The notes below the pieces were generated by a model. That model saw nothing but the letters and a program-made list of their open reading frames with translations, had not been told where the DNA came from and made no database searches. A program made the position numbers and the translations under genes. A DNA stretch of 53,965 nucleotides from Clostridiales bacterium (GTDB taxonomy: Bacteria; Bacillota; Clostridia; Lachnospirales; Lachnospiraceae): NCBI GenBank assembly GCA_003343625.1, contig QAKV01000004.1, forward strand, positions 1-53,965, read 5' to 3'. The stretch's first letter is position 1. Each line of letters starts with the position of its first letter. Shown piece after piece: positions 1 to 53,965 of this stretch.

Positions 1-630
1 ACTGCCGACAGCGGCTACTGCAGTGAGAAGAACCTGCTGTATCTGAAAGAGAATGAGATCAAAAGCTTCATCAAACTTCAAGACCATGAGAAACGGAAGA
101 CACGGGCATACAAAGAGGACATCGGGAAGTATTCCAACATGACATATGCCGTCTTTGACGATGAGCATTATTACATCTGCCATGATGGAAGGGAATTGCG
201 TCATATTCGGACGGAAAGCAAAGAACAGGACGGTTATACCCAGACAGTGGAAGTATACGGCTGTGCAGACTGCAGCGGCTGTGAGCATAAATCCAAATGT
301 CTTTACAGATACAATGCAGAAAAGAATCCAGCCCGCAATAAAGTCATGAAGATCAACGAACGGTGGGAAGCGCTGCGGGAGGAATCCAATGCGAATATCC
401 AGAGTGAAGAAGGGATCCTGAAACGTCAGACCCGGTCAATCCAGACAGAAGGGCACTTTGGAGATATCAAGGAGAACGAAAACTTCCGTCGTTTTAATTA
501 CCGTTCAGAGGAAAAAGTGTATAAAGAGTTTATGCTGTATGCAATCGGTCGTAACATCCTGAAATACCACCGATTCTTGCAGCAAGAAATCGGGAAATAC
601 GAAGGAAAAAAGGAGCAGAAAGCCGCTTAA
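1..630 (+). CDS. IS1182-type transposase, C-terminal part (cut by window start)
   Basis: The open frame already runs at base 1 (TADSGYCSEKNLLYL...) and ends at the TAA at 628-630, so the gene begins upstream of the window and only about 209 C-terminal residues are visible. The visible part has the features of IS1182/DDE_Tnp_1_6 transposases: an ADSGY segment with a catalytic-type Asp, a Cys cluster (CADCSGCEHKSKCLY) and the C-terminal QTEGHFGDIKENENFRRFNYR block carrying the late Glu. It would catalyse cut-and-paste movement of its own element. An internal ATG at 139 opens a shorter frame, but it is not the real start. No frameshift is seen in the visible part, so the copy could be intact. 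Confidence 0.85.
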   Translation, partial: TADSGYCSEKNLLYLKENEIKSFIKLQDHEKRKTRAYKEDIGKYSNMTYAVFDDEHYYICHDGRELRHIRTESKEQDGYTQTVEVYGCADCSGCEHKSKCLYRYNAEKNPARNKVMKINERWEALREESNANIQSEEGILKRQTRSIQTEGHFGDIKENENFRRFNYRSEEKVYKEFMLYAIGRNILKYHRFLQQEIGKYEGKKEQKAA

Positions 631-697
631 CTGATGGGGCGCTCCAAAAACTCCGAACAAGGGTTTTCTGCGCCCTGAAATAAGAGGAAGAAAAAGG

Positions 698-760
698 AAG
701 AGACAGTCCGTCAGAGAATTCGGTCCTTAAAAAAGTCCGGATTCTCTGGGATTGTCTCTT
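698..760. other. Imperfect stem-loop near the IS1182 right end
   Basis: The segment starting AAGAGACAGTCC is complementary to one ending GGATTGTCTCTT, with an inner pair AGAGAATTCGG/CCGGATTCTCT, making a stem of about 24 bp with two mismatches. It lies about 70 nt behind the transposase stop. It could be part of the element end or a transcription-blocking structure. The exact IS boundary could not be fixed. Confidence 0.5.
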
Positions 761-791
761 TCCTGCGTGTCAGGGGTTAAAATTTGGTATT

Positions 792-830
792 AACCGACAG
801 CCCCCTGTCTGGTTTTTCTTTTTTCTTTTT
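792..830 (+). terminator. Rho-independent terminator (plus strand)
   Basis: AACCGACAG and CTGTC-t-GGTT pair around a CCCC loop (one bulged T) and are followed by a long T-rich tract at 811-830. It would stop rightward transcripts leaving the IS before they run into the oppositely oriented radical SAM gene, whose stop is at 829. Confidence 0.7.
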
Positions 831-1779
831 ACTTCTTTTTATTCTGCCTCAGCACTTCCTTGGCGATATCCGTGCGCAGTTTGGTGTCGATGAAGTCGCA
901 GTGACGGCAGAAATCCCAGTTCTGGCGGCCATCCTTGACCTTCCTGCGCAGCTGCTGGTAAATGGGGCTGTTCCACGCTTCCTTTAAGGAAATCTGGTTT
1001 AAGTCCCCGAAGTTGGTCACTTCGAAGTTATCGCAGCAGCAGATCCCCAGTTTGCCGGTGGGCGTGATCCACATATCCGTAAAGGGCATCAGGCAGGTTT
1101 CCTTGATGACCTTCTCGGTGGCCTTCTTATTCGGCGCGCTGCCCGCCCGGTTGGTGAGCACTTCTTTCAGGTAGCGCATCTGGATCAGGATATCCACATC
1201 CTTGAACTCGTCCGGATGGGCGTTGACATAATCGTAAATCACCTTGATATTGTCGTGAAGCTTCATGTCCAGACAATAATTGTTGATGATCAGCTGATTC
1301 ACGTAGGGCACGATGGACTTCACTTTGTCCACATCCAGCAGGAGGCCGTTGGTGGACATGAAGATGAAGCAGTCCGGCAGCTCTTTTCTGGCATACTTGT
1401 GAAACTCAACGATGCGGGTATCGAGCCAGGGTTCGTTGTTCCCGTACAGAGTCAGATGCCCCTTGTATCCCCAGTCCCGAAGCTGATCGATGATGCTGTA
1501 GTACATCTCGTCGCTCATCTTCGCAAAAGGGCGCTTCTCCGCATGTTTGTTGGCAGTACAGAACTCGCAGGTGGAGTTGCACCGGTTGATGGTCTCCAGG
1601 TTTACCACATGGGGATGAGGCGTCTCCGGGCTCTCCAGAAAATATTTGATATAATCCTGCTGAATCTTTCCTCTGGTCAAAAATTGAAATTTGAGATAAC
1701 TCTCGCTGGCCAGCTTCGGGAAATACTTTCTCGCGTTCCATCCGAACCTGCCTGCAAAATTGGTGATTCTGATCGGCAT
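829..1779 (-). CDS. Radical SAM/SPASM domain protein
   Basis: 316 residues. The CX3CX2C cluster motif (Cys67, Cys71, Cys74 in RCNSTCEFC) identifies a radical SAM enzyme that binds [4Fe-4S] and S-adenosylmethionine. It is followed by typical core segments (GHLTLYGNNEP, FIFMSTNGLLL). The C-terminal part (LGICCCDNFEVTNFGDLNQISLKEAWNSP, then FCRHCDF) is a SPASM/twitch-type region with enough Cys for one further cluster. The substrate is unknown. It is the last gene of a minus-strand unit behind a polytopic membrane protein (gap 106 nt) and a fucosidase, so a role in modifying a cell-surface or sugar-linked product is possible but inferred. The Cys pattern is poorer than in anaerobic sulfatase-maturating enzymes, so I do not call it one. 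Confidence 0.85.
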   Translation of the reverse strand: MPIRITNFAGRFGWNARKYFPKLASESYLKFQFLTRGKIQQDYIKYFLESPETPHPHVVNLETINRCNSTCEFCTANKHAEKRPFAKMSDEMYYSIIDQLRDWGYKGHLTLYGNNEPWLDTRIVEFHKYARKELPDCFIFMSTNGLLLDVDKVKSIVPYVNQLIINNYCLDMKLHDNIKVIYDYVNAHPDEFKDVDILIQMRYLKEVLTNRAGSAPNKKATEKVIKETCLMPFTDMWITPTGKLGICCCDNFEVTNFGDLNQISLKEAWNSPIYQQLRRKVKDGRQNWDFCRHCDFIDTKLRTDIAKEVLRQNKKK

Positions 1780-1885
1780 GATAAAACCCCCTGTTCTTTT
1801 GTCTATGGGCTATCATATCATTAACCCGTTGTCTTGTCAAACCTTCGGCATATTTTCCACGACGATTCATCTTCCCCTTTCGAAA

Positions 1886-3637
1886 TCAACCTCCGGTTTC
1901 ATACAGGTAAATGGTGTAAGGCGAGCTTTCGTCCGAATAAATGCCCCGGAGCCCAAAACCCAGGTCCTCCATATTGTCCGCATCCAGCTCGTAACGGGAA
2001 AACAGATACCTGCCCCCCATCTTCCGGAACTGATCTCCGTCGATATAGAGCCGATCGTCCGACAGCAGCTGGTTACGGTACGGATTGTAGATGCTCTCCC
2101 CGCTCCCCGCGTACAGATAAGCCCTGGCTCCCCACTCGCCGTAATAAATCCGCCATTCCTCCACCCGGTCGTAAGCAGGGCGGATGAGTTTCGTGAATTC
2201 TTCCTTATAGCTCTGGGGATAGAAGCCCAGATAGCCATCCAGGGTGGCGATCCCGCTGTACTCCAACACCGCAGGATTCAGGCCATAGCCCGCGCAGTAA
2301 TCTCCGTCGTAGCCGATGTCCGCCTTGATCTGCTCCATCAAATCGGCGCTGAAATATTCCCGGAAGTTTAAAAGATTGACCTCCGTATGCTTCACCGCCC
2401 GATACGCCTGATGATAAACGGTCCAGTAAAATTCGTTATACACTGCCGGGGTCAGCAGGATCACGGCCGCCGCGATGCAGGCCGCCAGATTGGCTCCCCG
2501 CTTCCACAAAAGCTTCCCGCTGTCATACAGACATTTCAACACCAGAAAGAACGCCGAATACCACAAAAACGGGTTGAAAAAGGTCGTCCGGTTGAACTGA
2601 AATCCTTTCAGCGGCGGGAGGAGCGCCTCGAACAGCCGCCTGAATCCCCCCCAATAATAGAGCCCGTTGACGATGCAGTTGAACAGGATGAACAGAAGAA
2701 CCCACAAAACGCCTTCCGACCAAAACCGCCTTCCCTGTCCCCGCTTCAGCAGCTGCGCCGCCCGGATCAGCAAAAACAGCAGACAGACCGGCAACACGAA
2801 AGCCGCGTGATCGGAAGAAGCGTGAAACACGGGACGCACGAAAGCTTCCCGGATCTGCCCGAGAATCCCCGAAAAGTCCAGATCCGCGTCCACCATGCTG
2901 ACCCTGATGGTCTCCACATCCGAAAACAGCATCTGTGAAAACAGCCGGTATTCGAAGCATACATACCCGGCAGCCAGCAAAAACAGGGCCGCAGTCAGGC
3001 GTCCGCAAAACTTTTTGTCCCGGATGGACAAAATGAGCACGGCACAGGCCAGATACGCCAGCAGAAAGAACCCGAAATAGGAAAAATAGGACAACATCGG
3101 GTACAAAAACAGGGCCGCATACCAGATCCATCCTTTTTGGGCATAAATTTTGCGACAGATTAAAACTGCCAGCGGGATGGAGGCGAAAGCCAGCCCATAG
3201 GCCGGGAACAGAGGCAACATCCCATAGCATAGCCCCGCCGCCCAGGCGATCTGCCGGTACCGGGCGAACTTTTCCGGCCAGATGTCCCCGATCAGAAGGG
3301 CGAAGGAACCCATTCCGATGAAAATTTTTAAGAAGTAACCGATCATATAGGCGGGAAACACCGGCAGGAGAGCGAACAGGATATTGTACAGATTCCATTC
3401 GCTGCTCAGGCAGTCCCGGCTGATGCCGCCCAGCATGGGCATCGTCTTCCCGTGGGAAAACCAGCCGTCGTTCCAGTTCATCACCTGAAAGTGGGGGATG
3501 AACAGATCCAGGTTATCCTGTACAGTGAGATAGCTCTCTTCCCGAAAGATCAGGAACGTCAGGGCCTGTATGCCGATGCAGCCGCCGATGAGAAGCAGAT
3601 GCCAGTATCGATCCAGCCAGGTCAGAAATTTCTTCAT
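1886..3637 (-). CDS. Polytopic membrane protein, DUF6044-like
   Basis: 583 residues. The first half is dominated by hydrophobic segments (from LLLIGGCIGIQALTFLIF near residue 15 to about residue 410), with a soluble C-terminal part of about 170 residues. The early VQDNLDLFIPHFQVMNWND stretch has acidic residues just after the first membrane segment, as in GT-C type glycosyltransferases, and the protein resembles the DUF6044 family. Enzymatic activity is not proven by anything visible. Its ATG overlaps the TGA of the fucosidase gene (ATGA), so the two are translationally coupled, and the radical SAM gene follows. It may transfer or handle a lipid-linked sugar at the membrane; this is inference from fold resemblance only. 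Confidence 0.65.
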   Translation of the reverse strand: MKKFLTWLDRYWHLLLIGGCIGIQALTFLIFREESYLTVQDNLDLFIPHFQVMNWNDGWFSHGKTMPMLGGISRDCLSSEWNLYNILFALLPVFPAYMIGYFLKIFIGMGSFALLIGDIWPEKFARYRQIAWAAGLCYGMLPLFPAYGLAFASIPLAVLICRKIYAQKGWIWYAALFLYPMLSYFSYFGFFLLAYLACAVLILSIRDKKFCGRLTAALFLLAAGYVCFEYRLFSQMLFSDVETIRVSMVDADLDFSGILGQIREAFVRPVFHASSDHAAFVLPVCLLFLLIRAAQLLKRGQGRRFWSEGVLWVLLFILFNCIVNGLYYWGGFRRLFEALLPPLKGFQFNRTTFFNPFLWYSAFFLVLKCLYDSGKLLWKRGANLAACIAAAVILLTPAVYNEFYWTVYHQAYRAVKHTEVNLLNFREYFSADLMEQIKADIGYDGDYCAGYGLNPAVLEYSGIATLDGYLGFYPQSYKEEFTKLIRPAYDRVEEWRIYYGEWGARAYLYAGSGESIYNPYRNQLLSDDRLYIDGDQFRKMGGRYLFSRYELDADNMEDLGFGLRGIYSDESSPYTIYLYETGG

Positions 3638-4962
3638 TCAGACTTCTCCCTCAGCTCGATATCCAGCACCGTGTCCACGCTGTCTGGCAGCGGCCAGGTG
3701 AATACCGGATTCTCCCCCCAGTTGACGAAGGGGATGTGAGGGAACAACACCGTGTTCCAGGCTTCTCCCCGGTTCACCTGGCTGCCGTCGGACAGCATCG
3801 TGATCCGACGGATCCGGTCAGGGGAGATCCCGTACAGCGGCAGCGCGCCAAGCGGTTCTTCATATACATGGGCGTAAACGTGATTGCCCTTCTGGGTATA
3901 GCGTCCCCACTCCGGCTTTGGAAATTCGCTGATCCCGCAGCCGTAAATGCTGTCCTTGTTCTTCTTCATCCAAGCCCCGATTTCCCGAAGCCTCTTCACG
4001 CTCTCCTCCGGAAAGTTTCCCTTCGCGTCCGGGCCCACGTTGAGGATCATGTTGCCGCCCTTGCTGACGCACTCCACCAGCTTGCGGACGAGCATGGAGG
4101 AGGACTTCCAGGTGTGGTCGAAGCTGCAGTACCCCCAATGGTTGTTCATGGTGGCGCACAGCTCCCAGGGAATCGCCCGGCCTGCGTCATCGCGCACTCC
4201 TTCCGGCGGGATGATCTGTTCCGGGCTGGCGAAATCGCCGCTGCACACATAGGGCTCGTCCCAGGCGATGCTGCCGTTGTTTTCCCCCGAGCCTTCCAGA
4301 CGGTTGTCCAGCACGATATCCGGTTGATAAGCCCTGACCATATCCACCAGTTCTTCGCCCTTCCAGGTATCGCCGTTCATATGCTCATAGGAAAAATCAA
4401 ACCACATGATGTCAAGCTTTCCGTACCCGGTCACCAGCTCCTTCACCTGGCCGTGCATATATTCCAGATAACGGTCGAAATCGATTTTTTCCTCCGCATA
4501 GGCCGGGTTTCCCCTCATGGGATGATTGCGATCCGAAAATTTGGGGAAGTCCGGGTGGTGCCAGTCCAGCAGAGAATAGTACAAGCCCACCTTCAGCCCC
4601 TCCGCCCGGAAAGCGTCCAGAAATTCCCGCACCAGATCCCTTCCCGCCTTCGTGTTCGTGGACTTGTAATCCGTCAGCGCCGAATCGAACAGGCAGAAGC
4701 CATCGTGATGTTTGGCGGTCAGCACCGCATAGCGCATCCCCGCTTCCTTCGCCAGCCGGGCCCAGGTTTTGGGATCGTAGTCCACCGGATCGAACTGTTC
4801 GAAGTAAGGGCGGTATTCATCCACCGTCATTCGCCGATCCGACATCATCCATTCCCCGGCCGCAGGAATGGCGTACAATCCCCAGTGAATGAACAGACCG
4901 AAGCGGTCGTTTCGAAACCACTCCGTCCTTCTGAAAATATCCTCTTTTTTCTGTGTCCTCAC
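3634..4962 (-). CDS. Alpha-L-fucosidase, GH29
   Basis: 442 residues from a GTG start at 4962, chosen because GAGAGGAGG lies just upstream. The same frame is open to 5502, but that part overlaps the AraC gene out of frame. Family marks: WFRNDRFGLFIHWGLYAIPAAGEW near the N terminus, AVLTAKHHDGFCLFDS, and KLDIMWFDFSYEH near residue 186, whose Asp is the expected nucleophile. GH29 enzymes remove alpha-linked L-fucose with retention of configuration. There is no signal peptide, so it should act in the cytoplasm on imported oligosaccharides. It lies 38 nt behind the AraC regulator and is coupled by ATGA to the downstream membrane protein. Specificity (alpha-1,2/3/4 or core 1,6) cannot be read here. 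Confidence 0.93.
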   Translation of the reverse strand: MRTQKKEDIFRRTEWFRNDRFGLFIHWGLYAIPAAGEWMMSDRRMTVDEYRPYFEQFDPVDYDPKTWARLAKEAGMRYAVLTAKHHDGFCLFDSALTDYKSTNTKAGRDLVREFLDAFRAEGLKVGLYYSLLDWHHPDFPKFSDRNHPMRGNPAYAEEKIDFDRYLEYMHGQVKELVTGYGKLDIMWFDFSYEHMNGDTWKGEELVDMVRAYQPDIVLDNRLEGSGENNGSIAWDEPYVCSGDFASPEQIIPPEGVRDDAGRAIPWELCATMNNHWGYCSFDHTWKSSSMLVRKLVECVSKGGNMILNVGPDAKGNFPEESVKRLREIGAWMKKNKDSIYGCGISEFPKPEWGRYTQKGNHVYAHVYEEPLGALPLYGISPDRIRRITMLSDGSQVNRGEAWNTVLFPHIPFVNWGENPVFTWPLPDSVDTVLDIELREKSE

Positions 4963-5000
4963 AGATATATCCTCCTCTCTTTTTCCTCCCGCGCAGGCCG

Positions 5001-5921
5001 CTACATGCGCCCTTCCGCCGCTTTCCGGTATTCCCGGGGCGTGGTGCCGTACTGCCTGCGAAACTGCCGGTTGAAATAGGAAATGTTGCGAAAACCGTTC
5101 TCCAGGGCCGCCTCGGTCACCGGCCTGTCCGTCTGTACCAGGGTTCTGGCCGCCCTGGAAAGGCGATAGTGGTTGACGTATTCTATGCAGGTCATCCCGG
5201 CGAAGCGCTTGAAAAAGCTCATGAAATACGTCTCGCTGAAGTGGCACAGATCCGCCAGCTGTCCGATGGTGAGCGCCTCCGCATAGTGGCTGCGAATGTA
5301 TGTCAGCACCTGCTTCATCTTCTCCTCCGCTGCGGAGTCCTCCTGCGCGTTCTCGTTTTTGACCACGTAACCATGCTGGTAGAGAAGGCGGAAAAGACGG
5401 AACAGCAGCTCCTTGCGATAAATCTCTTCCCCCGTCTCCTCGGCTCTCCGTGCCCCGGCCGCATCTTTGGGCTGCACGCAATGCAGGAGTTCCCGCATGC
5501 ACGCCGTCAGTTCCTCATAGCCCGGCTGGCCGCCGCGCACCACCGGAACGAACCGGTATTTGCCGTTCTGCAGGGGACTGATATAGCGGATGGTACAGGC
5601 GTCCGGCGTCTGGTATCCCAACATGTCCAGATGGAATACCAGGCTCTCCGAAATCATCTTCCGCCCCGGCACCGCGTGGGCCGCATGGAGGATGTGGGGA
5701 GCGATCAGGAGCAGATCCCCTTTCCGCACCCGGAAGGATTCAAAATTGATATCATAATCGATCTCCCCTTCCTCAATCCATCCGATCTCCGCCTCCTCGT
5801 GCCAGTGCAGGGACAGATCCTGGTAAGTATTCGGCACGATACATCGATAGCGGCGAATGGGCATCAGCACATCCCCGTGATCCGCCCTCTCCTTAAAATC
5901 GGAAATCTTCCTCTCCTCCAT
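5001..5921 (-). CDS. AraC-family transcriptional regulator (cupin plus HTH)
   Basis: 306 residues from the ATG at 5921, preceded by AAGGAAG. A further in-frame ATG at 5972 lies inside the -10 box (5971-5976), so it cannot be the start. The N-terminal half is an AraC-type sugar-sensing cupin (LHWHEEAEIGWIEEGEIDYDI, VRKGDLLLIAPHILHAAH). The last 100 residues form the double HTH (LTIGQLADLCHFSETYFMSFFKRFAGMTCIEYVNHYRLSRA..., ENGFRNISYFNRQFRRQYGTTPREYRK). It is first in the operon with GH29 and divergent from GH13, so it probably responds to an imported sugar and controls one or both units. Confidence 0.93.
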   Translation of the reverse strand: MEERKISDFKERADHGDVLMPIRRYRCIVPNTYQDLSLHWHEEAEIGWIEEGEIDYDINFESFRVRKGDLLLIAPHILHAAHAVPGRKMISESLVFHLDMLGYQTPDACTIRYISPLQNGKYRFVPVVRGGQPGYEELTACMRELLHCVQPKDAAGARRAEETGEEIYRKELLFRLFRLLYQHGYVVKNENAQEDSAAEEKMKQVLTYIRSHYAEALTIGQLADLCHFSETYFMSFFKRFAGMTCIEYVNHYRLSRAARTLVQTDRPVTEAALENGFRNISYFNRQFRRQYGTTPREYRKAAEGRM

Positions 5922-5970
5922 GCCCTTTCTTCCTTCCCTTTCAAACGGCGGTTTCGCCTCCGTTTCCCTC

Positions 5971-5999
5971 ATTATATCCGGTTACGTTTCCCCCGTCAA
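5971..5999 (-). promoter_or_regulatory. Sigma-A type promoter of the AraC-GH29 operon
   Basis: On the minus strand TTGACG (5994-5999), a 17-nt spacer and a perfect TATAAT (5971-5976) stand about 50 nt before the AraC start. It lies within the 193-nt divergent region shared with the GH13 gene. No equally strong plus-strand promoter was found for GH13. Confidence 0.85.
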
Positions 6000-6114
6000 T
6001 GAATGTAACAAAATGGGATCGTGTTAGTTTTGCATAGGATTCTGCAAGACATTTTTCTTTTCGTGTCGTATGGTTAAAACATAAAAAGTAGCTTGCGACA
6101 AGGAGGAAACGATC

Positions 6115-7653
6115 ATGCCAAAGTGGTTGAAAGACGCTGTTTTTTATGAGATTTATCCCCAGTCCTTTTACGATACCAACGGGGACGGCATCGGGGATTT
6201 CAACGGGATCATCGAAAAGCTGGACTACATCCGGGATCTGGGCTGCAACGCCCTGTGGATCAATCCCTGTTTTGATTCCCCGTTTAAGGACGCGGGTTAT
6301 GACGTTCGGGACTATAAGAAGGTAGCGCCCCGCTACGGCACCAACGAGGATCTGGTTCGCCTGTTCGACGAGGCTCACAGGAGACAGATGCATGTGCTTC
6401 TGGATCTGGTGCCCGGACACACTTCCGAAGAGCACGAATGGTTCCGCATGAGCCAGAAGGCGGAGAAGAACGAATTCACCAACCGTTATCCCTGGACCAA
6501 TTTCTGCTTCGAACCCGCCAAAGGCTTTCCCTATGTGGGAGGAGAAAGCGAAAGGAGCGGCGTTTACGTACTCAACTTTTTCAAATGTCAGCCTGCCTTA
6601 AACTACGGATTTTACCGGATCGATCAGCCCTGGCAGCTGCCCGTGGATCATCCGGACTGCATCGCCACCCGCGAAGCCATGAAAGACGTGATGCGCTTCT
6701 GGCTGGATCTGGGATGCGACGGCTATCGGGTGGATATGGCCTCTTCCCTGGTAAAAAATGACGACGAAAAGAAGTCCGGCACCAGCGCCATCTGGAGAAA
6801 TGTCCGCGAAATGCTGGATCGGGAGTATCCGGAAGCAGCCCTGGTAGCGGAATGGAGCGAACCCCAGCAGTCCTTAAAGGCCGGGTTCCACATGGATTTC
6901 TATTTGAACGGGAGCGGCAACGGCTATTCGACCCTGATGCGCGACTACGAAAACCACGCAAACGGAGAAGATCACAGCTACTTCAGGAAAGATGCGGGCG
7001 GCGACATCAACCGTTTTCTGAAGGATTACCTTCCCCGCTATCTGGATACGAAAGAAGACGGATATTTCTGCCTGCTGACCTGTAACCACGACACCAAACG
7101 CCCCAGGCTGAACCTGGATATCCCGGAGCTGAAGCTGGCTTACGCCTTCCTGTTCACCATGCCCGGCGTTCCCTATCTGTATTACGGGGATGAGATCGGC
7201 ATGCGTTATCTGGATCTTCCCACCAAGGAGGGCGGCTATTTCCGCACCGGTTCCCGCACGCCCATGCAGTGGAACGAAGGGAAAAACCTCGGCTTTTCCG
7301 CGGGCAACGCTGCCGATCTCTATCTGCCGGTGGATTCCGCGCCGGATGCGCCCACCGTATCCGCTCAGGAGAAGGATCCCGATTCCCTGCTCGCCACAGT
7401 CAAAGCGCTGCTCGCCCTGCGCCATCAGGAGGAAGATCTGCAGGCGGACGCCGACTTCGCCCAGATCCAGACAAAGGCCGGACAGCCTTTCGTCTACCGC
7501 AGAGGCAGCCTGATCCTTGCCATCAATCCTTCCGGCACCCGGCAGACCTGCTCCCTGCCCACAGCCGGACAGGTCATCTTCTCCATCGGTTCCGCACAGA
7601 CGGACGGAGCTTCCCTGACTCTGGGCTCCCAGTCCTTCGCCGTGATCCGGTAA
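6115..7653 (+). CDS. GH13 alpha-glucosidase/amylase-type enzyme
   Basis: 512 residues with a strong ribosome site (AAGGAGG) 9 nt before the ATG. The (beta/alpha)8 barrel regions are recognisable: DAVFYEIYPQSFYDTNGDGIGD at the N terminus, region I DLVPGHTS, region II GYRVDMASS (nucleophile Asp), region III LVAEWSEP (acid/base Glu) and region IV LTCNHDT (third carboxylate). A short beta-domain closes the protein. Members hydrolyse or transfer alpha-glucosidic bonds. The NGDGIGDF segment is typical of oligo-1,6-glucosidase and related subfamilies. Region I has Gly where many members have Asn (VNH versus PGH), so the exact substrate is uncertain. There is no signal peptide, implying cytoplasmic action on imported oligosaccharides. 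It is divergent from the AraC regulator. Confidence 0.9.
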   Translation: MPKWLKDAVFYEIYPQSFYDTNGDGIGDFNGIIEKLDYIRDLGCNALWINPCFDSPFKDAGYDVRDYKKVAPRYGTNEDLVRLFDEAHRRQMHVLLDLVPGHTSEEHEWFRMSQKAEKNEFTNRYPWTNFCFEPAKGFPYVGGESERSGVYVLNFFKCQPALNYGFYRIDQPWQLPVDHPDCIATREAMKDVMRFWLDLGCDGYRVDMASSLVKNDDEKKSGTSAIWRNVREMLDREYPEAALVAEWSEPQQSLKAGFHMDFYLNGSGNGYSTLMRDYENHANGEDHSYFRKDAGGDINRFLKDYLPRYLDTKEDGYFCLLTCNHDTKRPRLNLDIPELKLAYAFLFTMPGVPYLYYGDEIGMRYLDLPTKEGGYFRTGSRTPMQWNEGKNLGFSAGNAADLYLPVDSAPDAPTVSAQEKDPDSLLATVKALLALRHQEEDLQADADFAQIQTKAGQPFVYRRGSLILAINPSGTRQTCSLPTAGQVIFSIGSAQTDGASLTLGSQSFAVIR

Positions 7654-7689
7654 AAGAGGCTTTCAACCGCTGCCTGCAAAACCCGGCCG

Positions 7690-7833
7690 GACATCATCGA
7701 GACTGCCATAATGCGCCGGGAAGGTGTGACCGAGGCACTGAAAGCCGCCGATCAGATGGAGTGGGTACGCCGGAGGAACAGCATCCACCGCCGGGCGGAA
7801 GAAATCATCCTGCATGAACTTGTATACGAATAA
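7690..7833 (+). pseudogene. TnpV remnant (C-terminal end only)
   Basis: The plus frame DIIETAIMRREGVTEALK..., running through QMEWVRRRNSIHRRAEEII to LVYE and a TAA at 7831-7833, matches the remembered C-terminal signature of TnpV, a small accessory protein of clostridial transposons (EGVTE.LK..DQMEWV...N.....AEEI...EL.Y). The N-terminal two thirds are missing and no ribosome site is present, so this is a decayed fragment left by a mobile element. Its neighbours are another truncated gene and an unknown short ORF. Confidence 0.7.
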
Positions 7834-7838
7834 TCAGC

Positions 7839-7884
7839 GATGCCCTCACAGCAAGCCTTGTCAGCCTGCCGCGAGGGCATTTTA
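7839..7884 (+). terminator. Stem-loop with T-rich tail between remnants
   Basis: ATGCCCTC pairs with GAGGGCAT across a 25-nt loop and is followed on the plus strand by TTTACTTTATT. It could end rightward transcription from the TnpV remnant. It also lies just behind the stop of the minus-strand regulator fragment. Confidence 0.5.
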
Positions 7885-7886
7885 CT

Positions 7887-8705
7887 TTATTGGAGTAATT
7901 TCCAGTATCCTTTGCGGTCGGAACCAACGCGCTCGATGAAACCGTTCTCTTTGAGCATTTTCAATCTCAGTGATACGGTTTTCCGGCTCAAAGACAGGTT
8001 GTCAGCAAGAAAAGTCGTAGTGTAAGCCGGGTCAACCGCAAGAAGATTCAATATTTTGAGCGATGTTTCATCCAAGGTATCTGTCACTTTATCTGTTACC
8101 TGTTCTATTACCCTGCCGGTAACAGAACGGATGACCCGACCTTCCGGCGCAGTGAATTTGATCATAATATCGCCGGGGTTGATGGTATATTCCGGCTGCG
8201 GCACGCCATCCTTTTCACAGGCCGAGCAGATTTTCTCAATGCCACGCCCCCAGCTCTCAATGAAGCCTGCCAGATAGAACACATGGGCAATGTTGGGATT
8301 GTAGGGACTGGAGGCGTGTTTGCTCATCAGGTTTTCCAGCGTCCAGTTTTCCGGCAAGCACCCGCAGTTGGCGATATAGAGCTTATCTTCATATACGCTG
8401 ATCTGGATCGGCACGCCGGATTGATACTGCTTGTGGCACAGGGCGTTTAACAAGGCTTCCCGCAGGGCTTCCTCCGGCACAAAATACCTCTCGATCCGCT
8501 GCATCCCCTCATATGTGATTTTGGCCTTCATGTACTTGAGATACACCAGCTCCACAACTGTCTCAAAGTAACCGATTTTCACGTACGCGCCCAGCTGCCA
8601 TTTCTCCGGGTCTTTGCTGAACAGGAGAATGGCCGCATTGGTCAGATAGGGGCCATTCATCAGGTGGAGCTTTTCCATCAGCGCATCTTTGGCCGGTATA
8701 ATCAA
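7887..8705 (-). pseudogene. Truncated AlbA_2/HATPase-type transcriptional regulator
   Basis: About 272 residues are open from a TTG at 8705, with a stop codon just upstream. The protein matches the C-terminal two thirds of the family often annotated as putative DNA-binding or RecG-like regulators. An HATPase_c_4-like part (PEEALREALLNALCHKQY, VYEDKLYIANCGCLPENWTLENL, FYLAGFIESWGRGIEKI) is followed by a winged-helix end (LKILNLLAVDPAYTTTFLADNLSLSRKTVSLRLKMLKENGFIERVG). The N-terminal AlbA_2 (Schlafen-like) domain is missing, so the gene appears broken. No good ribosome site precedes the TTG. It sits between other mobile-element fragments. Confidence 0.75.
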
Positions 8706-8733
8706 TAGCCGCGTTTATGGTCTACCGCAGGAA

Positions 8734-8877
8734 TTAACTCATAGGACATGACATCTCTGCCAGCAGCACTTCCGCATCCGGGAGATACTTTGGCGCTTTC
8801 CGTCCGAGAATATCCCGCAGCTCCTCAATATTGCGGTCACACAAGATTTCTTTATCTCTGCTTATATTATATCCCAT
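8734..8877 (-). CDS. Short unidentified ORF or remnant (47 codons)
   Basis: MGYNISRDKEILCDRNIEEL to EMSCPMS, ending at 8734. I do not recognise it. There is no clear ribosome site, and TATAAT-like bases lie right at its start, so it may be a fragment of a lost gene. It fills the gap between thioredoxin reductase and the truncated regulator and looks AT-richer than trxB, which suggests that it belongs to the inserted material. Confidence 0.25.
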   Translation of the reverse strand: MGYNISRDKEILCDRNIEELRDILGRKAPKYLPDAEVLLAEMSCPMS

Positions 8878-8915
8878 GCGCCGGGGAAAGCCCGTTTCGG
8901 GATCCGCTGCCCCGG

Positions 8916-9830
8916 TCATTTTCCGTCCAGGAAATATTCCTGCACGGAAGCAACGGCGTTTGCCCCGTCCGCCACCGCCGTGATCACCTGTCTCAGTTTC
9001 TTGGTTCGCACGTCCCCGGCCGCAAAAATCCCCGGCACGCTGGTGACGCAATCCTCCCCGGCTTCCAGCCAGCCGTTCGGATCCGCTTTCACCGTCCCGA
9101 CGAAAGCGCCGGAATTGGGCGCGATTCCGACAGCGATGAACACGCCGTCCACCGAAAGTTCCCGGTCTGCATTCTCCTTCTGATCGCGCAGCGAAATCCC
9201 TGTAACCGCGTCTTCGCCCAAAATATCGTTCACCGTGCAGTTCCACACCATCTCCACGTTCGGAAGGGCAAACAGCTGATCCTGCAGGCTCTTCGCCGCC
9301 CGCAGCTCATCCCTTCTGTGCACCACATACACCTTCCTGCATCCCCTGGCCAGGAATATGGCGTCTTCCACGGCCACGTCGCCGCCGCCGATCACGGCCA
9401 CTGTCCTGTCCCTGAAAAAAGCGCCGTCGCAGGTGGCACAGTAGGAAATTCCCATCCCGGAAAGCCGCTCCTCCCCGGGAACGCCCAGCTTTCTGTGGGT
9501 CGCCCCGGAAGCGATGATCACCGCCTTCGCCTCGAATTCCCCTTCCGAAGTCTTCACAATTTTCCGATCCTTCCCGTTTTCGAGGCCGGTGACTTCCGCC
9601 TCCTGAAACTGCGCGCCCAGCTTTTCCGCGTGCTCCCTGAACTGCATCCCCATATCGAAGCCGCTGATTCCGGGCAGCCCCAGATAATTGTCCACCTCAT
9701 AGGTATTTAAAATCTGCCCTCCGCTCATGGGCGCCTGTTCCAATACCAGGGTGGAAAAACCGGCCCTCTTTCCGTATACAGCAGCGCCAAGCCCCGCCGG
9801 CCCGGAGCCGATGATGATCAGATCGTACAT
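8916..9830 (-). CDS. trxB: Thioredoxin-disulfide reductase
   Basis: 304 residues, the usual length for bacterial low-Mr thioredoxin reductase. The N terminus has the FAD-binding GSGPAG; the redox-active disulfide motif CATCDG is near residue 134; the NADPH-binding GGGDVAVEDAIFLA follows; and the FAD-closing motif IFAAGDVRTKKLRQVITAVADGA is near the C terminus. It passes electrons from NADPH through FAD to thioredoxin in the cytoplasm. No thioredoxin gene is adjacent. GGAGG lies about 10 nt before the ATG. It is monocistronic, with a strong promoter at 9887-9915. Confidence 0.96.
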   Translation of the reverse strand: MYDLIIIGSGPAGLGAAVYGKRAGFSTLVLEQAPMSGGQILNTYEVDNYLGLPGISGFDMGMQFREHAEKLGAQFQEAEVTGLENGKDRKIVKTSEGEFEAKAVIIASGATHRKLGVPGEERLSGMGISYCATCDGAFFRDRTVAVIGGGDVAVEDAIFLARGCRKVYVVHRRDELRAAKSLQDQLFALPNVEMVWNCTVNDILGEDAVTGISLRDQKENADRELSVDGVFIAVGIAPNSGAFVGTVKADPNGWLEAGEDCVTSVPGIFAAGDVRTKKLRQVITAVADGANAVASVQEYFLDGK

Positions 9831-9886
9831 CGTTCGCTTCCTCCTTTTTCACCGCTTTTCCTTAAGCATTCCGCTTTCTGCTATCC

Positions 9887-9915
9887 AGTATACGAAAAAG
9901 GCTTTCCTTCGTCAA
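9887..9915 (-). promoter_or_regulatory. Promoter of trxB
   Basis: On the minus strand TTGACG (9910-9915), a 17-nt spacer and TATACT (9887-9892), about 55 nt before the trxB start. Confidence 0.85.
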
Positions 9916-9988
9916 CGATCTTGCATGCCATGCCTTTCGGCGCCTTCCTGAAACGGAAGCTGCGGGGCTGATTTTCTCCCGCAGGCTG

Positions 9989-10017
9989 TGTACATTTTCC
10001 GCTTCCGATGCTATAAT
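9989..10017 (+). promoter_or_regulatory. Promoter of the leader ORF/SDR unit
   Basis: TGTACA (9989-9994), a 17-nt spacer and TATAAT (10012-10017), in the 321-nt gap between trxB and the SDR gene. It is followed closely by AAGGAGG and a short ORF. Confidence 0.7.
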
Positions 10018-10040
10018 GGGCCGGACGAAGGAGGTTTTTA

Positions 10041-10076
10041 GTGTGAAAAGTAAGCCTGATAGCTTATTTTTCACAC
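10041..10076 (+). other. Hairpin over the leader ORF start
   Basis: GTGTGAAAAGTAAG is complementary to CTTATTTTTCACAC with one mismatch and an 8-nt loop. The left arm contains the GTG start of the leader ORF, so the fold would hide that start. Confidence 0.6.
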
Positions 10077-10105
10077 GGCTGTTTGTGCCGGAGCGCCACA
10101 AATAG
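10043..10105 (+). CDS. Putative 20-residue leader peptide ahead of the SDR
   Basis: A GTG at 10043, preceded by GAAGGAGG, opens MKSKPDSLFFTRLFVPERHK, which stops at the TAG 10103-10105, 46 nt before the SDR start. The first half runs through the hairpin at 10041-10076, and its CCG-GAG-CGC codons form the left arm of a second inverted repeat (10088-10138). The position suggests a translated leader that controls folding ahead of the SDR ribosome site. Coding status is inferred from the ribosome site and position only. Confidence 0.45.
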   Translation: MKSKPDSLFFTRLFVPERHK

Positions 10106-10138
10106 CTATGATGGTACGCCCCGTCGCTGACGCTCCGG
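10088..10138 (+). other. Inverted repeat next to the SDR ribosome site
   Basis: CCGGAGCG (10088-10095) and CGCTCCGG (10131-10138) are perfect complements 35 nt apart. The right arm ends 3 nt before the GGAGG used by the SDR gene. Confidence 0.5.
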
Positions 10139-10151
10139 AATGGAGGTTCCT

Positions 10152-10874
10152 ATGGAACGCAAAACAGCTCTTATCACCGGCGCTTCCCGGGGAATCGGCC
10201 GCGCCATCGCGCGCGCGTTCGCCGCTGCCGGATATGATCTCATCCTCACCTGCCTGCGCTCGGAGGACGCCCTGCAGCAGCTTTGCAGGAATCTCGCCGC
10301 AGATTGCGGGATCCGGGCCGTCCCCTTTTGCGGCGACATCGGCGACTTCGAAACCGTGCGGTCTCTCTTTTCACGGATTCGCCGTCTGGATGTGCTCGTC
10401 AACAACGCGGGGATCTCCCATGTCGGGCTGCTCTCCGATATGACTCCGGAAGAATGGCGCAGGATCATGGCTACCAACCTGGACGGCTGCTTTTACACCT
10501 GTAAGCTGGCCGTTCCCCTCATGGTTCACGAAAAGCGGGGAAAAATCCTCAATATCTCCTCCATCTGGGGAAATGCGGGCGCCTCCATGGAAACCGCCTA
10601 TTCCGCCTCCAAAGGCGCGGTCAACAGCCTGACAAAAGCGCTGGCAAAAGAGCTGGCTCCCAGCAATATCCAGGTCAACGCCATCGCCTGTGGGGTCATC
10701 GATACGGACATGAACCGCTGCTTTTCCAAGGAGGAAATGCAGGCGCTGATCGACGAAATCCCGGCTGACCGGCTGGGAACCCCGGAAGAAGTCGCCCTCC
10801 TGGCCCTGCAGCTGGCTCAGTCCCCCGCCTATCTGACGGGACAGGTCATCACCCTGGACGGGGGATTTCTGTAG
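10152..10874 (+). CDS. SDR-family oxidoreductase, FabG-like
   Basis: 240 residues. An ATG at 10140 is also in frame, but the ATG at 10152 has GGAGG 5 nt ahead and is preferred. The protein has the classical short-chain dehydrogenase marks: TGASRGIG for NAD(P) binding, a DVLVNNAG segment, an ISSIWG serine, YSASK with the catalytic Tyr and Lys, and the C-terminal GQVITLDGGF. It resembles 3-oxoacyl-ACP reductases, which reduce 3-ketoacyl-ACP with NADPH. No fatty-acid genes are nearby, so another carbonyl substrate is possible. It is preceded by a leader ORF and hairpins. Confidence 0.88.
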   Translation: MERKTALITGASRGIGRAIARAFAAAGYDLILTCLRSEDALQQLCRNLAADCGIRAVPFCGDIGDFETVRSLFSRIRRLDVLVNNAGISHVGLLSDMTPEEWRRIMATNLDGCFYTCKLAVPLMVHEKRGKILNISSIWGNAGASMETAYSASKGAVNSLTKALAKELAPSNIQVNAIACGVIDTDMNRCFSKEEMQALIDEIPADRLGTPEEVALLALQLAQSPAYLTGQVITLDGGFL

Positions 10875-10897
10875 ACCGGCTTCGCTCCGGGAAAAGC

Positions 10898-11305
10898 CTA
10901 CTTTCTCCCGAGCCCTTTGGGGAAGGGTTTTTGATCCCGCTTTTGCTGCATAGCTTGCCGCTTGATGAGGATCTTCTTCAGAAAGTATACGATATACCCC
11001 GTCTCCAGGTAATTCATCTCCAGCGACCAGGTAATCTGATTCAGATAGAGGAGTTCGGACAGGAGATATAATACCACCACCACAGCCGGAATATAGACGC
11101 CGTATTTCGGTATATAATTGGAATGCCAGCCCACGATGGCAGCGAAAATCTGGTTGATCAAAAGCATCAGCAGCAGACTTCCTCCCGCCTGTATGTTTTC
11201 CGGCGCATACTGAAGCGCGAAGGGCGCCAGATAAAAGAGCACCGCAACGCCCCCCGCGAAAAACGCCAGTCTCTTCCAGTTGTTCTTTTTCAGTTTCGGT
11301 TCCAT
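10898..11305 (-). CDS. Small membrane protein, unknown
   Basis: 135 residues from the ATG at 11305 (an in-frame GTG at 11314 is the alternative). Three to four hydrophobic segments are visible: LAFFAGGVAVLFYLAPFAL, GSLLLMLLINQIFAAIVGW, YIPAVVVVLYLLSELLYL, and a weaker one near YIVYFLKKILI. The C-terminal tail is basic (KRQAMQQKRDQKPFPKGLGRK). I do not recognise the family. It follows the M15 peptidase by about 50 nt on the same strand and may be co-transcribed. Confidence 0.6.
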   Translation of the reverse strand: MEPKLKKNNWKRLAFFAGGVAVLFYLAPFALQYAPENIQAGGSLLLMLLINQIFAAIVGWHSNYIPKYGVYIPAVVVVLYLLSELLYLNQITWSLEMNYLETGYIVYFLKKILIKRQAMQQKRDQKPFPKGLGRK

Positions 11306-11355
11306 GTTCCTCACCCCCGCCCTATAGGCGGCCCTTTCTTCTGAATGTCACTTTG

Positions 11356-11976
11356 TCACGGTTCGGGAATCCTTTTTTCGAAATGCTGATAGTCCCTGAC
11401 CGTCTTCCATCCGCCGCCCCATTCGAAGCCGTATCGGCAAAACAGGCGGCAGCACAGATCTTCTTCCCAGATCTTATGCGGGAAATCGGCGGTTCTGTCC
11501 GCATAAACCTTCGCTTCTTCCGGCTCCGTCGACACCGTATCCCCTACGGTTTTCACATAAGGATTATACAACGGATTGATGTCCACTGCCAGCCCCATAC
11601 TGTGTTTTGACAGCTTTTGGGATCCGGAAATGGTTCTGAAATGAAAACAGGATGTATTGTTGTCCCGCATGGAAGCCGCATCGTCCCCGCCGTAATCGTC
11701 GATCAGCCGGATTTTTTCAATCGGATATCCGGCCTGATACAGTTTCTGAAAGATTTCCAGCAGGTCGTCCGCGATCCGTTCCGCGGCTACCATTTCCCCC
11801 GTCCTGGGCCTGCCGTCAAATCCGATATGGGACACCTTCAGGTAGCGAAGCTCTTCCCTGGATACCGGGCATCCCTCCCTCCAGGACGTTCCCCTCATCC
11901 GTTTGAATACTTCATCCGGAATTCTTTCCGCATAAAACTCCGGAAGGAAATCCTCTTCCATCCCTTTTTCAATCAA
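11356..11976 (-). CDS. M15-family peptidase (peptidoglycan peptidase-like)
   Basis: 206 residues from a TTG at 11976 with GGGGAG ahead (an ATG at 11961 is the alternative). The zinc-ligand pattern of M15 enzymes is present: SKHSMGLAVDINP near residue 125 (His and Asp) and DYQHFE near the end (His). Such enzymes cut D-Ala or L-Ala-D-Glu bonds of cell-wall peptides. No signal peptide or membrane anchor is visible, which is unusual for a wall enzyme, so the true N terminus or the place of action is unsure. It follows the YfcC-type transporter by 36 nt, so wall-peptide recycling is a reasonable guess. Confidence 0.8.
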   Translation of the reverse strand: MIEKGMEEDFLPEFYAERIPDEVFKRMRGTSWREGCPVSREELRYLKVSHIGFDGRPRTGEMVAAERIADDLLEIFQKLYQAGYPIEKIRLIDDYGGDDAASMRDNNTSCFHFRTISGSQKLSKHSMGLAVDINPLYNPYVKTVGDTVSTEPEEAKVYADRTADFPHKIWEEDLCCRLFCRYGFEWGGGWKTVRDYQHFEKRIPEP

Positions 11977-12012
11977 GCGCAGTCTCCCCGGCCCGTTTCA
12001 AGCGCCGTTTTC

Positions 12013-13458
12013 TTAAAAATATGAAGCGATATACAGGATCATTCCTGTCACCGCCAGAATGGCAAGCTGGATTTTGAGGCTCCACCGGATCCATGTTCCG
12101 TAGCCGACTCCCGCCAGCCCCAGGCTGATCAGGATCACCGGATTCGTGAAAAAAAAGACGTTGGAAAATCCATCGCCAAACGCGAAGGCCAGCACGCCCA
12201 GCTGGCGGGAAATCCCGCAGAAATCCGCCACAGGACAGATCAGGGGCATCATGAGAAAGGCTTTCGCAGACCCTGATGAAATGAAGAAGTCCATGACCAT
12301 CACGAAAGCATATAAAAGCAGCACTGCGGCGCCGGCAGGCATCCTTTCGATGAAGGAGGACACCGCGTACAGGATCGTGTCCAAAATCCTGGCCTCTGTC
12401 AGCGTATAGCGGACGCTCCCCGCCATCAGGATCAGCAAAACGGCAGGCAAAAGGCTCACCGCTCCGTCCCTGAAATAGCGGCCGATCTGTCCCCACTCCA
12501 TCCTGCAGGCCCTGACAGCGCACAGGCCCGCTGTCAGAAAGAGAACTGCGATCATGGGCATCAGTATGCCCTGCAGAAAAGGCAGGAATCCGGAGGCAAA
12601 GATCAGCAGGATCCCCGCTCCGAGGATGCCGATAAACCGTTTCAATCCCCGGCTCTTGTCCGGCTGGGGCACGAATTCCGAAAGGGACTGCCGCTGTTGC
12701 GCTTTTTGCCCATACAGGAGGGATTTTTCCGGATGAACCTCGATTCTTTTTGCATAGCGGATCAGGAAAAAAGCCAGGCAGGCATAAATGGCCAAAAAGG
12801 AGAAGATCCTCAGCGGTGCGCCCGAAAACATGGGAAGGCCGGCCAGCTGCTGAGCCACCCCCACCGTGAACGGATTACAGATCCCCGTGGCGAATCCGCA
12901 GCCGATGGCCAGGACGCTCATCCCCAGCCCCGTCAACGCATCCCACCCCATGGATACCGCCAGGGCCACCGCGATGGGAACTAACGGCACGCTCTCCTCG
13001 AAGGAACCCACGAAGGAGCCCATGCACATGAAAAACAAGGTAACGACCAAAAGCATCCTATACTTTTTGGTTTCATATCTGTGCCGGATGGCCTGAAGCA
13101 TATAGTACATCAGCCCGCTTTTATCCATGCAGTGGAAAATCCCTCCGATTACCAGCAGGAAGGCCAAGATCGCGATCACGGTTCCGCCGCCTTCCGCGCC
13201 CAGCATCAGCACCGGAGACAGCAGCCATTTCCAGAAGGGAATCCCTCCTTCTGCAGGGGCATAGGTCCCCGGAAGCACCTGCTGCTGCCCGTCGGCCTCC
13301 ACCCTCTGATACTCCCCTCCGGGGATGAAAAACGTGGCGACATAAGTCAGCACCATCAGGAAGAACAACATCGCCAGCGCTGTCGCAAAAGACTTTATGC
13401 TGATGCTGACGCCATTGACCTGCCCGCCCGCTTCACTGGATTCCCTCTTCTTTTCCAT
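12013..13458 (-). CDS. YfcC-family membrane transporter
   Basis: 481 residues from the ATG at 13458 (GGAGG ahead). The frame is open upstream to 13569 but without a ribosome site. There are about 12 hydrophobic segments. The N-terminal LTYVATFFIPGGEYQR and GGIFHCMDKSGLMYYMLQAI parts and the GSGSAK-like C-terminal loop (FFISSGSAKAFLMMPLICPVADF) fit the YfcC/C4-dicarboxylate anaerobic carrier-like superfamily, whose members are annotated as dicarboxylate or amino-acid/peptide transporters. The substrate cannot be read. It is upstream of the M15 peptidase on the same strand, suggesting peptide or amino-acid traffic. Confidence 0.82.
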   Translation of the reverse strand: MEKKRESSEAGGQVNGVSISIKSFATALAMLFFLMVLTYVATFFIPGGEYQRVEADGQQQVLPGTYAPAEGGIPFWKWLLSPVLMLGAEGGGTVIAILAFLLVIGGIFHCMDKSGLMYYMLQAIRHRYETKKYRMLLVVTLFFMCMGSFVGSFEESVPLVPIAVALAVSMGWDALTGLGMSVLAIGCGFATGICNPFTVGVAQQLAGLPMFSGAPLRIFSFLAIYACLAFFLIRYAKRIEVHPEKSLLYGQKAQQRQSLSEFVPQPDKSRGLKRFIGILGAGILLIFASGFLPFLQGILMPMIAVLFLTAGLCAVRACRMEWGQIGRYFRDGAVSLLPAVLLILMAGSVRYTLTEARILDTILYAVSSFIERMPAGAAVLLLYAFVMVMDFFISSGSAKAFLMMPLICPVADFCGISRQLGVLAFAFGDGFSNVFFFTNPVILISLGLAGVGYGTWIRWSLKIQLAILAVTGMILYIASYF

Positions 13459-13496
13459 TTTTCCTCCATTCCGAAGCATTTTACGCTGAGGAACGC

Positions 13497-13519
13497 GCGC
13501 CGAATCTTCAATTCGGCGC
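13497..13519. other. Perfect 9-bp hairpin between ABC exporter and YfcC genes
   Basis: GCGCCGAAT-CTTCA-ATTCGGCGC. On the minus strand it lies about 60 nt after the ABC gene stop and 39 nt before the YfcC start, with no T tract behind it. It could stabilise or attenuate the message between the two genes. Confidence 0.5.
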
Positions 13520-13578
13520 TGCGATAACAGGATTTGTGCCGAAGCGGCATAAACCCGATCTCCCCTCACCCTGCGGGA

Positions 13579-15423
13579 TTATGACTGCAGGGATTTGAGC
13601 TCATAAAAGTAGCCCTTCTTTTCCATCAGTTCTTCATAGGAACCGATTTCCACAATGTGCCCTTCCTTCATCACCGCGATCCGATCCGCGTTCTGGATGG
13701 TGGATAACCGATGCGCCACCAGGAAGGTGGTGCAGTTTTTCATCATCTCGTTGGTGGCCTCCTGTACTTTTTTCTCGGAAACGGAATCCAACGCGCTGGT
13801 GGCCTCGTCGAAAACGATGATCTTAGGCTTGCGGATCAGAGCTCTGGCGATGGAAATACGCTGCCTCTGACCTCCGGAGAGCTTATCTCCGTGCTCCCCC
13901 AGCTGAGTATGAAGCCCTTCGGGCAGTTTTTCCACCAGATCCTCCAGCCCCACCTTGCGGATCACTTCCCAGACATCCGCCTCGGATACGTCCTTGAGGC
14001 CATAGGCGATGTTATCGATAATGGTGCCTGAAAACAGGATCGTATTCTGGGGCACCACAGCGATCTGATGGCGGTATTCGTTTAAATCCAGGTTGACCAT
14101 ATTGATCCGGTCGATGAGTATTTTCCCGTTCACCGGCGGAATGAACCCGATGAGCAGATTCAGCACTGTGGACTTGCCCGCTCCGGAGTCCCCTACGAAA
14201 GCGATGCTCTCTCCCGGTTCGACCTTCAGGGAAAAATCTTTGAGAACCCATTTCTCGCTGTCCGGATATTTGAAATCCACATTGACGAACTCCACGCCGC
14301 CCTTAAGCTCGCCCAGGGGAACGATGGAGTTGTTCTGCTCCACCTTCGTCTCTCCCATGATGTCCCCGATGGACTTCACGGATTCCAGCCCTTTGCTGAT
14401 CTGCGGATAGATGTTGATCAGGGTGGAAATCTGGCTCACCAGGGAGCCGAAGTAGGTCTGATAGAGCACCACTTCGCCCACGCTGATCTCCCCCTTGCAG
14501 GCCAGATAAGCCGTGAATGCTAGGCAGATGACCTGGAACGCCTGAAAGACTACCCAGTTGACCGCTCCGAACAGAGCGTTGATCAGATCCAGGCTGTAGC
14601 CCCTGTTGACGATCCGATTCAGGTAGGTATTCATCTTGCTGATTTCCACTTCCTGCAGGCCATGTGCCCGCGCCACCGGAATCATTTCCAGCATCTCCGC
14701 CACAGCGCCCTGAGTATGCTCCACCTCATCCCGGAATTCCCGGTTCTTCTCCGTGATCGGACGGCGGAAGGCGCGCATGGTCAGCACGGCGAAAGGAACC
14801 ACCACCACGAAAAACAGGAACACTACCGGACTCTTTTGCAGCGTAATGACCACTACCACCGAAATATCCAGCACGAAGAAGAACAGCGTGCGGAATACCT
14901 GGTTGAGCAGCTCCGTCACGTTCTCCACGTCCCGCATGATTTTGGACTGCAGGCGGCCCGACTGCACTTCCTTATGGAACATGATGGACAGCTGCTGAAG
15001 CTTTCTCACCATGGCGTTGCGCAGGGATCCTTCGATTCCCCGGTTGACGCCCGCGTATTCCCGCGTGGCCAGATAATTGGTTCCAGCGTTCTGAATGATG
15101 AACACCAGCGCGATCAGGAGGTTGAACAGGATGATCTCCACCGCATCGGCGCTGCGGTTTGTGGCCGCGTTGATGATGTTGGAGGTGACGATGGGAATCA
15201 CCCATACCGGGGAACGCTGTAGCACCAGATAAGCGCAGGCTTTCAGCAGCTTCGCCTGCGTTCCCTTATAGAAACTGAACAAAATTTTCACCGGATGGTT
15301 CCGGTTTCTGGAATAAGTCTGCAAATACTCCTCAAACCGCTCCAGACCTTCTTCCGGCACTCTCCGCCGATCCGCCCACCGGACTTTGTTCTTTTTCGGC
15401 TTTCCTTCCGCTTTTTCCGCCAT
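13579..15423 (-). CDS. ABC transporter, fused permease and ATPase (exporter type)
   Basis: 614 residues. An N-terminal membrane domain of about 320 residues (six expected helices, e.g. NLLIALVFIIQNAGTNYL, FFFVLDISVVVVITL, VVFLFFVVVVPFAVLTM) is followed by a nucleotide-binding domain. That domain has Walker A GDSGAGKST near residue 417, signature LSGGQRQ, Walker B KIIVFDEATSALD and the switch His in VAHRLST. It belongs to the MsbA/BmrA/LmrA-like half-transporters that work as dimers. The exported substrate is unknown. The highly charged first 30 residues (KPKKNKVRWADRRR) are cytoplasmic. A good promoter lies at 15489-15517. Confidence 0.93.
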   Translation of the reverse strand: MAEKAEGKPKKNKVRWADRRRVPEEGLERFEEYLQTYSRNRNHPVKILFSFYKGTQAKLLKACAYLVLQRSPVWVIPIVTSNIINAATNRSADAVEIILFNLLIALVFIIQNAGTNYLATREYAGVNRGIEGSLRNAMVRKLQQLSIMFHKEVQSGRLQSKIMRDVENVTELLNQVFRTLFFFVLDISVVVVITLQKSPVVFLFFVVVVPFAVLTMRAFRRPITEKNREFRDEVEHTQGAVAEMLEMIPVARAHGLQEVEISKMNTYLNRIVNRGYSLDLINALFGAVNWVVFQAFQVICLAFTAYLACKGEISVGEVVLYQTYFGSLVSQISTLINIYPQISKGLESVKSIGDIMGETKVEQNNSIVPLGELKGGVEFVNVDFKYPDSEKWVLKDFSLKVEPGESIAFVGDSGAGKSTVLNLLIGFIPPVNGKILIDRINMVNLDLNEYRHQIAVVPQNTILFSGTIIDNIAYGLKDVSEADVWEVIRKVGLEDLVEKLPEGLHTQLGEHGDKLSGGQRQRISIARALIRKPKIIVFDEATSALDSVSEKKVQEATNEMMKNCTTFLVAHRLSTIQNADRIAVMKEGHIVEIGSYEELMEKKGYFYELKSLQS

Positions 15424-15488
15424 GTTGACCTCCGTTCCAAAACGCCGTTTTGCTCGGTTTTTATTCTGTATGATTTTGTCCTTTCAAG

Positions 15489-15517
15489 ATTATATAACCG
15501 GTTCCGCGAAAACACAA
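15489..15517 (-). promoter_or_regulatory. Promoter of the ABC exporter gene
   Basis: Minus strand TTGTGT (15512-15517), 17-nt spacer, TATAAT (15489-15494), 66 nt before the start codon. Confidence 0.75.
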
Positions 15518-15567
15518 TCTCTGATTTTTACAAGTTTAAGGGAACCCATCGGCCCGGTTTCCCGCCG

Positions 15568-15596
15568 TTGACAAACGGGATGCGGTTTGTTACGCT
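15568..15596 (+). promoter_or_regulatory. Possible promoter of the 859-residue protein gene
   Basis: A perfect TTGACA (15568-15573) with a 17-nt spacer to TACGCT (15591-15596), which is a poor -10. It lies 75 nt before the start codon. Confidence 0.5.
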
Positions 15597-15670
15597 GATT
15601 TTACATACTGCGGCTTCTTCCCGGAACGGCAGGCAGGGCCGCACAGATCGAGAAGAACAGGAGATTTCCC

Positions 15671-18250
15671 ATGTCCGAAAAGAAGACGACCATCGTCAAC
15701 ATCTACAACTTCATCCGCATGTCCCATCAGGAACCCAGCGAATTCCTGGAGGCAGATTTCGACACTATCGCGCGGCAGATCAGGCTGCTGAAGCAGTACG
15801 GACTGCCTTCCACTTTCGCGCTCAAATATGACGCCCTGACGGAGCCCCGGTATCAGGCTCTCCTGAAGGAGAATACCGATGCGAACGACGAAATCGCCGC
15901 CTGGTGGGAAATCACCGAACCTCTGTGCAGGCGCGCAGGCGTCCCCTTCCCCCAAAAAGATTCCGAAACGTTCGACGAGCGGGTGGACAGCGCCTACAGC
16001 GTGGGCTATGAGCCGGAAGATCGAAAGCGGCTTGTGGACGCCTATATGGAGGATTTTTTTGGCGTTTTCGGCTTCTACCCCAAAACCATCGGCTCCTGGG
16101 TGCTGGATCCGGTCACCCTGGCCCACGCCGAAAGCTGTTACGGCGTCGTCGGGGCGGCCATCTGCCGGGATCAGATGGGCACCGACGGCTTCACCCTCTG
16201 GGGCGGCTATCCCAACGGGATCTATTTCCCCTCCCGTCAAAACGAATACCTGCCCGCCCAGACCTCTTCCGGCCAGCTTCCGATAGCCATGTTCCGGCTT
16301 CTGTCCCCGGATCCCGTCTTCTCTTTCGAACAGGATGTTCGGGAAGGGCTGTCCGGGGTGTACACCCTGGAACCCTGCTGCACAAACGGGCGGGATCCCC
16401 GGCGGATTTCCTGGTATTTCTCCTGCCTGACTCAGGAAGATCGCTGCGGGATCGGGTACGCTCAGGTAGGGCAGGAGAACAACTTTCTCTGGGAAAATAT
16501 CCGTCCCGGCTTCGAACCCCAGCTAAAACTCCTGAAAGAGCTGTCCCGAAAGGGGCTCGTGCGCATCGAAACCATGGCCGAGTCCGCCGAATGGTTTTCC
16601 CGCAAATATGCCATGACTCCGCCCATGTCCTGGTCCGTCTCCATCGATTGGGAAGGAAAGCCCATCCGGCAGGACATTTCGGACGGATCGGAGCGTTTGG
16701 CCGCTCCCGGGACCGGCTCCACCGGTTTTCCGGCCGCCCTGTGGTATGCCTGTAAAAACTACCGGATCGGCTTTCTGGGTGAAAGAGGCCATCTGCGCAT
16801 CCGGGACTGGTTCCTATACGATCAGGACTATCCATCCCGCTACTTAAAAGAGGGGCTTCTGCACCGGCTCCAGGGGGCCGCTTCCCCGGATCTCCCGTCG
16901 GCCCGAAGCGTTTCCGATGCCCTGCCCCTTTTGTTCCCTCAGAAGTGGATGGCAAAGGAGGCGCTCCAGGCATCCGGAGACGAAACCGCTGTGACCTCCC
17001 AAAGCGCACCGGCCGGCCGCCCATTCGTCCGGCTGCTGCAGGACGGGGTCGAACCTTCCGGGGAAATCCGCTTCTTTTCGCCGGACGAATGGACTTCCTG
17101 CGCCCTTTTATCCGCCCGGGACGGCAAATATCGGTTCCTGATGTCCCAGGAGGGGCTCGCCGTCGAACGCCTTTCCCCCGCAGGTACGCCCCTCCAGCGG
17201 GACGGTTTTTCCCTCTCCTTCGATTTCCTTCCGACGCTGGAAAAGGCCGACGGGCGCACCGTGCGGCTGCGGCACGAAGGCTATTCCTATCAATTCTCCG
17301 CAGAAGTCGGACGGATTTCCTGCCCCGCGCCCGGACGTCTGGAAATCTCTTCCGAGGGAGGGCGGATCTTTCTGGGACTGTCCTCCCGTCAGGAAACGGA
17401 TGCGGCGTTGTTCACCGAAGAATACCGGAAGGCTCCGGATAAAATCGACGGCTTTATGCCCCGCTGGATGCGCTTCCCCTCGGATCCGGCCCAGGCTCCC
17501 GTTTTGGAGCCGCTGTTCCATCCGGCGGACAGCGTTTTCGATCTGAACAGGGCGATCGCGTCCCCGCCTTCTGCCCTCACGGCGGCCCGTATCGCCCTGG
17601 CCTGTCCCGACCCGCAGGCCGAAGTGCGCTACACGCTGGACGGCACGGAGCCGGACAGCCGCTCGCCCCTCTGCAGGGCCCCTCTGGAGCTTTCCGAAGA
17701 TGCTTCCATTTGCGCCAGAGCCTTCCTTCCCGACGGCAGAAGCAGCGAAGCGGTTTGCGTCCGCTATCGCTTCAGTTACCAGGATCTTTCTTTAAAGAGC
17801 GATACCGTTTTTGACGGCCGTCCGATCTTCTGTCAGGAAGGCATTCGCGGCCTTCTGCTGCCCCGGAGGGGCAGCCTGGATTATCAGGACGGGCGTTGGC
17901 TTGCCACCCTCCAGGATCTGGACTTCACCTGCACGCTGCCCGAAGAACGGTTTGTGGAGACGGTGGAAGTGGGCTTTTTGAGCCATCACAGAAGCGGCAT
18001 CGTCTTTCCCGATTATCTGGAGCTGTATCTGGGAGACGACGAAAATTCCCTCGCGCTGTCGGATGTCCTGCGTCTCCCCTGTCGGCCCGCCGCACGGGAG
18101 ATCTGGAGGCAGGACTTCGGTTTCCATCCCCGCAAAAAGGCGCGCTGCCTGCGTTTCGTGGCCCACCGTTACCCCCTCATGCCCCAGTGGTGCTGCTATA
18201 AAGGCGTTCCCGGAGTTTTCATGCTGGCGGATCGCCTGATCGTACAGTAA
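15671..18250 (+). CDS. Deacetylase-like barrel protein with CHB_HEX_C-like and discoidin-like C-terminal parts
   Basis: 859 residues, AGGAGA ahead of the ATG, no signal peptide. The first 330 residues (NIYNFIRMSHQEP..., IARQIRLLKQYGLPSTFALKYDALTE, FFGVFGFYPKTIGSWVLDPVTLAHAESCYGVVGAAICRDQMGTDGFTLWGGYPNGIYFPS) resemble a polysaccharide-deacetylase/GH-type (beta/alpha) barrel. The usual metal-binding D-H-H set is not obvious. The middle is a beta-rich region. Residues near 640-700 (CPDPQAEVRYTLDGTEPDSRSPLCRAPLEL) match the chitobiase/hexosaminidase C-terminal fold. The last 130 residues look like a discoidin-type carbohydrate-binding domain. It is probably a carbohydrate-active protein of unknown reaction. 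It stands alone and converges on the GH2 gene. Confidence 0.65.
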   Translation: MSEKKTTIVNIYNFIRMSHQEPSEFLEADFDTIARQIRLLKQYGLPSTFALKYDALTEPRYQALLKENTDANDEIAAWWEITEPLCRRAGVPFPQKDSETFDERVDSAYSVGYEPEDRKRLVDAYMEDFFGVFGFYPKTIGSWVLDPVTLAHAESCYGVVGAAICRDQMGTDGFTLWGGYPNGIYFPSRQNEYLPAQTSSGQLPIAMFRLLSPDPVFSFEQDVREGLSGVYTLEPCCTNGRDPRRISWYFSCLTQEDRCGIGYAQVGQENNFLWENIRPGFEPQLKLLKELSRKGLVRIETMAESAEWFSRKYAMTPPMSWSVSIDWEGKPIRQDISDGSERLAAPGTGSTGFPAALWYACKNYRIGFLGERGHLRIRDWFLYDQDYPSRYLKEGLLHRLQGAASPDLPSARSVSDALPLLFPQKWMAKEALQASGDETAVTSQSAPAGRPFVRLLQDGVEPSGEIRFFSPDEWTSCALLSARDGKYRFLMSQEGLAVERLSPAGTPLQRDGFSLSFDFLPTLEKADGRTVRLRHEGYSYQFSAEVGRISCPAPGRLEISSEGGRIFLGLSSRQETDAALFTEEYRKAPDKIDGFMPRWMRFPSDPAQAPVLEPLFHPADSVFDLNRAIASPPSALTAARIALACPDPQAEVRYTLDGTEPDSRSPLCRAPLELSEDASICARAFLPDGRSSEAVCVRYRFSYQDLSLKSDTVFDGRPIFCQEGIRGLLLPRRGSLDYQDGRWLATLQDLDFTCTLPEERFVETVEVGFLSHHRSGIVFPDYLELYLGDDENSLALSDVLRLPCRPAAREIWRQDFGFHPRKKARCLRFVAHRYPLMPQWCCYKGVPGVFMLADRLIVQ

Positions 18251-18259
18251 ATCATAAAA

Positions 18260-18327
18260 GGCCCATGGCGCCGTTTCGCGCTCCAGCCAGCACAGCTGGG
18301 AAATCGCTTGAAACGGCGCCATGGGCC
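18260..18327. repeat. Long hairpin element, copy 1 (convergent intergenic)
   Basis: A perfect 18-bp stem (18260-18277 with 18310-18327) holds a 32-nt loop with an inner CCAGC/GCTGG stem. It contains CGTTTCGCGCTCCAGCCAG, identical to copy 2 at 34590-34667. Relative to copy 2 it has an extra GCGC in the left arm, matched by GCGC in the right arm, so pairing is kept. It lies between the converging 859-residue protein gene and the GH2 gene; the minus side continues into CCTTTTATGATTT. It may act as a bidirectional terminator. Confidence 0.75.
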
Positions 18328-18335
18328 CTTTCACT

Positions 18336-20870
18336 TTATTTGATATTGTATACGCTTCTCAATCTCAGGTTCTCCGTGCTTCCGGAAATCACCTTCACGC
18401 GCTTCTCATCCGCGTTGAGGTCGAAATAGTTGTCGGACAGCACCAGATCCTCGTTCTCGTTCTGCACTTCCACGCTCTTGGCGTAAGCCTTCGCAGAAAC
18501 CACGATCTCGTCCCCTTCCACCCTGTATGTAAGGCAGGGATCCTCGTACCTGAAGTACTTCGGATAGGAGAAGTTCACCGTGCCGTCGGAAATCACTTCA
18601 CCGTCTTCGATCAGCTCGTAGCTCGCATAATGGGAGAAGATATCCGCATCCGGGAACTCCTTCTTCTCCAGCCATACGCTGGTCAGAGCGGGAACGGTCA
18701 GCGTTTCCTCTCCGGAGGTCAGAATTTCCGCCTGCGGATTGCGGATCGCCCAGCGAACCGTCACCTGCGCGTCCTTCATGGTCTCGTTGGCCACGTTCAG
18801 GCGGATGGACTTTTCGAAGACGAAGTGCTCGCGGTTCATGTTCGCCTCCACATTCATCATGCCCTGTTCCTCACAGGAAATCATCAGCGGCGCGAAAAAC
18901 CGCTTCGCATAATAATGCAGCGCTTTCAACCTGCCGCAATAGTCCACGGAAGACCAGGAAACCACCGGCCAGCAGTCGTTGAGCTGCCAGTAGATGGCGC
19001 CCATGCAGCGGGGTCTATTCCGGCGGAAATGCTCCACGCCGTAACGGATAGCGTCCGCCTGCAGCAGCTGGGACGCATAGACGAACAGCGGGAAGCTGTT
19101 GGGGTATTTATACGTCTGCTGCATATATCCCATGATCTTTCCGTTGGCGCCATACTGCCTCTGGTGTTTCTCCATGATATAGGAGAACGGGTTCATATCG
19201 TTTTCGTCGTCCGTAAAGGTCTCGATGGTCTTGATGGCAGGGAACGCCTGGAAACCGAATTCCGACGCATAGCGGAAGAAGAACTTCCGGTACTCGGAGA
19301 AAGGCTTGTTGCCGTGCCAAACTGCCCAGTAGTGCACATCGCCCCGGTTGGGGTCGTTAGGCTCATCCAGACAGCCGCCCGAAGAAGGGCTGGCGGGCCA
19401 GTAGAAGGTTTGAGGATCATATTTGTGTACGATTTCCGGGATGATCCGTTCGAACATCAGGAAATAGTCGCGGACTTCGCTGGCCTTGGTCAGCCAGGAA
19501 TTGCGTTCGAACACGAACTGCTCCATCTCGTTGTTGCCGCACCACAACCCCAGAGAGGCGTGATGGCGGATCCTCTTCACGTTCTCGATGAATTCCTGGC
19601 GGATATTCGCCTCGAACTCCGGCGTCAGCTCGTACACCGCGCAGGCGAACATGAAGTCCTGCCAGACCATCAGGCCCAGCTCGTCGCAGATATCATAGAA
19701 CCAGTCGGAAGGATAGTAGCCGCCGCCCCAGACGCGGATCGCGTTGAAATTGGCGAACTTCGCTTTCTCCAGGAGCTTTCTGGTGGTTTCCGGCGTCACC
19801 CTGCCCAGCAGATTGTCCTCCGGAATGTAGTCCGCGCCCATAGCGAACACGGTCACTCCGTTCACCTCATGGGCGAAGCTCTCGCCCCATTCGTCTTTTT
19901 CCCTGTGCATGGTCATGGTGCGCAGGCCGATCCTTCTCTCCCAACTGTCGATTTCACGCCCGTCGGAATACAGAGTTACCTTCACGCCGTATAAGTTCTG
20001 GTCGCCATAGCCATTGGGCCACCACAGCTTCGGATTTTCGATGCGGATGGATACCGGGGAGTCCTCCCAGGTCTGTTTGCTGCCGTCGGGCGCAGTGATC
20101 TCCACCGTATAGCTCATATGCTGGCCGCAGCCGCCGAATACCCGTCCTCCGGTGACATCCATCATCTTGGGCACGCCGTCAGTAATTCCTGCAGTCTCTT
20201 CCATCACTTCGAAGGTCAGGGTAACCGCTTTCACAACCGGTCTCTTCGTGCCGGGCTCGGTCTCCCCTGTGCGCTCATGCTCCTGCAAAATGTGTACGGA
20301 ATCGATCCGCCCGCGATCGATGCCCAGCAGGGATACCGGACGGAAAATTCCCGCATCGGGCAGATGTGCGCCCCAGTCCCAGCCGAACATGTAATGGGCC
20401 TTCCGAAGATGCACGAATCCCTCGAACGTATCGTCGTTTCCCAGGGTCCTGCACTTTTTAAACGCCTCACGGATCCACTTGTTAGGAGAATGCAGGAGAA
20501 CTTTCAGTTCATTACCCTTTTCCTGCAAAACGTCCTTTACGTCATATTCCCAGACCCGGTGCATGCTGATGGGGCTTCCCAGCCGGGTTCCATTGAGCCA
20601 CACATCCGCCACAGTATCGATACCGTCAAAATGCAGAACCACCCGGTCGCTGTCCAGCAGGCCTTCCTGACAGTCGAAGCGGCCGACGTACTCGTAGTCC
20701 TCTTCCATCAGAGCGCAGGCTTCGTTCTCATTGTCCTTCCAGAACGGATCCTCCATCTTCCCGTTGGCGAGCAGATCCCCATACACGCTGCCCGGCACCG
20801 TTGCCGCGAGGAACGCGTCCTTGCCCACCTGGCGCATTTCCCAGTTCTCATGCAGAAACTGTTGTTTCAT
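18336..20870 (-). CDS. Beta-mannosidase, GH2
   Basis: 844 residues, typical of GH2 beta-mannosidases. The N-terminal sugar-binding domain has VPGSVYGDLLANGKMEDPFWKDNE and HFDGIDTVADVWLNG. The barrel carries the acid/base Glu in LWCGNNEMEQF near residue 445 and the nucleophile Glu in YASEFGFQAFP near residue 537. YMFGWDWGAHLPDAGIFRPV is a further family mark. It removes terminal beta-linked mannose, the residue attached to chitobiose in N-glycans. There is no signal peptide, so it should be cytoplasmic. It is the last gene of the glycosidase operon, 57 nt after GH20, and ends next to the hairpin element at 18260-18327. Confidence 0.93.
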   Translation of the reverse strand: MKQQFLHENWEMRQVGKDAFLAATVPGSVYGDLLANGKMEDPFWKDNENEACALMEEDYEYVGRFDCQEGLLDSDRVVLHFDGIDTVADVWLNGTRLGSPISMHRVWEYDVKDVLQEKGNELKVLLHSPNKWIREAFKKCRTLGNDDTFEGFVHLRKAHYMFGWDWGAHLPDAGIFRPVSLLGIDRGRIDSVHILQEHERTGETEPGTKRPVVKAVTLTFEVMEETAGITDGVPKMMDVTGGRVFGGCGQHMSYTVEITAPDGSKQTWEDSPVSIRIENPKLWWPNGYGDQNLYGVKVTLYSDGREIDSWERRIGLRTMTMHREKDEWGESFAHEVNGVTVFAMGADYIPEDNLLGRVTPETTRKLLEKAKFANFNAIRVWGGGYYPSDWFYDICDELGLMVWQDFMFACAVYELTPEFEANIRQEFIENVKRIRHHASLGLWCGNNEMEQFVFERNSWLTKASEVRDYFLMFERIIPEIVHKYDPQTFYWPASPSSGGCLDEPNDPNRGDVHYWAVWHGNKPFSEYRKFFFRYASEFGFQAFPAIKTIETFTDDENDMNPFSYIMEKHQRQYGANGKIMGYMQQTYKYPNSFPLFVYASQLLQADAIRYGVEHFRRNRPRCMGAIYWQLNDCWPVVSWSSVDYCGRLKALHYYAKRFFAPLMISCEEQGMMNVEANMNREHFVFEKSIRLNVANETMKDAQVTVRWAIRNPQAEILTSGEETLTVPALTSVWLEKKEFPDADIFSHYASYELIEDGEVISDGTVNFSYPKYFRYEDPCLTYRVEGDEIVVSAKAYAKSVEVQNENEDLVLSDNYFDLNADEKRVKVISGSTENLRLRSVYNIK

Positions 20871-20927
20871 CTTTTTCTTTTCTCCTCTCTGCCGCCGGGC
20901 CCCACGGCCCGGCGGACTTCCTCCCCT

Positions 20928-22790
20928 TTACTGTTTTGCTTTCCCTCTCAGGAAATCCCCGTACCAGCAGACCAGATCTTCGATCCGGCGCAACTCGGAC
21001 TCCCGGCTGACGCTGCGGTAAATTTCCTTATAGTAATACAGCCAGGTCTCCAGCTCCTTGGCCAGGGCCCAGCGATCGGGCATGGTAGTGAAGGTACAGC
21101 CGAAGTCCTCTGCCACAGCCACTTTTCCCGCCTCGTTGAGCAGGCGGATTCCCTTCACCGCAACGGCATAAGGCAGTACCCTGCCCTTCCTGTCGCTTTC
21201 CAGGCGAACGATCTGTCCGTAAAGCTCCTTTTCGATGTTTTGCAGGCGGGCATTTTTTTCGTCCACATCGTCGAACAGGTTGAGTTCTTCCCGGATCATC
21301 TTGGTGTAGTCCTCTTTAAACTCCTCAAGGCCGCGCTTCATTTCCCAGTAACCGCAGACGGAATGCCATTCAAAGGCGGTATTCTCCGGAATCTTCGCCA
21401 CGATTTCCAGAAGGCGCTCCGTAGGATCGTGGTATTCCAGCCGGGAAATCTGTCGATTGATCTCCTCATATTCCGGGATGTTTCCGTTCCAGGAGAAGGC
21501 AGCTCCATAAATCATGCCCACTGCCGTGAAGTCCGGATGGCATACATGCAGATAGTCGCCCCAGTCCGTATTGAGCACGCCGATAGCATTGTATTTGCGG
21601 GCATAATTGCACATCCGCATGATATTGTTGTAGGCGTTCCAGTTTAAGGGAACCAGTTCATTCCAGCTGCAACAGCCCGGGCAGCAATACTGTACGGCAC
21701 CCGCCTCGTACATCCATCTGGTTTCATCTTCCCGCTGATTCCACAGATAACCCCAGTTTAAACATATCGTTTCCTCGGGCATCTCTTTGATCATCTCCGG
21801 GAAGCCCCAGATAATATCGCCCCAGAACATGGGCCTTCTGCCGTTCTCGATCAGGAATCTGGCCAGCTCACGGATATAGCCGATATAGACGTGATCCTTG
21901 CCTTTCTCTTCCACCAGCGCCCTGCTTTTGCCCCTTCCCAGATCGAAGGTCTCATCCGCGCAGAAATTGAACTGACGGGAGGAGAACAGCTCCATGAATT
22001 CCCCGATCATCTTCTTGATCAGCACAAGGCTCTCCGGATCCGCCGGATTGATGGTATGATGCGCCATCCTGCCCCGCACGGAAAAAGGCTGCTTTTCCGA
22101 ATCCTCCAGCTCGCACAGATGCGCGTATTCCCTGGTGGACAGAAGTTTGTACAGATGCCCGAAGCTGGAGAGGGAAGGAACCAGTTCCACGCCTCTCTCC
22201 AGGCAGTATCGATCCAGCTCCATGATCTCCGCCGCAGTCAGCGGGGTGTCGTCCCTCCATAATTCCGTCATGCCGCGGAACAGATAGGTATGTTCGATGT
22301 AAAGCTGCAGCTGGTTGAGCTTATAATACGCCATCCTGTCCACCAGCTTTTTGAGCCAGTCCATGGTGGGAATCCGGCCTCTGGTACAGTCGAAATAGTA
22401 CCCTCTGTTGGGCAGGTCCGGCGCGTCCTCGATGTGCAGGCAGGGCAGAATCGCGCCGTTTTGCTCCAGAATCTGGCGCAGCGTCTGCATACCGTACCAC
22501 AATCCGGCTTCTTCCCCGGTAAGTGTGATGCTGTCCTCCGCAATATCCAACACGTAACTCTGGGGAGCGGCGGAATCGTCCTGACGGATTACGATGTCTC
22601 CCGCCTGGGCGCACCCTCTGGTGAGCATGGCGCCATAGCCCAGAATTTTTTTCACCTCTTCATTGAACAGATCCGCCTGCCTGTTCACCTTCCAGGAACA
22701 CGCAGGATCCACTGTCAGATAGGTTTCGCACGACAGCAGGAAGCTTCCTTCTCTTTCCTCCAGCTTCGCCGGAGCGGGTATCAGATACAT
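20928..22790 (-). CDS. Beta-N-acetylhexosaminidase-type enzyme, GH20
   Basis: 620 residues. An N-terminal GH20b-like domain (LIPAPAKLEEREGSFLLS, IVIRQDDSAAPQSYVLDI, GLWYGMQTLRQIL) precedes the catalytic barrel (DLPNRGYYFDCTRGRIPTMDWLKKLVDRMAYYKLNQLQLYIEH). The Asp-Glu pair in NFCADETFDLG near residue 278 is the expected catalytic site of substrate-assisted hydrolysis. GH20 enzymes release terminal beta-GlcNAc or GalNAc. The divergence from classical HxGGDE versions is notable, so specificity is uncertain. There is no signal peptide. Its ATG lies inside the last codons of the GH3 gene (10-nt overlap), so translation is coupled. Confidence 0.88.
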   Translation of the reverse strand: MYLIPAPAKLEEREGSFLLSCETYLTVDPACSWKVNRQADLFNEEVKKILGYGAMLTRGCAQAGDIVIRQDDSAAPQSYVLDIAEDSITLTGEEAGLWYGMQTLRQILEQNGAILPCLHIEDAPDLPNRGYYFDCTRGRIPTMDWLKKLVDRMAYYKLNQLQLYIEHTYLFRGMTELWRDDTPLTAAEIMELDRYCLERGVELVPSLSSFGHLYKLLSTREYAHLCELEDSEKQPFSVRGRMAHHTINPADPESLVLIKKMIGEFMELFSSRQFNFCADETFDLGRGKSRALVEEKGKDHVYIGYIRELARFLIENGRRPMFWGDIIWGFPEMIKEMPEETICLNWGYLWNQREDETRWMYEAGAVQYCCPGCCSWNELVPLNWNAYNNIMRMCNYARKYNAIGVLNTDWGDYLHVCHPDFTAVGMIYGAAFSWNGNIPEYEEINRQISRLEYHDPTERLLEIVAKIPENTAFEWHSVCGYWEMKRGLEEFKEDYTKMIREELNLFDDVDEKNARLQNIEKELYGQIVRLESDRKGRVLPYAVAVKGIRLLNEAGKVAVAEDFGCTFTTMPDRWALAKELETWLYYYKEIYRSVSRESELRRIEDLVCWYGDFLRGKAKQ

Positions 22791-25078
22791 AATTCAAATT
22801 CTCCTTTCCAGATGGTTTTTCCCTGATCGGCCAGTTCCAGGACGAAGGTTCCCGGCTCCGGCACGAATTCCATTTTGTTGTTCCAGATGCAGAACGCATC
22901 CCTGTTTAAAGAAAGCAAAACCTCTTTCTCTTCTCCTGCTTCCAGCCATACCTTTTCAAAAGCTTTCAGCTCTTTGACCCGGCGCGCGACGCTGGCGGCC
23001 ACGTCCGTCACATATACCTGCGGAACCGCAAATCCCCCCCGATTCCCCGCGTTTTTCACCCGGATGCGCAGGGCCACGCCGTCCCTTTCGAGCTCTGCCG
23101 GAGAAGTCTTCTCAGTGCAGCTTTCCACCGCCCATTCATATCGGCTGTAGTCCAGGCCATAGCCGAAGGGATAAAGAGGTCCTTCTTTCTCGTCCATGTA
23201 ATGCATACCGCGGTAGGAATTTTTATAGTTGTAATAAACCGGAACCTGTCCTGTGGATCGGGGCAGGGAAACCGGCAATCTGCCCGAGGGATTGACCTGT
23301 CCCGCGAGAATGCCGGCGGCCGCCTTTCCTCCCGCCGGGCCTGGATAAAAAGCCAGGATGACCGCATCGGCCAGACGGCACACGTCGGCGAGCGCCAGCG
23401 GTCTGCCGCTGATCACCAACGCGATGAGCGGGCGTCCGGATTCCGCCATAGCCTGCAGCAGTTCCAGCTGGGCCGAAGGCAGCTGCAAATCCGCGCAATC
23501 CATCCCCTCTCCGCAGTCCATCGTGATCCGGGCAATGGATCCATCGGAATCATCCCCGGTCAGGGCGGCTCCATTGGCATCGAAAGTAGCCCCTGAAAAC
23601 CGGCTGGAAGAACCGCCCAGCACGCAAACTATCGCATCGCAGTTTTTCGCTTTGTCCCGCGCCTCCTGCAGCAGCTCCTTTTCTCCCTCCCGCAGATGGC
23701 ATCCCCGGGCAAAGGTTATTCGTTCCTCCCCGAAGGCCTCCCGCAGCCCCTGCAATACGGTTGTTCCTTCCGACTCCCTCAGCGGCGGCGTATAATCCCC
23801 GAGTTGGTTGTAAAGAGCGTCCGCATTCGGCCCCGTCACCAGGATTCCGGAAAGTCTCTCCTCCGACAGCGGCAGAATGCTCCCTTCGTTTTTGAGCAGA
23901 ACCATGCTCTCCTGCGCCATCCGAAGCGATTCCGGCTGCCTGTGTACAGAGAAAACCTCACCTTTCGTCTCCTCCAGAAACGGATGCTCGAACAGTCCCC
24001 GCTGGAACTTCAGCGTCAGAACCCGCAGGGCCGCCCGATCGATCTCCCCGTCCGTCACCAGGCCCCTCTCCACCGCTTCTTCCAGACGGCCGAAAGCGTT
24101 GTCCCACAGCCCCATGTCAACTCCGGCCGAGAGGGCCATGGCGCCCGACACCACATTGTCCCCTGTCATCACATCCAGCTGGTCGATGGCCACTCCGTCG
24201 GACATCACGATTCCGTCAAAACCCATCTCGCGGCGCAACACGTCGGTGAGCAGCCACCGGTTGACGTGACAGTAAATGCCGTCGATTTCGTTGTAAGCCG
24301 CCATGACGCCTTCCACGCCCGCTTTGGCGCAGGCCGCCATGGGAGGCAGGTGGATCTCCCGAAGCTCCCTCTCTCCGATGCGCGCTGCGCTGGCGTTTAC
24401 GCCTCCTGTTCCTTCACCCTGAGCCGCGAAGTGCTTTGCCACCACGGCCGGCCCGCCTTCCCGCATTCCCTTCACGGCAGCTTCCGCCATCCGGGCGCAG
24501 AGGAAAGGGTCTTCTCCATAACACTCTTCACTCCTTCCCCAACGGGGATCCCTGAGGACATCCAGCATGGAAACCAAGGCCAGATCCACCCCATCCTCAG
24601 CGAGCTGCCTGCCGCAGACCCGATAAGCTTCCCGGATCAGCCCGGGATGAAAGGTTGCCCCGGCCGCCAGATTCACCGGAAGAAGATATCCATCCAGCGC
24701 CTGATGGCCGTGAGGGCATTCTGAACTCATCAGCGCCGGAATCCCGAACCGGGAATGTTCCGTCACAAAACGCTGCACCTCGTTGTAAGCTTTCCTGGCC
24801 AGAACGCCTGTCAGACCGGTGGAATAGTCCTTATCCGCCCATGGATCCGCCCGGTAAAGGCCATACAATGCGCCCATTCCGCCGTACTTTAAAACCTCTT
24901 CCCGAAATTCGTCCGAGAGCACCACTTCTTCACCTTCGGAAGTCCGGCGTCTTTCATAAATCCGAAAGCCATACAACCTCTGGTTGAGCTGCCCTATCTT
25001 CTCTTTCCTCGTCATCCGGGAAAGCAGATCACGGGCCCTTTCCCCGGCGGGCAGATTTCGATCCCGATATTTCTCCAT
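22781..25078 (-). CDS. GH3 beta-glycosidase
   Basis: 765 residues with the full GH3 architecture. The N-terminal barrel (LVSMLDVLRDPRWGRSEECYGEDPFLCARM, VVAKHFAAQGEGTGGVN) carries the nucleophile Asp in FDGIVMSDGVAID near residue 293. It is followed by the alpha/beta sandwich (GILVTGPNADALYNQLGDYTPP...) and a fibronectin III-like C-terminal domain (VKNAGNRGGFAVPQVYVTD). Family members hydrolyse beta-glucosides, beta-xylosides or beta-GlcNAc; which one applies here is not clear. There is no signal peptide. It is coupled to the sulfatase before it (TGATG, 1-nt overlap) and to GH20 after it. Confidence 0.92.
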   Translation of the reverse strand: MEKYRDRNLPAGERARDLLSRMTRKEKIGQLNQRLYGFRIYERRRTSEGEEVVLSDEFREEVLKYGGMGALYGLYRADPWADKDYSTGLTGVLARKAYNEVQRFVTEHSRFGIPALMSSECPHGHQALDGYLLPVNLAAGATFHPGLIREAYRVCGRQLAEDGVDLALVSMLDVLRDPRWGRSEECYGEDPFLCARMAEAAVKGMREGGPAVVAKHFAAQGEGTGGVNASAARIGERELREIHLPPMAACAKAGVEGVMAAYNEIDGIYCHVNRWLLTDVLRREMGFDGIVMSDGVAIDQLDVMTGDNVVSGAMALSAGVDMGLWDNAFGRLEEAVERGLVTDGEIDRAALRVLTLKFQRGLFEHPFLEETKGEVFSVHRQPESLRMAQESMVLLKNEGSILPLSEERLSGILVTGPNADALYNQLGDYTPPLRESEGTTVLQGLREAFGEERITFARGCHLREGEKELLQEARDKAKNCDAIVCVLGGSSSRFSGATFDANGAALTGDDSDGSIARITMDCGEGMDCADLQLPSAQLELLQAMAESGRPLIALVISGRPLALADVCRLADAVILAFYPGPAGGKAAAGILAGQVNPSGRLPVSLPRSTGQVPVYYNYKNSYRGMHYMDEKEGPLYPFGYGLDYSRYEWAVESCTEKTSPAELERDGVALRIRVKNAGNRGGFAVPQVYVTDVAASVARRVKELKAFEKVWLEAGEEKEVLLSLNRDAFCIWNNKMEFVPEPGTFVLELADQGKTIWKGEFELCI

Positions 25079-26553
25079 CAGTCAAACCCCTTGTACTTTT
25101 CTTTCAATAATTCGATCCCGTATTCTCTGGACGTCCCTTTGATCCGCTCCATATACTCTTTCAGATGGCCCCTGCAGTGTTCCGGTCCGCCCTCCCGCAT
25201 CACGGTCCACATCGGATCCACATCAGAGCCGGATGTCTTCATCATCCGGTCGGTCCAGTCCAGAATCATCTTCGCGCCCTTCGCGCAGAGATCCGGACGC
25301 TCCTGGGCCAGATTGTGCTGCTCGTGGGGATCTTTGCGAATGTCGAACAGCATTTCGTCCGGAAGGATGTGGTAGCCGCCGTGAACGGTGCGGATATATA
25401 CATAATCGTCGAACCTGACGCTCCTCTGGCAGACATGCGCGCACTGCGTCAGCACCGCATACGGTTTGGCGCAGTCCTTGCCGCTTCTGAGCGTCTCCGC
25501 AAAGGACGTTCCATCGTAATGATAACGGTTCCCCATAAACATAGGGGTCTGCAAGAGTTCCTGCACCGTGGGAGCGAGATCCGTGTTATCATGAAATCCT
25601 TTCGCCACGGTTCCCTTCTGCATTCCCGGCCATTTAATGATCAGCGGAATCCTGCAAACGGGTTCATCCGCCATCCCGTGTTCGCCGTATACGCCGAACT
25701 CGCCCAGATCTTCTCCATGGTCTGCCGTGATGATGACCGCCAGATCATCATCGTAAAGGCCGTGGTCTTTCAGCCAGCCGATAATCTGCCCGATGTTATC
25801 GTCCGTATAGCGGATTCCCTCATCATATAAGTTCAGGAAATGGCGCGCATCCTCCAGGCTGGTCAGTTTTCCCGGATGTTTCGGCCACTGGGCGAAGGTA
25901 TCGTCGTTCCACATATTGATCTCATTGGCGCCATGGGGCCCGATATGCAGCAGGTGTTCCCTGAAGATTTCCTCCGTGATCCAGTCGTCCGGCAGGGGCG
26001 TCCCGTCGAAATGGTTCTCATAGTCGGCCGGTGTCCGGTAAGGGGTATGGGGATCCCAGTAATGTACGTGCATCATCCAGTTATCCTTTTCCCCGTTTCT
26101 CTCCAGCCAGTCCAGCACATGGGGCGTCACCATTTCCGCGGATTCTCCTCCGCGGTTCCCCACGTTATAGCATTCGTTGAATCCGGCGTTGAACCACCAT
26201 GCGGAATGCCTTTCCGCAAAAGTGGAAAAGGATACCGTATGCATCCCGGCCCGCCTGAACTGCATGAACAGCCCGTTTTCAGACATATCGTCAGTAAAGC
26301 TGCGGGTACGGCCCTGCAGGCGCATGTCCGCCGCCGTTCCCCCATGGCCCACAATCCCGTTATGAATTCCATACTGACCGCTGATCATCGACGCTCTGGA
26401 AGGCAGACAGGGCGCGTTCGGGCAATAGTAATCCTCGAAGCGGACACCTTCTTTCGCGATCTCATCCATGACCGGCGTCGTATTCCTCTGATACCCATAG
26501 CAGCCCATATGGTCTGCCCGAAGCGTATCGATATCGAACATGACGACTCTCAT
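25078..26553 (-). CDS. Sulfatase (Cys-type, alkaline-phosphatase superfamily)
   Basis: 491 residues. The sulfatase signature C-x-P-S-R is present as Cys49-Leu-Pro-Ser-Arg53 (APCLPSRASMISG). The Cys must be converted to formylglycine to be active. Metal ligands are seen in the early FDIDTLRADHMG and in VIITADHGEDLGEFGVYGEHG. It removes sulfate esters from carbohydrate, here presumably from an imported oligosaccharide, since no signal peptide is visible. It lies 15 nt behind the response regulator and is coupled to GH3. The maturase it requires is not in this window. Substrate position (6-O, 3-O, etc.) cannot be assigned. Confidence 0.9.
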   Translation of the reverse strand: MRVVMFDIDTLRADHMGCYGYQRNTTPVMDEIAKEGVRFEDYYCPNAPCLPSRASMISGQYGIHNGIVGHGGTAADMRLQGRTRSFTDDMSENGLFMQFRRAGMHTVSFSTFAERHSAWWFNAGFNECYNVGNRGGESAEMVTPHVLDWLERNGEKDNWMMHVHYWDPHTPYRTPADYENHFDGTPLPDDWITEEIFREHLLHIGPHGANEINMWNDDTFAQWPKHPGKLTSLEDARHFLNLYDEGIRYTDDNIGQIIGWLKDHGLYDDDLAVIITADHGEDLGEFGVYGEHGMADEPVCRIPLIIKWPGMQKGTVAKGFHDNTDLAPTVQELLQTPMFMGNRYHYDGTSFAETLRSGKDCAKPYAVLTQCAHVCQRSVRFDDYVYIRTVHGGYHILPDEMLFDIRKDPHEQHNLAQERPDLCAKGAKMILDWTDRMMKTSGSDVDPMWTVMREGGPEHCRGHLKEYMERIKGTSREYGIELLKEKYKGFD

Positions 26554-26568
26554 GTCGAATCCTCCTTT

Positions 26569-27324
26569 CTATTTGCCAGCCCTCATCTCGGAGGGCGTGA
26601 TGCCATAAAACCCATGAAAATGCTGATAGAAATAGTTCATATTAGAATAGCCCACATCCGCGGCGATCGCTGAAATCTTCTCATCGGTATTCACGATCTG
26701 TCCCCTTGCCACGTGCATCCGGTAAGCCATCAGATACTCGGAAAATTTCATCCCCGTTTCCTTGATGAAAATCTGTCCCAGATAAGTGGCATTCATCCGA
26801 AACCGGTCCGCAATGCTTTTGAGGGAAATGTGCTGCCCGTATTCCATCCCCACCATCATAACGATCTTGCGGATCAGTGGGGAAAGTTCCTCATATGGCC
26901 TGCCGAGCACCGGATCTTCGTCCTTTTTGTCGTCCCTGCGCAGCGTACCGTGCAGCTTTTCCACGATCACCTGCTCGATCCGCTTCTGCAGCTGCTTTTT
27001 GTCCAGAGGCTTCAGCAGGTAGTCCAGCGCGCCGCAACGCAGCGCTTCACACGCATACTGAAAATCGTCGTAGCCGCTCATCATGATATAATTCGAATGG
27101 ATTCCCATCGCGTTTAAACAGTTAATCAATTCATATCCGAATTCGTTTCCGATCCGAACATCCACAAGGCAGACATCCGGTTTCCAGTCCACCACGTGAG
27201 AAACGACCTCAAAACAGCTTTTGGCGGTTTTGATTCTCTCAAAACCCAGTTGCTTCCAGTCCAGCAGCCGGCAAATTCCCTCCAAAATCGCAGGCTCGTC
27301 ATCCACGATCATCAATGTGTACAT
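26569..27324 (-). CDS. Response regulator, YesN type (REC plus AraC HTH)
   Basis: 251 residues, compact for this family. The receiver domain has the acidic pair in MIVDDEPA, phospho-acceptor Asp55 (VCLVDVRIG) and the switch Lys in DYLLKPLDKKQ. The C-terminal AraC-type double HTH is HISLKSIADRFRMNATYLGQIFIKETGMKFSEYLMAYRMHVAR followed by VGYSNMNYFYQHFHGFYGITPSEMR. Its start overlaps the histidine kinase gene by 26 nt, so the two form a sensor-regulator pair. Lying directly before the sulfatase and glycosidases, it probably activates this operon and the importer. Confidence 0.93.
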   Translation of the reverse strand: MYTLMIVDDEPAILEGICRLLDWKQLGFERIKTAKSCFEVVSHVVDWKPDVCLVDVRIGNEFGYELINCLNAMGIHSNYIMMSGYDDFQYACEALRCGALDYLLKPLDKKQLQKRIEQVIVEKLHGTLRRDDKKDEDPVLGRPYEELSPLIRKIVMMVGMEYGQHISLKSIADRFRMNATYLGQIFIKETGMKFSEYLMAYRMHVARGQIVNTDEKISAIAADVGYSNMNYFYQHFHGFYGITPSEMRAGK

Positions 27325-29071
27325 CCTCTACCACCTTTCCCGGAATAAAAATGGACACACAAAATCCTCCTTCCGGATTATTGCCAACGTTCATCTCAAA
27401 TCCATCCCTGTAGAAATATTCCAGCCTCATGTAAACGTTGCGCAGACCGATATCCGCCTCCGGATCATCGTTTCCTTCGTACATATTCCTGCGGATCTCA
27501 TCCAACCTCTCCTCCGGCACCCCGCTGCCGTTGTCGATCAGTTCGATCCTGGCGCCGCCGTCCTGTGCGTGCCCGCTGACGATCAGCAGATTGTACTCGC
27601 TCTCCCGATCGAATCCATGAGTGAAAAAATTTTCCGCCAGCGGCTGAAGCCAGAAATTCACCGTAGGAGTCTCCTCGATCTCCCTGTCCAGTTCGATCTG
27701 ATAGACGAAATTGTTCCGAAAACGGAGTTCCATAATTTTCAAATACATTTCCAGAAGGCTGAACTCCTCTTTCAGGCTGATGGAGTTTTTCCGATGCATT
27801 CGCGCCCGATACAACGTTCCCAGCATGGCGATGGCATCCGCCATATCCCTGTCTCCCTGCATCAGCGCTTTAGAGCGCAGCGTTTCCAGCGTATTGTACA
27901 GAAAATGGGGATTGATCTGATGCTGCAGCGCCCGCATTTCCGTTTCCTGTTCCTTCAGTTTCAATACATATTCCGTCTCGATATAGCCTTCCAGTTTCAC
28001 GCCCACATCCTTGAGCGCCACGGCGATCATGCCGTACTCGTTCTCCCTGTGGCGAACGGGAAGCTCCATCGCTTTGAGCCCTTTAAAATCCCCGCTCTCC
28101 ATCGCGCCCAGCATGGCCATAATCGTGGTGAGGAAATTCGCATCCGTCTGGATCCCTATGTAACTGGTGACGATCACTCCCAGCGCAATCAGCAGCAGGG
28201 CCATCACCAACGCCAGCACCGTATAGGCGTTGTCCCGCAGGACCGAGGGCAGATCCCGAATCACCACGAAAGTATAATCTCCCTGACTGGAAATGAACTT
28301 CAGGTAATAGACCGTCCCCGAAAGCCATCCTTCTTCTTCCGTCCCGCTGTTCGCCTGTTCCAGCCAGTCCTCTCCCTCTTCAGACAGTTGGCTGCCGGTC
28401 AGCAGTTTTCCTTCTCCGTCCAAAATTCCCCAGTCCGCCCGAAACTGTTCATCCCTTTCGTAAATATCCGAACTGCTGATCCAGAAATCCATCGTCCCGA
28501 TGGTCTCGCCCATGTGTCGGGGATCCCGGATGGAAAAAGACGCCGCCAGGATATCCCCGAAATTCTGAATCTGCCTGAGGTCTTCCGGCTCCTGAAATTC
28601 AAAGCTCAGGCGTACATCCCCGTTTTCCAGCCAGATCGCCTTCATCCCGCTCTCCGACCTCAGCGTAACCCCCGTGATCTCGCTTCGGCTGTCGGTAAAC
28701 AGCTGTCTGATATCCGCAGGCAGATACCGGATCTGTTCGCTGTTTCCCAGGCTTTCCTCCCGCCTTTCCCAGAGATACTGCTGCTGGCTGGAAGTCAGGA
28801 ACAGGGCCTTGAGATCCTTCATCAGCATACTGTCCTCGTACAGCTGATTCGTATAGTTCAGCGTCCAGTCCTGAATCACGGCCATGCGCCTTTCCCGTTC
28901 CAGAAAGATGCGCTGCGCCTGCTGCCGCAAATCGGACATCCAGGTATTTACGAAAAAAATCAGCATGCCGGAAAAAACAAGAATGCTCAAAAATAACACA
29001 ACCGCGATCGTACCTGAAAACTTTTTCCTGTATATTCGATACCCCAAAAAGGTGGCGTGAAATTTGTTCAT
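27299..29071 (-). CDS. Sensor histidine kinase, YesM type
   Basis: 590 residues from the ATG at 29071, which has GGGGAAGGA ahead (an upstream ATG at 29089 is less likely). One membrane segment near the N terminus (TIAVVLFLSILVFSGMLIFFV) and another near residue 265 (YTVLALVMALLLIALGVIVTSYIG) enclose an extracellular sensor region. A HAMP-like linker follows. The His_kinase motif LQHQINPHFLYNTLETLRSKA carries the phospho-acceptor His, and the ATPase end has LIDNGSGVPEERLDEI. It likely senses the oligosaccharide or a loaded binding protein. A strong promoter at 29110-29138 drives it and the genes behind it. Confidence 0.92.
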   Translation of the reverse strand: MNKFHATFLGYRIYRKKFSGTIAVVLFLSILVFSGMLIFFVNTWMSDLRQQAQRIFLERERRMAVIQDWTLNYTNQLYEDSMLMKDLKALFLTSSQQQYLWERREESLGNSEQIRYLPADIRQLFTDSRSEITGVTLRSESGMKAIWLENGDVRLSFEFQEPEDLRQIQNFGDILAASFSIRDPRHMGETIGTMDFWISSSDIYERDEQFRADWGILDGEGKLLTGSQLSEEGEDWLEQANSGTEEEGWLSGTVYYLKFISSQGDYTFVVIRDLPSVLRDNAYTVLALVMALLLIALGVIVTSYIGIQTDANFLTTIMAMLGAMESGDFKGLKAMELPVRHRENEYGMIAVALKDVGVKLEGYIETEYVLKLKEQETEMRALQHQINPHFLYNTLETLRSKALMQGDRDMADAIAMLGTLYRARMHRKNSISLKEEFSLLEMYLKIMELRFRNNFVYQIELDREIEETPTVNFWLQPLAENFFTHGFDRESEYNLLIVSGHAQDGGARIELIDNGSGVPEERLDEIRRNMYEGNDDPEADIGLRNVYMRLEYFYRDGFEMNVGNNPEGGFCVSIFIPGKVVEDVHIDDRG

Positions 29072-29109
29072 TTTGCTGTCCTTCCCCATGCTGTAAAAAT
29101 CCTATCCCT

Positions 29110-29138
29110 ATTATATCGATTTTTCATATTCCTGTCCA
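29110..29138 (-). promoter_or_regulatory. Promoter of the sensor kinase/glycosidase operon
   Basis: Minus strand TGGACA (29133-29138; 5 of 6 consensus), 17-nt spacer, TATAAT (29110-29115), about 40 nt before the kinase start. This makes kinase, regulator, sulfatase, GH3, GH20 and GH2 an independent transcription unit from the importer genes. Confidence 0.85.
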
Positions 29139-29249
29139 CCGGAGGCGGAAAGATTGCCAAAGATTTGTAAATGATCCGCATCGCAGAAATCCGTGTCGCC
29201 GGGCGGCTGACTCGATGAGGATTCCGCCTGTCATCGAACCGGCGATATA

Positions 29250-29278
29250 AGGCCCTCCGAGCTAAGTTCGGAGGGCCT
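29250..29278 (-). terminator. Hairpin behind the sugar-binding protein gene
   Basis: A perfect 11-bp stem (AGGCCCTCCGA/TCGGAGGGCCT) with a 7-nt loop lies about 32 nt after the binding-protein stop. The minus-strand tail is only TTATATC, so it may be a partial terminator or an RNA-stabilising 3' hairpin that keeps binding-protein message abundant. Confidence 0.7.
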
Positions 29279-29309
29279 CATCTTCCTCAATCGTCAGATA
29301 TTCAGTTTC

Positions 29310-30827
29310 TTATTCTGCGAAGAACTCGTCGATCTGCTTCTGCGCTTCTGCGATGATCGTATCCAGTCCGGCTGCCTTCAGCTCTTCGATGCACTTAGGC
29401 AGAACTTCGTTCGGATCGGACGCGCCGGTCAGCAGGTCATATTTGTACTTATCCCAAACGGTATTGCAGTTTGCCATCTCGTTCTGGATGTTGCTGATGT
29501 CGAGCGCGAAGCCCAGGCAAACGGAAGGAGTTGCAGCTTCATTCTGCGCCTTAACCTGTTCGTATGCATCGGGATCGCTGTCATCGGTAACGGAGAGGAT
29601 GAAGAATGTGCCCTGTGTATAAGAAGGCCATGTCCAGTCGTCTCTCAGTCTCTTCACAACGCCGTCGCTCACGTATTCGAAGTGGTCGCCTTCAACGCCG
29701 AATGCACACATATCGCGGAACTTGGAATCGGTGTTCATCAGCTGCAGAACTTTCAGCGCCTCTTCCTTATAGTTGGAGTTCACGGAAATAGCGTTCATGG
29801 AACCCTGAATGGTCTCGGTGGTATAGATCGGTCCGAATACCTGGGTCAGGTCATACTTCTCAACGCCTTCGTTGGTCTGCCAGGTGGTCGCTGCTGCAGG
29901 CCAGCCCTGTGCGGTGCCGAAGCAGCTGCCCTTCGTGCCTTCTGTAATGACGTTCGCATCGGGGTTGATGATGCCATCCATATACCAGGAATGCAGCCAG
30001 TTGAACCCTTCAACGATGTCTTCCTGCTCCAGCGTGCAGACGACGGTGCGGGTCTCGTCATCGATCTTCACGCCGATGGGCTGCAGGCCGCCTGCCAGCC
30101 CGTCGTAGTTGTTGAAGAATCCGTTGAACAGAGCGCCCTGATGCAGCTTGATCGGATAGAAGGAATCGCCCTCGCCTTCCTTGATCGCGCGCACTGCAGG
30201 ATCCAGCGTCGCATAGTCCTTGATGCTCTCCACATCGATGCCGTACTTCTGTACATAGGTGTCATCCAGATACCAGAACTGGGTCAGAGAAGAATCCTTG
30301 TATGTAGGAACCGCATACACGTTTCCGTGAATCTGCGCGCCTTCCCACAGTTCCTGAGGGATGAAGTTATACAGATCGGGGGTCGCGGTCTGCACCAGAT
30401 CGGTGATATTCTCCAGCGCGCCCAGGTTGACGAATTTGCTGTAGTTGGTGTTGTTGACGAACATCAAATCGAAATACTCGCCGGTATTGACGATGTTGTT
30501 CATCTTCTGATCGTATTCGCTCCAGCCCGCGATCTTCACATCCAGGCGAACGCCGATCTTCTCTTCCGTATAGTCGCTGATCGCAGCGATGGACTCCTCG
30601 AAGTCGTCTGCAGGCGTTCCGCCGCAGGTCCACCAGATCAGGGTGGGCACCTCTCCGCTGGAAGCGCTGTCGTCGGCCGCAGCCTCTTCTCCTGCCGCCT
30701 CAGTTCCCGCGCTGCCGGTGTCAGCTCCGGTGTCAGCGGTATCGCCGCCGCAGCCGGACAGCATTCCCGCCGTCATGACGGAAACCAGCCCCAACGCAAG
30801 GATTTTGCTTAAGGTTTTCTTTTTCAT
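29310..30827 (-). CDS. Sugar ABC transporter solute-binding lipoprotein
   Basis: 505 residues. A lipoprotein signal peptide ends in LSGC with the lipidated Cys26, followed by a long acidic Ala/Gly/Asp/Glu-rich tether. The rest is a family-1-type extracellular solute-binding protein (VPTLIWWTCGGTPADDFEE, NIVNTGEYFDLMFVNN, GTKGSCFGTAQGWPAAATTW), LplA-like. It binds an oligosaccharide outside the cell and delivers it to the two permeases encoded upstream. It is third in the importer operon (permease, permease, binding protein) and is followed by a hairpin. Confidence 0.92.
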   Translation of the reverse strand: MKKKTLSKILALGLVSVMTAGMLSGCGGDTADTGADTGSAGTEAAGEEAAADDSASSGEVPTLIWWTCGGTPADDFEESIAAISDYTEEKIGVRLDVKIAGWSEYDQKMNNIVNTGEYFDLMFVNNTNYSKFVNLGALENITDLVQTATPDLYNFIPQELWEGAQIHGNVYAVPTYKDSSLTQFWYLDDTYVQKYGIDVESIKDYATLDPAVRAIKEGEGDSFYPIKLHQGALFNGFFNNYDGLAGGLQPIGVKIDDETRTVVCTLEQEDIVEGFNWLHSWYMDGIINPDANVITEGTKGSCFGTAQGWPAAATTWQTNEGVEKYDLTQVFGPIYTTETIQGSMNAISVNSNYKEEALKVLQLMNTDSKFRDMCAFGVEGDHFEYVSDGVVKRLRDDWTWPSYTQGTFFILSVTDDSDPDAYEQVKAQNEAATPSVCLGFALDISNIQNEMANCNTVWDKYKYDLLTGASDPNEVLPKCIEELKAAGLDTIIAEAQKQIDEFFAE

Positions 30828-30908
30828 ACAAATCCTCCTGTTTGATTGAAATTGAATGAGTTATATATCCACCGGCCATGCCGGTTCGATATCGTTTCGA
30901 TCCCCCGG

Positions 30909-31859
30909 TCAGCCCTTGACCGCTCCCACCGTCAGACCGGAAATGAAGTACTTCTGGAAGAACGGATACGCGCAGGCGATGGGCAGGACGATGATCACCA
31001 CGATCGCCATACGGGCTGCCTCCTGAGGCATGTTCGCCAGCATCTCCGCAGCGGACGCTCCCATGGTCGCCGCATTCTTGGCCAGCATCTGGATGTTGGT
31101 CAGGATCTGGTTCAGCAGCGCCTGCAGAGACAGGAGTTTATGATCATCGATATACAGCAGGGACTGATACCAGTCGTTCCAGTACGCAAAGCAAAGGAAC
31201 AATCCGATGGTCGCCAGCACCGGCAGCGAAATCGGCAGCACGATGCGGGAAAAAATCGTCAGCTGGCTGGCCCCGTCCATTTTCGCCGATTCGATCAGGG
31301 ACTCCGGAACGGTGGTCTTGAAGAAAGTACGGCAGATGATGACGTTAAAGGAAGAAACCGCCAGGGGCAGGATCAGCGCCCAGACCGTATTCTTTAAGCC
31401 CAGCATGGTGCCCACCACGAAATAAGTGGAAACCAGACCGCCGTTGAACACCATCGGGATGAATACGATCATGGTCAGAAATCCGTTGAGCTTGTAGTTG
31501 GGCCTGGAAAGCACATATCCCATCAGGGTCGTCAGCAGCACGCCGAGGATCGTTCCCACGATGGTGACGAACAGGGAAATCCCCAACGCCCTCAGAATCA
31601 TCGTGCTCTGTGAAGCCAAAAACGTATATCCTTCGAAGGAAAAAATCTTGGGAATGAATCTGTAACCATATTCCGTAATGGAAGCCTCTGCCGAAAAGGA
31701 GATCGCCACCACCAGAAGCACCGGGATAACGCAGATCGCCGCCATGAGGAAAAAGATCAGATTCAGCACTGCATTGGCCGGCTTTGATACCCGGTTAAAC
31801 CGGTCGAATCCATCCGGTTCATTCTTTTTTCTTTTCTGTATCGGTCTCGTTGATTCCAT
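30909..31859 (-). CDS. Carbohydrate ABC transporter permease, LplC type
   Basis: 316 residues with about six membrane helices (LNLIFFLMAAICVIPVLLVVAISF, LGISLFVTIVGTILGVLLTTLMGYVL and others). The cytoplasmic EAA loop that docks the ATPase is visible as ESAKMDGASQLTIFSRIVLPISLPVLATI. It belongs to the CUT1 group of binding-protein-dependent sugar permeases and pairs with the LplB-type permease 13 nt upstream. No ATPase gene is nearby, so a shared MsmX/UgpC-type ATPase encoded elsewhere is expected, as is usual for such clusters. Confidence 0.93.
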   Translation of the reverse strand: MESTRPIQKRKKNEPDGFDRFNRVSKPANAVLNLIFFLMAAICVIPVLLVVAISFSAEASITEYGYRFIPKIFSFEGYTFLASQSTMILRALGISLFVTIVGTILGVLLTTLMGYVLSRPNYKLNGFLTMIVFIPMVFNGGLVSTYFVVGTMLGLKNTVWALILPLAVSSFNVIICRTFFKTTVPESLIESAKMDGASQLTIFSRIVLPISLPVLATIGLFLCFAYWNDWYQSLLYIDDHKLLSLQALLNQILTNIQMLAKNAATMGASAAEMLANMPQEAARMAIVVIIVLPIACAYPFFQKYFISGLTVGAVKG

Positions 31860-31872
31860 CTTTTACCCCTCC

Positions 31873-32817
31873 TTAAATCATCGCGCTCTCGCGATCCACT
31901 TTGCGGACGATCGCGTTCGCGGTCAGAATCGTGATACAGCCCGCAACGGACTGTACGAATGCCGCAGCGGCAGCCATGCCCGTCGTTGACGTTTTCAGCT
32001 GTTTGTACACGTATACATCCAGCGTGTAAACGTAATCATACAGGGAGTTGGAATCTCTGGGCACCTGGAAGAACAGACCGAAATCGGAATAGAAAATGCG
32101 TCCCACGTTCATGATGAACATCATAATGATAACGGTCTTCATCAGCGGAAGGGTGATGTAGCGGATCTGCTGCCAGATCGTCGCGCCGTCGATGCCCGCC
32201 GCCTCATAATAAGTCTTGTCGATTCCGGTAATCGTGGCCAGGTAGACGACCATCCCGTATCCAACGCCCTTCCACAGGTTCATGAATACCAGGAAAGGCG
32301 GCCACATCATGGGTTTCATGTACCACTGCTGGCGCTCCATTCCCCAGGACTCCAGCAGTCCGTTGACCAGGCCCTTATCGTAGGATAAGAAAGCCCAGAC
32401 CAGCGCGCTGACCACGACCCAGGACAGAAAGTAAGGCATGAACATCGCCGTCTGATACGCTTTCGCCAGCTTCTTGCTGTGCAGCTGTCCGATCGCGATG
32501 GCAGCCGCGACCGGAACCACGATGCCCAAAATGATGAATACGATGTTATAAGCCAGAGTATTGCGGATGATCAGCCAGATATCCTTGGAGGAAAAGAGGA
32601 ACTCGAAGTTCTCAAACCCCACCCATTCGCTCTGCAGGAAGCTCTGGATGAACCCGCCGTGCACCTTGTAGTTCTTAAAAGCGATGATGATACCGAACAT
32701 CGGTGCGAAGCAGAATAATATGTACCATACTGTAGTCGGAAGGGCTAGCAGCGACAGCTCCGTATCATCGCGCCCCCACTTCCGCCTTTTCTTTATGTTT
32801 GTCTTTTCACTGGCCAT
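31873..32817 (-). CDS. Carbohydrate ABC transporter permease, LplB type
   Basis: 314 residues, first gene of the importer operon. There are six membrane segments (e.g. LALPTTVWYILFCFAPMFGIIIAF, IRNTLAYNIVFIILGIVVPVAAAIAIG) and the EAA loop YYEAAGIDGATIWQQIRYITLPLMKTVIIM. The YKVHGGFIQSFLQSEWVGFENFEFLF segment is characteristic of LplB/YtcP-type permeases for complex glycans. A basic N terminus (KKRRKWGR) precedes helix 1. The promoter is at 32878-32906. Confidence 0.93.
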   Translation of the reverse strand: MASEKTNIKKRRKWGRDDTELSLLALPTTVWYILFCFAPMFGIIIAFKNYKVHGGFIQSFLQSEWVGFENFEFLFSSKDIWLIIRNTLAYNIVFIILGIVVPVAAAIAIGQLHSKKLAKAYQTAMFMPYFLSWVVVSALVWAFLSYDKGLVNGLLESWGMERQQWYMKPMMWPPFLVFMNLWKGVGYGMVVYLATITGIDKTYYEAAGIDGATIWQQIRYITLPLMKTVIIMMFIMNVGRIFYSDFGLFFQVPRDSNSLYDYVYTLDVYVYKQLKTSTTGMAAAAAFVQSVAGCITILTANAIVRKVDRESAMI

Positions 32818-32877
32818 TCTATCTACCTCCTCTTCAATCGGTCAGGCCGTTTGACGTACGACCGACCTGCTAAATTT

Positions 32878-32906
32878 ATTATAACTTAGTTAATTTGCCA
32901 CTGCAA
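32878..32906 (-). promoter_or_regulatory. Promoter of the sugar importer operon
   Basis: Minus strand TTGCAG (32901-32906), 17-nt spacer, TATAAT (32878-32883), 61 nt before the LplB-type permease start. It lies in the 320-nt divergent region shared with the second sulfatase. Confidence 0.85.
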
Positions 32907-32918
32907 CCTAAAATTTCT

Positions 32919-33060
32919 TATATATCACCACAAAAATGTGAGTTTTATTCTACAAAATTCTTCCTGTTTTTTGGTTATTTTGTATATAAAACGTTTTCCC
33001 AAATCGCCGTGTCCATTTTCCCTATGTATAACTTGCCTCACATTTTTGGTGGTGTATCTA
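32919..33060. promoter_or_regulatory. Divergent control region with a long inverted repeat and a palindromic operator candidate
   Basis: TATCACCACAAAAATGTGAG (left arm, ending 32942) is complementary to CTCACATTTTTGGTGGTGTA (33037-33056) with one extra base in the right copy. The arms are about 95 nt apart. Between them lies the palindrome AAAACGTTTT (32988-32997) with the central CG typical of LacI/CcpA-family operators. The region separates the importer operon from the second sulfatase, so paired regulator sites, possibly for the YesN-type regulator, are plausible. The rest of the gap is AT-rich and shows no other gene. Confidence 0.55.
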
Positions 33061-33137
33061 ACGTTTCTGGTATGGACTGTTCCTTCGCGCCACGTCTATA
33101 CTCAAAAAAAGAACTTCATTCCGGAAAGGAGATTCGT

Positions 33138-34574
33138 ATGGCTCATGACAACATTTTGCTGATCACCACGGATCAGCAGCGCTTCGATACCCTCAACGCC
33201 TGGGGCAACCTGAGCATTTTCACCCCCCATCTGAACTACATGGCGGCTATGGGCATCAGCTATAAAAACTGCTATGCCAGCTGTCCCATCTGCGTTCCTT
33301 CCCGCACCACCATCATGACCGGGCGGCAGGGCTATGAGAGCGGCGTGGTTTCCAACGCCACTCACGAAACCTTCATGCGCGCCTGCACGGAAGAACGCTC
33401 CACCCTCCCGGCAGTCCTGACAGACGCGGGCTATCAGACCTGCGCCAAAGGCAAAATGCACTTCGAACCCGCCCGGGCCCATTACGGTTTCGAGCACATG
33501 AAGCTGCCTTTGGATTATATGCGGGAATACGACAAAAAGCAGCCCCTGGCCCGTCCGAAAGCCCACGGCATCGGGGAATGCGAAATGGAACCCGTCCTTT
33601 CCACCGTAGACGTCAAGGACAGCATCACCACCTGGATCGCGGACGAAGCCATCGACTTTCTGGAAACGCGGGACACCACCCGCCCCTTCTTTTTGTGGAC
33701 CAGCTTCACCAAGCCCCATCCTCCTTTCGATCCCTGCCGGGACTTCTGGGAGCTCTACGATGGCATTCCGCTTCCCCCTCCGGTAACCGGCGACTGGTCC
33801 AAAACCCTGGAAGAAACGCCCCAGGGCTTTCTGGCGGGCGCCTACGAGAACACGAACATGCACCTTCTGGGGCCGGAACAGAAGATGGCCAGCCGCCGCG
33901 CCTATTACGCCTGCATCACTCAGGTGGACTACGCTCTGGGCCGGATTTTCGGCGCGCTGCGGGAAAACGGCCTGTTCGCCAACACGTGGGTGATTTTCAC
34001 CTCCGATCACGGGGAAATGCTGGGAGATCACCATATGTCCCAGAAGAATCTGTTCTTCGAGGGCAGCGCCCATGTGCCCCTGTTGATCATGCCGCCCCAG
34101 GGACGGGAAATTCCCCACAACATCAGCGTGGAAGCGCCTGCCGATCTGGTGGATCTGTACCCCACCATCCTTTCCATGGCCGGCCTGACTCCGCCCGTGC
34201 CCGTATCGGGCCAAAACCTGCTTCGCCCGCTTCCTGAGGATCGGATCTTTTTCGGCAACAGCCTGAACACCAACTTCTGCGTCATGGAGAAAAGGGTGAA
34301 GCTGGTCTACTCCGCCACCGGCGACCACGTCCTGCTGTTCGATCTGGAACGCGATCCCATGGAACAGCACGACCTTTCCCGGGATCCGGCCTGGGCGAAG
34401 AAGAAACAGGAGCTGTGGGATCTGCTGTTGGAACACACCAGACAGCATACTCCCCAGGCGCTGAACGACGACGGAACTTTTCGCACTGCGCCGGCGCCCC
34501 GTTTCCCCGGCGATATGCCCGGCAGATGGTTCGGGTTCCACTACCACGACTACAGCGTGGATACATTCCACTAG
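33138..34574 (+). CDS. Sulfatase (Cys-type), second copy
   Basis: 478 residues from the ATG at 33138 with GGAAAGGAG ahead. The frame is open further upstream (to 32895) but lacks a ribosome site and crosses the control region. The signature Cys52-Val-Pro-Ser-Arg56 is present, as are ILLITTDQQRFDTLNAWG near the N terminus and VIFTSDHGEMLGDHHMSQKNLFFEG, which gives metal-binding Asp and His. It is clearly a different subfamily from the sulfatase at 25078-26553, so a second sulfate position is likely targeted. There is no signal peptide. It is divergent from the importer operon and ends opposite the O-acetyltransferase gene, across the second hairpin element. Confidence 0.9.
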   Translation: MAHDNILLITTDQQRFDTLNAWGNLSIFTPHLNYMAAMGISYKNCYASCPICVPSRTTIMTGRQGYESGVVSNATHETFMRACTEERSTLPAVLTDAGYQTCAKGKMHFEPARAHYGFEHMKLPLDYMREYDKKQPLARPKAHGIGECEMEPVLSTVDVKDSITTWIADEAIDFLETRDTTRPFFLWTSFTKPHPPFDPCRDFWELYDGIPLPPPVTGDWSKTLEETPQGFLAGAYENTNMHLLGPEQKMASRRAYYACITQVDYALGRIFGALRENGLFANTWVIFTSDHGEMLGDHHMSQKNLFFEGSAHVPLLIMPPQGREIPHNISVEAPADLVDLYPTILSMAGLTPPVPVSGQNLLRPLPEDRIFFGNSLNTNFCVMEKRVKLVYSATGDHVLLFDLERDPMEQHDLSRDPAWAKKKQELWDLLLEHTRQHTPQALNDDGTFRTAPAPRFPGDMPGRWFGFHYHDYSVDTFH

Positions 34575-34589
34575 AAAAGGACGACGAAC

Positions 34590-34667
34590 GCCCCGGAGGG
34601 CCCATGCGTTTCGCGCTCCAGCCAGACGGGCTGGAAAGTCGCTCAAAACGCATGGGCCCTCCGGGGC
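34590..34667. repeat. Long hairpin element, copy 2 (convergent intergenic)
   Basis: A perfect 22-bp stem (34590-34611 with 34646-34667) encloses a 34-nt loop with an inner CCAGCC/GGCTGG stem. It shares CGTTTCGCGCTCCAGCCAG and the right-hand pattern GCTGG-AA-TCGCT-AAAACG with copy 1 at 18260-18327, 16 kb away. It again lies between converging genes (sulfatase and O-acetyltransferase). Confidence 0.75.
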
Positions 34668-34694
34668 TGTGCGTTAAATCTCCTTTTCCTGCTT

Positions 34695-35282
34695 TCAGAG
34701 TTCCCCGTAAATGGGGTATCTGTGGCGGTCTTCGGGCGTGATCCTGCGGATGACCCGGCAGGGCACGCCGGCGGCCACCACGTTCGCCGGGATGGGCCGG
34801 TTCACCACGCTGCCCGCCCCGATCACCGAATTGTCCCCGATGGCGGCGCCGGCCAGCACGGTAGTGCCCGCTCCGACCCATACGTTGTTTCCCACCGAAA
34901 TGGGCTTGGCCACTTCCATTCCGGCCCTGCGCTGATCCGGGTCGATGGCGTGTTCCGCGGTGGTGAAGCAGCAGTTAGGGGCGATGAATACGCCGTCGCC
35001 GAAAGTCACCCTGGCCCCGTCGGTGATGACAAGATTGTGATTGGCGTAAAACGAATCCCCCACGCAGATGTGATACCCGTAATCGCACCAGAACGGGGGC
35101 ATAAAGACGACGTCTTTTCCAATCTTCCCCAAAAGCTGCGAGAGGATGGCCAGCTGTCCCTCCCGGTCGTTGGGGGACAGCTGATTATAACGATAGCACA
35201 GTTCCTTACACCTGCGGATCTCCTCCTCCAGCTTCGGATTCCCGCAGGCCCAGAACAGACAGTTTTCCGGAATCTCCACCAT
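34695..35282 (-). CDS. Sugar O-acetyltransferase, LacA/Maa type
   Basis: 195 residues, GGAGGAGATCGG ahead of the ATG. An N-terminal helical cap (CKELCYRYNQLSPNDREGQLAILSQLLGKIG) is followed by a left-handed beta-helix of hexapeptide repeats. These include ITDGARVTFGDGVFIAPNCCFTTAEHAIDP, in which the His is the expected catalytic base, and ISVGNNVWVGAGTTVLAGAAIGDNSVIGAGSVV. It acetylates a sugar hydroxyl using acetyl-CoA. It is 27 nt behind the GH125 gene, so a role in acetylating or detoxifying released sugars is plausible but inferred. Confidence 0.9.
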   Translation of the reverse strand: MVEIPENCLFWACGNPKLEEEIRRCKELCYRYNQLSPNDREGQLAILSQLLGKIGKDVVFMPPFWCDYGYHICVGDSFYANHNLVITDGARVTFGDGVFIAPNCCFTTAEHAIDPDQRRAGMEVAKPISVGNNVWVGAGTTVLAGAAIGDNSVIGAGSVVNRPIPANVVAAGVPCRVIRRITPEDRHRYPIYGEL

Positions 35283-35309
35283 CCGTCCGATCTCCTCCCT
35301 GAATCGATC

Positions 35310-36599
35310 TCAGCGTTCCACCCGGATGCCGCAATAATCCAGCGCCAGCTCACAGAACATCGCATTGGCCCAGGAGAACCATTCCCTGGTGTACCGGGTC
35401 GGATCGTTGACGCAGAAGCCCTCGTGCATCATGCCCTTCCCGGCATCCGTATTCTTCATGGTCTGCAGAATCTCCAGCTTTTCCTCCTGCGTCTTGCTGG
35501 TCAGGCCCTGGATCGCCAGAGAAATATGCCAGATGTAGTCCGGACGGGTGTGAGGGCTTCCGATACCCCTGGCGCAGGATCCTTCATAATAGTAAGGATT
35601 GCCGCTGCTCAGGATGAATTTGCGGGTGTTTTCCACCACTTCCCGGTCGTCCGCCTCATATCCCAGATAATCCATCGCCAGAAGGCTGGGGACATTGGCG
35701 TCATCCATGAGCAGGTACTGGCCGAAACCGTCCATCTCATAAGCGTAGATCTTTCCGTAATATTCGTTTTTCACGATGGCCAGGGATTCGATGGCGTTGT
35801 GGATCTCCCTGCCCAGCGCCTCCGCCTCCGCTGCCAGAAGCTCGTCGTCGAGCACTTCCAGGGCGATGGTCTGCATGTATCCCAGCACCACAGTGGCGAA
35901 CATATTGGACGGGATCAGGTATCCGTAGACGCAGGCGTCGTCGCTGGGCCGAAAGCCCGACCAGGTCAGGCCGATGCCCGACTTCACCAGCGCGCCTTTG
36001 CCGCCCCTGGAAAGGGTATCGGTAAAATAGCAGTTCCTGCGCACGAAGGAATAGGGCGACTTCTCCTCATGGCACTGCTCGGTCTTGCAGACCTTCAGGA
36101 TGGTGTGCAGTCCCCTGACAAAATTCTCATCGAACTGATCAGTCCTGCCGGTGTTTTTCCAGATCAGATAAGCCAGCTGCACCGGATAGCACAGGGAATC
36201 GATCTCATATTTGCGCTCCCACAGCCAATCGGTCATCTCCGTCTCGTCGTGCTCCCAACAGTTGCCGTTCTCCTCCTGATTGAAGGCGTTGGCATAGGGG
36301 TCGTGATTGATGAAAAAGAACTGCCTTCTGGACAGCCCCACCAACAGATCCGCGATCTCGCTGTCCTCTTTGGCCGCCATCAGGTACGGGCGCACCTGGG
36401 CTACCGAATCCCGCAGCCACATGGCGGGAATGTCCCCGGTGATCACGTGAGTCGTCCCATCCTCCATCTTTTTGACTGTGGTGTCCAGCGTATTGGTAAA
36501 GCAGTTGATGAACAGCTCCACCATGGCGGGATCGTCCTGAAAAGTCTCTTCCACCCTCGCGATCAGACGTTTTAAGGACTCCGGTAAATTTGCTTTCAT
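35310..36599 (-). CDS. GH125 exo-alpha-1,6-mannosidase
   Basis: 429 residues, the expected length for GH125. Family marks: THVITGDIPAMWLRDSVAQVRPYL near residue 55, DPYANAFNQEENG, WERKYEIDSLCYPVQLAYLIWKNTG, GIGLTWSGFRPSDDACVYGYLIPSNMFA, and the C-terminal HTRPDYIWHISLAIQGLT. GH125 enzymes are metal-independent inverting exo-alpha-1,6-mannosidases that act on N-glycan-derived mannose branches. There is no signal peptide, so it should work in the cytoplasm. It is co-transcribed with the O-acetyltransferase and driven by the promoter at 36668-36697. With GH2 and GH20 nearby, it supports N-glycan processing. Confidence 0.94.
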   Translation of the reverse strand: MKANLPESLKRLIARVEETFQDDPAMVELFINCFTNTLDTTVKKMEDGTTHVITGDIPAMWLRDSVAQVRPYLMAAKEDSEIADLLVGLSRRQFFFINHDPYANAFNQEENGNCWEHDETEMTDWLWERKYEIDSLCYPVQLAYLIWKNTGRTDQFDENFVRGLHTILKVCKTEQCHEEKSPYSFVRRNCYFTDTLSRGGKGALVKSGIGLTWSGFRPSDDACVYGYLIPSNMFATVVLGYMQTIALEVLDDELLAAEAEALGREIHNAIESLAIVKNEYYGKIYAYEMDGFGQYLLMDDANVPSLLAMDYLGYEADDREVVENTRKFILSSGNPYYYEGSCARGIGSPHTRPDYIWHISLAIQGLTSKTQEEKLEILQTMKNTDAGKGMMHEGFCVNDPTRYTREWFSWANAMFCELALDYCGIRVER

Positions 36600-36667
36600 A
36601 CCTCGTATTCTCCTCTCCTGCGGCGTCCCCCATCCCCCGGCGGTCCGCCGCCTCCTGTATGTCTATG

Positions 36668-36697
36668 ATTATAAAGCATCCCCATCCCTTTCGTCAA
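36668..36697 (-). promoter_or_regulatory. Promoter of the GH125-acetyltransferase operon
   Basis: Minus strand TTGACG (36692-36697), 18-nt spacer, TATAAT (36668-36673), about 69 nt before the GH125 start. Confidence 0.8.
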
Positions 36698-36779
36698 ACT
36701 GTAACTGCAAAGCGCCTTTCTCCGTCAGACGCCAAAATCCGTCTTCCAAATTTCCCGGACCCATGCTACAATGGGTGAC

Positions 36780-38684
36780 ATGAGCGATTTGGAATACAGC
36801 ACACCGACAAAAGAGGAAATCCTAAAAACCTATTACGGCTACAGCGCCTTTCGGGAGGGGCAGGAAGAACTGATCGACTGCCTGCTCTCCGGTCAGGATG
36901 TCTGCGGCATCATGCCCACGGGCGCCGGCAAATCCGTTTGCTATCAGGTGCCCGCTCTTTTGATGCCCGGGATTACGCTGGTGATTTCCCCGCTCATTTC
37001 CCTGATGAAAGATCAGGTGCGCGCGCTCAATCAGATGGGCGTACACGCGGCCTGGCTCAACAGCTCCCTTTCTTTCGCCCAATATAAAAAGGCGTTGGAA
37101 TACGCGAAGGAAGGCCGCTATAAAATCATCTATGTAGCGCCGGAACGGCTTTTGACGGAAGGCTTCCTGGACTTCGCCCAAAACGCCCCCATTTCCCTGG
37201 TAGCGGTGGACGAAGCCCATTGCGTTTCCCAGTGGGGACAGGATTTCAGGCCCAGCTATCTGAAGATCCCCGGGTTTCTCTCCCGCCTTTCCGCCCGGCC
37301 CGCAGTGGGGGCTTTCACCGCCACCGCCACAAAGGAAGTGCGAAATGATATCGTTTCCATGTTGGGTCTCATAGATCCCCACGTGACGGTGACCGGCTTC
37401 GACCGGAAAAACCTGTATTTCGAAGTCCGCCATGACCGGGACAAATACCGGGGCATCCGCGGCTATCTGTCCGACCATCCCGGGCAATCCGGCATCGTCT
37501 ATTGCGCGACCCGCAAGGCGGTGGAAGAGGTCTGTGACCGTCTGAATGAAGACGGTTTTTCGGCTACCCGTTATCACGCGGGCCTTTCCGACGAGGAACG
37601 GCGAAAAAATCAGGAAGCCTTCACCTACGACGAAGTGCCCCTGATGGTCGCCACCAACGCCTTCGGCATGGGCATCGACAAATCCAACGTCCGGTTCGTG
37701 CTCCATTATAATATGCCTAAAAACATGGAAAGCTATTACCAGGAGGCCGGGCGCGCGGGCCGCGACGGCGCCGCGGCGGACTGCATCCTGTTTTACAGCG
37801 GGCAGGACGTGATCACGAACCAGTTTTTCATCGAAAGGGATCGGGAGAACGAAGAGCTCACGGGGGAGGCCCTGGAACTGATTCGCCAGAGGGATCGGGA
37901 AAGGCTCAAAAAGATGGCATTCTATTGCCACACTTCCGACTGCCTGCGGGATTACATGCTGCGCTATTTCGGCGAATACGGGGGCAGCTTCTGCGGCAAC
38001 TGCGGCAACTGCAAAACGAACTTCGAAACGATAGATATCTCCCGGATCGCCAACGATCTCATCGGCTGTATCCTCACCAGCGGAATGCGCTTTGGAATCA
38101 ACGCCATTCTGGACGCCCTGCGGGGCAGCAGGAGCGAAAAGGTGCTACGTTTCGGCCTGGATCAGAACCGCTATTACGGCTCACAGGCCGGTCAGACGAT
38201 CATCTTTCTGCGACAGGTCTGCCAATATCTGATTCTGACGGAATACCTGGCCGTCACCGACGACCGGTTTCCCATACTGAAAGTGAAAGAAAAGGGACTG
38301 ACCTTCTATTCTGAAGACGGGGAACTCCGCCCCGTACTCACCATGAAGGCGGCAAGGAAGACTACGCAGTCTCCTGTCAAAGCCGGCGATTCTGCCGGCC
38401 ATCCCCAAACCGGCGCAAAAACGCGCAAAGGCAATACATCCCGTCCGGGCAGCGCTCCCTTCGAAGAGTTGCGCAGTCTGCGCACGCAGATCGCCCGCAG
38501 GGAACACATCCCCCCCTATCTCGTCTTTTCCGACAAGACGCTGGAGTCCATGTGCGTTATGCTGCCTCAGAACAGAGAAGAAATGCTCGCCGTCCATGGG
38601 GTCGGCGAGCTGAAATATCAAAAATACGGCGAGCCCTTTCTGGCGCTTTGCCGAAAGCTCGCCGGAGAATCGGAGGAGTTTTAA
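36780..38684 (+). CDS. recQ: ATP-dependent DNA helicase RecQ
   Basis: 634 residues. The helicase core has Walker A MPTGAGKSVCYQ near residues 45-55, DEAHCVSQWGQDFRP, FTATAT, ATNAFGMGIDKSNVRFV and the arginine-finger region YYQEAGRAGRDG. The RecQ-specific zinc site is CHTSDCLRDYMLRYFGE..CGNCGNC, followed by a winged-helix RQC part and a C-terminal HRDC domain (FEELRSLRTQIARREHIPPYLVFSDKTL). It unwinds DNA 3'-5' in repair. Another in-frame ATG at 36771 overlaps a TACAAT box (36767-36772). If that box is the -10, the message would start near 36780 and be leaderless. No strong ribosome site is seen for either start. Confidence 0.94.
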   Translation: MSDLEYSTPTKEEILKTYYGYSAFREGQEELIDCLLSGQDVCGIMPTGAGKSVCYQVPALLMPGITLVISPLISLMKDQVRALNQMGVHAAWLNSSLSFAQYKKALEYAKEGRYKIIYVAPERLLTEGFLDFAQNAPISLVAVDEAHCVSQWGQDFRPSYLKIPGFLSRLSARPAVGAFTATATKEVRNDIVSMLGLIDPHVTVTGFDRKNLYFEVRHDRDKYRGIRGYLSDHPGQSGIVYCATRKAVEEVCDRLNEDGFSATRYHAGLSDEERRKNQEAFTYDEVPLMVATNAFGMGIDKSNVRFVLHYNMPKNMESYYQEAGRAGRDGAAADCILFYSGQDVITNQFFIERDRENEELTGEALELIRQRDRERLKKMAFYCHTSDCLRDYMLRYFGEYGGSFCGNCGNCKTNFETIDISRIANDLIGCILTSGMRFGINAILDALRGSRSEKVLRFGLDQNRYYGSQAGQTIIFLRQVCQYLILTEYLAVTDDRFPILKVKEKGLTFYSEDGELRPVLTMKAARKTTQSPVKAGDSAGHPQTGAKTRKGNTSRPGSAPFEELRSLRTQIARREHIPPYLVFSDKTLESMCVMLPQNREEMLAVHGVGELKYQKYGEPFLALCRKLAGESEEF

Positions 38685-38686
38685 AA

Positions 38687-39313
38687 TTGTTTTCAAAAAA
38701 ACTGAATCGGAAGACTGCAGGCCATTACGCCTGCCTGGTGGCCGGAGCCGCTATCCTGTCGTTCGGATTGTTCAACGTACACAGCCAGAGCCGGATCACG
38801 GAAGGAGGCGTATTGGGGATGACCCTGTTTCTCTATCACTGGACTGGGATTTCCCCTGGCATCTTTTCCTTCCTGCTGGACATGACCTGTTATCTCGTGG
38901 GCTTTCGGCTGTTGGGCAAGGCCTTCTTAAAGAACGCCATGTTCGCCACCTGCTGCTATGCCCTGTTCTATCGGCTTTGGGAATTCACCGGCCCGCTGCT
39001 GCCCTCCTTTTCGGGGCAGCCCCTGATCGCCGCCCTGCTGGGCGGCCTGTTCGTGGGGACAGGAGCCGGGCTCATCGTCTCGAAAGGAGGCGCTTCCGGC
39101 GGGGACGATGCCCTGACCCTGATTATCCATAAAGTGACCGGCTGGAAGATCTCGCGGGCTTACTTTTTTACGGACTTCGTAGTGCTGATGCTGTCTCTGA
39201 CGTATATTCCGCCGGTGAAAATCCTCTTTTCCCTGCTGACAGTCGCCCTGTCTTCCAAAGTCATCGACATCCTGCACCGCAGGCTCTCAGATTCCGGCGC
39301 GCAAAAAGCCTGA
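38687..39313 (+). CDS. YitT-family membrane protein
   Basis: 208 residues from a TTG at 38687, chosen because CGGAGGAG, encoded in the end of recQ, lies 8 nt ahead; the frame has no good ATG near. There are five to six membrane segments (YACLVAGAAILSFGLFNVH, GGVLGMTLFLYHWTGISPGIFSFLLDM, LPLIAALLGGLFVGTGAGLIVSKGG region). The IVSKGGASGGDDALTLIIHKVTGWKISRAYFFTDFVV block is the conserved YitT core. The C-terminal DUF2179 domain of full-length members is absent, so this is a short form. Function is unknown. It follows recQ by 2 nt and its 3' end overlaps the opposite RmlD-like gene by 27 nt. Confidence 0.82.
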   Translation: MFSKKLNRKTAGHYACLVAGAAILSFGLFNVHSQSRITEGGVLGMTLFLYHWTGISPGIFSFLLDMTCYLVGFRLLGKAFLKNAMFATCCYALFYRLWEFTGPLLPSFSGQPLIAALLGGLFVGTGAGLIVSKGGASGGDDALTLIIHKVTGWKISRAYFFTDFVVLMLSLTYIPPVKILFSLLTVALSSKVIDILHRRLSDSGAQKA

Positions 39314-40162
39314 CAGCCCCAGCGCGGTATCCGGAAAGCGGATTCCATGCTCCAGAGCTTTGGCAGGATCCATACACAGATTTCTCGGCCTGTTCCCCTC
39401 TGCGGGACAGGCCAGTTTTTCTTTTCCGAAAGGTTTCAGCGCTCTGCGCGCAGTCTCATACAGCGAAACGGAATTGGGGCTTCCGAAGTTGTAGATTCCC
39501 GGCGGCAGGGACAGAGCCGTTTCCAGATGGCGCACCACTTCCCACACGTCCGTCACACCCCGATAGTCTCCGTCCGAAAAGGGCCATTCCAGATCCTCCC
39601 GCGCCATCTGCCGCAGGATCTCTCCCAGATTCTGCCGTCCCTTTCCGCGCTCTTTTTCCGTCAGCTCCCCATACATCCAGCTCAACCGCAGGATCACGCT
39701 GTCCGGGCACAGACTCCGGCAGGCCTGCTCCGCAAGAAGCTTGTGCTGACCGTATACCGGTATCGGATGCAGGATTTCATTCTCCTGATGGGCAAAAAAA
39801 TTCATCCCGTATTTTCCCTCCGCAGGGCCGTCAAAATAGACCTGATCCGAGCTGCAAAACAGGAATTTCGGCCGGGCGCAGAGCGCTCCGTCCGGCGCGC
39901 AGGCGGCGGCCAAATTCCTCGTCCCCTGCACGTTGACGGCCAGGGACAGCTCCGGATTTTTCTCGCAGGTTCCCACATCCGAAATCGCGGCGCAGTGGAC
40001 TACAACATCCGGTTTAAAAGAGCATACCCCGCTCCGCACCGCTTTCGGATCCGTCAGATCCAGCTCCCCGCGGGAGGGCGCCCAGATTTCATACTTTTTT
40101 CGGTAAAAGAAAAGGAGCCGGCTTCCCAGAAAACCGCCGGCTCCCGTCAACAGAAGGCGCAT
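39287..40162 (-). CDS. RmlD-like NAD(P)-dependent sugar reductase/epimerase
   Basis: 291 residues from the ATG at 40162 (AAGGAGAGACGGG ahead). It is an extended SDR with the N-terminal GAGGFLGSRL nucleotide-binding loop, VVVHCAAISDVGTCEKNPELSLAVNVQGTRNLA, FLFCSSDQVYFDG, YGQHKLLAEQ (catalytic Tyr and Lys) and LRLSWMYGE. It resembles dTDP-4-dehydrorhamnose reductases, but no other rml genes are nearby, so the sugar nucleotide is not certain. It is the last gene of the MFS-GDPD-GreA unit (58 nt behind GreA) and converges on the YitT-type gene. Confidence 0.85.
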   Translation of the reverse strand: MRLLLTGAGGFLGSRLLFFYRKKYEIWAPSRGELDLTDPKAVRSGVCSFKPDVVVHCAAISDVGTCEKNPELSLAVNVQGTRNLAAACAPDGALCARPKFLFCSSDQVYFDGPAEGKYGMNFFAHQENEILHPIPVYGQHKLLAEQACRSLCPDSVILRLSWMYGELTEKERGKGRQNLGEILRQMAREDLEWPFSDGDYRGVTDVWEVVRHLETALSLPPGIYNFGSPNSVSLYETARRALKPFGKEKLACPAEGNRPRNLCMDPAKALEHGIRFPDTALGLSGFLRAGI

Positions 40163-40220
40163 CCCGTCTCTCCTTTTTCCACAGGAATTCACAAACAGCG
40201 TCCGGCCGGAAGGGGTCCGT

Positions 40221-40721
40221 TCAAAAGCTGCGCAGCGCGTCGTCCCCATCCCGGGTTTTGTCGATGGAGCGGATCACCACATAGTAGCCGCCGCCACCGC
40301 CCAGATCCACGAAAACCCTGTCGCCGGCCTTATGGCCCAGCAGCGCCTTTCCCAGCGGGGATTCGCTGGAGATCAGCCCTTCCAGGGAATTCTGGCGCAC
40401 TGTGGTCACGATCTTGTAATTCTCCGTTTCCCCGTCCTCTTCGAAAAAGACCTCCACGCCGTTGTTCATTCCCACCTCGTCGTCCCCGGACTCTTCGGAA
40501 ACGATTTCCGCCGTCCGGATCATCCGCTCCAGATAGCGGATGCGGCTCTCGTTCTTATTCTTAAATTTTTTTGCGGCATAATACTCGAAGTTTTCGGACA
40601 GATCGCCCTGGGCCCTGGCTTCCTTCACGTCTTCCAGCGCCTCCCTGCGCACCACCAGTTTCCGGTATTCGATCTCTTCCTGCATCTTTTTAATGTCGCC
40701 GGGCGTCAGCTGATTATGCAT
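40221..40721 (-). CDS. greA: GreA-type transcription elongation factor
   Basis: 166 residues from the ATG at 40721 (CGGAGGAAACG ahead); the open frame to 40754 lacks a ribosome site. The N-terminal coiled coil (TPGDIKKMQEEIEYRKLVVRREALEDVKEARAQGDLSENFEYYAAKKFKN) carries the acidic tip D-L-S-E-N that promotes transcript cleavage by stalled RNA polymerase. The C-terminal FKBP-like domain (LISSESPLGKALLGHKAGDRVFV) binds polymerase. The Gly-rich turn DLGGGGGYYVVIRSI near the end is unusual, so this may be a GreA paralogue rather than the main copy. It is embedded in an operon, 17 nt after GDPD. Confidence 0.9.
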   Translation of the reverse strand: MHNQLTPGDIKKMQEEIEYRKLVVRREALEDVKEARAQGDLSENFEYYAAKKFKNKNESRIRYLERMIRTAEIVSEESGDDEVGMNNGVEVFFEEDGETENYKIVTTVRQNSLEGLISSESPLGKALLGHKAGDRVFVDLGGGGGYYVVIRSIDKTRDGDDALRSF

Positions 40722-40738
40722 CGTTTCCTCCGTTTCGG

Positions 40739-41557
40739 TCAGTCCTTCGGGCAAAAGCCCTCGAAGATAAAATAGTCAAAGCAGTTGCGGCAGGCATCCA
40801 GCTGCGCCTGACATTTCACGGTCCAGGCCACCGCCGGGCAGCCGTAGAGCCTGCGGCAGATGTTTTTGGAAACCGCGTGCATGGCCCTGCAGTCGTAGGC
40901 GATGAAGTCCGGCCGGGTCAGAAAGTTCGTCAGCAGATGGCGCATGACCCAATAGTGGACCCCGTGGGATCCGTCCTCCCGCTGGTAGTTCATGGACAGC
41001 TGCCCTCTGCATATCTGCGGGCAGTGCTTTTTGAACCATAAAAGCGCCTGGGGATGGAAAGATTCGATGCAGTAAACGCCCCGATAGTTTTTCAGAAGCT
41101 CCCATGTCTTCTCGCAGACGGCGCTGCCTTTTCCTTTGTATTTGATCTCCACGATCAACGGCACCTTCCCGTTCACCAGCGACAACACGTCCGAAAAGAG
41201 CGGGATTCTCTGTTCGCTTCCATAGACCGGAAATTCCTGCAGCTGCTCATAGGTGAAGCTATCCACCTCCCCGTCCACCGCACAAATGCGCTTTAAGGAA
41301 AAATCGTGTGCCACCACCACCTGTCCGTCTCCCGTCAGCTGGACGTCCAGCTCGATCCCGTATCCGCCTTCCACCGCTTTCCGGAAAGCGGCCATGGTAT
41401 TTTCCGGGGCGTCGGAAATATTGTCGTGCAGCCCCCTGTGGGCATAATAGACCTTCGGCAGCCGTTCCGGTCTGTCCTTCATCCTGGGGGATATCGCGAA
41501 CAAATATGCCCCCGCAGCGGCCAACGCCGCAGGCTTCCATTTTTTCATCCCGTCCAT
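40739..41557 (-). CDS. Glycerophosphodiester phosphodiesterase family protein
   Basis: 272 residues, AGGAGG ahead of the ATG. The first 25 residues contain one hydrophobic stretch (AALAAAGAYLFAIS), a possible membrane anchor. The GDPD barrel is clear: YYAHRGLHDNISDAPENTMAAFRKAVEGGYGIELDVQLTGDGQVVVAHDFSLKRI carries the catalytic His pair and the metal-binding Glu and Asp, and the later VEIKYKG and IESFHPQALLW are conserved. It hydrolyses glycerophosphodiesters to glycerol-3-phosphate and an alcohol. It lies 16 nt behind the MFS gene and 17 nt before greA. Confidence 0.92.
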   Translation of the reverse strand: MDGMKKWKPAALAAAGAYLFAISPRMKDRPERLPKVYYAHRGLHDNISDAPENTMAAFRKAVEGGYGIELDVQLTGDGQVVVAHDFSLKRICAVDGEVDSFTYEQLQEFPVYGSEQRIPLFSDVLSLVNGKVPLIVEIKYKGKGSAVCEKTWELLKNYRGVYCIESFHPQALLWFKKHCPQICRGQLSMNYQREDGSHGVHYWVMRHLLTNFLTRPDFIAYDCRAMHAVSKNICRRLYGCPAVAWTVKCQAQLDACRNCFDYFIFEGFCPKD

Positions 41558-41573
41558 CCTCTCCTCCTGGCTC

Positions 41574-42854
41574 TCAGTCCTCGATATCGAAGTTTTCCAA
41601 CACGTTCTTCTTTTTCTCCGGGCGGTTGTCCCCGTGCCTGACCATGCTCATGGTGACCATGGCCGCGACGGTGAAGATGCAGGCATAGGGAAACAGCGTC
41701 CGATAGGAGACATACTGCAAAAATGCGCCCGACAAAATGGGGGTGAAGATCTGGGCAGACATGGAAAACGTATAATAGAGCCCGGTGTATTTACCCACAT
41801 CGCTGTTGGAACACATCTCCACCACCATGGGCAGGGAATTGACGCTGACCGCTGCCCATCCCATCCCGATCAGCGCGAAGAACACGTTGATCACGGGATG
41901 GTATTCCACGAAGAACACCGCCGCCAGAAAGCTGACCAGCATCAGCAAAAGCCCTCCCTGGATGCAGCGCTTCCTGCCCGCATGGGCGGAGATAAATCCG
42001 ATGGGGATATAGCTGAGAATCGCCGCCACGGTAGCTACCATCAGGCAGTTGGCAAAGCCTCCCCCTTCCATCCCCCAAACGCTCCTGGCATAGCGGGAAA
42101 ACGCCGTCGTCACCGCATTATAAGCGGTAAACCACAGGAAAATCGACACCAGGATCAGGCGCAGGCTTCTTTTCACCGACGGATCCAGCTGTCCGGTCCG
42201 ATCCGCCTTTTTCTCCTCTTCCGGCTCCTCCTGCAGGTTCTCGGCCGCCACCTGCTCTGCCAGTTTCTTTTCCCGGATAGTCGCCACCAGGAGGAGCACC
42301 GCGATCACCATGAGGGCCGCCACCCCGGCGAATACCGGCATATAGTCGGGCCGCTCCCCGTCTCCCACCAGCAGGCTGATCAGAATCAGGGTATAGACGC
42401 CGCCCAGGGCTCCCATCAGGTTGATGATGGCATTGGCCTGGCTGCGCAGCGGTTTGGGCGTAAGATCCGGCATCAGCGCCACCGCCGGAGAGCGATACAG
42501 CCCCATGGCGATGAGCAGGCAGAACAGCGCGGCCACGAACAGGGCCAGATTCTGCCTCCGATCCGCCACAGGCAACAGCAGCATGAGCGCTACGGCGAGA
42601 CAGGTTCCCACCACGATAAAAGGCAGCCTCTTGCCGAACCGGGTGTCCACTCTGTCGGAAAGGGATCCCAAAAGGGGCAAAAGGAAGACGGCCAACACGT
42701 TATCCCCGGCCATGATGGCTCCGGTGATGGTCTCATTCATATGGAAAGTACCCTGTAAAATCAGCGGAACCAGATTGTCGTACATCTGCCAGAATGCGCT
42801 GATGGATAAAAAAGCCAGCCCGATGAGAAATGTTCTGCGATAATTGAGCTTCAT
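41574..42854 (-). CDS. MFS transporter, sugar-symporter (SLC45-like) type
   Basis: 426 residues, GGGAGG ahead. Twelve expected membrane segments. The loop GSLSDRVDTRFGKRLPFIVVG after helix 2 is the RFGKRRPF-type motif of sugar:cation symporters, and AVALMPDLTPKPLRSQANAIINLMGALGG is also typical of the SLC45/GPH-like group. A long charged central loop (EKKLAEQVAAENLQEEPEEEKKADRTG) joins the halves. It likely imports a disaccharide or related compound with a cation; the substrate is unknown. It is first gene of the operon MFS-GDPD-greA-RmlD-like. Confidence 0.88.
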   Translation of the reverse strand: MKLNYRRTFLIGLAFLSISAFWQMYDNLVPLILQGTFHMNETITGAIMAGDNVLAVFLLPLLGSLSDRVDTRFGKRLPFIVVGTCLAVALMLLLPVADRRQNLALFVAALFCLLIAMGLYRSPAVALMPDLTPKPLRSQANAIINLMGALGGVYTLILISLLVGDGERPDYMPVFAGVAALMVIAVLLLVATIREKKLAEQVAAENLQEEPEEEKKADRTGQLDPSVKRSLRLILVSIFLWFTAYNAVTTAFSRYARSVWGMEGGGFANCLMVATVAAILSYIPIGFISAHAGRKRCIQGGLLLMLVSFLAAVFFVEYHPVINVFFALIGMGWAAVSVNSLPMVVEMCSNSDVGKYTGLYYTFSMSAQIFTPILSGAFLQYVSYRTLFPYACIFTVAAMVTMSMVRHGDNRPEKKKNVLENFDIED

Positions 42855-42879
42855 ATTCGATTTCCTCCCTCTGAGGATT

Positions 42880-42908
42880 ATCTTACATCCTTTTCGACGG
42901 GTTTACAA
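42880..42908 (-). promoter_or_regulatory. Promoter of the MFS-GDPD-greA operon
   Basis: Minus strand TTGTAA (42903-42908), 17-nt spacer, TAAGAT (42880-42885), 26 nt before the MFS start. Confidence 0.7.
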
Positions 42909-42915
42909 TTTCTTT

Positions 42916-44355
42916 TTAATCTTCATGATAGTGGCTGAGCCACTTATCCCCGCGAAACCGTTTCCAGAACACGGCGGTCCGCACCGCCCATTCCAGGCAC
43001 ATACAGATCCAGACGCCCGGCAGCCCCAGCCCCAGAGGGATGGCGAACACATAGCCCAGCCCCACCCGGATCGCCCACATGGTGACCAGGGAGAAATAGG
43101 ACGAAAAGGCAGCGTCTCCGGCGGAACGCAGGACGGAGGGCATAGTATTGGAGGACGGCCAGAAAAAGGGCATACATACTGAGGCGATGGCCAGCACGGT
43201 GTAAATCATGGTCAGCGTATTGTCCGGAGCCTGATACAGCTTCAGGATGAAAGGCAGCAGGGGCAAAAGCACGGCCAGGGCCAAAACGTTGATAGCCGTC
43301 CCCAGCTTCACCATTCCCTTCCCGTACCGGCGGGCCAGTCCCCTGTCCCCGGCGCCCACGCACTGTCCCACCACGGTCACCGCCAGGGTACCCACTGCGG
43401 AGGGCGCCGCATAGAGAAGGGAAAACGCGGAGTTGGCCACCGCGTTGGCGGCTACGTTCATGGTGCCCAGACGGGCGATATAAATCTGCACCAGCATGGA
43501 ACCCCCGTTCATGAACAGCTGCTCCATTCCGAAGGGGATGCCGATGCGGAAAATTTCCCGGATGATCTTCTTATCGATCCGAAACACGTGCCGGGCCTGG
43601 ACGCGCAGCACGCTTTTGGGAGAGAGCAGCATCCAGACCGCCGCGATGCCGCCCACCACCCGGGCCAGATTCAAAGACAGTACGCTGCCCATGATATCCA
43701 GCCTCAGCAGATTGATGAATACGAAGCTGGCGATAAAATGCAGCAGATTGATGATGATCGTCAGATGCAGGCAGATCTTCGTTTCGCCCAGGCCGCGGAA
43801 CACGGCGAAACCGCTCATGTAGACGGACAGGAAGATCATGGAGATAGCGATGCCGATCAGATAGTGCTCCGCCTTCGTCAGCACCGCCTCCTCCACGCCC
43901 GCGAACAGGAAGTGAACCAGCGGATCCGCGAAAGTCACCAGAATCACGCAGGCGATGATGGCCGAGATGGGCGTGGCGAACAGAAGCTGCCCGGCTGCGG
44001 ATTTCATCCGCTCCACCTCTCCCTTTCCCTTAAACTGCGCCACCACCACGGTGCCGCCGGCCGAAATGGCGTTGTAGACCGCATAAATCATCATGTAGAG
44101 CGGGCTGACCAGGCTTACCGCCGATACCGATTCCTGGCTGGAAGAGCTGATCATGGCCGTGGTCAGCATGCTGATCAGGCAGATGAAAAAAGAGTCCATG
44201 ATCAACGGCGCCAGCATCGAAAAAATCTGCCTCCAGGAAAACATGGAACTGCCGAACTGCTTATCCAGCAGGCGATCGATCCGGGATCCCTCCCGGATCA
44301 GCGATGAACGTTTTTTCCCTTGTCCCAAACCGGGCTTTTCATGATTAGGCCGCAT
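42916..44355 (-). CDS. MATE-family efflux transporter
   Basis: 479 residues from the ATG at 44355 (an in-frame GTG at 44364 is the alternative). There are about 12 membrane segments with the two-fold MATE pattern: IFSMLAPLIMDSFFICLISMLTTAMIS, NAISAGGTVVVAQFKGKGE, MSGFAVFRGLGETKICLHLTIIINLLHFI, IGIPFGMEQLFMNGGSMLVQIYIARLGTMNVAANAVANS, VTVVGQCVGAGDRGLARRYGKG. It exports drugs or metabolites in exchange for Na+ or H+. The charged N-terminal 30 residues are unusual but soluble. A TATGAT -10-like box lies upstream near 44440. It is divergent from the OmpR-type regulator gene. Confidence 0.92.
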   Translation of the reverse strand: MRPNHEKPGLGQGKKRSSLIREGSRIDRLLDKQFGSSMFSWRQIFSMLAPLIMDSFFICLISMLTTAMISSSSQESVSAVSLVSPLYMMIYAVYNAISAGGTVVVAQFKGKGEVERMKSAAGQLLFATPISAIIACVILVTFADPLVHFLFAGVEEAVLTKAEHYLIGIAISMIFLSVYMSGFAVFRGLGETKICLHLTIIINLLHFIASFVFINLLRLDIMGSVLSLNLARVVGGIAAVWMLLSPKSVLRVQARHVFRIDKKIIREIFRIGIPFGMEQLFMNGGSMLVQIYIARLGTMNVAANAVANSAFSLLYAAPSAVGTLAVTVVGQCVGAGDRGLARRYGKGMVKLGTAINVLALAVLLPLLPFILKLYQAPDNTLTMIYTVLAIASVCMPFFWPSSNTMPSVLRSAGDAAFSSYFSLVTMWAIRVGLGYVFAIPLGLGLPGVWICMCLEWAVRTAVFWKRFRGDKWLSHYHED

Positions 44356-44614
44356 CCTGCACACTCCATCCGCCCTGCGGATGTCCCCTTTCCCTTCCGG
44401 AGAGCACCGCCCTCCGCATTCTCGAAATCAAATCATGGATAATCATATCAGAACAGTTCAAAAAAACAAGTACAGGAAATGATATTTTTTCTAATACTTT
44501 TTTAATTTTTCCGGTTTATAATGATACCAGAACTCTCTTCAGGATTGCGAACGCCCGCTGCGCAGAGCGATCCGGCATCGAAGAGGAATGAGACTATCCA
44601 ACGGAGGATTCAAT

Positions 44615-45283
44615 ATGAGGCTGCTCGTAGCGGAAGATGAAAGGGATCTGAATACGGTCATCACAAAAACACTGGTCAAAAACCATTATTCGGTGGATTC
44701 CTGTTATGACGGGGAAGAAGCGCTGTCCTTTCTGGAAACGGCGGAGTATGATGCCGTTATCCTGGATATCATGATGCCCAAAGTCAGCGGGCTTACGGTG
44801 CTCAGGTCCCTGCGCGCCTCGAAGAAGCGGGTGCCCGTCCTGCTGCTGACGGCGCGGGATTCTGTGGCCGACCGGGTGGCCGGGCTGGATGCCGGGGCGG
44901 ACGATTATCTGGTCAAGCCCTTCTCCTTCGACGAACTTTTGGCCCGCATCCGCGCCATGCTGCGGCGCGAAAGCGGCCGGCCGGACAACTGCTTTCGGAT
45001 CGCGGATCTGACCATCGACTGCGACGCGCGCACGGTCTTCCGGGGCGATACCCCTATCCCCCTTTCCTCCCGGGAATTTTCCATTCTGGAATATATGGCC
45101 GGCAATCAGGGCATCGTCCTGTCCCGCGACAAAATCGAACAGCATATCTGGAACTATGACTATGAGGGAGGATCCAACGTGGTGGACGTCTACATCCGTT
45201 ATCTTCGCAAAAAGATCGACGAAGGCCATACCCCCAAGCTGATCCACACCGTTCGGGGAGCCGGATATGTGTTAAAGGAGTGA
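44615..45283 (+). CDS. OmpR/PhoB-type response regulator
   Basis: 222 residues from the ATG at 44615 (CGGAGG ahead). The receiver domain has the acidic residues in VAEDERD, phospho-acceptor Asp51 (VILDIMMPK), LLLTARDSVADRVAGLDAGADDYLVKPF with the conserved Lys, and the winged-helix DNA-binding domain IPLSSREFSILEYMAGNQGIVLSRDKIEQHIWNYDYEGGSNVVDVYIRYLRKKI. A TATAAT at 44517-44522 is a likely -10. It is 6 nt before the histidine kinase gene, with the PepSY lipoprotein after that, so it forms a three-gene signalling unit. Confidence 0.94.
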   Translation: MRLLVAEDERDLNTVITKTLVKNHYSVDSCYDGEEALSFLETAEYDAVILDIMMPKVSGLTVLRSLRASKKRVPVLLLTARDSVADRVAGLDAGADDYLVKPFSFDELLARIRAMLRRESGRPDNCFRIADLTIDCDARTVFRGDTPIPLSSREFSILEYMAGNQGIVLSRDKIEQHIWNYDYEGGSNVVDVYIRYLRKKIDEGHTPKLIHTVRGAGYVLKE

Positions 45284-45289
45284 TGTTCG

Positions 45290-46693
45290 ATGACCATACG
45301 GAAAAAAATCACCCTCTGGTATACGGCCTTCATGGCCCTGTTCGTGGTCCTGGCCCTGTGCCTTCTCTTCGTCATCGCCAGCGGCCGGATCCTGTCCGAT
45401 ACCAGAATGCGCCTGAAGGACACGGTTTTAAAAAGCTTCGCTGAAATCGAATACGACGACGGCGTTTTGACCTTTGACGACGATATCAACTATCTGGGGG
45501 CCGGGATCTATCTGTCCGTATATAATGCCGACGGTGCGCTGATTTATGGCAGAATTCCCTCCTCTTTTTCGGGCGCATCCGTCCTGACCATGGATCGGAT
45601 TCAGCAGGTTCCCTTTTCCGGCGGCGTCTGGTATGTCTATGATTTCTGTCAGGACATACCCGGTTATGGCAATCTCTGGGTTCGGGGCATCCTCTCCTGG
45701 TCCGGCATGGACGACTCCCTGCGCACCCTTTTGCTGTTTTCGCTGGTCCTTTTTCCCTTTTTCGTCCTGTGCACGGCCCTGGGAGGATATTCCATCATCC
45801 GCCGGGCCTTAAGACCCCTTTCTTCCATGTCGGAAACGGCGCGGCAAATCAGCGGCGGAAACGATCTGACGCGCCGGATCCAACTGCCCCCCGGAGCCGA
45901 CGAAGTGCACAGCCTGGCCCGCACTTTCGACCAGATGATGGATCGGCTGCAGGCTTCCTTCGAGCAGGAAAAGCAGTTCACCTCCGACGTCTCCCACGAA
46001 CTGCGCACCCCTGTGGCCGTCATCCTGTCCCAGTGCGAATACGCCTCCCAAAACGATGTTTCCGAGGCCGAACGGATGGAGGCCCTCTCTTCCATCCGTT
46101 CTCAGGCGCAGCGGATGTCCGGGCTGCTTTCCGGCCTTCTGACTCTGGCCCGGGCGGACCAGAAGCGCCTTCCCCTGCATCCGGAACGGATTCTCCTGAA
46201 CGACCTGGCCGCCATCGTATGCGAGGAACAGCAGGAATTCGCAGACGCGAAAAAAATCCGTCTGCATCTTCAGGCCGATTCCGACCTGTGGATGGAGGCG
46301 GATGAATCCATGATGATCCGTCTGCTCATCAACCTCATTTCCAACAGCATCCGCTACGGAAAAGAAGGCGGAAATGTCTGGATCCGCCTCCGGCTGGAAG
46401 AGAATTCGATCCTCGGGAGCGTGGAGGATGACGGGATCGGGATTCCGGAAGATCAGCTGGATCTGATCTGGAACCGGTTTTATCAGGTGGATCCGTCCCG
46501 AAGCGCGAAGGCGGATGCCTCCGGATCGTCGGCGGGACCGGCCGGGGAAGGCGGATATGGATTGGGGCTTTCCATGGTCAGATGGATCGTCGACGCCCAT
46601 GGGGGAACCATCTCCGTCGCCAGCCGCCCCGGCGAAGGAACCGAATTTTCCTTCCGCTTTCCCCGTATTCCGAATCGTAAAGAAGCCCCCTGA
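45290..46693 (+). CDS. Sensor histidine kinase (HAMP, HisKA, HATPase)
   Basis: 467 residues. An N-terminal membrane helix (FMALFVVLALCLLFVIAS), an extracellular sensor of about 110 residues, a second helix (LLFSLVLFPFFVLCTALGGYSII), HAMP (LRPLSSMSETARQISGGNDLTRRI), and HisKA with phospho-His in FTSDVSHELRTPVAVI near residue 235. The ATPase end has LINLISNSIRYGKEGG, EDDGIGIPEDQLDLIWNRFYQVD and GGYGLGLSMVRWIVDAHGG. It is paired with the regulator 6 nt upstream. The PepSY lipoprotein that follows may act with its extracellular domain. Confidence 0.94.
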   Translation: MTIRKKITLWYTAFMALFVVLALCLLFVIASGRILSDTRMRLKDTVLKSFAEIEYDDGVLTFDDDINYLGAGIYLSVYNADGALIYGRIPSSFSGASVLTMDRIQQVPFSGGVWYVYDFCQDIPGYGNLWVRGILSWSGMDDSLRTLLLFSLVLFPFFVLCTALGGYSIIRRALRPLSSMSETARQISGGNDLTRRIQLPPGADEVHSLARTFDQMMDRLQASFEQEKQFTSDVSHELRTPVAVILSQCEYASQNDVSEAERMEALSSIRSQAQRMSGLLSGLLTLARADQKRLPLHPERILLNDLAAIVCEEQQEFADAKKIRLHLQADSDLWMEADESMMIRLLINLISNSIRYGKEGGNVWIRLRLEENSILGSVEDDGIGIPEDQLDLIWNRFYQVDPSRSAKADASGSSAGPAGEGGYGLGLSMVRWIVDAHGGTISVASRPGEGTEFSFRFPRIPNRKEAP

Positions 46694-46743
46694 AATTTAT
46701 GACCGGCGTGAAGATTTTCCTCGTCAGAAAGGAGCTTTTCCTC

Positions 46744-47406
46744 ATGTATCAAAGATTTCACACCGCGCTGACAGCCGTCTGCCTGAGCCTTCTGCTGGCG
46801 GGCTGTTCCGCCTCCGAACCGCCCCTGACGCAGACGATCGCCTCCGATCAGAAGTTGATGGCTGCGGGCGCCAACCGCACTTCCATCCGGACGGACGGTT
46901 CCGGCGCCGAAACGCAAGCCGTTCCGACAGGATCCGGAGAGCCCTCTGTGGACGCATCCTATCTGGACGCCGGGCAGGCCAAAGCCACCGCCCTCGAACA
47001 TGCCGGCATTTCCGAAGAGAATGCCATTCTCCCCAAAGTCCGGCAGGATTACGATGACGGACGCCTCGTCTATGAAGTCACGTTTTCCGCGAACGGGCAG
47101 GAATACGAATACGAAATCGATGCCTCTTCCGGCGAAATCCTGCAATATGGAATCGAATCCGACCGGGATGACTTCCCCTTCCCTTCTTCCATCCCGGACG
47201 GCGCCGCGCTCTCCGAAGAGCGGGCCCGGCAGATCGCCCTGGACCTGGTTCCGGGCGCCGGCGATAACAACATCCGCATCGGAACCGATTACGATGACGG
47301 AAGGATGATTTATGAAGGAAAAATCGTCTATCAGGGGATGGAATACGAATTCGAAATCGATGCTTCCGACGGCACCGTTCTCGAATGGGATGCCGAACCT
47401 CAGTGA
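46744..47406 (+). CDS. PepSY-domain lipoprotein
   Basis: 220 residues from the ATG at 46744 (AAGGAG ahead; the in-frame ATG at 46699 lacks one). The signal peptide ends in LLAGC with lipid-acceptor Cys21. Two PepSY-like repeats follow: DAGQAKATALEHAGISEENA...YDDGRLVYEVTFSANGQEYEYEIDASSGEIL, and SEERARQIALDLVPGAG...YDDGRMIYEGKIVYQGMEYEFEIDASDGTVLEW. PepSY domains are small inhibitory or binding modules at the cell surface. It stands 50 nt behind the sensor kinase, so it is probably the regulated output or a modulator of that kinase. Confidence 0.88.
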   Translation: MYQRFHTALTAVCLSLLLAGCSASEPPLTQTIASDQKLMAAGANRTSIRTDGSGAETQAVPTGSGEPSVDASYLDAGQAKATALEHAGISEENAILPKVRQDYDDGRLVYEVTFSANGQEYEYEIDASSGEILQYGIESDRDDFPFPSSIPDGAALSEERARQIALDLVPGAGDNNIRIGTDYDDGRMIYEGKIVYQGMEYEFEIDASDGTVLEWDAEPQ

Positions 47407-47465
47407 AGGCGGCGCGGGCCGATGGGAAACGACATACCTGACAAACGGCCATCGCCCGGAAGCGG

Positions 47466-50327
47466 TCAGCCCATCCCGCTTCCGGATCCCCCGCCATCCC
47501 CGGAGTCGTTTCCCAGCCGCATCCCTTCGGCCCATCGAACCAAATTCTCATCCGCGTGATCGAACAGATAGTTGCGATCGGATTCCCGTTTCTTTTCCCA
47601 GGCCTCCCTCACTTGCTGCCTGGTCTGCTCCACCTCCTCCATGAGCTCTCTTGCGGACATTCTCCGCGCCCCCTGCCCGTAAATGATCACCTGTTCCAGG
47701 GCGTCGGAAGTGGCCACGGTGACCTGATTCTTCCTGCCGATTTTATGTACGGTCTTTTCGATGTATTGATCCGCAGTCTCGGCTTCTTTCGTGTAAACCA
47801 CATGGATATTGTGATATTTCTGCACGCTTCCCTGTCCGCCTTCCACCCGGTAGGCATCGAAGACCAGGATAACGGTGCACCGATGGAACCCCTGATAATC
47901 GCAGAGAACATCCATCAGCCGCCCTCTGGCGCTCTCGATATTCTCCCGGGCCAGCTGCCGCAGGTCGTCCCAGGCGAAAATGATATTATATCCGTCCACC
48001 AGAAGATAGCGTTCCGCCTGCGAATCCCGCCGGTCCGGATCCGGTTTTCGCCCCTCCCCGACGGTTCGCGCCGAGGGTTCCCGCCTCGCGGGCCCGTCCG
48101 CAACCCGCTTCCTGGCGTAGCCTCTTGTTTCCCTCTTCCCGTTTCCGGACGGATAGATCCGGGCGAAAATCTCGTCTATCTCTTCCTGGGTGACAATCCT
48201 TTCCGCGGGCTCCTTCCGGAGGGATATCGGCTTCAGGCCCACGGCCTCCTGCCCTTCTTCCCGCTTTTCTTCCGGCAAATAGCATTTTTCCAGATGCATA
48301 TAGTCTTCCACCTGATCCCAGGGCACCACAAATCCCGCCCCATGGGCGCAGAACACGGAGCCGCAGGGGTTTTCCGTATCCCCGTCCGGGTCGTAGCCCG
48401 CCGCTTCCACCACTGCCCGGGCGTTGTGACAGGGCTCGTATCCTTTCAGGACGCACATCAGCCTGCCGCGTCCTCTGGTATAGGCGGTGACTTCCCTCTG
48501 ATAGTTGCCCATTTCCGAAACCGGAACGGTTCCCACGAGCACGGCGTACTCCCCCGCGATTTCAGGCGGATCGAAGTGGCCCTGCATCCTCTGGATGTCG
48601 CTCATGGCCTTGCCCACATACTCTGCCGGGACTTCCAGAGAAAAGGCGTAGACGGGTTCCAGCAGAACGCTTTCGGCCCTGCGCAGCCCCTGCCGCAGCG
48701 CCCGATAAGTGGCCTGCCTGAAATCCCCTCCTTCGGTATGCTTCAGATGAGCCCTTCCGGTCAGCAACGTAATCTTCATATCCGTGATTTCCGCCCCGAT
48801 GAGCACGCCTTTGTGGCGCTTCTCTTCCAGATGGGTCAGCACGAGGCGCTGCCAGTTTGCGTCCAGTACGTCCTCGCTGCAGGCCGTCGCAAAGGACAGC
48901 CCCGTTCCCCGTTCCGCAGGCTCCAGCAGCAGATGCACCTCCGCATAGTGCCGCAGGGGTTCAAAATGCCCCACGCCTTCCACCGGCGCCGCGATTGTCT
49001 CCCGGTAGACGATGCTGCCGTTTTCAAAAGAAACCGATATGCCAAACCGCCGCCGGATCTGATCTTTCAGAATTTCGGTCTGGACATCCCCCATCACGCG
49101 GGCCTGAATCTCCCCCGTGGCTTCCTCCCAGCAAATGGACAGCTCCGGTTCTTCCTCTTCCAGCTGCTTCAGTTTCAGATACATGGAATGCACATCGCAG
49201 TCGTCCGGAAGGCCGATCCGATAGGTCAGCACCGGCTCCAGCAGAGGCAGAACGGGTTCCGTCTCCCGCCCGAGTCCCTGCCCGGCAAACGTCTTCGTCA
49301 GACCTGTCACCGCGCACACCGTCCCCGCCGGGACTTCCGAAACCGCCTGAAACGAATCCCCGGAATAAAGCCGCAGCTGATCCGCTTTTTCTTCCCACAT
49401 CCCCTCCCGGGGCTGCTGCGTCCCCTCCTGCCGGTCGCTCAGCGGCATCTTCACGTACAGCCGGCCTCCCGTAACCTTCAGATAAGTCAGCCGATTGCCC
49501 GCGGGATCTCTGGAAATCTTATACACCCTGGCGCCGAATTGCCCGGGATAGCGTTTCTCCTTCATCCCTTCTTCCATCAGGGAAAGCAGGCCGATCACGC
49601 CGAAGCCTTTGAGCGCCGAACCGAAACAGCAGGGAAATACCCTGCGCTGCGCGATCAGTTCCGCGATATCTTCCGGCGTGATAGCTTCTCCTTCCAGATA
49701 CCTCTCCAGAAGGGTTTCATCGCACATCGCCAGATCCTCCCACAGGGAAGCCGGAGCCGTACAGCGCCAGTCCCCCTTCTCCCTGCCCTTTTCATACCCG
49801 CCGGATACCGCCTCGGACCCGGCTTCCTCCCTCTCTCCGCTGCAAAAACGGACGCATCGGCCATCCAGCCGCTTCTGCAGCTGCTCCATTAAAAGATCCT
49901 CCCGGACGCCGTCCTGATCCATCTTGTTGATGAACAAAAAGACCGGAATCCCGTATCGTTTCAGCAACCGCCACAACGTCTCCACATGGCCCTGCACTCC
50001 ATCCGCGCCGCTGATGACCAGCACCGCATAGTCCAGCACCTGCAGCGTCCGCTCCATCTCCGCGGAAAAATCCACATGGCCCGGCGTGTCCAGAAGCGCC
50101 ACGTCGAACTCCCCCAGAGAGAACCGGGCCTCTTTGGAGAAAATCGTAATTCCCCTTGCCCGTTCCATGTCGTCCGTGTCCAGAAAAGCGTCCTGATGAT
50201 CCACTCTGCCCAGTTTGCGCACGCTGCCCGTCAGAAACAGGATCCGTTCCGCCAGCGTGGTCTTCCCCGCGTCCACATGGGCCAGCAGGCCCACGCATAT
50301 ATGTTTCTTTTCAGACGTATTTTCCAT
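47466..50327 (-). CDS. TetM/EF-G-like ribosome GTPase fused to a C-terminal NYN (YacP/Rae1-like) nuclease domain
   Basis: 953 residues, about 310 longer than TetM. Residues 1-150 form a translational GTPase domain: G1 AHVDAGKT (16-23), G2 RGIT (58-61), G3 DTPGH (80-84), G4 NKMD (134-137). EF-G-like domains II-V continue to about residue 700 (VKMPLSDRQE..., RATYRALRQGLRRAESVLLEPVYAFSLEVPAEYVGKAMSDIQRM...). A charged linker follows. From residue 773, RYLLVDGYNIIFAWDDL begins a NYN domain with acidic residues Asp778, Asp853 (TADQYIE) and Asp875 (ATSDALEQ) expected to bind metal. The family names are TetM/TetP-type protection factors and the YacP/Rae1 A-site mRNA endonuclease. The protein probably enters the A site and may cleave mRNA there (inference). 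The ribosome site lies in one arm of a palindrome (50334-50385). Confidence 0.88.
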   Translation of the reverse strand: MENTSEKKHICVGLLAHVDAGKTTLAERILFLTGSVRKLGRVDHQDAFLDTDDMERARGITIFSKEARFSLGEFDVALLDTPGHVDFSAEMERTLQVLDYAVLVISGADGVQGHVETLWRLLKRYGIPVFLFINKMDQDGVREDLLMEQLQKRLDGRCVRFCSGEREEAGSEAVSGGYEKGREKGDWRCTAPASLWEDLAMCDETLLERYLEGEAITPEDIAELIAQRRVFPCCFGSALKGFGVIGLLSLMEEGMKEKRYPGQFGARVYKISRDPAGNRLTYLKVTGGRLYVKMPLSDRQEGTQQPREGMWEEKADQLRLYSGDSFQAVSEVPAGTVCAVTGLTKTFAGQGLGRETEPVLPLLEPVLTYRIGLPDDCDVHSMYLKLKQLEEEEPELSICWEEATGEIQARVMGDVQTEILKDQIRRRFGISVSFENGSIVYRETIAAPVEGVGHFEPLRHYAEVHLLLEPAERGTGLSFATACSEDVLDANWQRLVLTHLEEKRHKGVLIGAEITDMKITLLTGRAHLKHTEGGDFRQATYRALRQGLRRAESVLLEPVYAFSLEVPAEYVGKAMSDIQRMQGHFDPPEIAGEYAVLVGTVPVSEMGNYQREVTAYTRGRGRLMCVLKGYEPCHNARAVVEAAGYDPDGDTENPCGSVFCAHGAGFVVPWDQVEDYMHLEKCYLPEEKREEGQEAVGLKPISLRKEPAERIVTQEEIDEIFARIYPSGNGKRETRGYARKRVADGPARREPSARTVGEGRKPDPDRRDSQAERYLLVDGYNIIFAWDDLRQLARENIESARGRLMDVLCDYQGFHRCTVILVFDAYRVEGGQGSVQKYHNIHVVYTKEAETADQYIEKTVHKIGRKNQVTVATSDALEQVIIYGQGARRMSARELMEEVEQTRQQVREAWEKKRESDRNYLFDHADENLVRWAEGMRLGNDSGDGGGSGSGMG

Positions 50328-50333
50328 GAAAAT

Positions 50334-50385
50334 ACCCCTTTCTGTGCTATGATTACATACTCATAATCATAGCACAGAAAGGGGT
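50334..50385. promoter_or_regulatory. Perfect palindrome (22-bp arms, 8-nt centre) at the start of the GTPase-NYN gene
   Basis: Left arm 50334-50355 and right arm 50364-50385 are exact complements around CATACTCA. The GTPase-NYN ribosome site (AGAAAGGGGT on the minus strand, 50334-50343) is in the arm nearest the gene, 6 nt from the ATG. Each strand also carries TGCTATGAT, an extended -10 (minus -10 at 50366-50371; plus at 50348-50353). On the minus strand TCGACT stands 17 nt before it. It could be a symmetrical regulator site over divergent promoters, or an RNA hairpin hiding the ribosome site. Confidence 0.75.
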
Positions 50386-50405
50386 GTAAGTCGATAATTC
50401 ATAAA

Positions 50406-50552
50406 ATGTGCGAACAAGCAGAGATTCCGTCCCCCGATCAAGGGCGAAATCCCTGCTTGTTTTTATGCCGCATAAAGTTTGCCGTCGTAAAAAAAGTGTG
50501 CGCCGGGGCTGTACGCCGCGCCCTGCAGTGCTATAATGAATATATTCGCTGA
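50406..50552 (+). CDS. Possible short leader ORF ahead of the MATE gene
   Basis: ATG at 50406 opens 48 codons (MCEQAEIPSPDQGRNPCLFL..., ending EYIR) to the TGA at 50550-50552. It runs straight through the terminator-like hairpin at 50414-50460 and over the TATAAT of the MATE promoter. The nearest ribosome-site-like sequence is about 22 nt away, so coding is doubtful. If translated, ribosomes would disturb the hairpin and could relieve termination. Confidence 0.2.
   Translation: MCEQAEIPSPDQGRNPCLFLCRIKFAVVKKVCAGAVRRALQCYNEYIR
50414..50464 (+). terminator. Terminator-like hairpin upstream of the MATE gene
   Basis: ACAAGCAG-GATT pairs with AATC-CTGCTTGT (one mismatch or bulge) around a G/C-rich loop and is followed by TTTTT on the plus strand. 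No plus-strand gene precedes it. A short plus transcript beginning in the palindrome at 50334-50385 would therefore be ended or attenuated here. Confidence 0.6.
50529..50537 (+). promoter_or_regulatory. Extended -10 promoter of the second MATE gene
   Basis: TGCTATAAT (TATAAT at 50532-50537), 41 nt before the start codon. No good -35 is visible, which an extended -10 can tolerate. Confidence 0.65.
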
Positions 50553-50578
50553 TTTTACACTGAGAAGAGGGAATGCAA

Positions 50579-51958
50579 ATGGAAAATTCGCAAAAAATCA
50601 CGCTGTTCGAAAATACGCCGGTGCCGGGCGCCGTGGCCAAACTGGCCGTTCCCACCGTCCTGAGCTCCCTGGTGATGGTGCTGTACAACATGGCGGACAC
50701 ATATTTCGTCGGGATGCTCAACGATCCGGTGCAGAATGCCGCCGTCACCCTGGCCGCCCCGGTTCTTTTGGCCTTCAATGCTGTCAACAACCTGTTCGGG
50801 GTGGGCAGCTCCAGCATGATGAGCCGCGCCATGGGCCGCAGGGATTACGACACCGTCTACCGAAGCTCCGCCTTCGGATTTTACTGCGCGATTCTCTCCG
50901 GCATCCTGTTTTCCCTTCTGTGCACTGTCTTTCAGGGGCCTCTGCTGGTACTTCTGGGATCCGATGCCCAGACGAAAGCCGCTACCGTCGGCTATCTGAA
51001 ATGGACGGTCTTCGCAGGGGCCACCCCTTCCATCTTAAACGTGGTCATGGCCTATCTCGTCCGTTCGGAAGGCGCAGCCCTGCATGCCAGCATCGGTACC
51101 ATGTGCGGCTGTGTGCTGAACATGATCCTGGATCCCGTTTTCATCCTGCCCTGGGGATTTCACATGGGCGCGGAAGGCGCGGGGCTGGCCACGTTCCTCT
51201 CCAACTGCGTGGCCTGCCTGTATTTTTTCGTCCTCCTGTTCGTCCGCCGCAAAACCACCTTTGTGTGCATTCGTCCCAAAATGTTCGGTTTCCGGCGCTC
51301 CATCGTGCTGGGCGTGTGCGGTGTGGGCATTCCTGCTTCCATCCAGAATCTGCTCAACGTCACGGGAATGACGATCCTGAACAACTTCACCTCCGTTTAC
51401 GGGCCGGACGCCGTGGCGGCCATGGGCATCACCCAGAAGATCAACATGGTTCCCATGAACATTTCCATGGGGCTCTCCCAGGGAATCATGCCCCTGATCA
51501 GCTACAACTATTCCTCCGGAAACGTCAGACGAATGAAATCCACCCTGCTGTTTTCGGTGAAGATCATGCTGGGATTCATCCTCACCGTCTCCGCCTTCTA
51601 TTTCCTGGCTTCCGGCTTCCTGACCGGACTGTTCATGCAAAACGAAGCCATCATCGGATACGGCAGCCAGTTTTTGCGGGGCTTTTGTCTGGGGCTGCCC
51701 TTTCTGGCCGTGGATTTCCTGGCCGTGGGCGTCTTCCAGGCTACCGGCATGGGACGGGAAGCGTTCCTGTTCGCCATCCTTCGCAAGATCGTGCTGGAAA
51801 TTCCGGCGCTTTACATCCTCAACCGGCTCTTCCCGCTGTACGGCCTGGCCTATGCCCAGCTCACCGCGGAGCTGATCCTGTCCGCCGCTGCGGTTTTGGT
51901 CCTGCGCCATCTGTTCCGAAAACTGGAAACGCGGGTTCTGCCGCCGGGCGGGCAGTGA
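50579..51958 (+). CDS. MATE-family efflux transporter (second)
   Basis: 459 residues from the ATG at 50579, which has AGAGGG at good spacing (an ATG at 50573 is too close to it). About 12 membrane segments. Family marks: VPTVLSSLVMVLYNMADTYFVGML, LAFNAVNNLFGVGSSSMMSRAMGRRDYD, YLVRSEGAALHASIGTMCGCVLNMILDPVFI, VGIPASIQNLLNVTGMTILNNFTSVYG, and MGLSQGIMPLISYNYSSGN. It resembles the MepA/NorM-like multidrug exporters of Firmicutes. It is divergent from the GTPase-NYN gene across the palindrome and attenuator-like region, so joint regulation under translation or antibiotic stress is worth considering. Confidence 0.92.
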   Translation: MENSQKITLFENTPVPGAVAKLAVPTVLSSLVMVLYNMADTYFVGMLNDPVQNAAVTLAAPVLLAFNAVNNLFGVGSSSMMSRAMGRRDYDTVYRSSAFGFYCAILSGILFSLLCTVFQGPLLVLLGSDAQTKAATVGYLKWTVFAGATPSILNVVMAYLVRSEGAALHASIGTMCGCVLNMILDPVFILPWGFHMGAEGAGLATFLSNCVACLYFFVLLFVRRKTTFVCIRPKMFGFRRSIVLGVCGVGIPASIQNLLNVTGMTILNNFTSVYGPDAVAAMGITQKINMVPMNISMGLSQGIMPLISYNYSSGNVRRMKSTLLFSVKIMLGFILTVSAFYFLASGFLTGLFMQNEAIIGYGSQFLRGFCLGLPFLAVDFLAVGVFQATGMGREAFLFAILRKIVLEIPALYILNRLFPLYGLAYAQLTAELILSAAAVLVLRHLFRKLETRVLPPGGQ

Positions 51959-51972
51959 CGCAAAGGATCTTC

Positions 51973-52569
51973 TCATTTCCGATCCTTTTGATAAAGCACC
52001 TGCCTTCCCCCAAAAGGGATCACCGCCGCAGGATGATCCGGATGCGGCCCGATGTGCTTCTCCATCCAGATCATATGATACCAGCGTCCGAATTTGTATC
52101 CGCACTGATGAAATTCCCCCACCAGCCGATACCCCAGATGGCGGTGGAAGGACTCGCTGTCCGTCGTCAGATACTCGTCCTCGCCGTCCGGCCAGGCGAT
52201 GCAGGCGTTTAAATTCAGGATATTCTGTTCCTTCAGCGCCCGCTCCAGCGCCGCATAGAGCATTCCGCCGATCCCTTCTCCTCTCCGGTTTCGATCTACG
52301 TAGATGGAAGTTTCCACAGCCCAGTCATAGGCTGCCCTCCCGTGAAAGGCTCCGGCATAGGCATAGCCCAGAATCCTGCCGCCCGCCTCCGCCACGATCC
52401 AGGGATACTTTTCTTCCGTCTTCAAAATCCTTCCCCTGAATTCCCCCAAAGAAGGCACTTCATACTCGAAGGTGATAGCCGTATGCTCCACGTAGGGAGC
52501 ATAGATCTCCAGACACGCCTCCGCGTCCTGCTCTTTGGCCGTCCGGATCCGGATCTCTTCTTTTCTCAT
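51973..52569 (-). CDS. GNAT-family N-acetyltransferase, phosphinothricin-acetyltransferase-like
   Basis: 198 residues from the ATG at 52569 (GAGGGGAAG ahead; an in-frame GTG at 52587 overlaps the SDR stop). GNAT marks: IRIRTAKEQDAEACLEIYAPYVEHTAITFEYEVPS (typical of the Pat/Bar group), ILGYAYAGAFHGRAAYDWAVETSIYVDRNRRGEGIGGMLYAALERALKEQ with the acetyl-CoA loop R-G-x-G-I-G, and SFHRHLGYRLVGEFHQCGYKFGRWYHMIWMEK. It acetylates an amino group of a small molecule; the substrate may be an amino-acid analogue such as methionine sulfoximine. It lies 14 nt behind the SDR gene on the same strand. Confidence 0.88.
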   Translation of the reverse strand: MRKEEIRIRTAKEQDAEACLEIYAPYVEHTAITFEYEVPSLGEFRGRILKTEEKYPWIVAEAGGRILGYAYAGAFHGRAAYDWAVETSIYVDRNRRGEGIGGMLYAALERALKEQNILNLNACIAWPDGEDEYLTTDSESFHRHLGYRLVGEFHQCGYKFGRWYHMIWMEKHIGPHPDHPAAVIPFGGRQVLYQKDRK

Positions 52570-52583
52570 GCGCGATCTTCCCC

Positions 52584-53342
52584 TCACAGCATCGCGCCGA
52601 AATCCGTCACGATGATCTGCCCGGTAATCGCCCTGGACTCATCGCTGGCCAAAAACAGGATGATATTGGCCACATCTTCGGGCATACAGGGCTGGGTTTG
52701 CAGGTTGCTGTGGGCAGCCATGGCTCCTATCATATCCGGATCCAGCGCTTCCGGCGCCATAGCTGCCACCATCGGCGTCACGATCGTCCCGGGGCAGATC
52801 GCGTTGCACCGGATTCCCTGGCTCTGGAACCGGAGGGCCGTATGTTTGGTCACGCCGATCACCGCTGCTTTGGAGGACACATAAGCCGCCCCGCCGCAGC
52901 CCTTTTCTCCGGCAACGGAAGCTACGTTGACGATGGAAGCCCCCGTCTTCATCCGCTTCGCCGCGCTTCTCATGCAGCGCATGGTGCCTTTTTGATTGGT
53001 CTCCACGATCCGATCCAGATCTTCATCCGTAAACCGGTCGATCGGCTTCAATCCCTCATCCAGAATGCCGGCATTGTTCACCAGGATATCGATTTTCCCG
53101 TACTTTTCCATGACCAGCTCCATCAGCTTCTCCGGATCCTCCGGCCTGGAGATATCCGTGGAAACCGCATAAACTTCTCCGCCCGCGCTGCGGATCTCTT
53201 CCGCAACCTGTTCCAGCGCCGCCGCACGGCGCGCCGTGATGATCACCGCAGCCCCTTCCGCCGCAAACAGCTTCGCCGCAGCCGCTCCAACTCCGGAATT
53301 TCCTCCGGTGATCACCGCCACTTTCCCTTTCAAACGATCCAT
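52584..53342 (-). CDS. SDR-family oxidoreductase
   Basis: 252 residues from the ATG at 53342 (GGAGGAAATGCG ahead); the frame is open to 53525 but crosses the terminator and promoter region. Marks: VAVITGGNSGVGAAAAKLFAAEGA for NAD(P) binding, DILVNNAGI, ASIVNVASVAG, YVSSKAAV (catalytic Tyr and Lys), CNAICPGTIVTPM, and ITGQIIVTDFGAM at the end. It oxidises or reduces an unknown alcohol/ketone. A TATACT or TATAGT -10 is visible near 53402-53410. The GNAT gene follows. Confidence 0.88.
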   Translation of the reverse strand: MDRLKGKVAVITGGNSGVGAAAAKLFAAEGAAVIITARRAAALEQVAEEIRSAGGEVYAVSTDISRPEDPEKLMELVMEKYGKIDILVNNAGILDEGLKPIDRFTDEDLDRIVETNQKGTMRCMRSAAKRMKTGASIVNVASVAGEKGCGGAAYVSSKAAVIGVTKHTALRFQSQGIRCNAICPGTIVTPMVAAMAPEALDPDMIGAMAAHSNLQTQPCMPEDVANIILFLASDESRAITGQIIVTDFGAML

Positions 53343-53463
53343 CGCATTTCCTCCTCGATCAAACGAATTGCATTGCTCTTTCCTCAAGTTACGTCTCCAG
53401 TATACTATACCCGAACAGCTCCTGTCCCATTTCCCTGAAAAAATTTGAAAAAAGACGGGAAAA

Positions 53464-53499
53464 GGGGCTGCCGGTTCCTCTTTCGAACCGGACAGCCCC
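53464..53499 (-). terminator. Orphan Rho-independent terminator (minus strand)
   Basis: GGGGCTG-CCGGTTC pairs with GAACCGG-a-CAGCCCC. On the minus strand the stem is followed by TTTTCCCGTCTTTTTT. It faces leftward transcription from the IS side, but no minus-strand gene lies directly behind it in the window. Confidence 0.75.
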
Positions 53500-53537
53500 G
53501 GGAGTTTGACACGGGAGTTTGACACGGGAGTTTGACA
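53499..53537. repeat. Three perfect tandem copies of a 13-bp unit
   Basis: CGGGAGTTTGACA is repeated at 53499-53511, 53512-53524 and 53525-53537 without any change, directly abutting the terminator stem on one side and the IS1634-type left end on the other. Confidence 0.95.
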
Positions 53538-53546
53538 GTTGCATAA

Positions 53547-53586
53547 TTAAAAAAGTGCTTACAGGCCGCATAAAGCCTGTACTTTT
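53547..53586. other. Stem-loop in the IS1634-type left end
   Basis: AAAAAAGT/ACTTTTT and ACAGGC/GCCTGT pair with a short bulge (gctt) and a CGCATAAA loop, about 60 nt ahead of the transposase start. Such structures near an IS end often limit outside transcription. The element border was not determined. Confidence 0.45.
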
Positions 53587-53647
53587 TCGTTTTGTTATAT
53601 AGTAATATTTGGTGATGTATGGTATAATTATTACAGAGGTGATTGCT

Positions 53648-53965
53648 ATGCGTGTTACTACATCTAAATCAAAAAATTCCGAATCCTTTTACATCACAAA
53701 ATCTTATACAAATGCCCAAGGAAAAAGTACTTCTACCACGATCAAAAAATTAGGCACTCTGGACGAATTATCAGAACGTCTTGGCACCGACCGGGATGGT
53801 GTCATGGCATGGGCAAAAGAACAGGCAAGAATCGAAACGGAAAAATATAAAAAAGAAACGGAAGATGCAGTTGTTACGATCCCCTTCCATTCCAACAGGC
53901 TTATGGACTATAACAGGAAAAAACTTTTTACCGGTGGTTATCTCTTCCTCCAGTCTGTTTATTAT
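53648..53965 (+). CDS. IS1634-type transposase, N-terminal part (cut by window end)
   Basis: 106 residues are visible from the ATG at 53648 (GAGGTGATTGCT ahead) and the frame is open at the window end. MRVTTSKSKNSESFYITKSY, the TIKKLGTLDELSERLGTDRDGVMAWAKEQARIETEKYKKE block and LFTGGYLFLQSVYY match the N-terminal part of IS1634/IS4-superfamily DDE transposases. The catalytic residues would lie downstream, outside the window. Base use is clearly AT-richer than the neighbouring chromosome, in line with recent arrival. Confidence 0.85.
   Translation, partial: MRVTTSKSKNSESFYITKSYTNAQGKSTSTTIKKLGTLDELSERLGTDRDGVMAWAKEQARIETEKYKKETEDAVVTIPFHSNRLMDYNRKKLFTGGYLFLQSVYY

Follow-up and report, generated by a model that had tools for sequence, protein, structure and literature searches.

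The window, by which we mean the whole stretch of 53,965 nucleotides that was analysed, carries a single open reading frame of 953 codons (50327..47466, minus strand) in which an EF-G/Tet-type GTPase is followed by a C-terminal extension, a linker and an NYN nuclease (Table 1). On balance, sequence and predicted structure favour the reading that the fusion is a ribosome-targeted mRNA endonuclease, that is, a Rae1 delivered by its own A-site GTPase. This is because the nuclease domain matches Rae1 both by sequence and by fold and keeps its acidic residues in 65 of 65 relatives, fused and stand-alone forms of the nuclease are nearly exclusive of each other, the G motifs and tip motifs of the GTPase are strongly conserved, and Rae1 attacks A-site mRNA according to the available text of two studies (PMC12320835, PMC6613710). 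The architecture as such is already in print; the near-exclusivity with stand-alone Rae1 and a domain-IV tip that differs from that of TetM are useful additions.

Table 1. Features of the fusion gene and of its upstream region (window positions)
Feature	Position	Strand	Basis
Whole fusion gene	47466..50327	-	953 codons, ATG start
G domain with G motifs, residues 7-253	49569..50309	-	Pfam GTP_EFTU 1.1e-48; conservation
Domain II, residues 265-348	49284..49535	-	Pfam EF-G_D2 weak, 0.00054, below cut-off; AF2/EF-G structural match
Domain III, residues 364-435	49023..49238	-	Pfam EFG_III 2.6e-7
Domain IV, residues 438-551	48675..49016	-	Pfam EFG_IV 7.6e-18
Domain IV motif GHFEPLRHYAEV, residues 453-464	48936..48971	-	Alignment
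Domain IV motif KHTEGGDFR, residues 529-537	48717..48743	-	Alignment
Domain V, residues 554-636	48420..48668	-	Pfam EFG_C 8.1e-20
C-terminal extension, residues 630-680	48288..48440	-	Alignment; block-mean pLDDT 84-92
Linker, residues 681-772	48012..48287	-	Mostly pLDDT <50
NYN_YacP (Rae1-type) nuclease domain, residues 775-931	47535..48005	-	Pfam 1.5e-54; Rae1 5mq8/5mq9
Asp778, catalytic-type residue	47994..47996	-	65/65 rows
Asp853, catalytic-type residue	47769..47771	-	65/65 rows
Asp875, catalytic-type residue	47703..47705	-	65/65 rows
Inverted repeat, 24-bp arms, one mismatch, 56 bp	50332..50387	-	Overlaps the promoter candidate and the ribosome-binding site
Putative promoter: TCGACT, 17 nt, TATGAT, TG before second hexamer	50366..50394	-	Consensus match alone

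Architecture and surroundings of the fusion gene

The original prediction of one unbroken gene joining a GTPase to an NYN domain is confirmed by the reading frame, and the domain search that it had proposed matched GTP_EFTU, EFG_III, EFG_IV, EFG_C and NYN_YacP in Pfam. A protein search returned 7974 candidates, and all of the best 120, many of which are near copies of one another, show GTP_EFTU together with PF05991 among their precomputed domains. Scanning one genome per species gave 80 loci, 71 of the fusion type and nine coding for EF-G-type proteins without NYN. The 71 loci have titles of Lachnospiraceae, Clostridiales and other Bacillota and are 44-80% identical to the window protein, with Candidatus Eisenbergiella (80%) as the nearest named relative. 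Both halves are present in 65 of the 72 rows of an alignment of these loci and the window. As for the other seven, L053 and L051 stop before the NYN domain, the contig of L051 ending 262 bases past the stop, and five are incomplete: L052, L056, L057 and L058 leave their contigs and the start of L068 is truncated.

An assembly or sequencing error that joined two genes, which had been considered at the outset, is ruled out for practical purposes by these 65 relatives, by a 100% identical protein (P0001) on 29 contigs and by the finding that 99 of 293 sampled genomes have the NYN domain in a frame at least 600 aa long. Nothing was found in favour of such an artefact in the window itself; among the relatives, the only point on its side is that the halves lie in different frames in two of 104 (G064 and G255), probably through local errors or as decayed copies. 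At both of these loci (L125 and L126) the frames overlap, as could result from local errors, decay or frameshifting.

The nuclease half scores 184.9 bits against PF05991, for which the gathering score is 24.6, is about 43% identical to Rae1 over the domain and has a predicted fold like that of the solved Rae1 (5mq8/5mq9). The proposed metal-binding residues Asp778, Asp853 and Asp875 have held up well: together with N781, they are identical in all 65 rows spanning both halves, and Rae1 has the same columns. We take these four residues to be the catalytic residues of the NYN_YacP/Rae1 nuclease. That the domain would process rRNA or tRNA, in maturation or ribosome turnover, rather than mRNA is highly improbable, given that Rae1, its closest characterised relative, is described in the available text as an endonuclease that attacks mRNA in the ribosomal A site of B. 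subtilis (PMC12320835).

Between the two halves, residues 679-774 correspond to segments of 58-145 residues (median 89, 65 rows) with a short predicted helix at 714-724. A pattern tried as a conserved linker motif matched only 27 of 65 linkers and was rejected. With a linker of this length, reach is unlikely to be a constraint, and the fusion alone is no proof of coordinated action; as the linker is also variable and predicted to be disordered, we claim no rigid placement of the nuclease at the A site.

The neighbours of the fusion in the window code for a PepSY-domain protein (46702-47403) and a divergent MATE transporter (50573-51955). No general conserved partner neighbourhood was found among the 72 loci, many of which have short flanks; these flanks contain an ABC transporter in 21 cases, GreA in 11 and a Schlafen AlbA_2 protein in five. 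No Rfam element reached its gathering score in the window.

Upstream of the gene, the inverted repeat and the overlapping consensus match form a putative palindromic promoter that is conserved in a subset of the fusions. With up to two substitutions, the left arm occurs at -55 to -59 in 14 loci, the window among them; with up to five, it is found in 17 of 112 upstream stretches, one of which is the L018 duplicate while some others are near copies. It is present in none of the 23 rows labelled unfused; L051, which is not so labelled, has it. A longer pattern, allowing three mismatches, gave eight sites in six of 20 fusion genomes and none in the other 14, and a control pattern gave none. Six of these sites precede the fusion and two precede genes upstream of it, namely a Schlafen AlbA_2 protein in G008 and, in G009, a type I restriction cluster with AlbA_2 after it. 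Just upstream of the fusion, two copies of the promoter-like element flank AlbA_2 alone in G008 (L017, 4281-5901), and in G009 (L138, 843-12805) the two copies enclose type I restriction genes, a 1501-aa protein without a Pfam match and Schlafen AlbA_2. The intervening genes look as if they had been inserted between copies of the element. As RNA, the inverted repeat is predicted to fold strongly (-40.8 kcal/mol, z -9.7). Transcription starting at the predicted promoter would not include the left arm, and a DNA operator or an insertion site is therefore just as likely.

The GTPase half and the tetracycline-resistance proteins

The predicted full GTPase is borne out by GTP_EFTU, EFG_III, EFG_IV and EFG_C in this order, by the G motifs and by the EF-G fold of the predicted model; His84 of the DTPGH motif is invariant in a 45-row alignment. 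Domain IV is the best conserved part: residues 440-555 have a mean identity to the query of 0.77, the other domains reach 0.54-0.58, and the value falls to 0.44 in residues 640-720 and to 0.16 in residues 720-772. The motif GHFEPLRHYAEV is common to fused and unfused members with small variations, and the Tet(M) and EF-G rows differ from it. At the position of the TetM loop, HTxGGDF occurs in 19 of 19 members shown, fused as well as unfused, and the window reads AHLKHTEGGDF where the Tet(M) row has YYSPVSTPADF.

The C-terminal extension follows the pattern GYxPCHN...GYDP..D.ENP.GSVFCAHGAGF...W..V..YMH. Its part around SVFCxHGxGF is also found in unfused members and was not seen in the Tet(M) row or in the two EF-G rows. 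C633, C660, H662 and H678 of this extension were considered as a candidate zinc site.

The protein shares the domain order and fold of EF-G and its paralogues; true EF-G was rejected as an identity, since the score against TIGR00484 is 302.4 bits with a cut-off of 659.4. An identity with TetM was rejected in a similar manner, with 408.6 bits against tet_protect (NF012153), for which the curated cut-off is 775, and with a domain-IV tip that lacks the TetM loop. TetM and TetO are like the fusion in EF-G fold, in domain order and in having some C-terminal extension past domain V, but the fusion is only 27% identical to one Tet(M), has a different domain-IV tip and a longer C-terminal extension, and carries a nuclease in addition. 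Judged by its sequence, the GTPase forms a separate subfamily whose domain-IV tip motifs are unlike those of TetM. Fusion genomes also keep true EF-G: 19 of 20 have one over the cut-off, and the search of G019 yielded just a relative of 614.8 bits. The fusion is thus an additional GTPase.

Proteins of this architecture have been described before. According to the available text of Atkinson 2015 (PMC4342817), the Tet proteins of ten clostridial species acquired a YacP-like NYN RNase domain, and their architecture is the same as that of the window fusion. In that text, RNase activity, on rRNA as well, is suggested as part of a resistance mechanism, and Tet proteins are described as contacting the drug site through their tip loops (PMC4342817). 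The fusion could accordingly be an intrinsic antibiotic-protection factor whose GTPase dislodges tetracycline or another ribosome-bound drug and whose RNase adds to the resistance (Atkinson 2015). We regard this as unlikely because the score stays below the tet_protect cut-off and the TetM tip is replaced by a sequence ending in HTxGGDF, and because a fusion present in 104 of 293 sampled Clostridia genomes looks more like an old chromosomal gene than like an acquired one. The sequence of the domain-IV tip loop gives no support to tetracycline protection. An acquired resistance gene was also considered and found no support, as only two of 1380 matching plasmid records cover at least 80% of the query at one place, one of the two (H1) being a 518-kb Monoglobus record. 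The expectation that relatives would be filed under tetracycline-resistance names proved correct for P0007, P0019, P0034, P0041 and P0059, which appear among the matches listed as "TetM/TetW/TetO/TetS family...".

Fused and stand-alone nucleases in Clostridia

The frequency of the fusion was surveyed in 293 Clostridia genomes drawn from the class of one of 20 fusion genomes, with a requested completeness of at least 90% and the values themselves not reported. PF05991 matched in 192 genomes, over the cut-off in 191, which leaves 102 with no match over the cut-off; some of these absences may be gaps in the genomes. Four sub-cut-off hits, the second hits in G140, G194 and G228 and the hit in G281, had been dropped before the count. 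The fusion is carried by 104 genomes, where "fused" is defined by frame length and a GTPase hit in the genome rather than by reading each gene, and 87 genomes have a stand-alone form of up to 220 aa. G304 is counted in both classes, and G306, with its match in a 342-aa frame, in neither. The 104 comprise 99 genomes with a frame of at least 600 aa and five (G064, G176, G192, G205 and G255) in which the gene lies at a contig edge or its halves are in different adjacent frames. Fisher's test of fused against stand-alone gives an odds ratio of 0.012 (p 3e-19), bearing in mind that the genomes are not independent. No genome of the 293 other than G304 (L092 and L093) combines the fusion with an over-cut-off stand-alone YacP. 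In all of the 20 fusion genomes, which were chosen from the 71 loci, the only PF05991 hit is the fusion.

As fused and stand-alone NYN_YacP almost never coexist, the fusion appears, from these sequence matches, to have taken the place of stand-alone Rae1 in these bacteria. Much of the exclusivity may stem from one ancient replacement or fusion event, in which case the genome counts overstate independence. The stand-alone YacP match lies 26-37 bases from an rlmB match in four of six genomes examined (G166, G183, G200 and G234; no such adjacency in G137 or G229), and rlmB is kept in 20 of 20 fusion genomes.

GTPase orthologues were sought with residues 430-700 at E <=1e-50, with G176 added at a contig edge and weaker matches assigned to EF-G or other factors. 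On this count, 124 of the 293 genomes have the GTPase, 104 of them fused and 20 unfused; 13 of the 20 also have a stand-alone YacP and seven have no NYN. Stand-alone YacP without the GTPase is found in 73 genomes. In a tree of the GTPase (FastTree only, 83 of 119 rows, seven short rows dropped earlier, long branches flagged), one group with 97% local support contains all 50 rows labelled fused, together with the unfused L051, L053 and L089. The placements of TetM and L123 in this tree are unsure, and L056 and L058, cut off by contig ends ahead of the NYN domain, are labelled fused by default. A tblastn search for NYN gave no match in L053 or L089 and no more than a chance-level match in L051. 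These sequences are most simply explained by one fusion and two or three subsequent losses of the nuclease (L053, L089 and perhaps L051); neither the GTPase tree nor the NYN tree proves a single fusion. The latter is weakly supported (short IQ-TREE search, 44 of 94 rows, 16 open forks) and places the stand-alone L117 of G229 among the fused copies. L117 (4802-5305) is 54% identical to the window NYN domain, and its genome has an unfused GTPase elsewhere; its sequence makes fission or transfer possible. L089 (5983-7917), from a Ligilactobacillus salivarius plasmid, belongs to the GTPase subfamily without being fused; it adjoins rpsN and is annotated as tetracycline resistance.

The unfused members within the fused clade and the 20 of 124 GTPase genomes without a fusion imply that the two activities are separable. 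Likewise, seven genomes with an unfused GTPase and no NYN, and the 102 of 293 without NYN_YacP, indicate that neither is generally required. The GTPase could then be a ribosome factor and the NYN domain an ordinary Rae1, each acting independently of the other, with the fusion fixing only their stoichiometry and place. The long, disordered and variable linker, the unfused members of the clade and the 13 genomes with an unfused GTPase beside a stand-alone YacP would all fit such a loose tether. We nevertheless consider it rather improbable, since a deep clade of Clostridia has kept the fusion and conserves key residues in the GTPase as well as in the nuclease, and since a stand-alone copy accompanies the fusion in only one of 104 genomes.

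Proposed action on the ribosome and its meaning

Rae1 is reportedly the subject of papers by Leroy (2017) and Condon (2018). Rae1/YacP of Bacillus subtilis stands alone, whereas the version in the window is tethered to a GTPase. The mRNA interferases of the RelE family have a different fold and are not known to carry a GTPase. They would act like the fusion by cutting mRNA in the A site, a role given to them in the available text of PMC12320835. S1025 and bmrCD are named as known Rae1 targets in the text available. An efp mutant is described as suppressed when rae1, or the yacO transcribed together with it, is lost (PMC6613710). As far as its available text goes, Atkinson 2015 (PMC4342817) mentions neither the Rae1 replacement nor the unfused members of the subfamily, and it is silent on the tip motifs, the promoter and the extension at the C-terminus. 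Berglund 2020 (PMC7725328) screened ribosomal protection genes, and "NYN" is absent from its main text as available. No other study of the fusion could be recognised among the matches listed by a full-text literature search, outside of which subscription papers mostly fall.

For the fusion as a targeted nuclease, the following model can be proposed. The GTP-bound body would dock at the ribosomal factor site when the A site is vacant or blocked, and the conserved tip of domain IV would probe the decoding centre. The NYN domain, held on a long flexible leash from the C-terminal extension, would then cut the mRNA at or next to the A site in the manner of Rae1. GTP hydrolysis would free the factor, and the truncated complex would pass to trans-translation. 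The originally suggested course, in which one factor senses a stalled ribosome, clears its A site and cuts the mRNA, is likewise an inference. The observed pattern of occurrence suggests that the fusion could fill the niche of the separate, often rlmB-linked Rae1.

A more far-reaching version of this model can be offered tentatively, and we would not give it even odds: about a third of the sampled Clostridia might possess a ribosome-rescue nuclease in one polypeptide, in which a dedicated, non-translocating GTPase of the EF-G family reads a stalled or drug-blocked A site by means of its conserved domain-IV tip and GTP hydrolysis places the tethered Rae1 domain on the A-site codon. This nuclease would nearly always be the only Rae1 in the genome and, in a subset of Lachnospiraceae, would have a specific palindromic promoter.

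For annotation, some proteins of gut Clostridia that are called "TetM/TetW/TetO/TetS family" belong to the GTPase subfamily of this fusion; since the tip loop and the model score argue against the Tet name, resistome counts could be too high. A factor in which an A-site GTPase is physically joined to the nuclease also offers a testable answer to the question of which paused ribosomes bacterial A-site nucleases attack: should cleavage be gated by the GTPase, decay of the Rae1 type can be a licensed, GTP-dependent rescue pathway.
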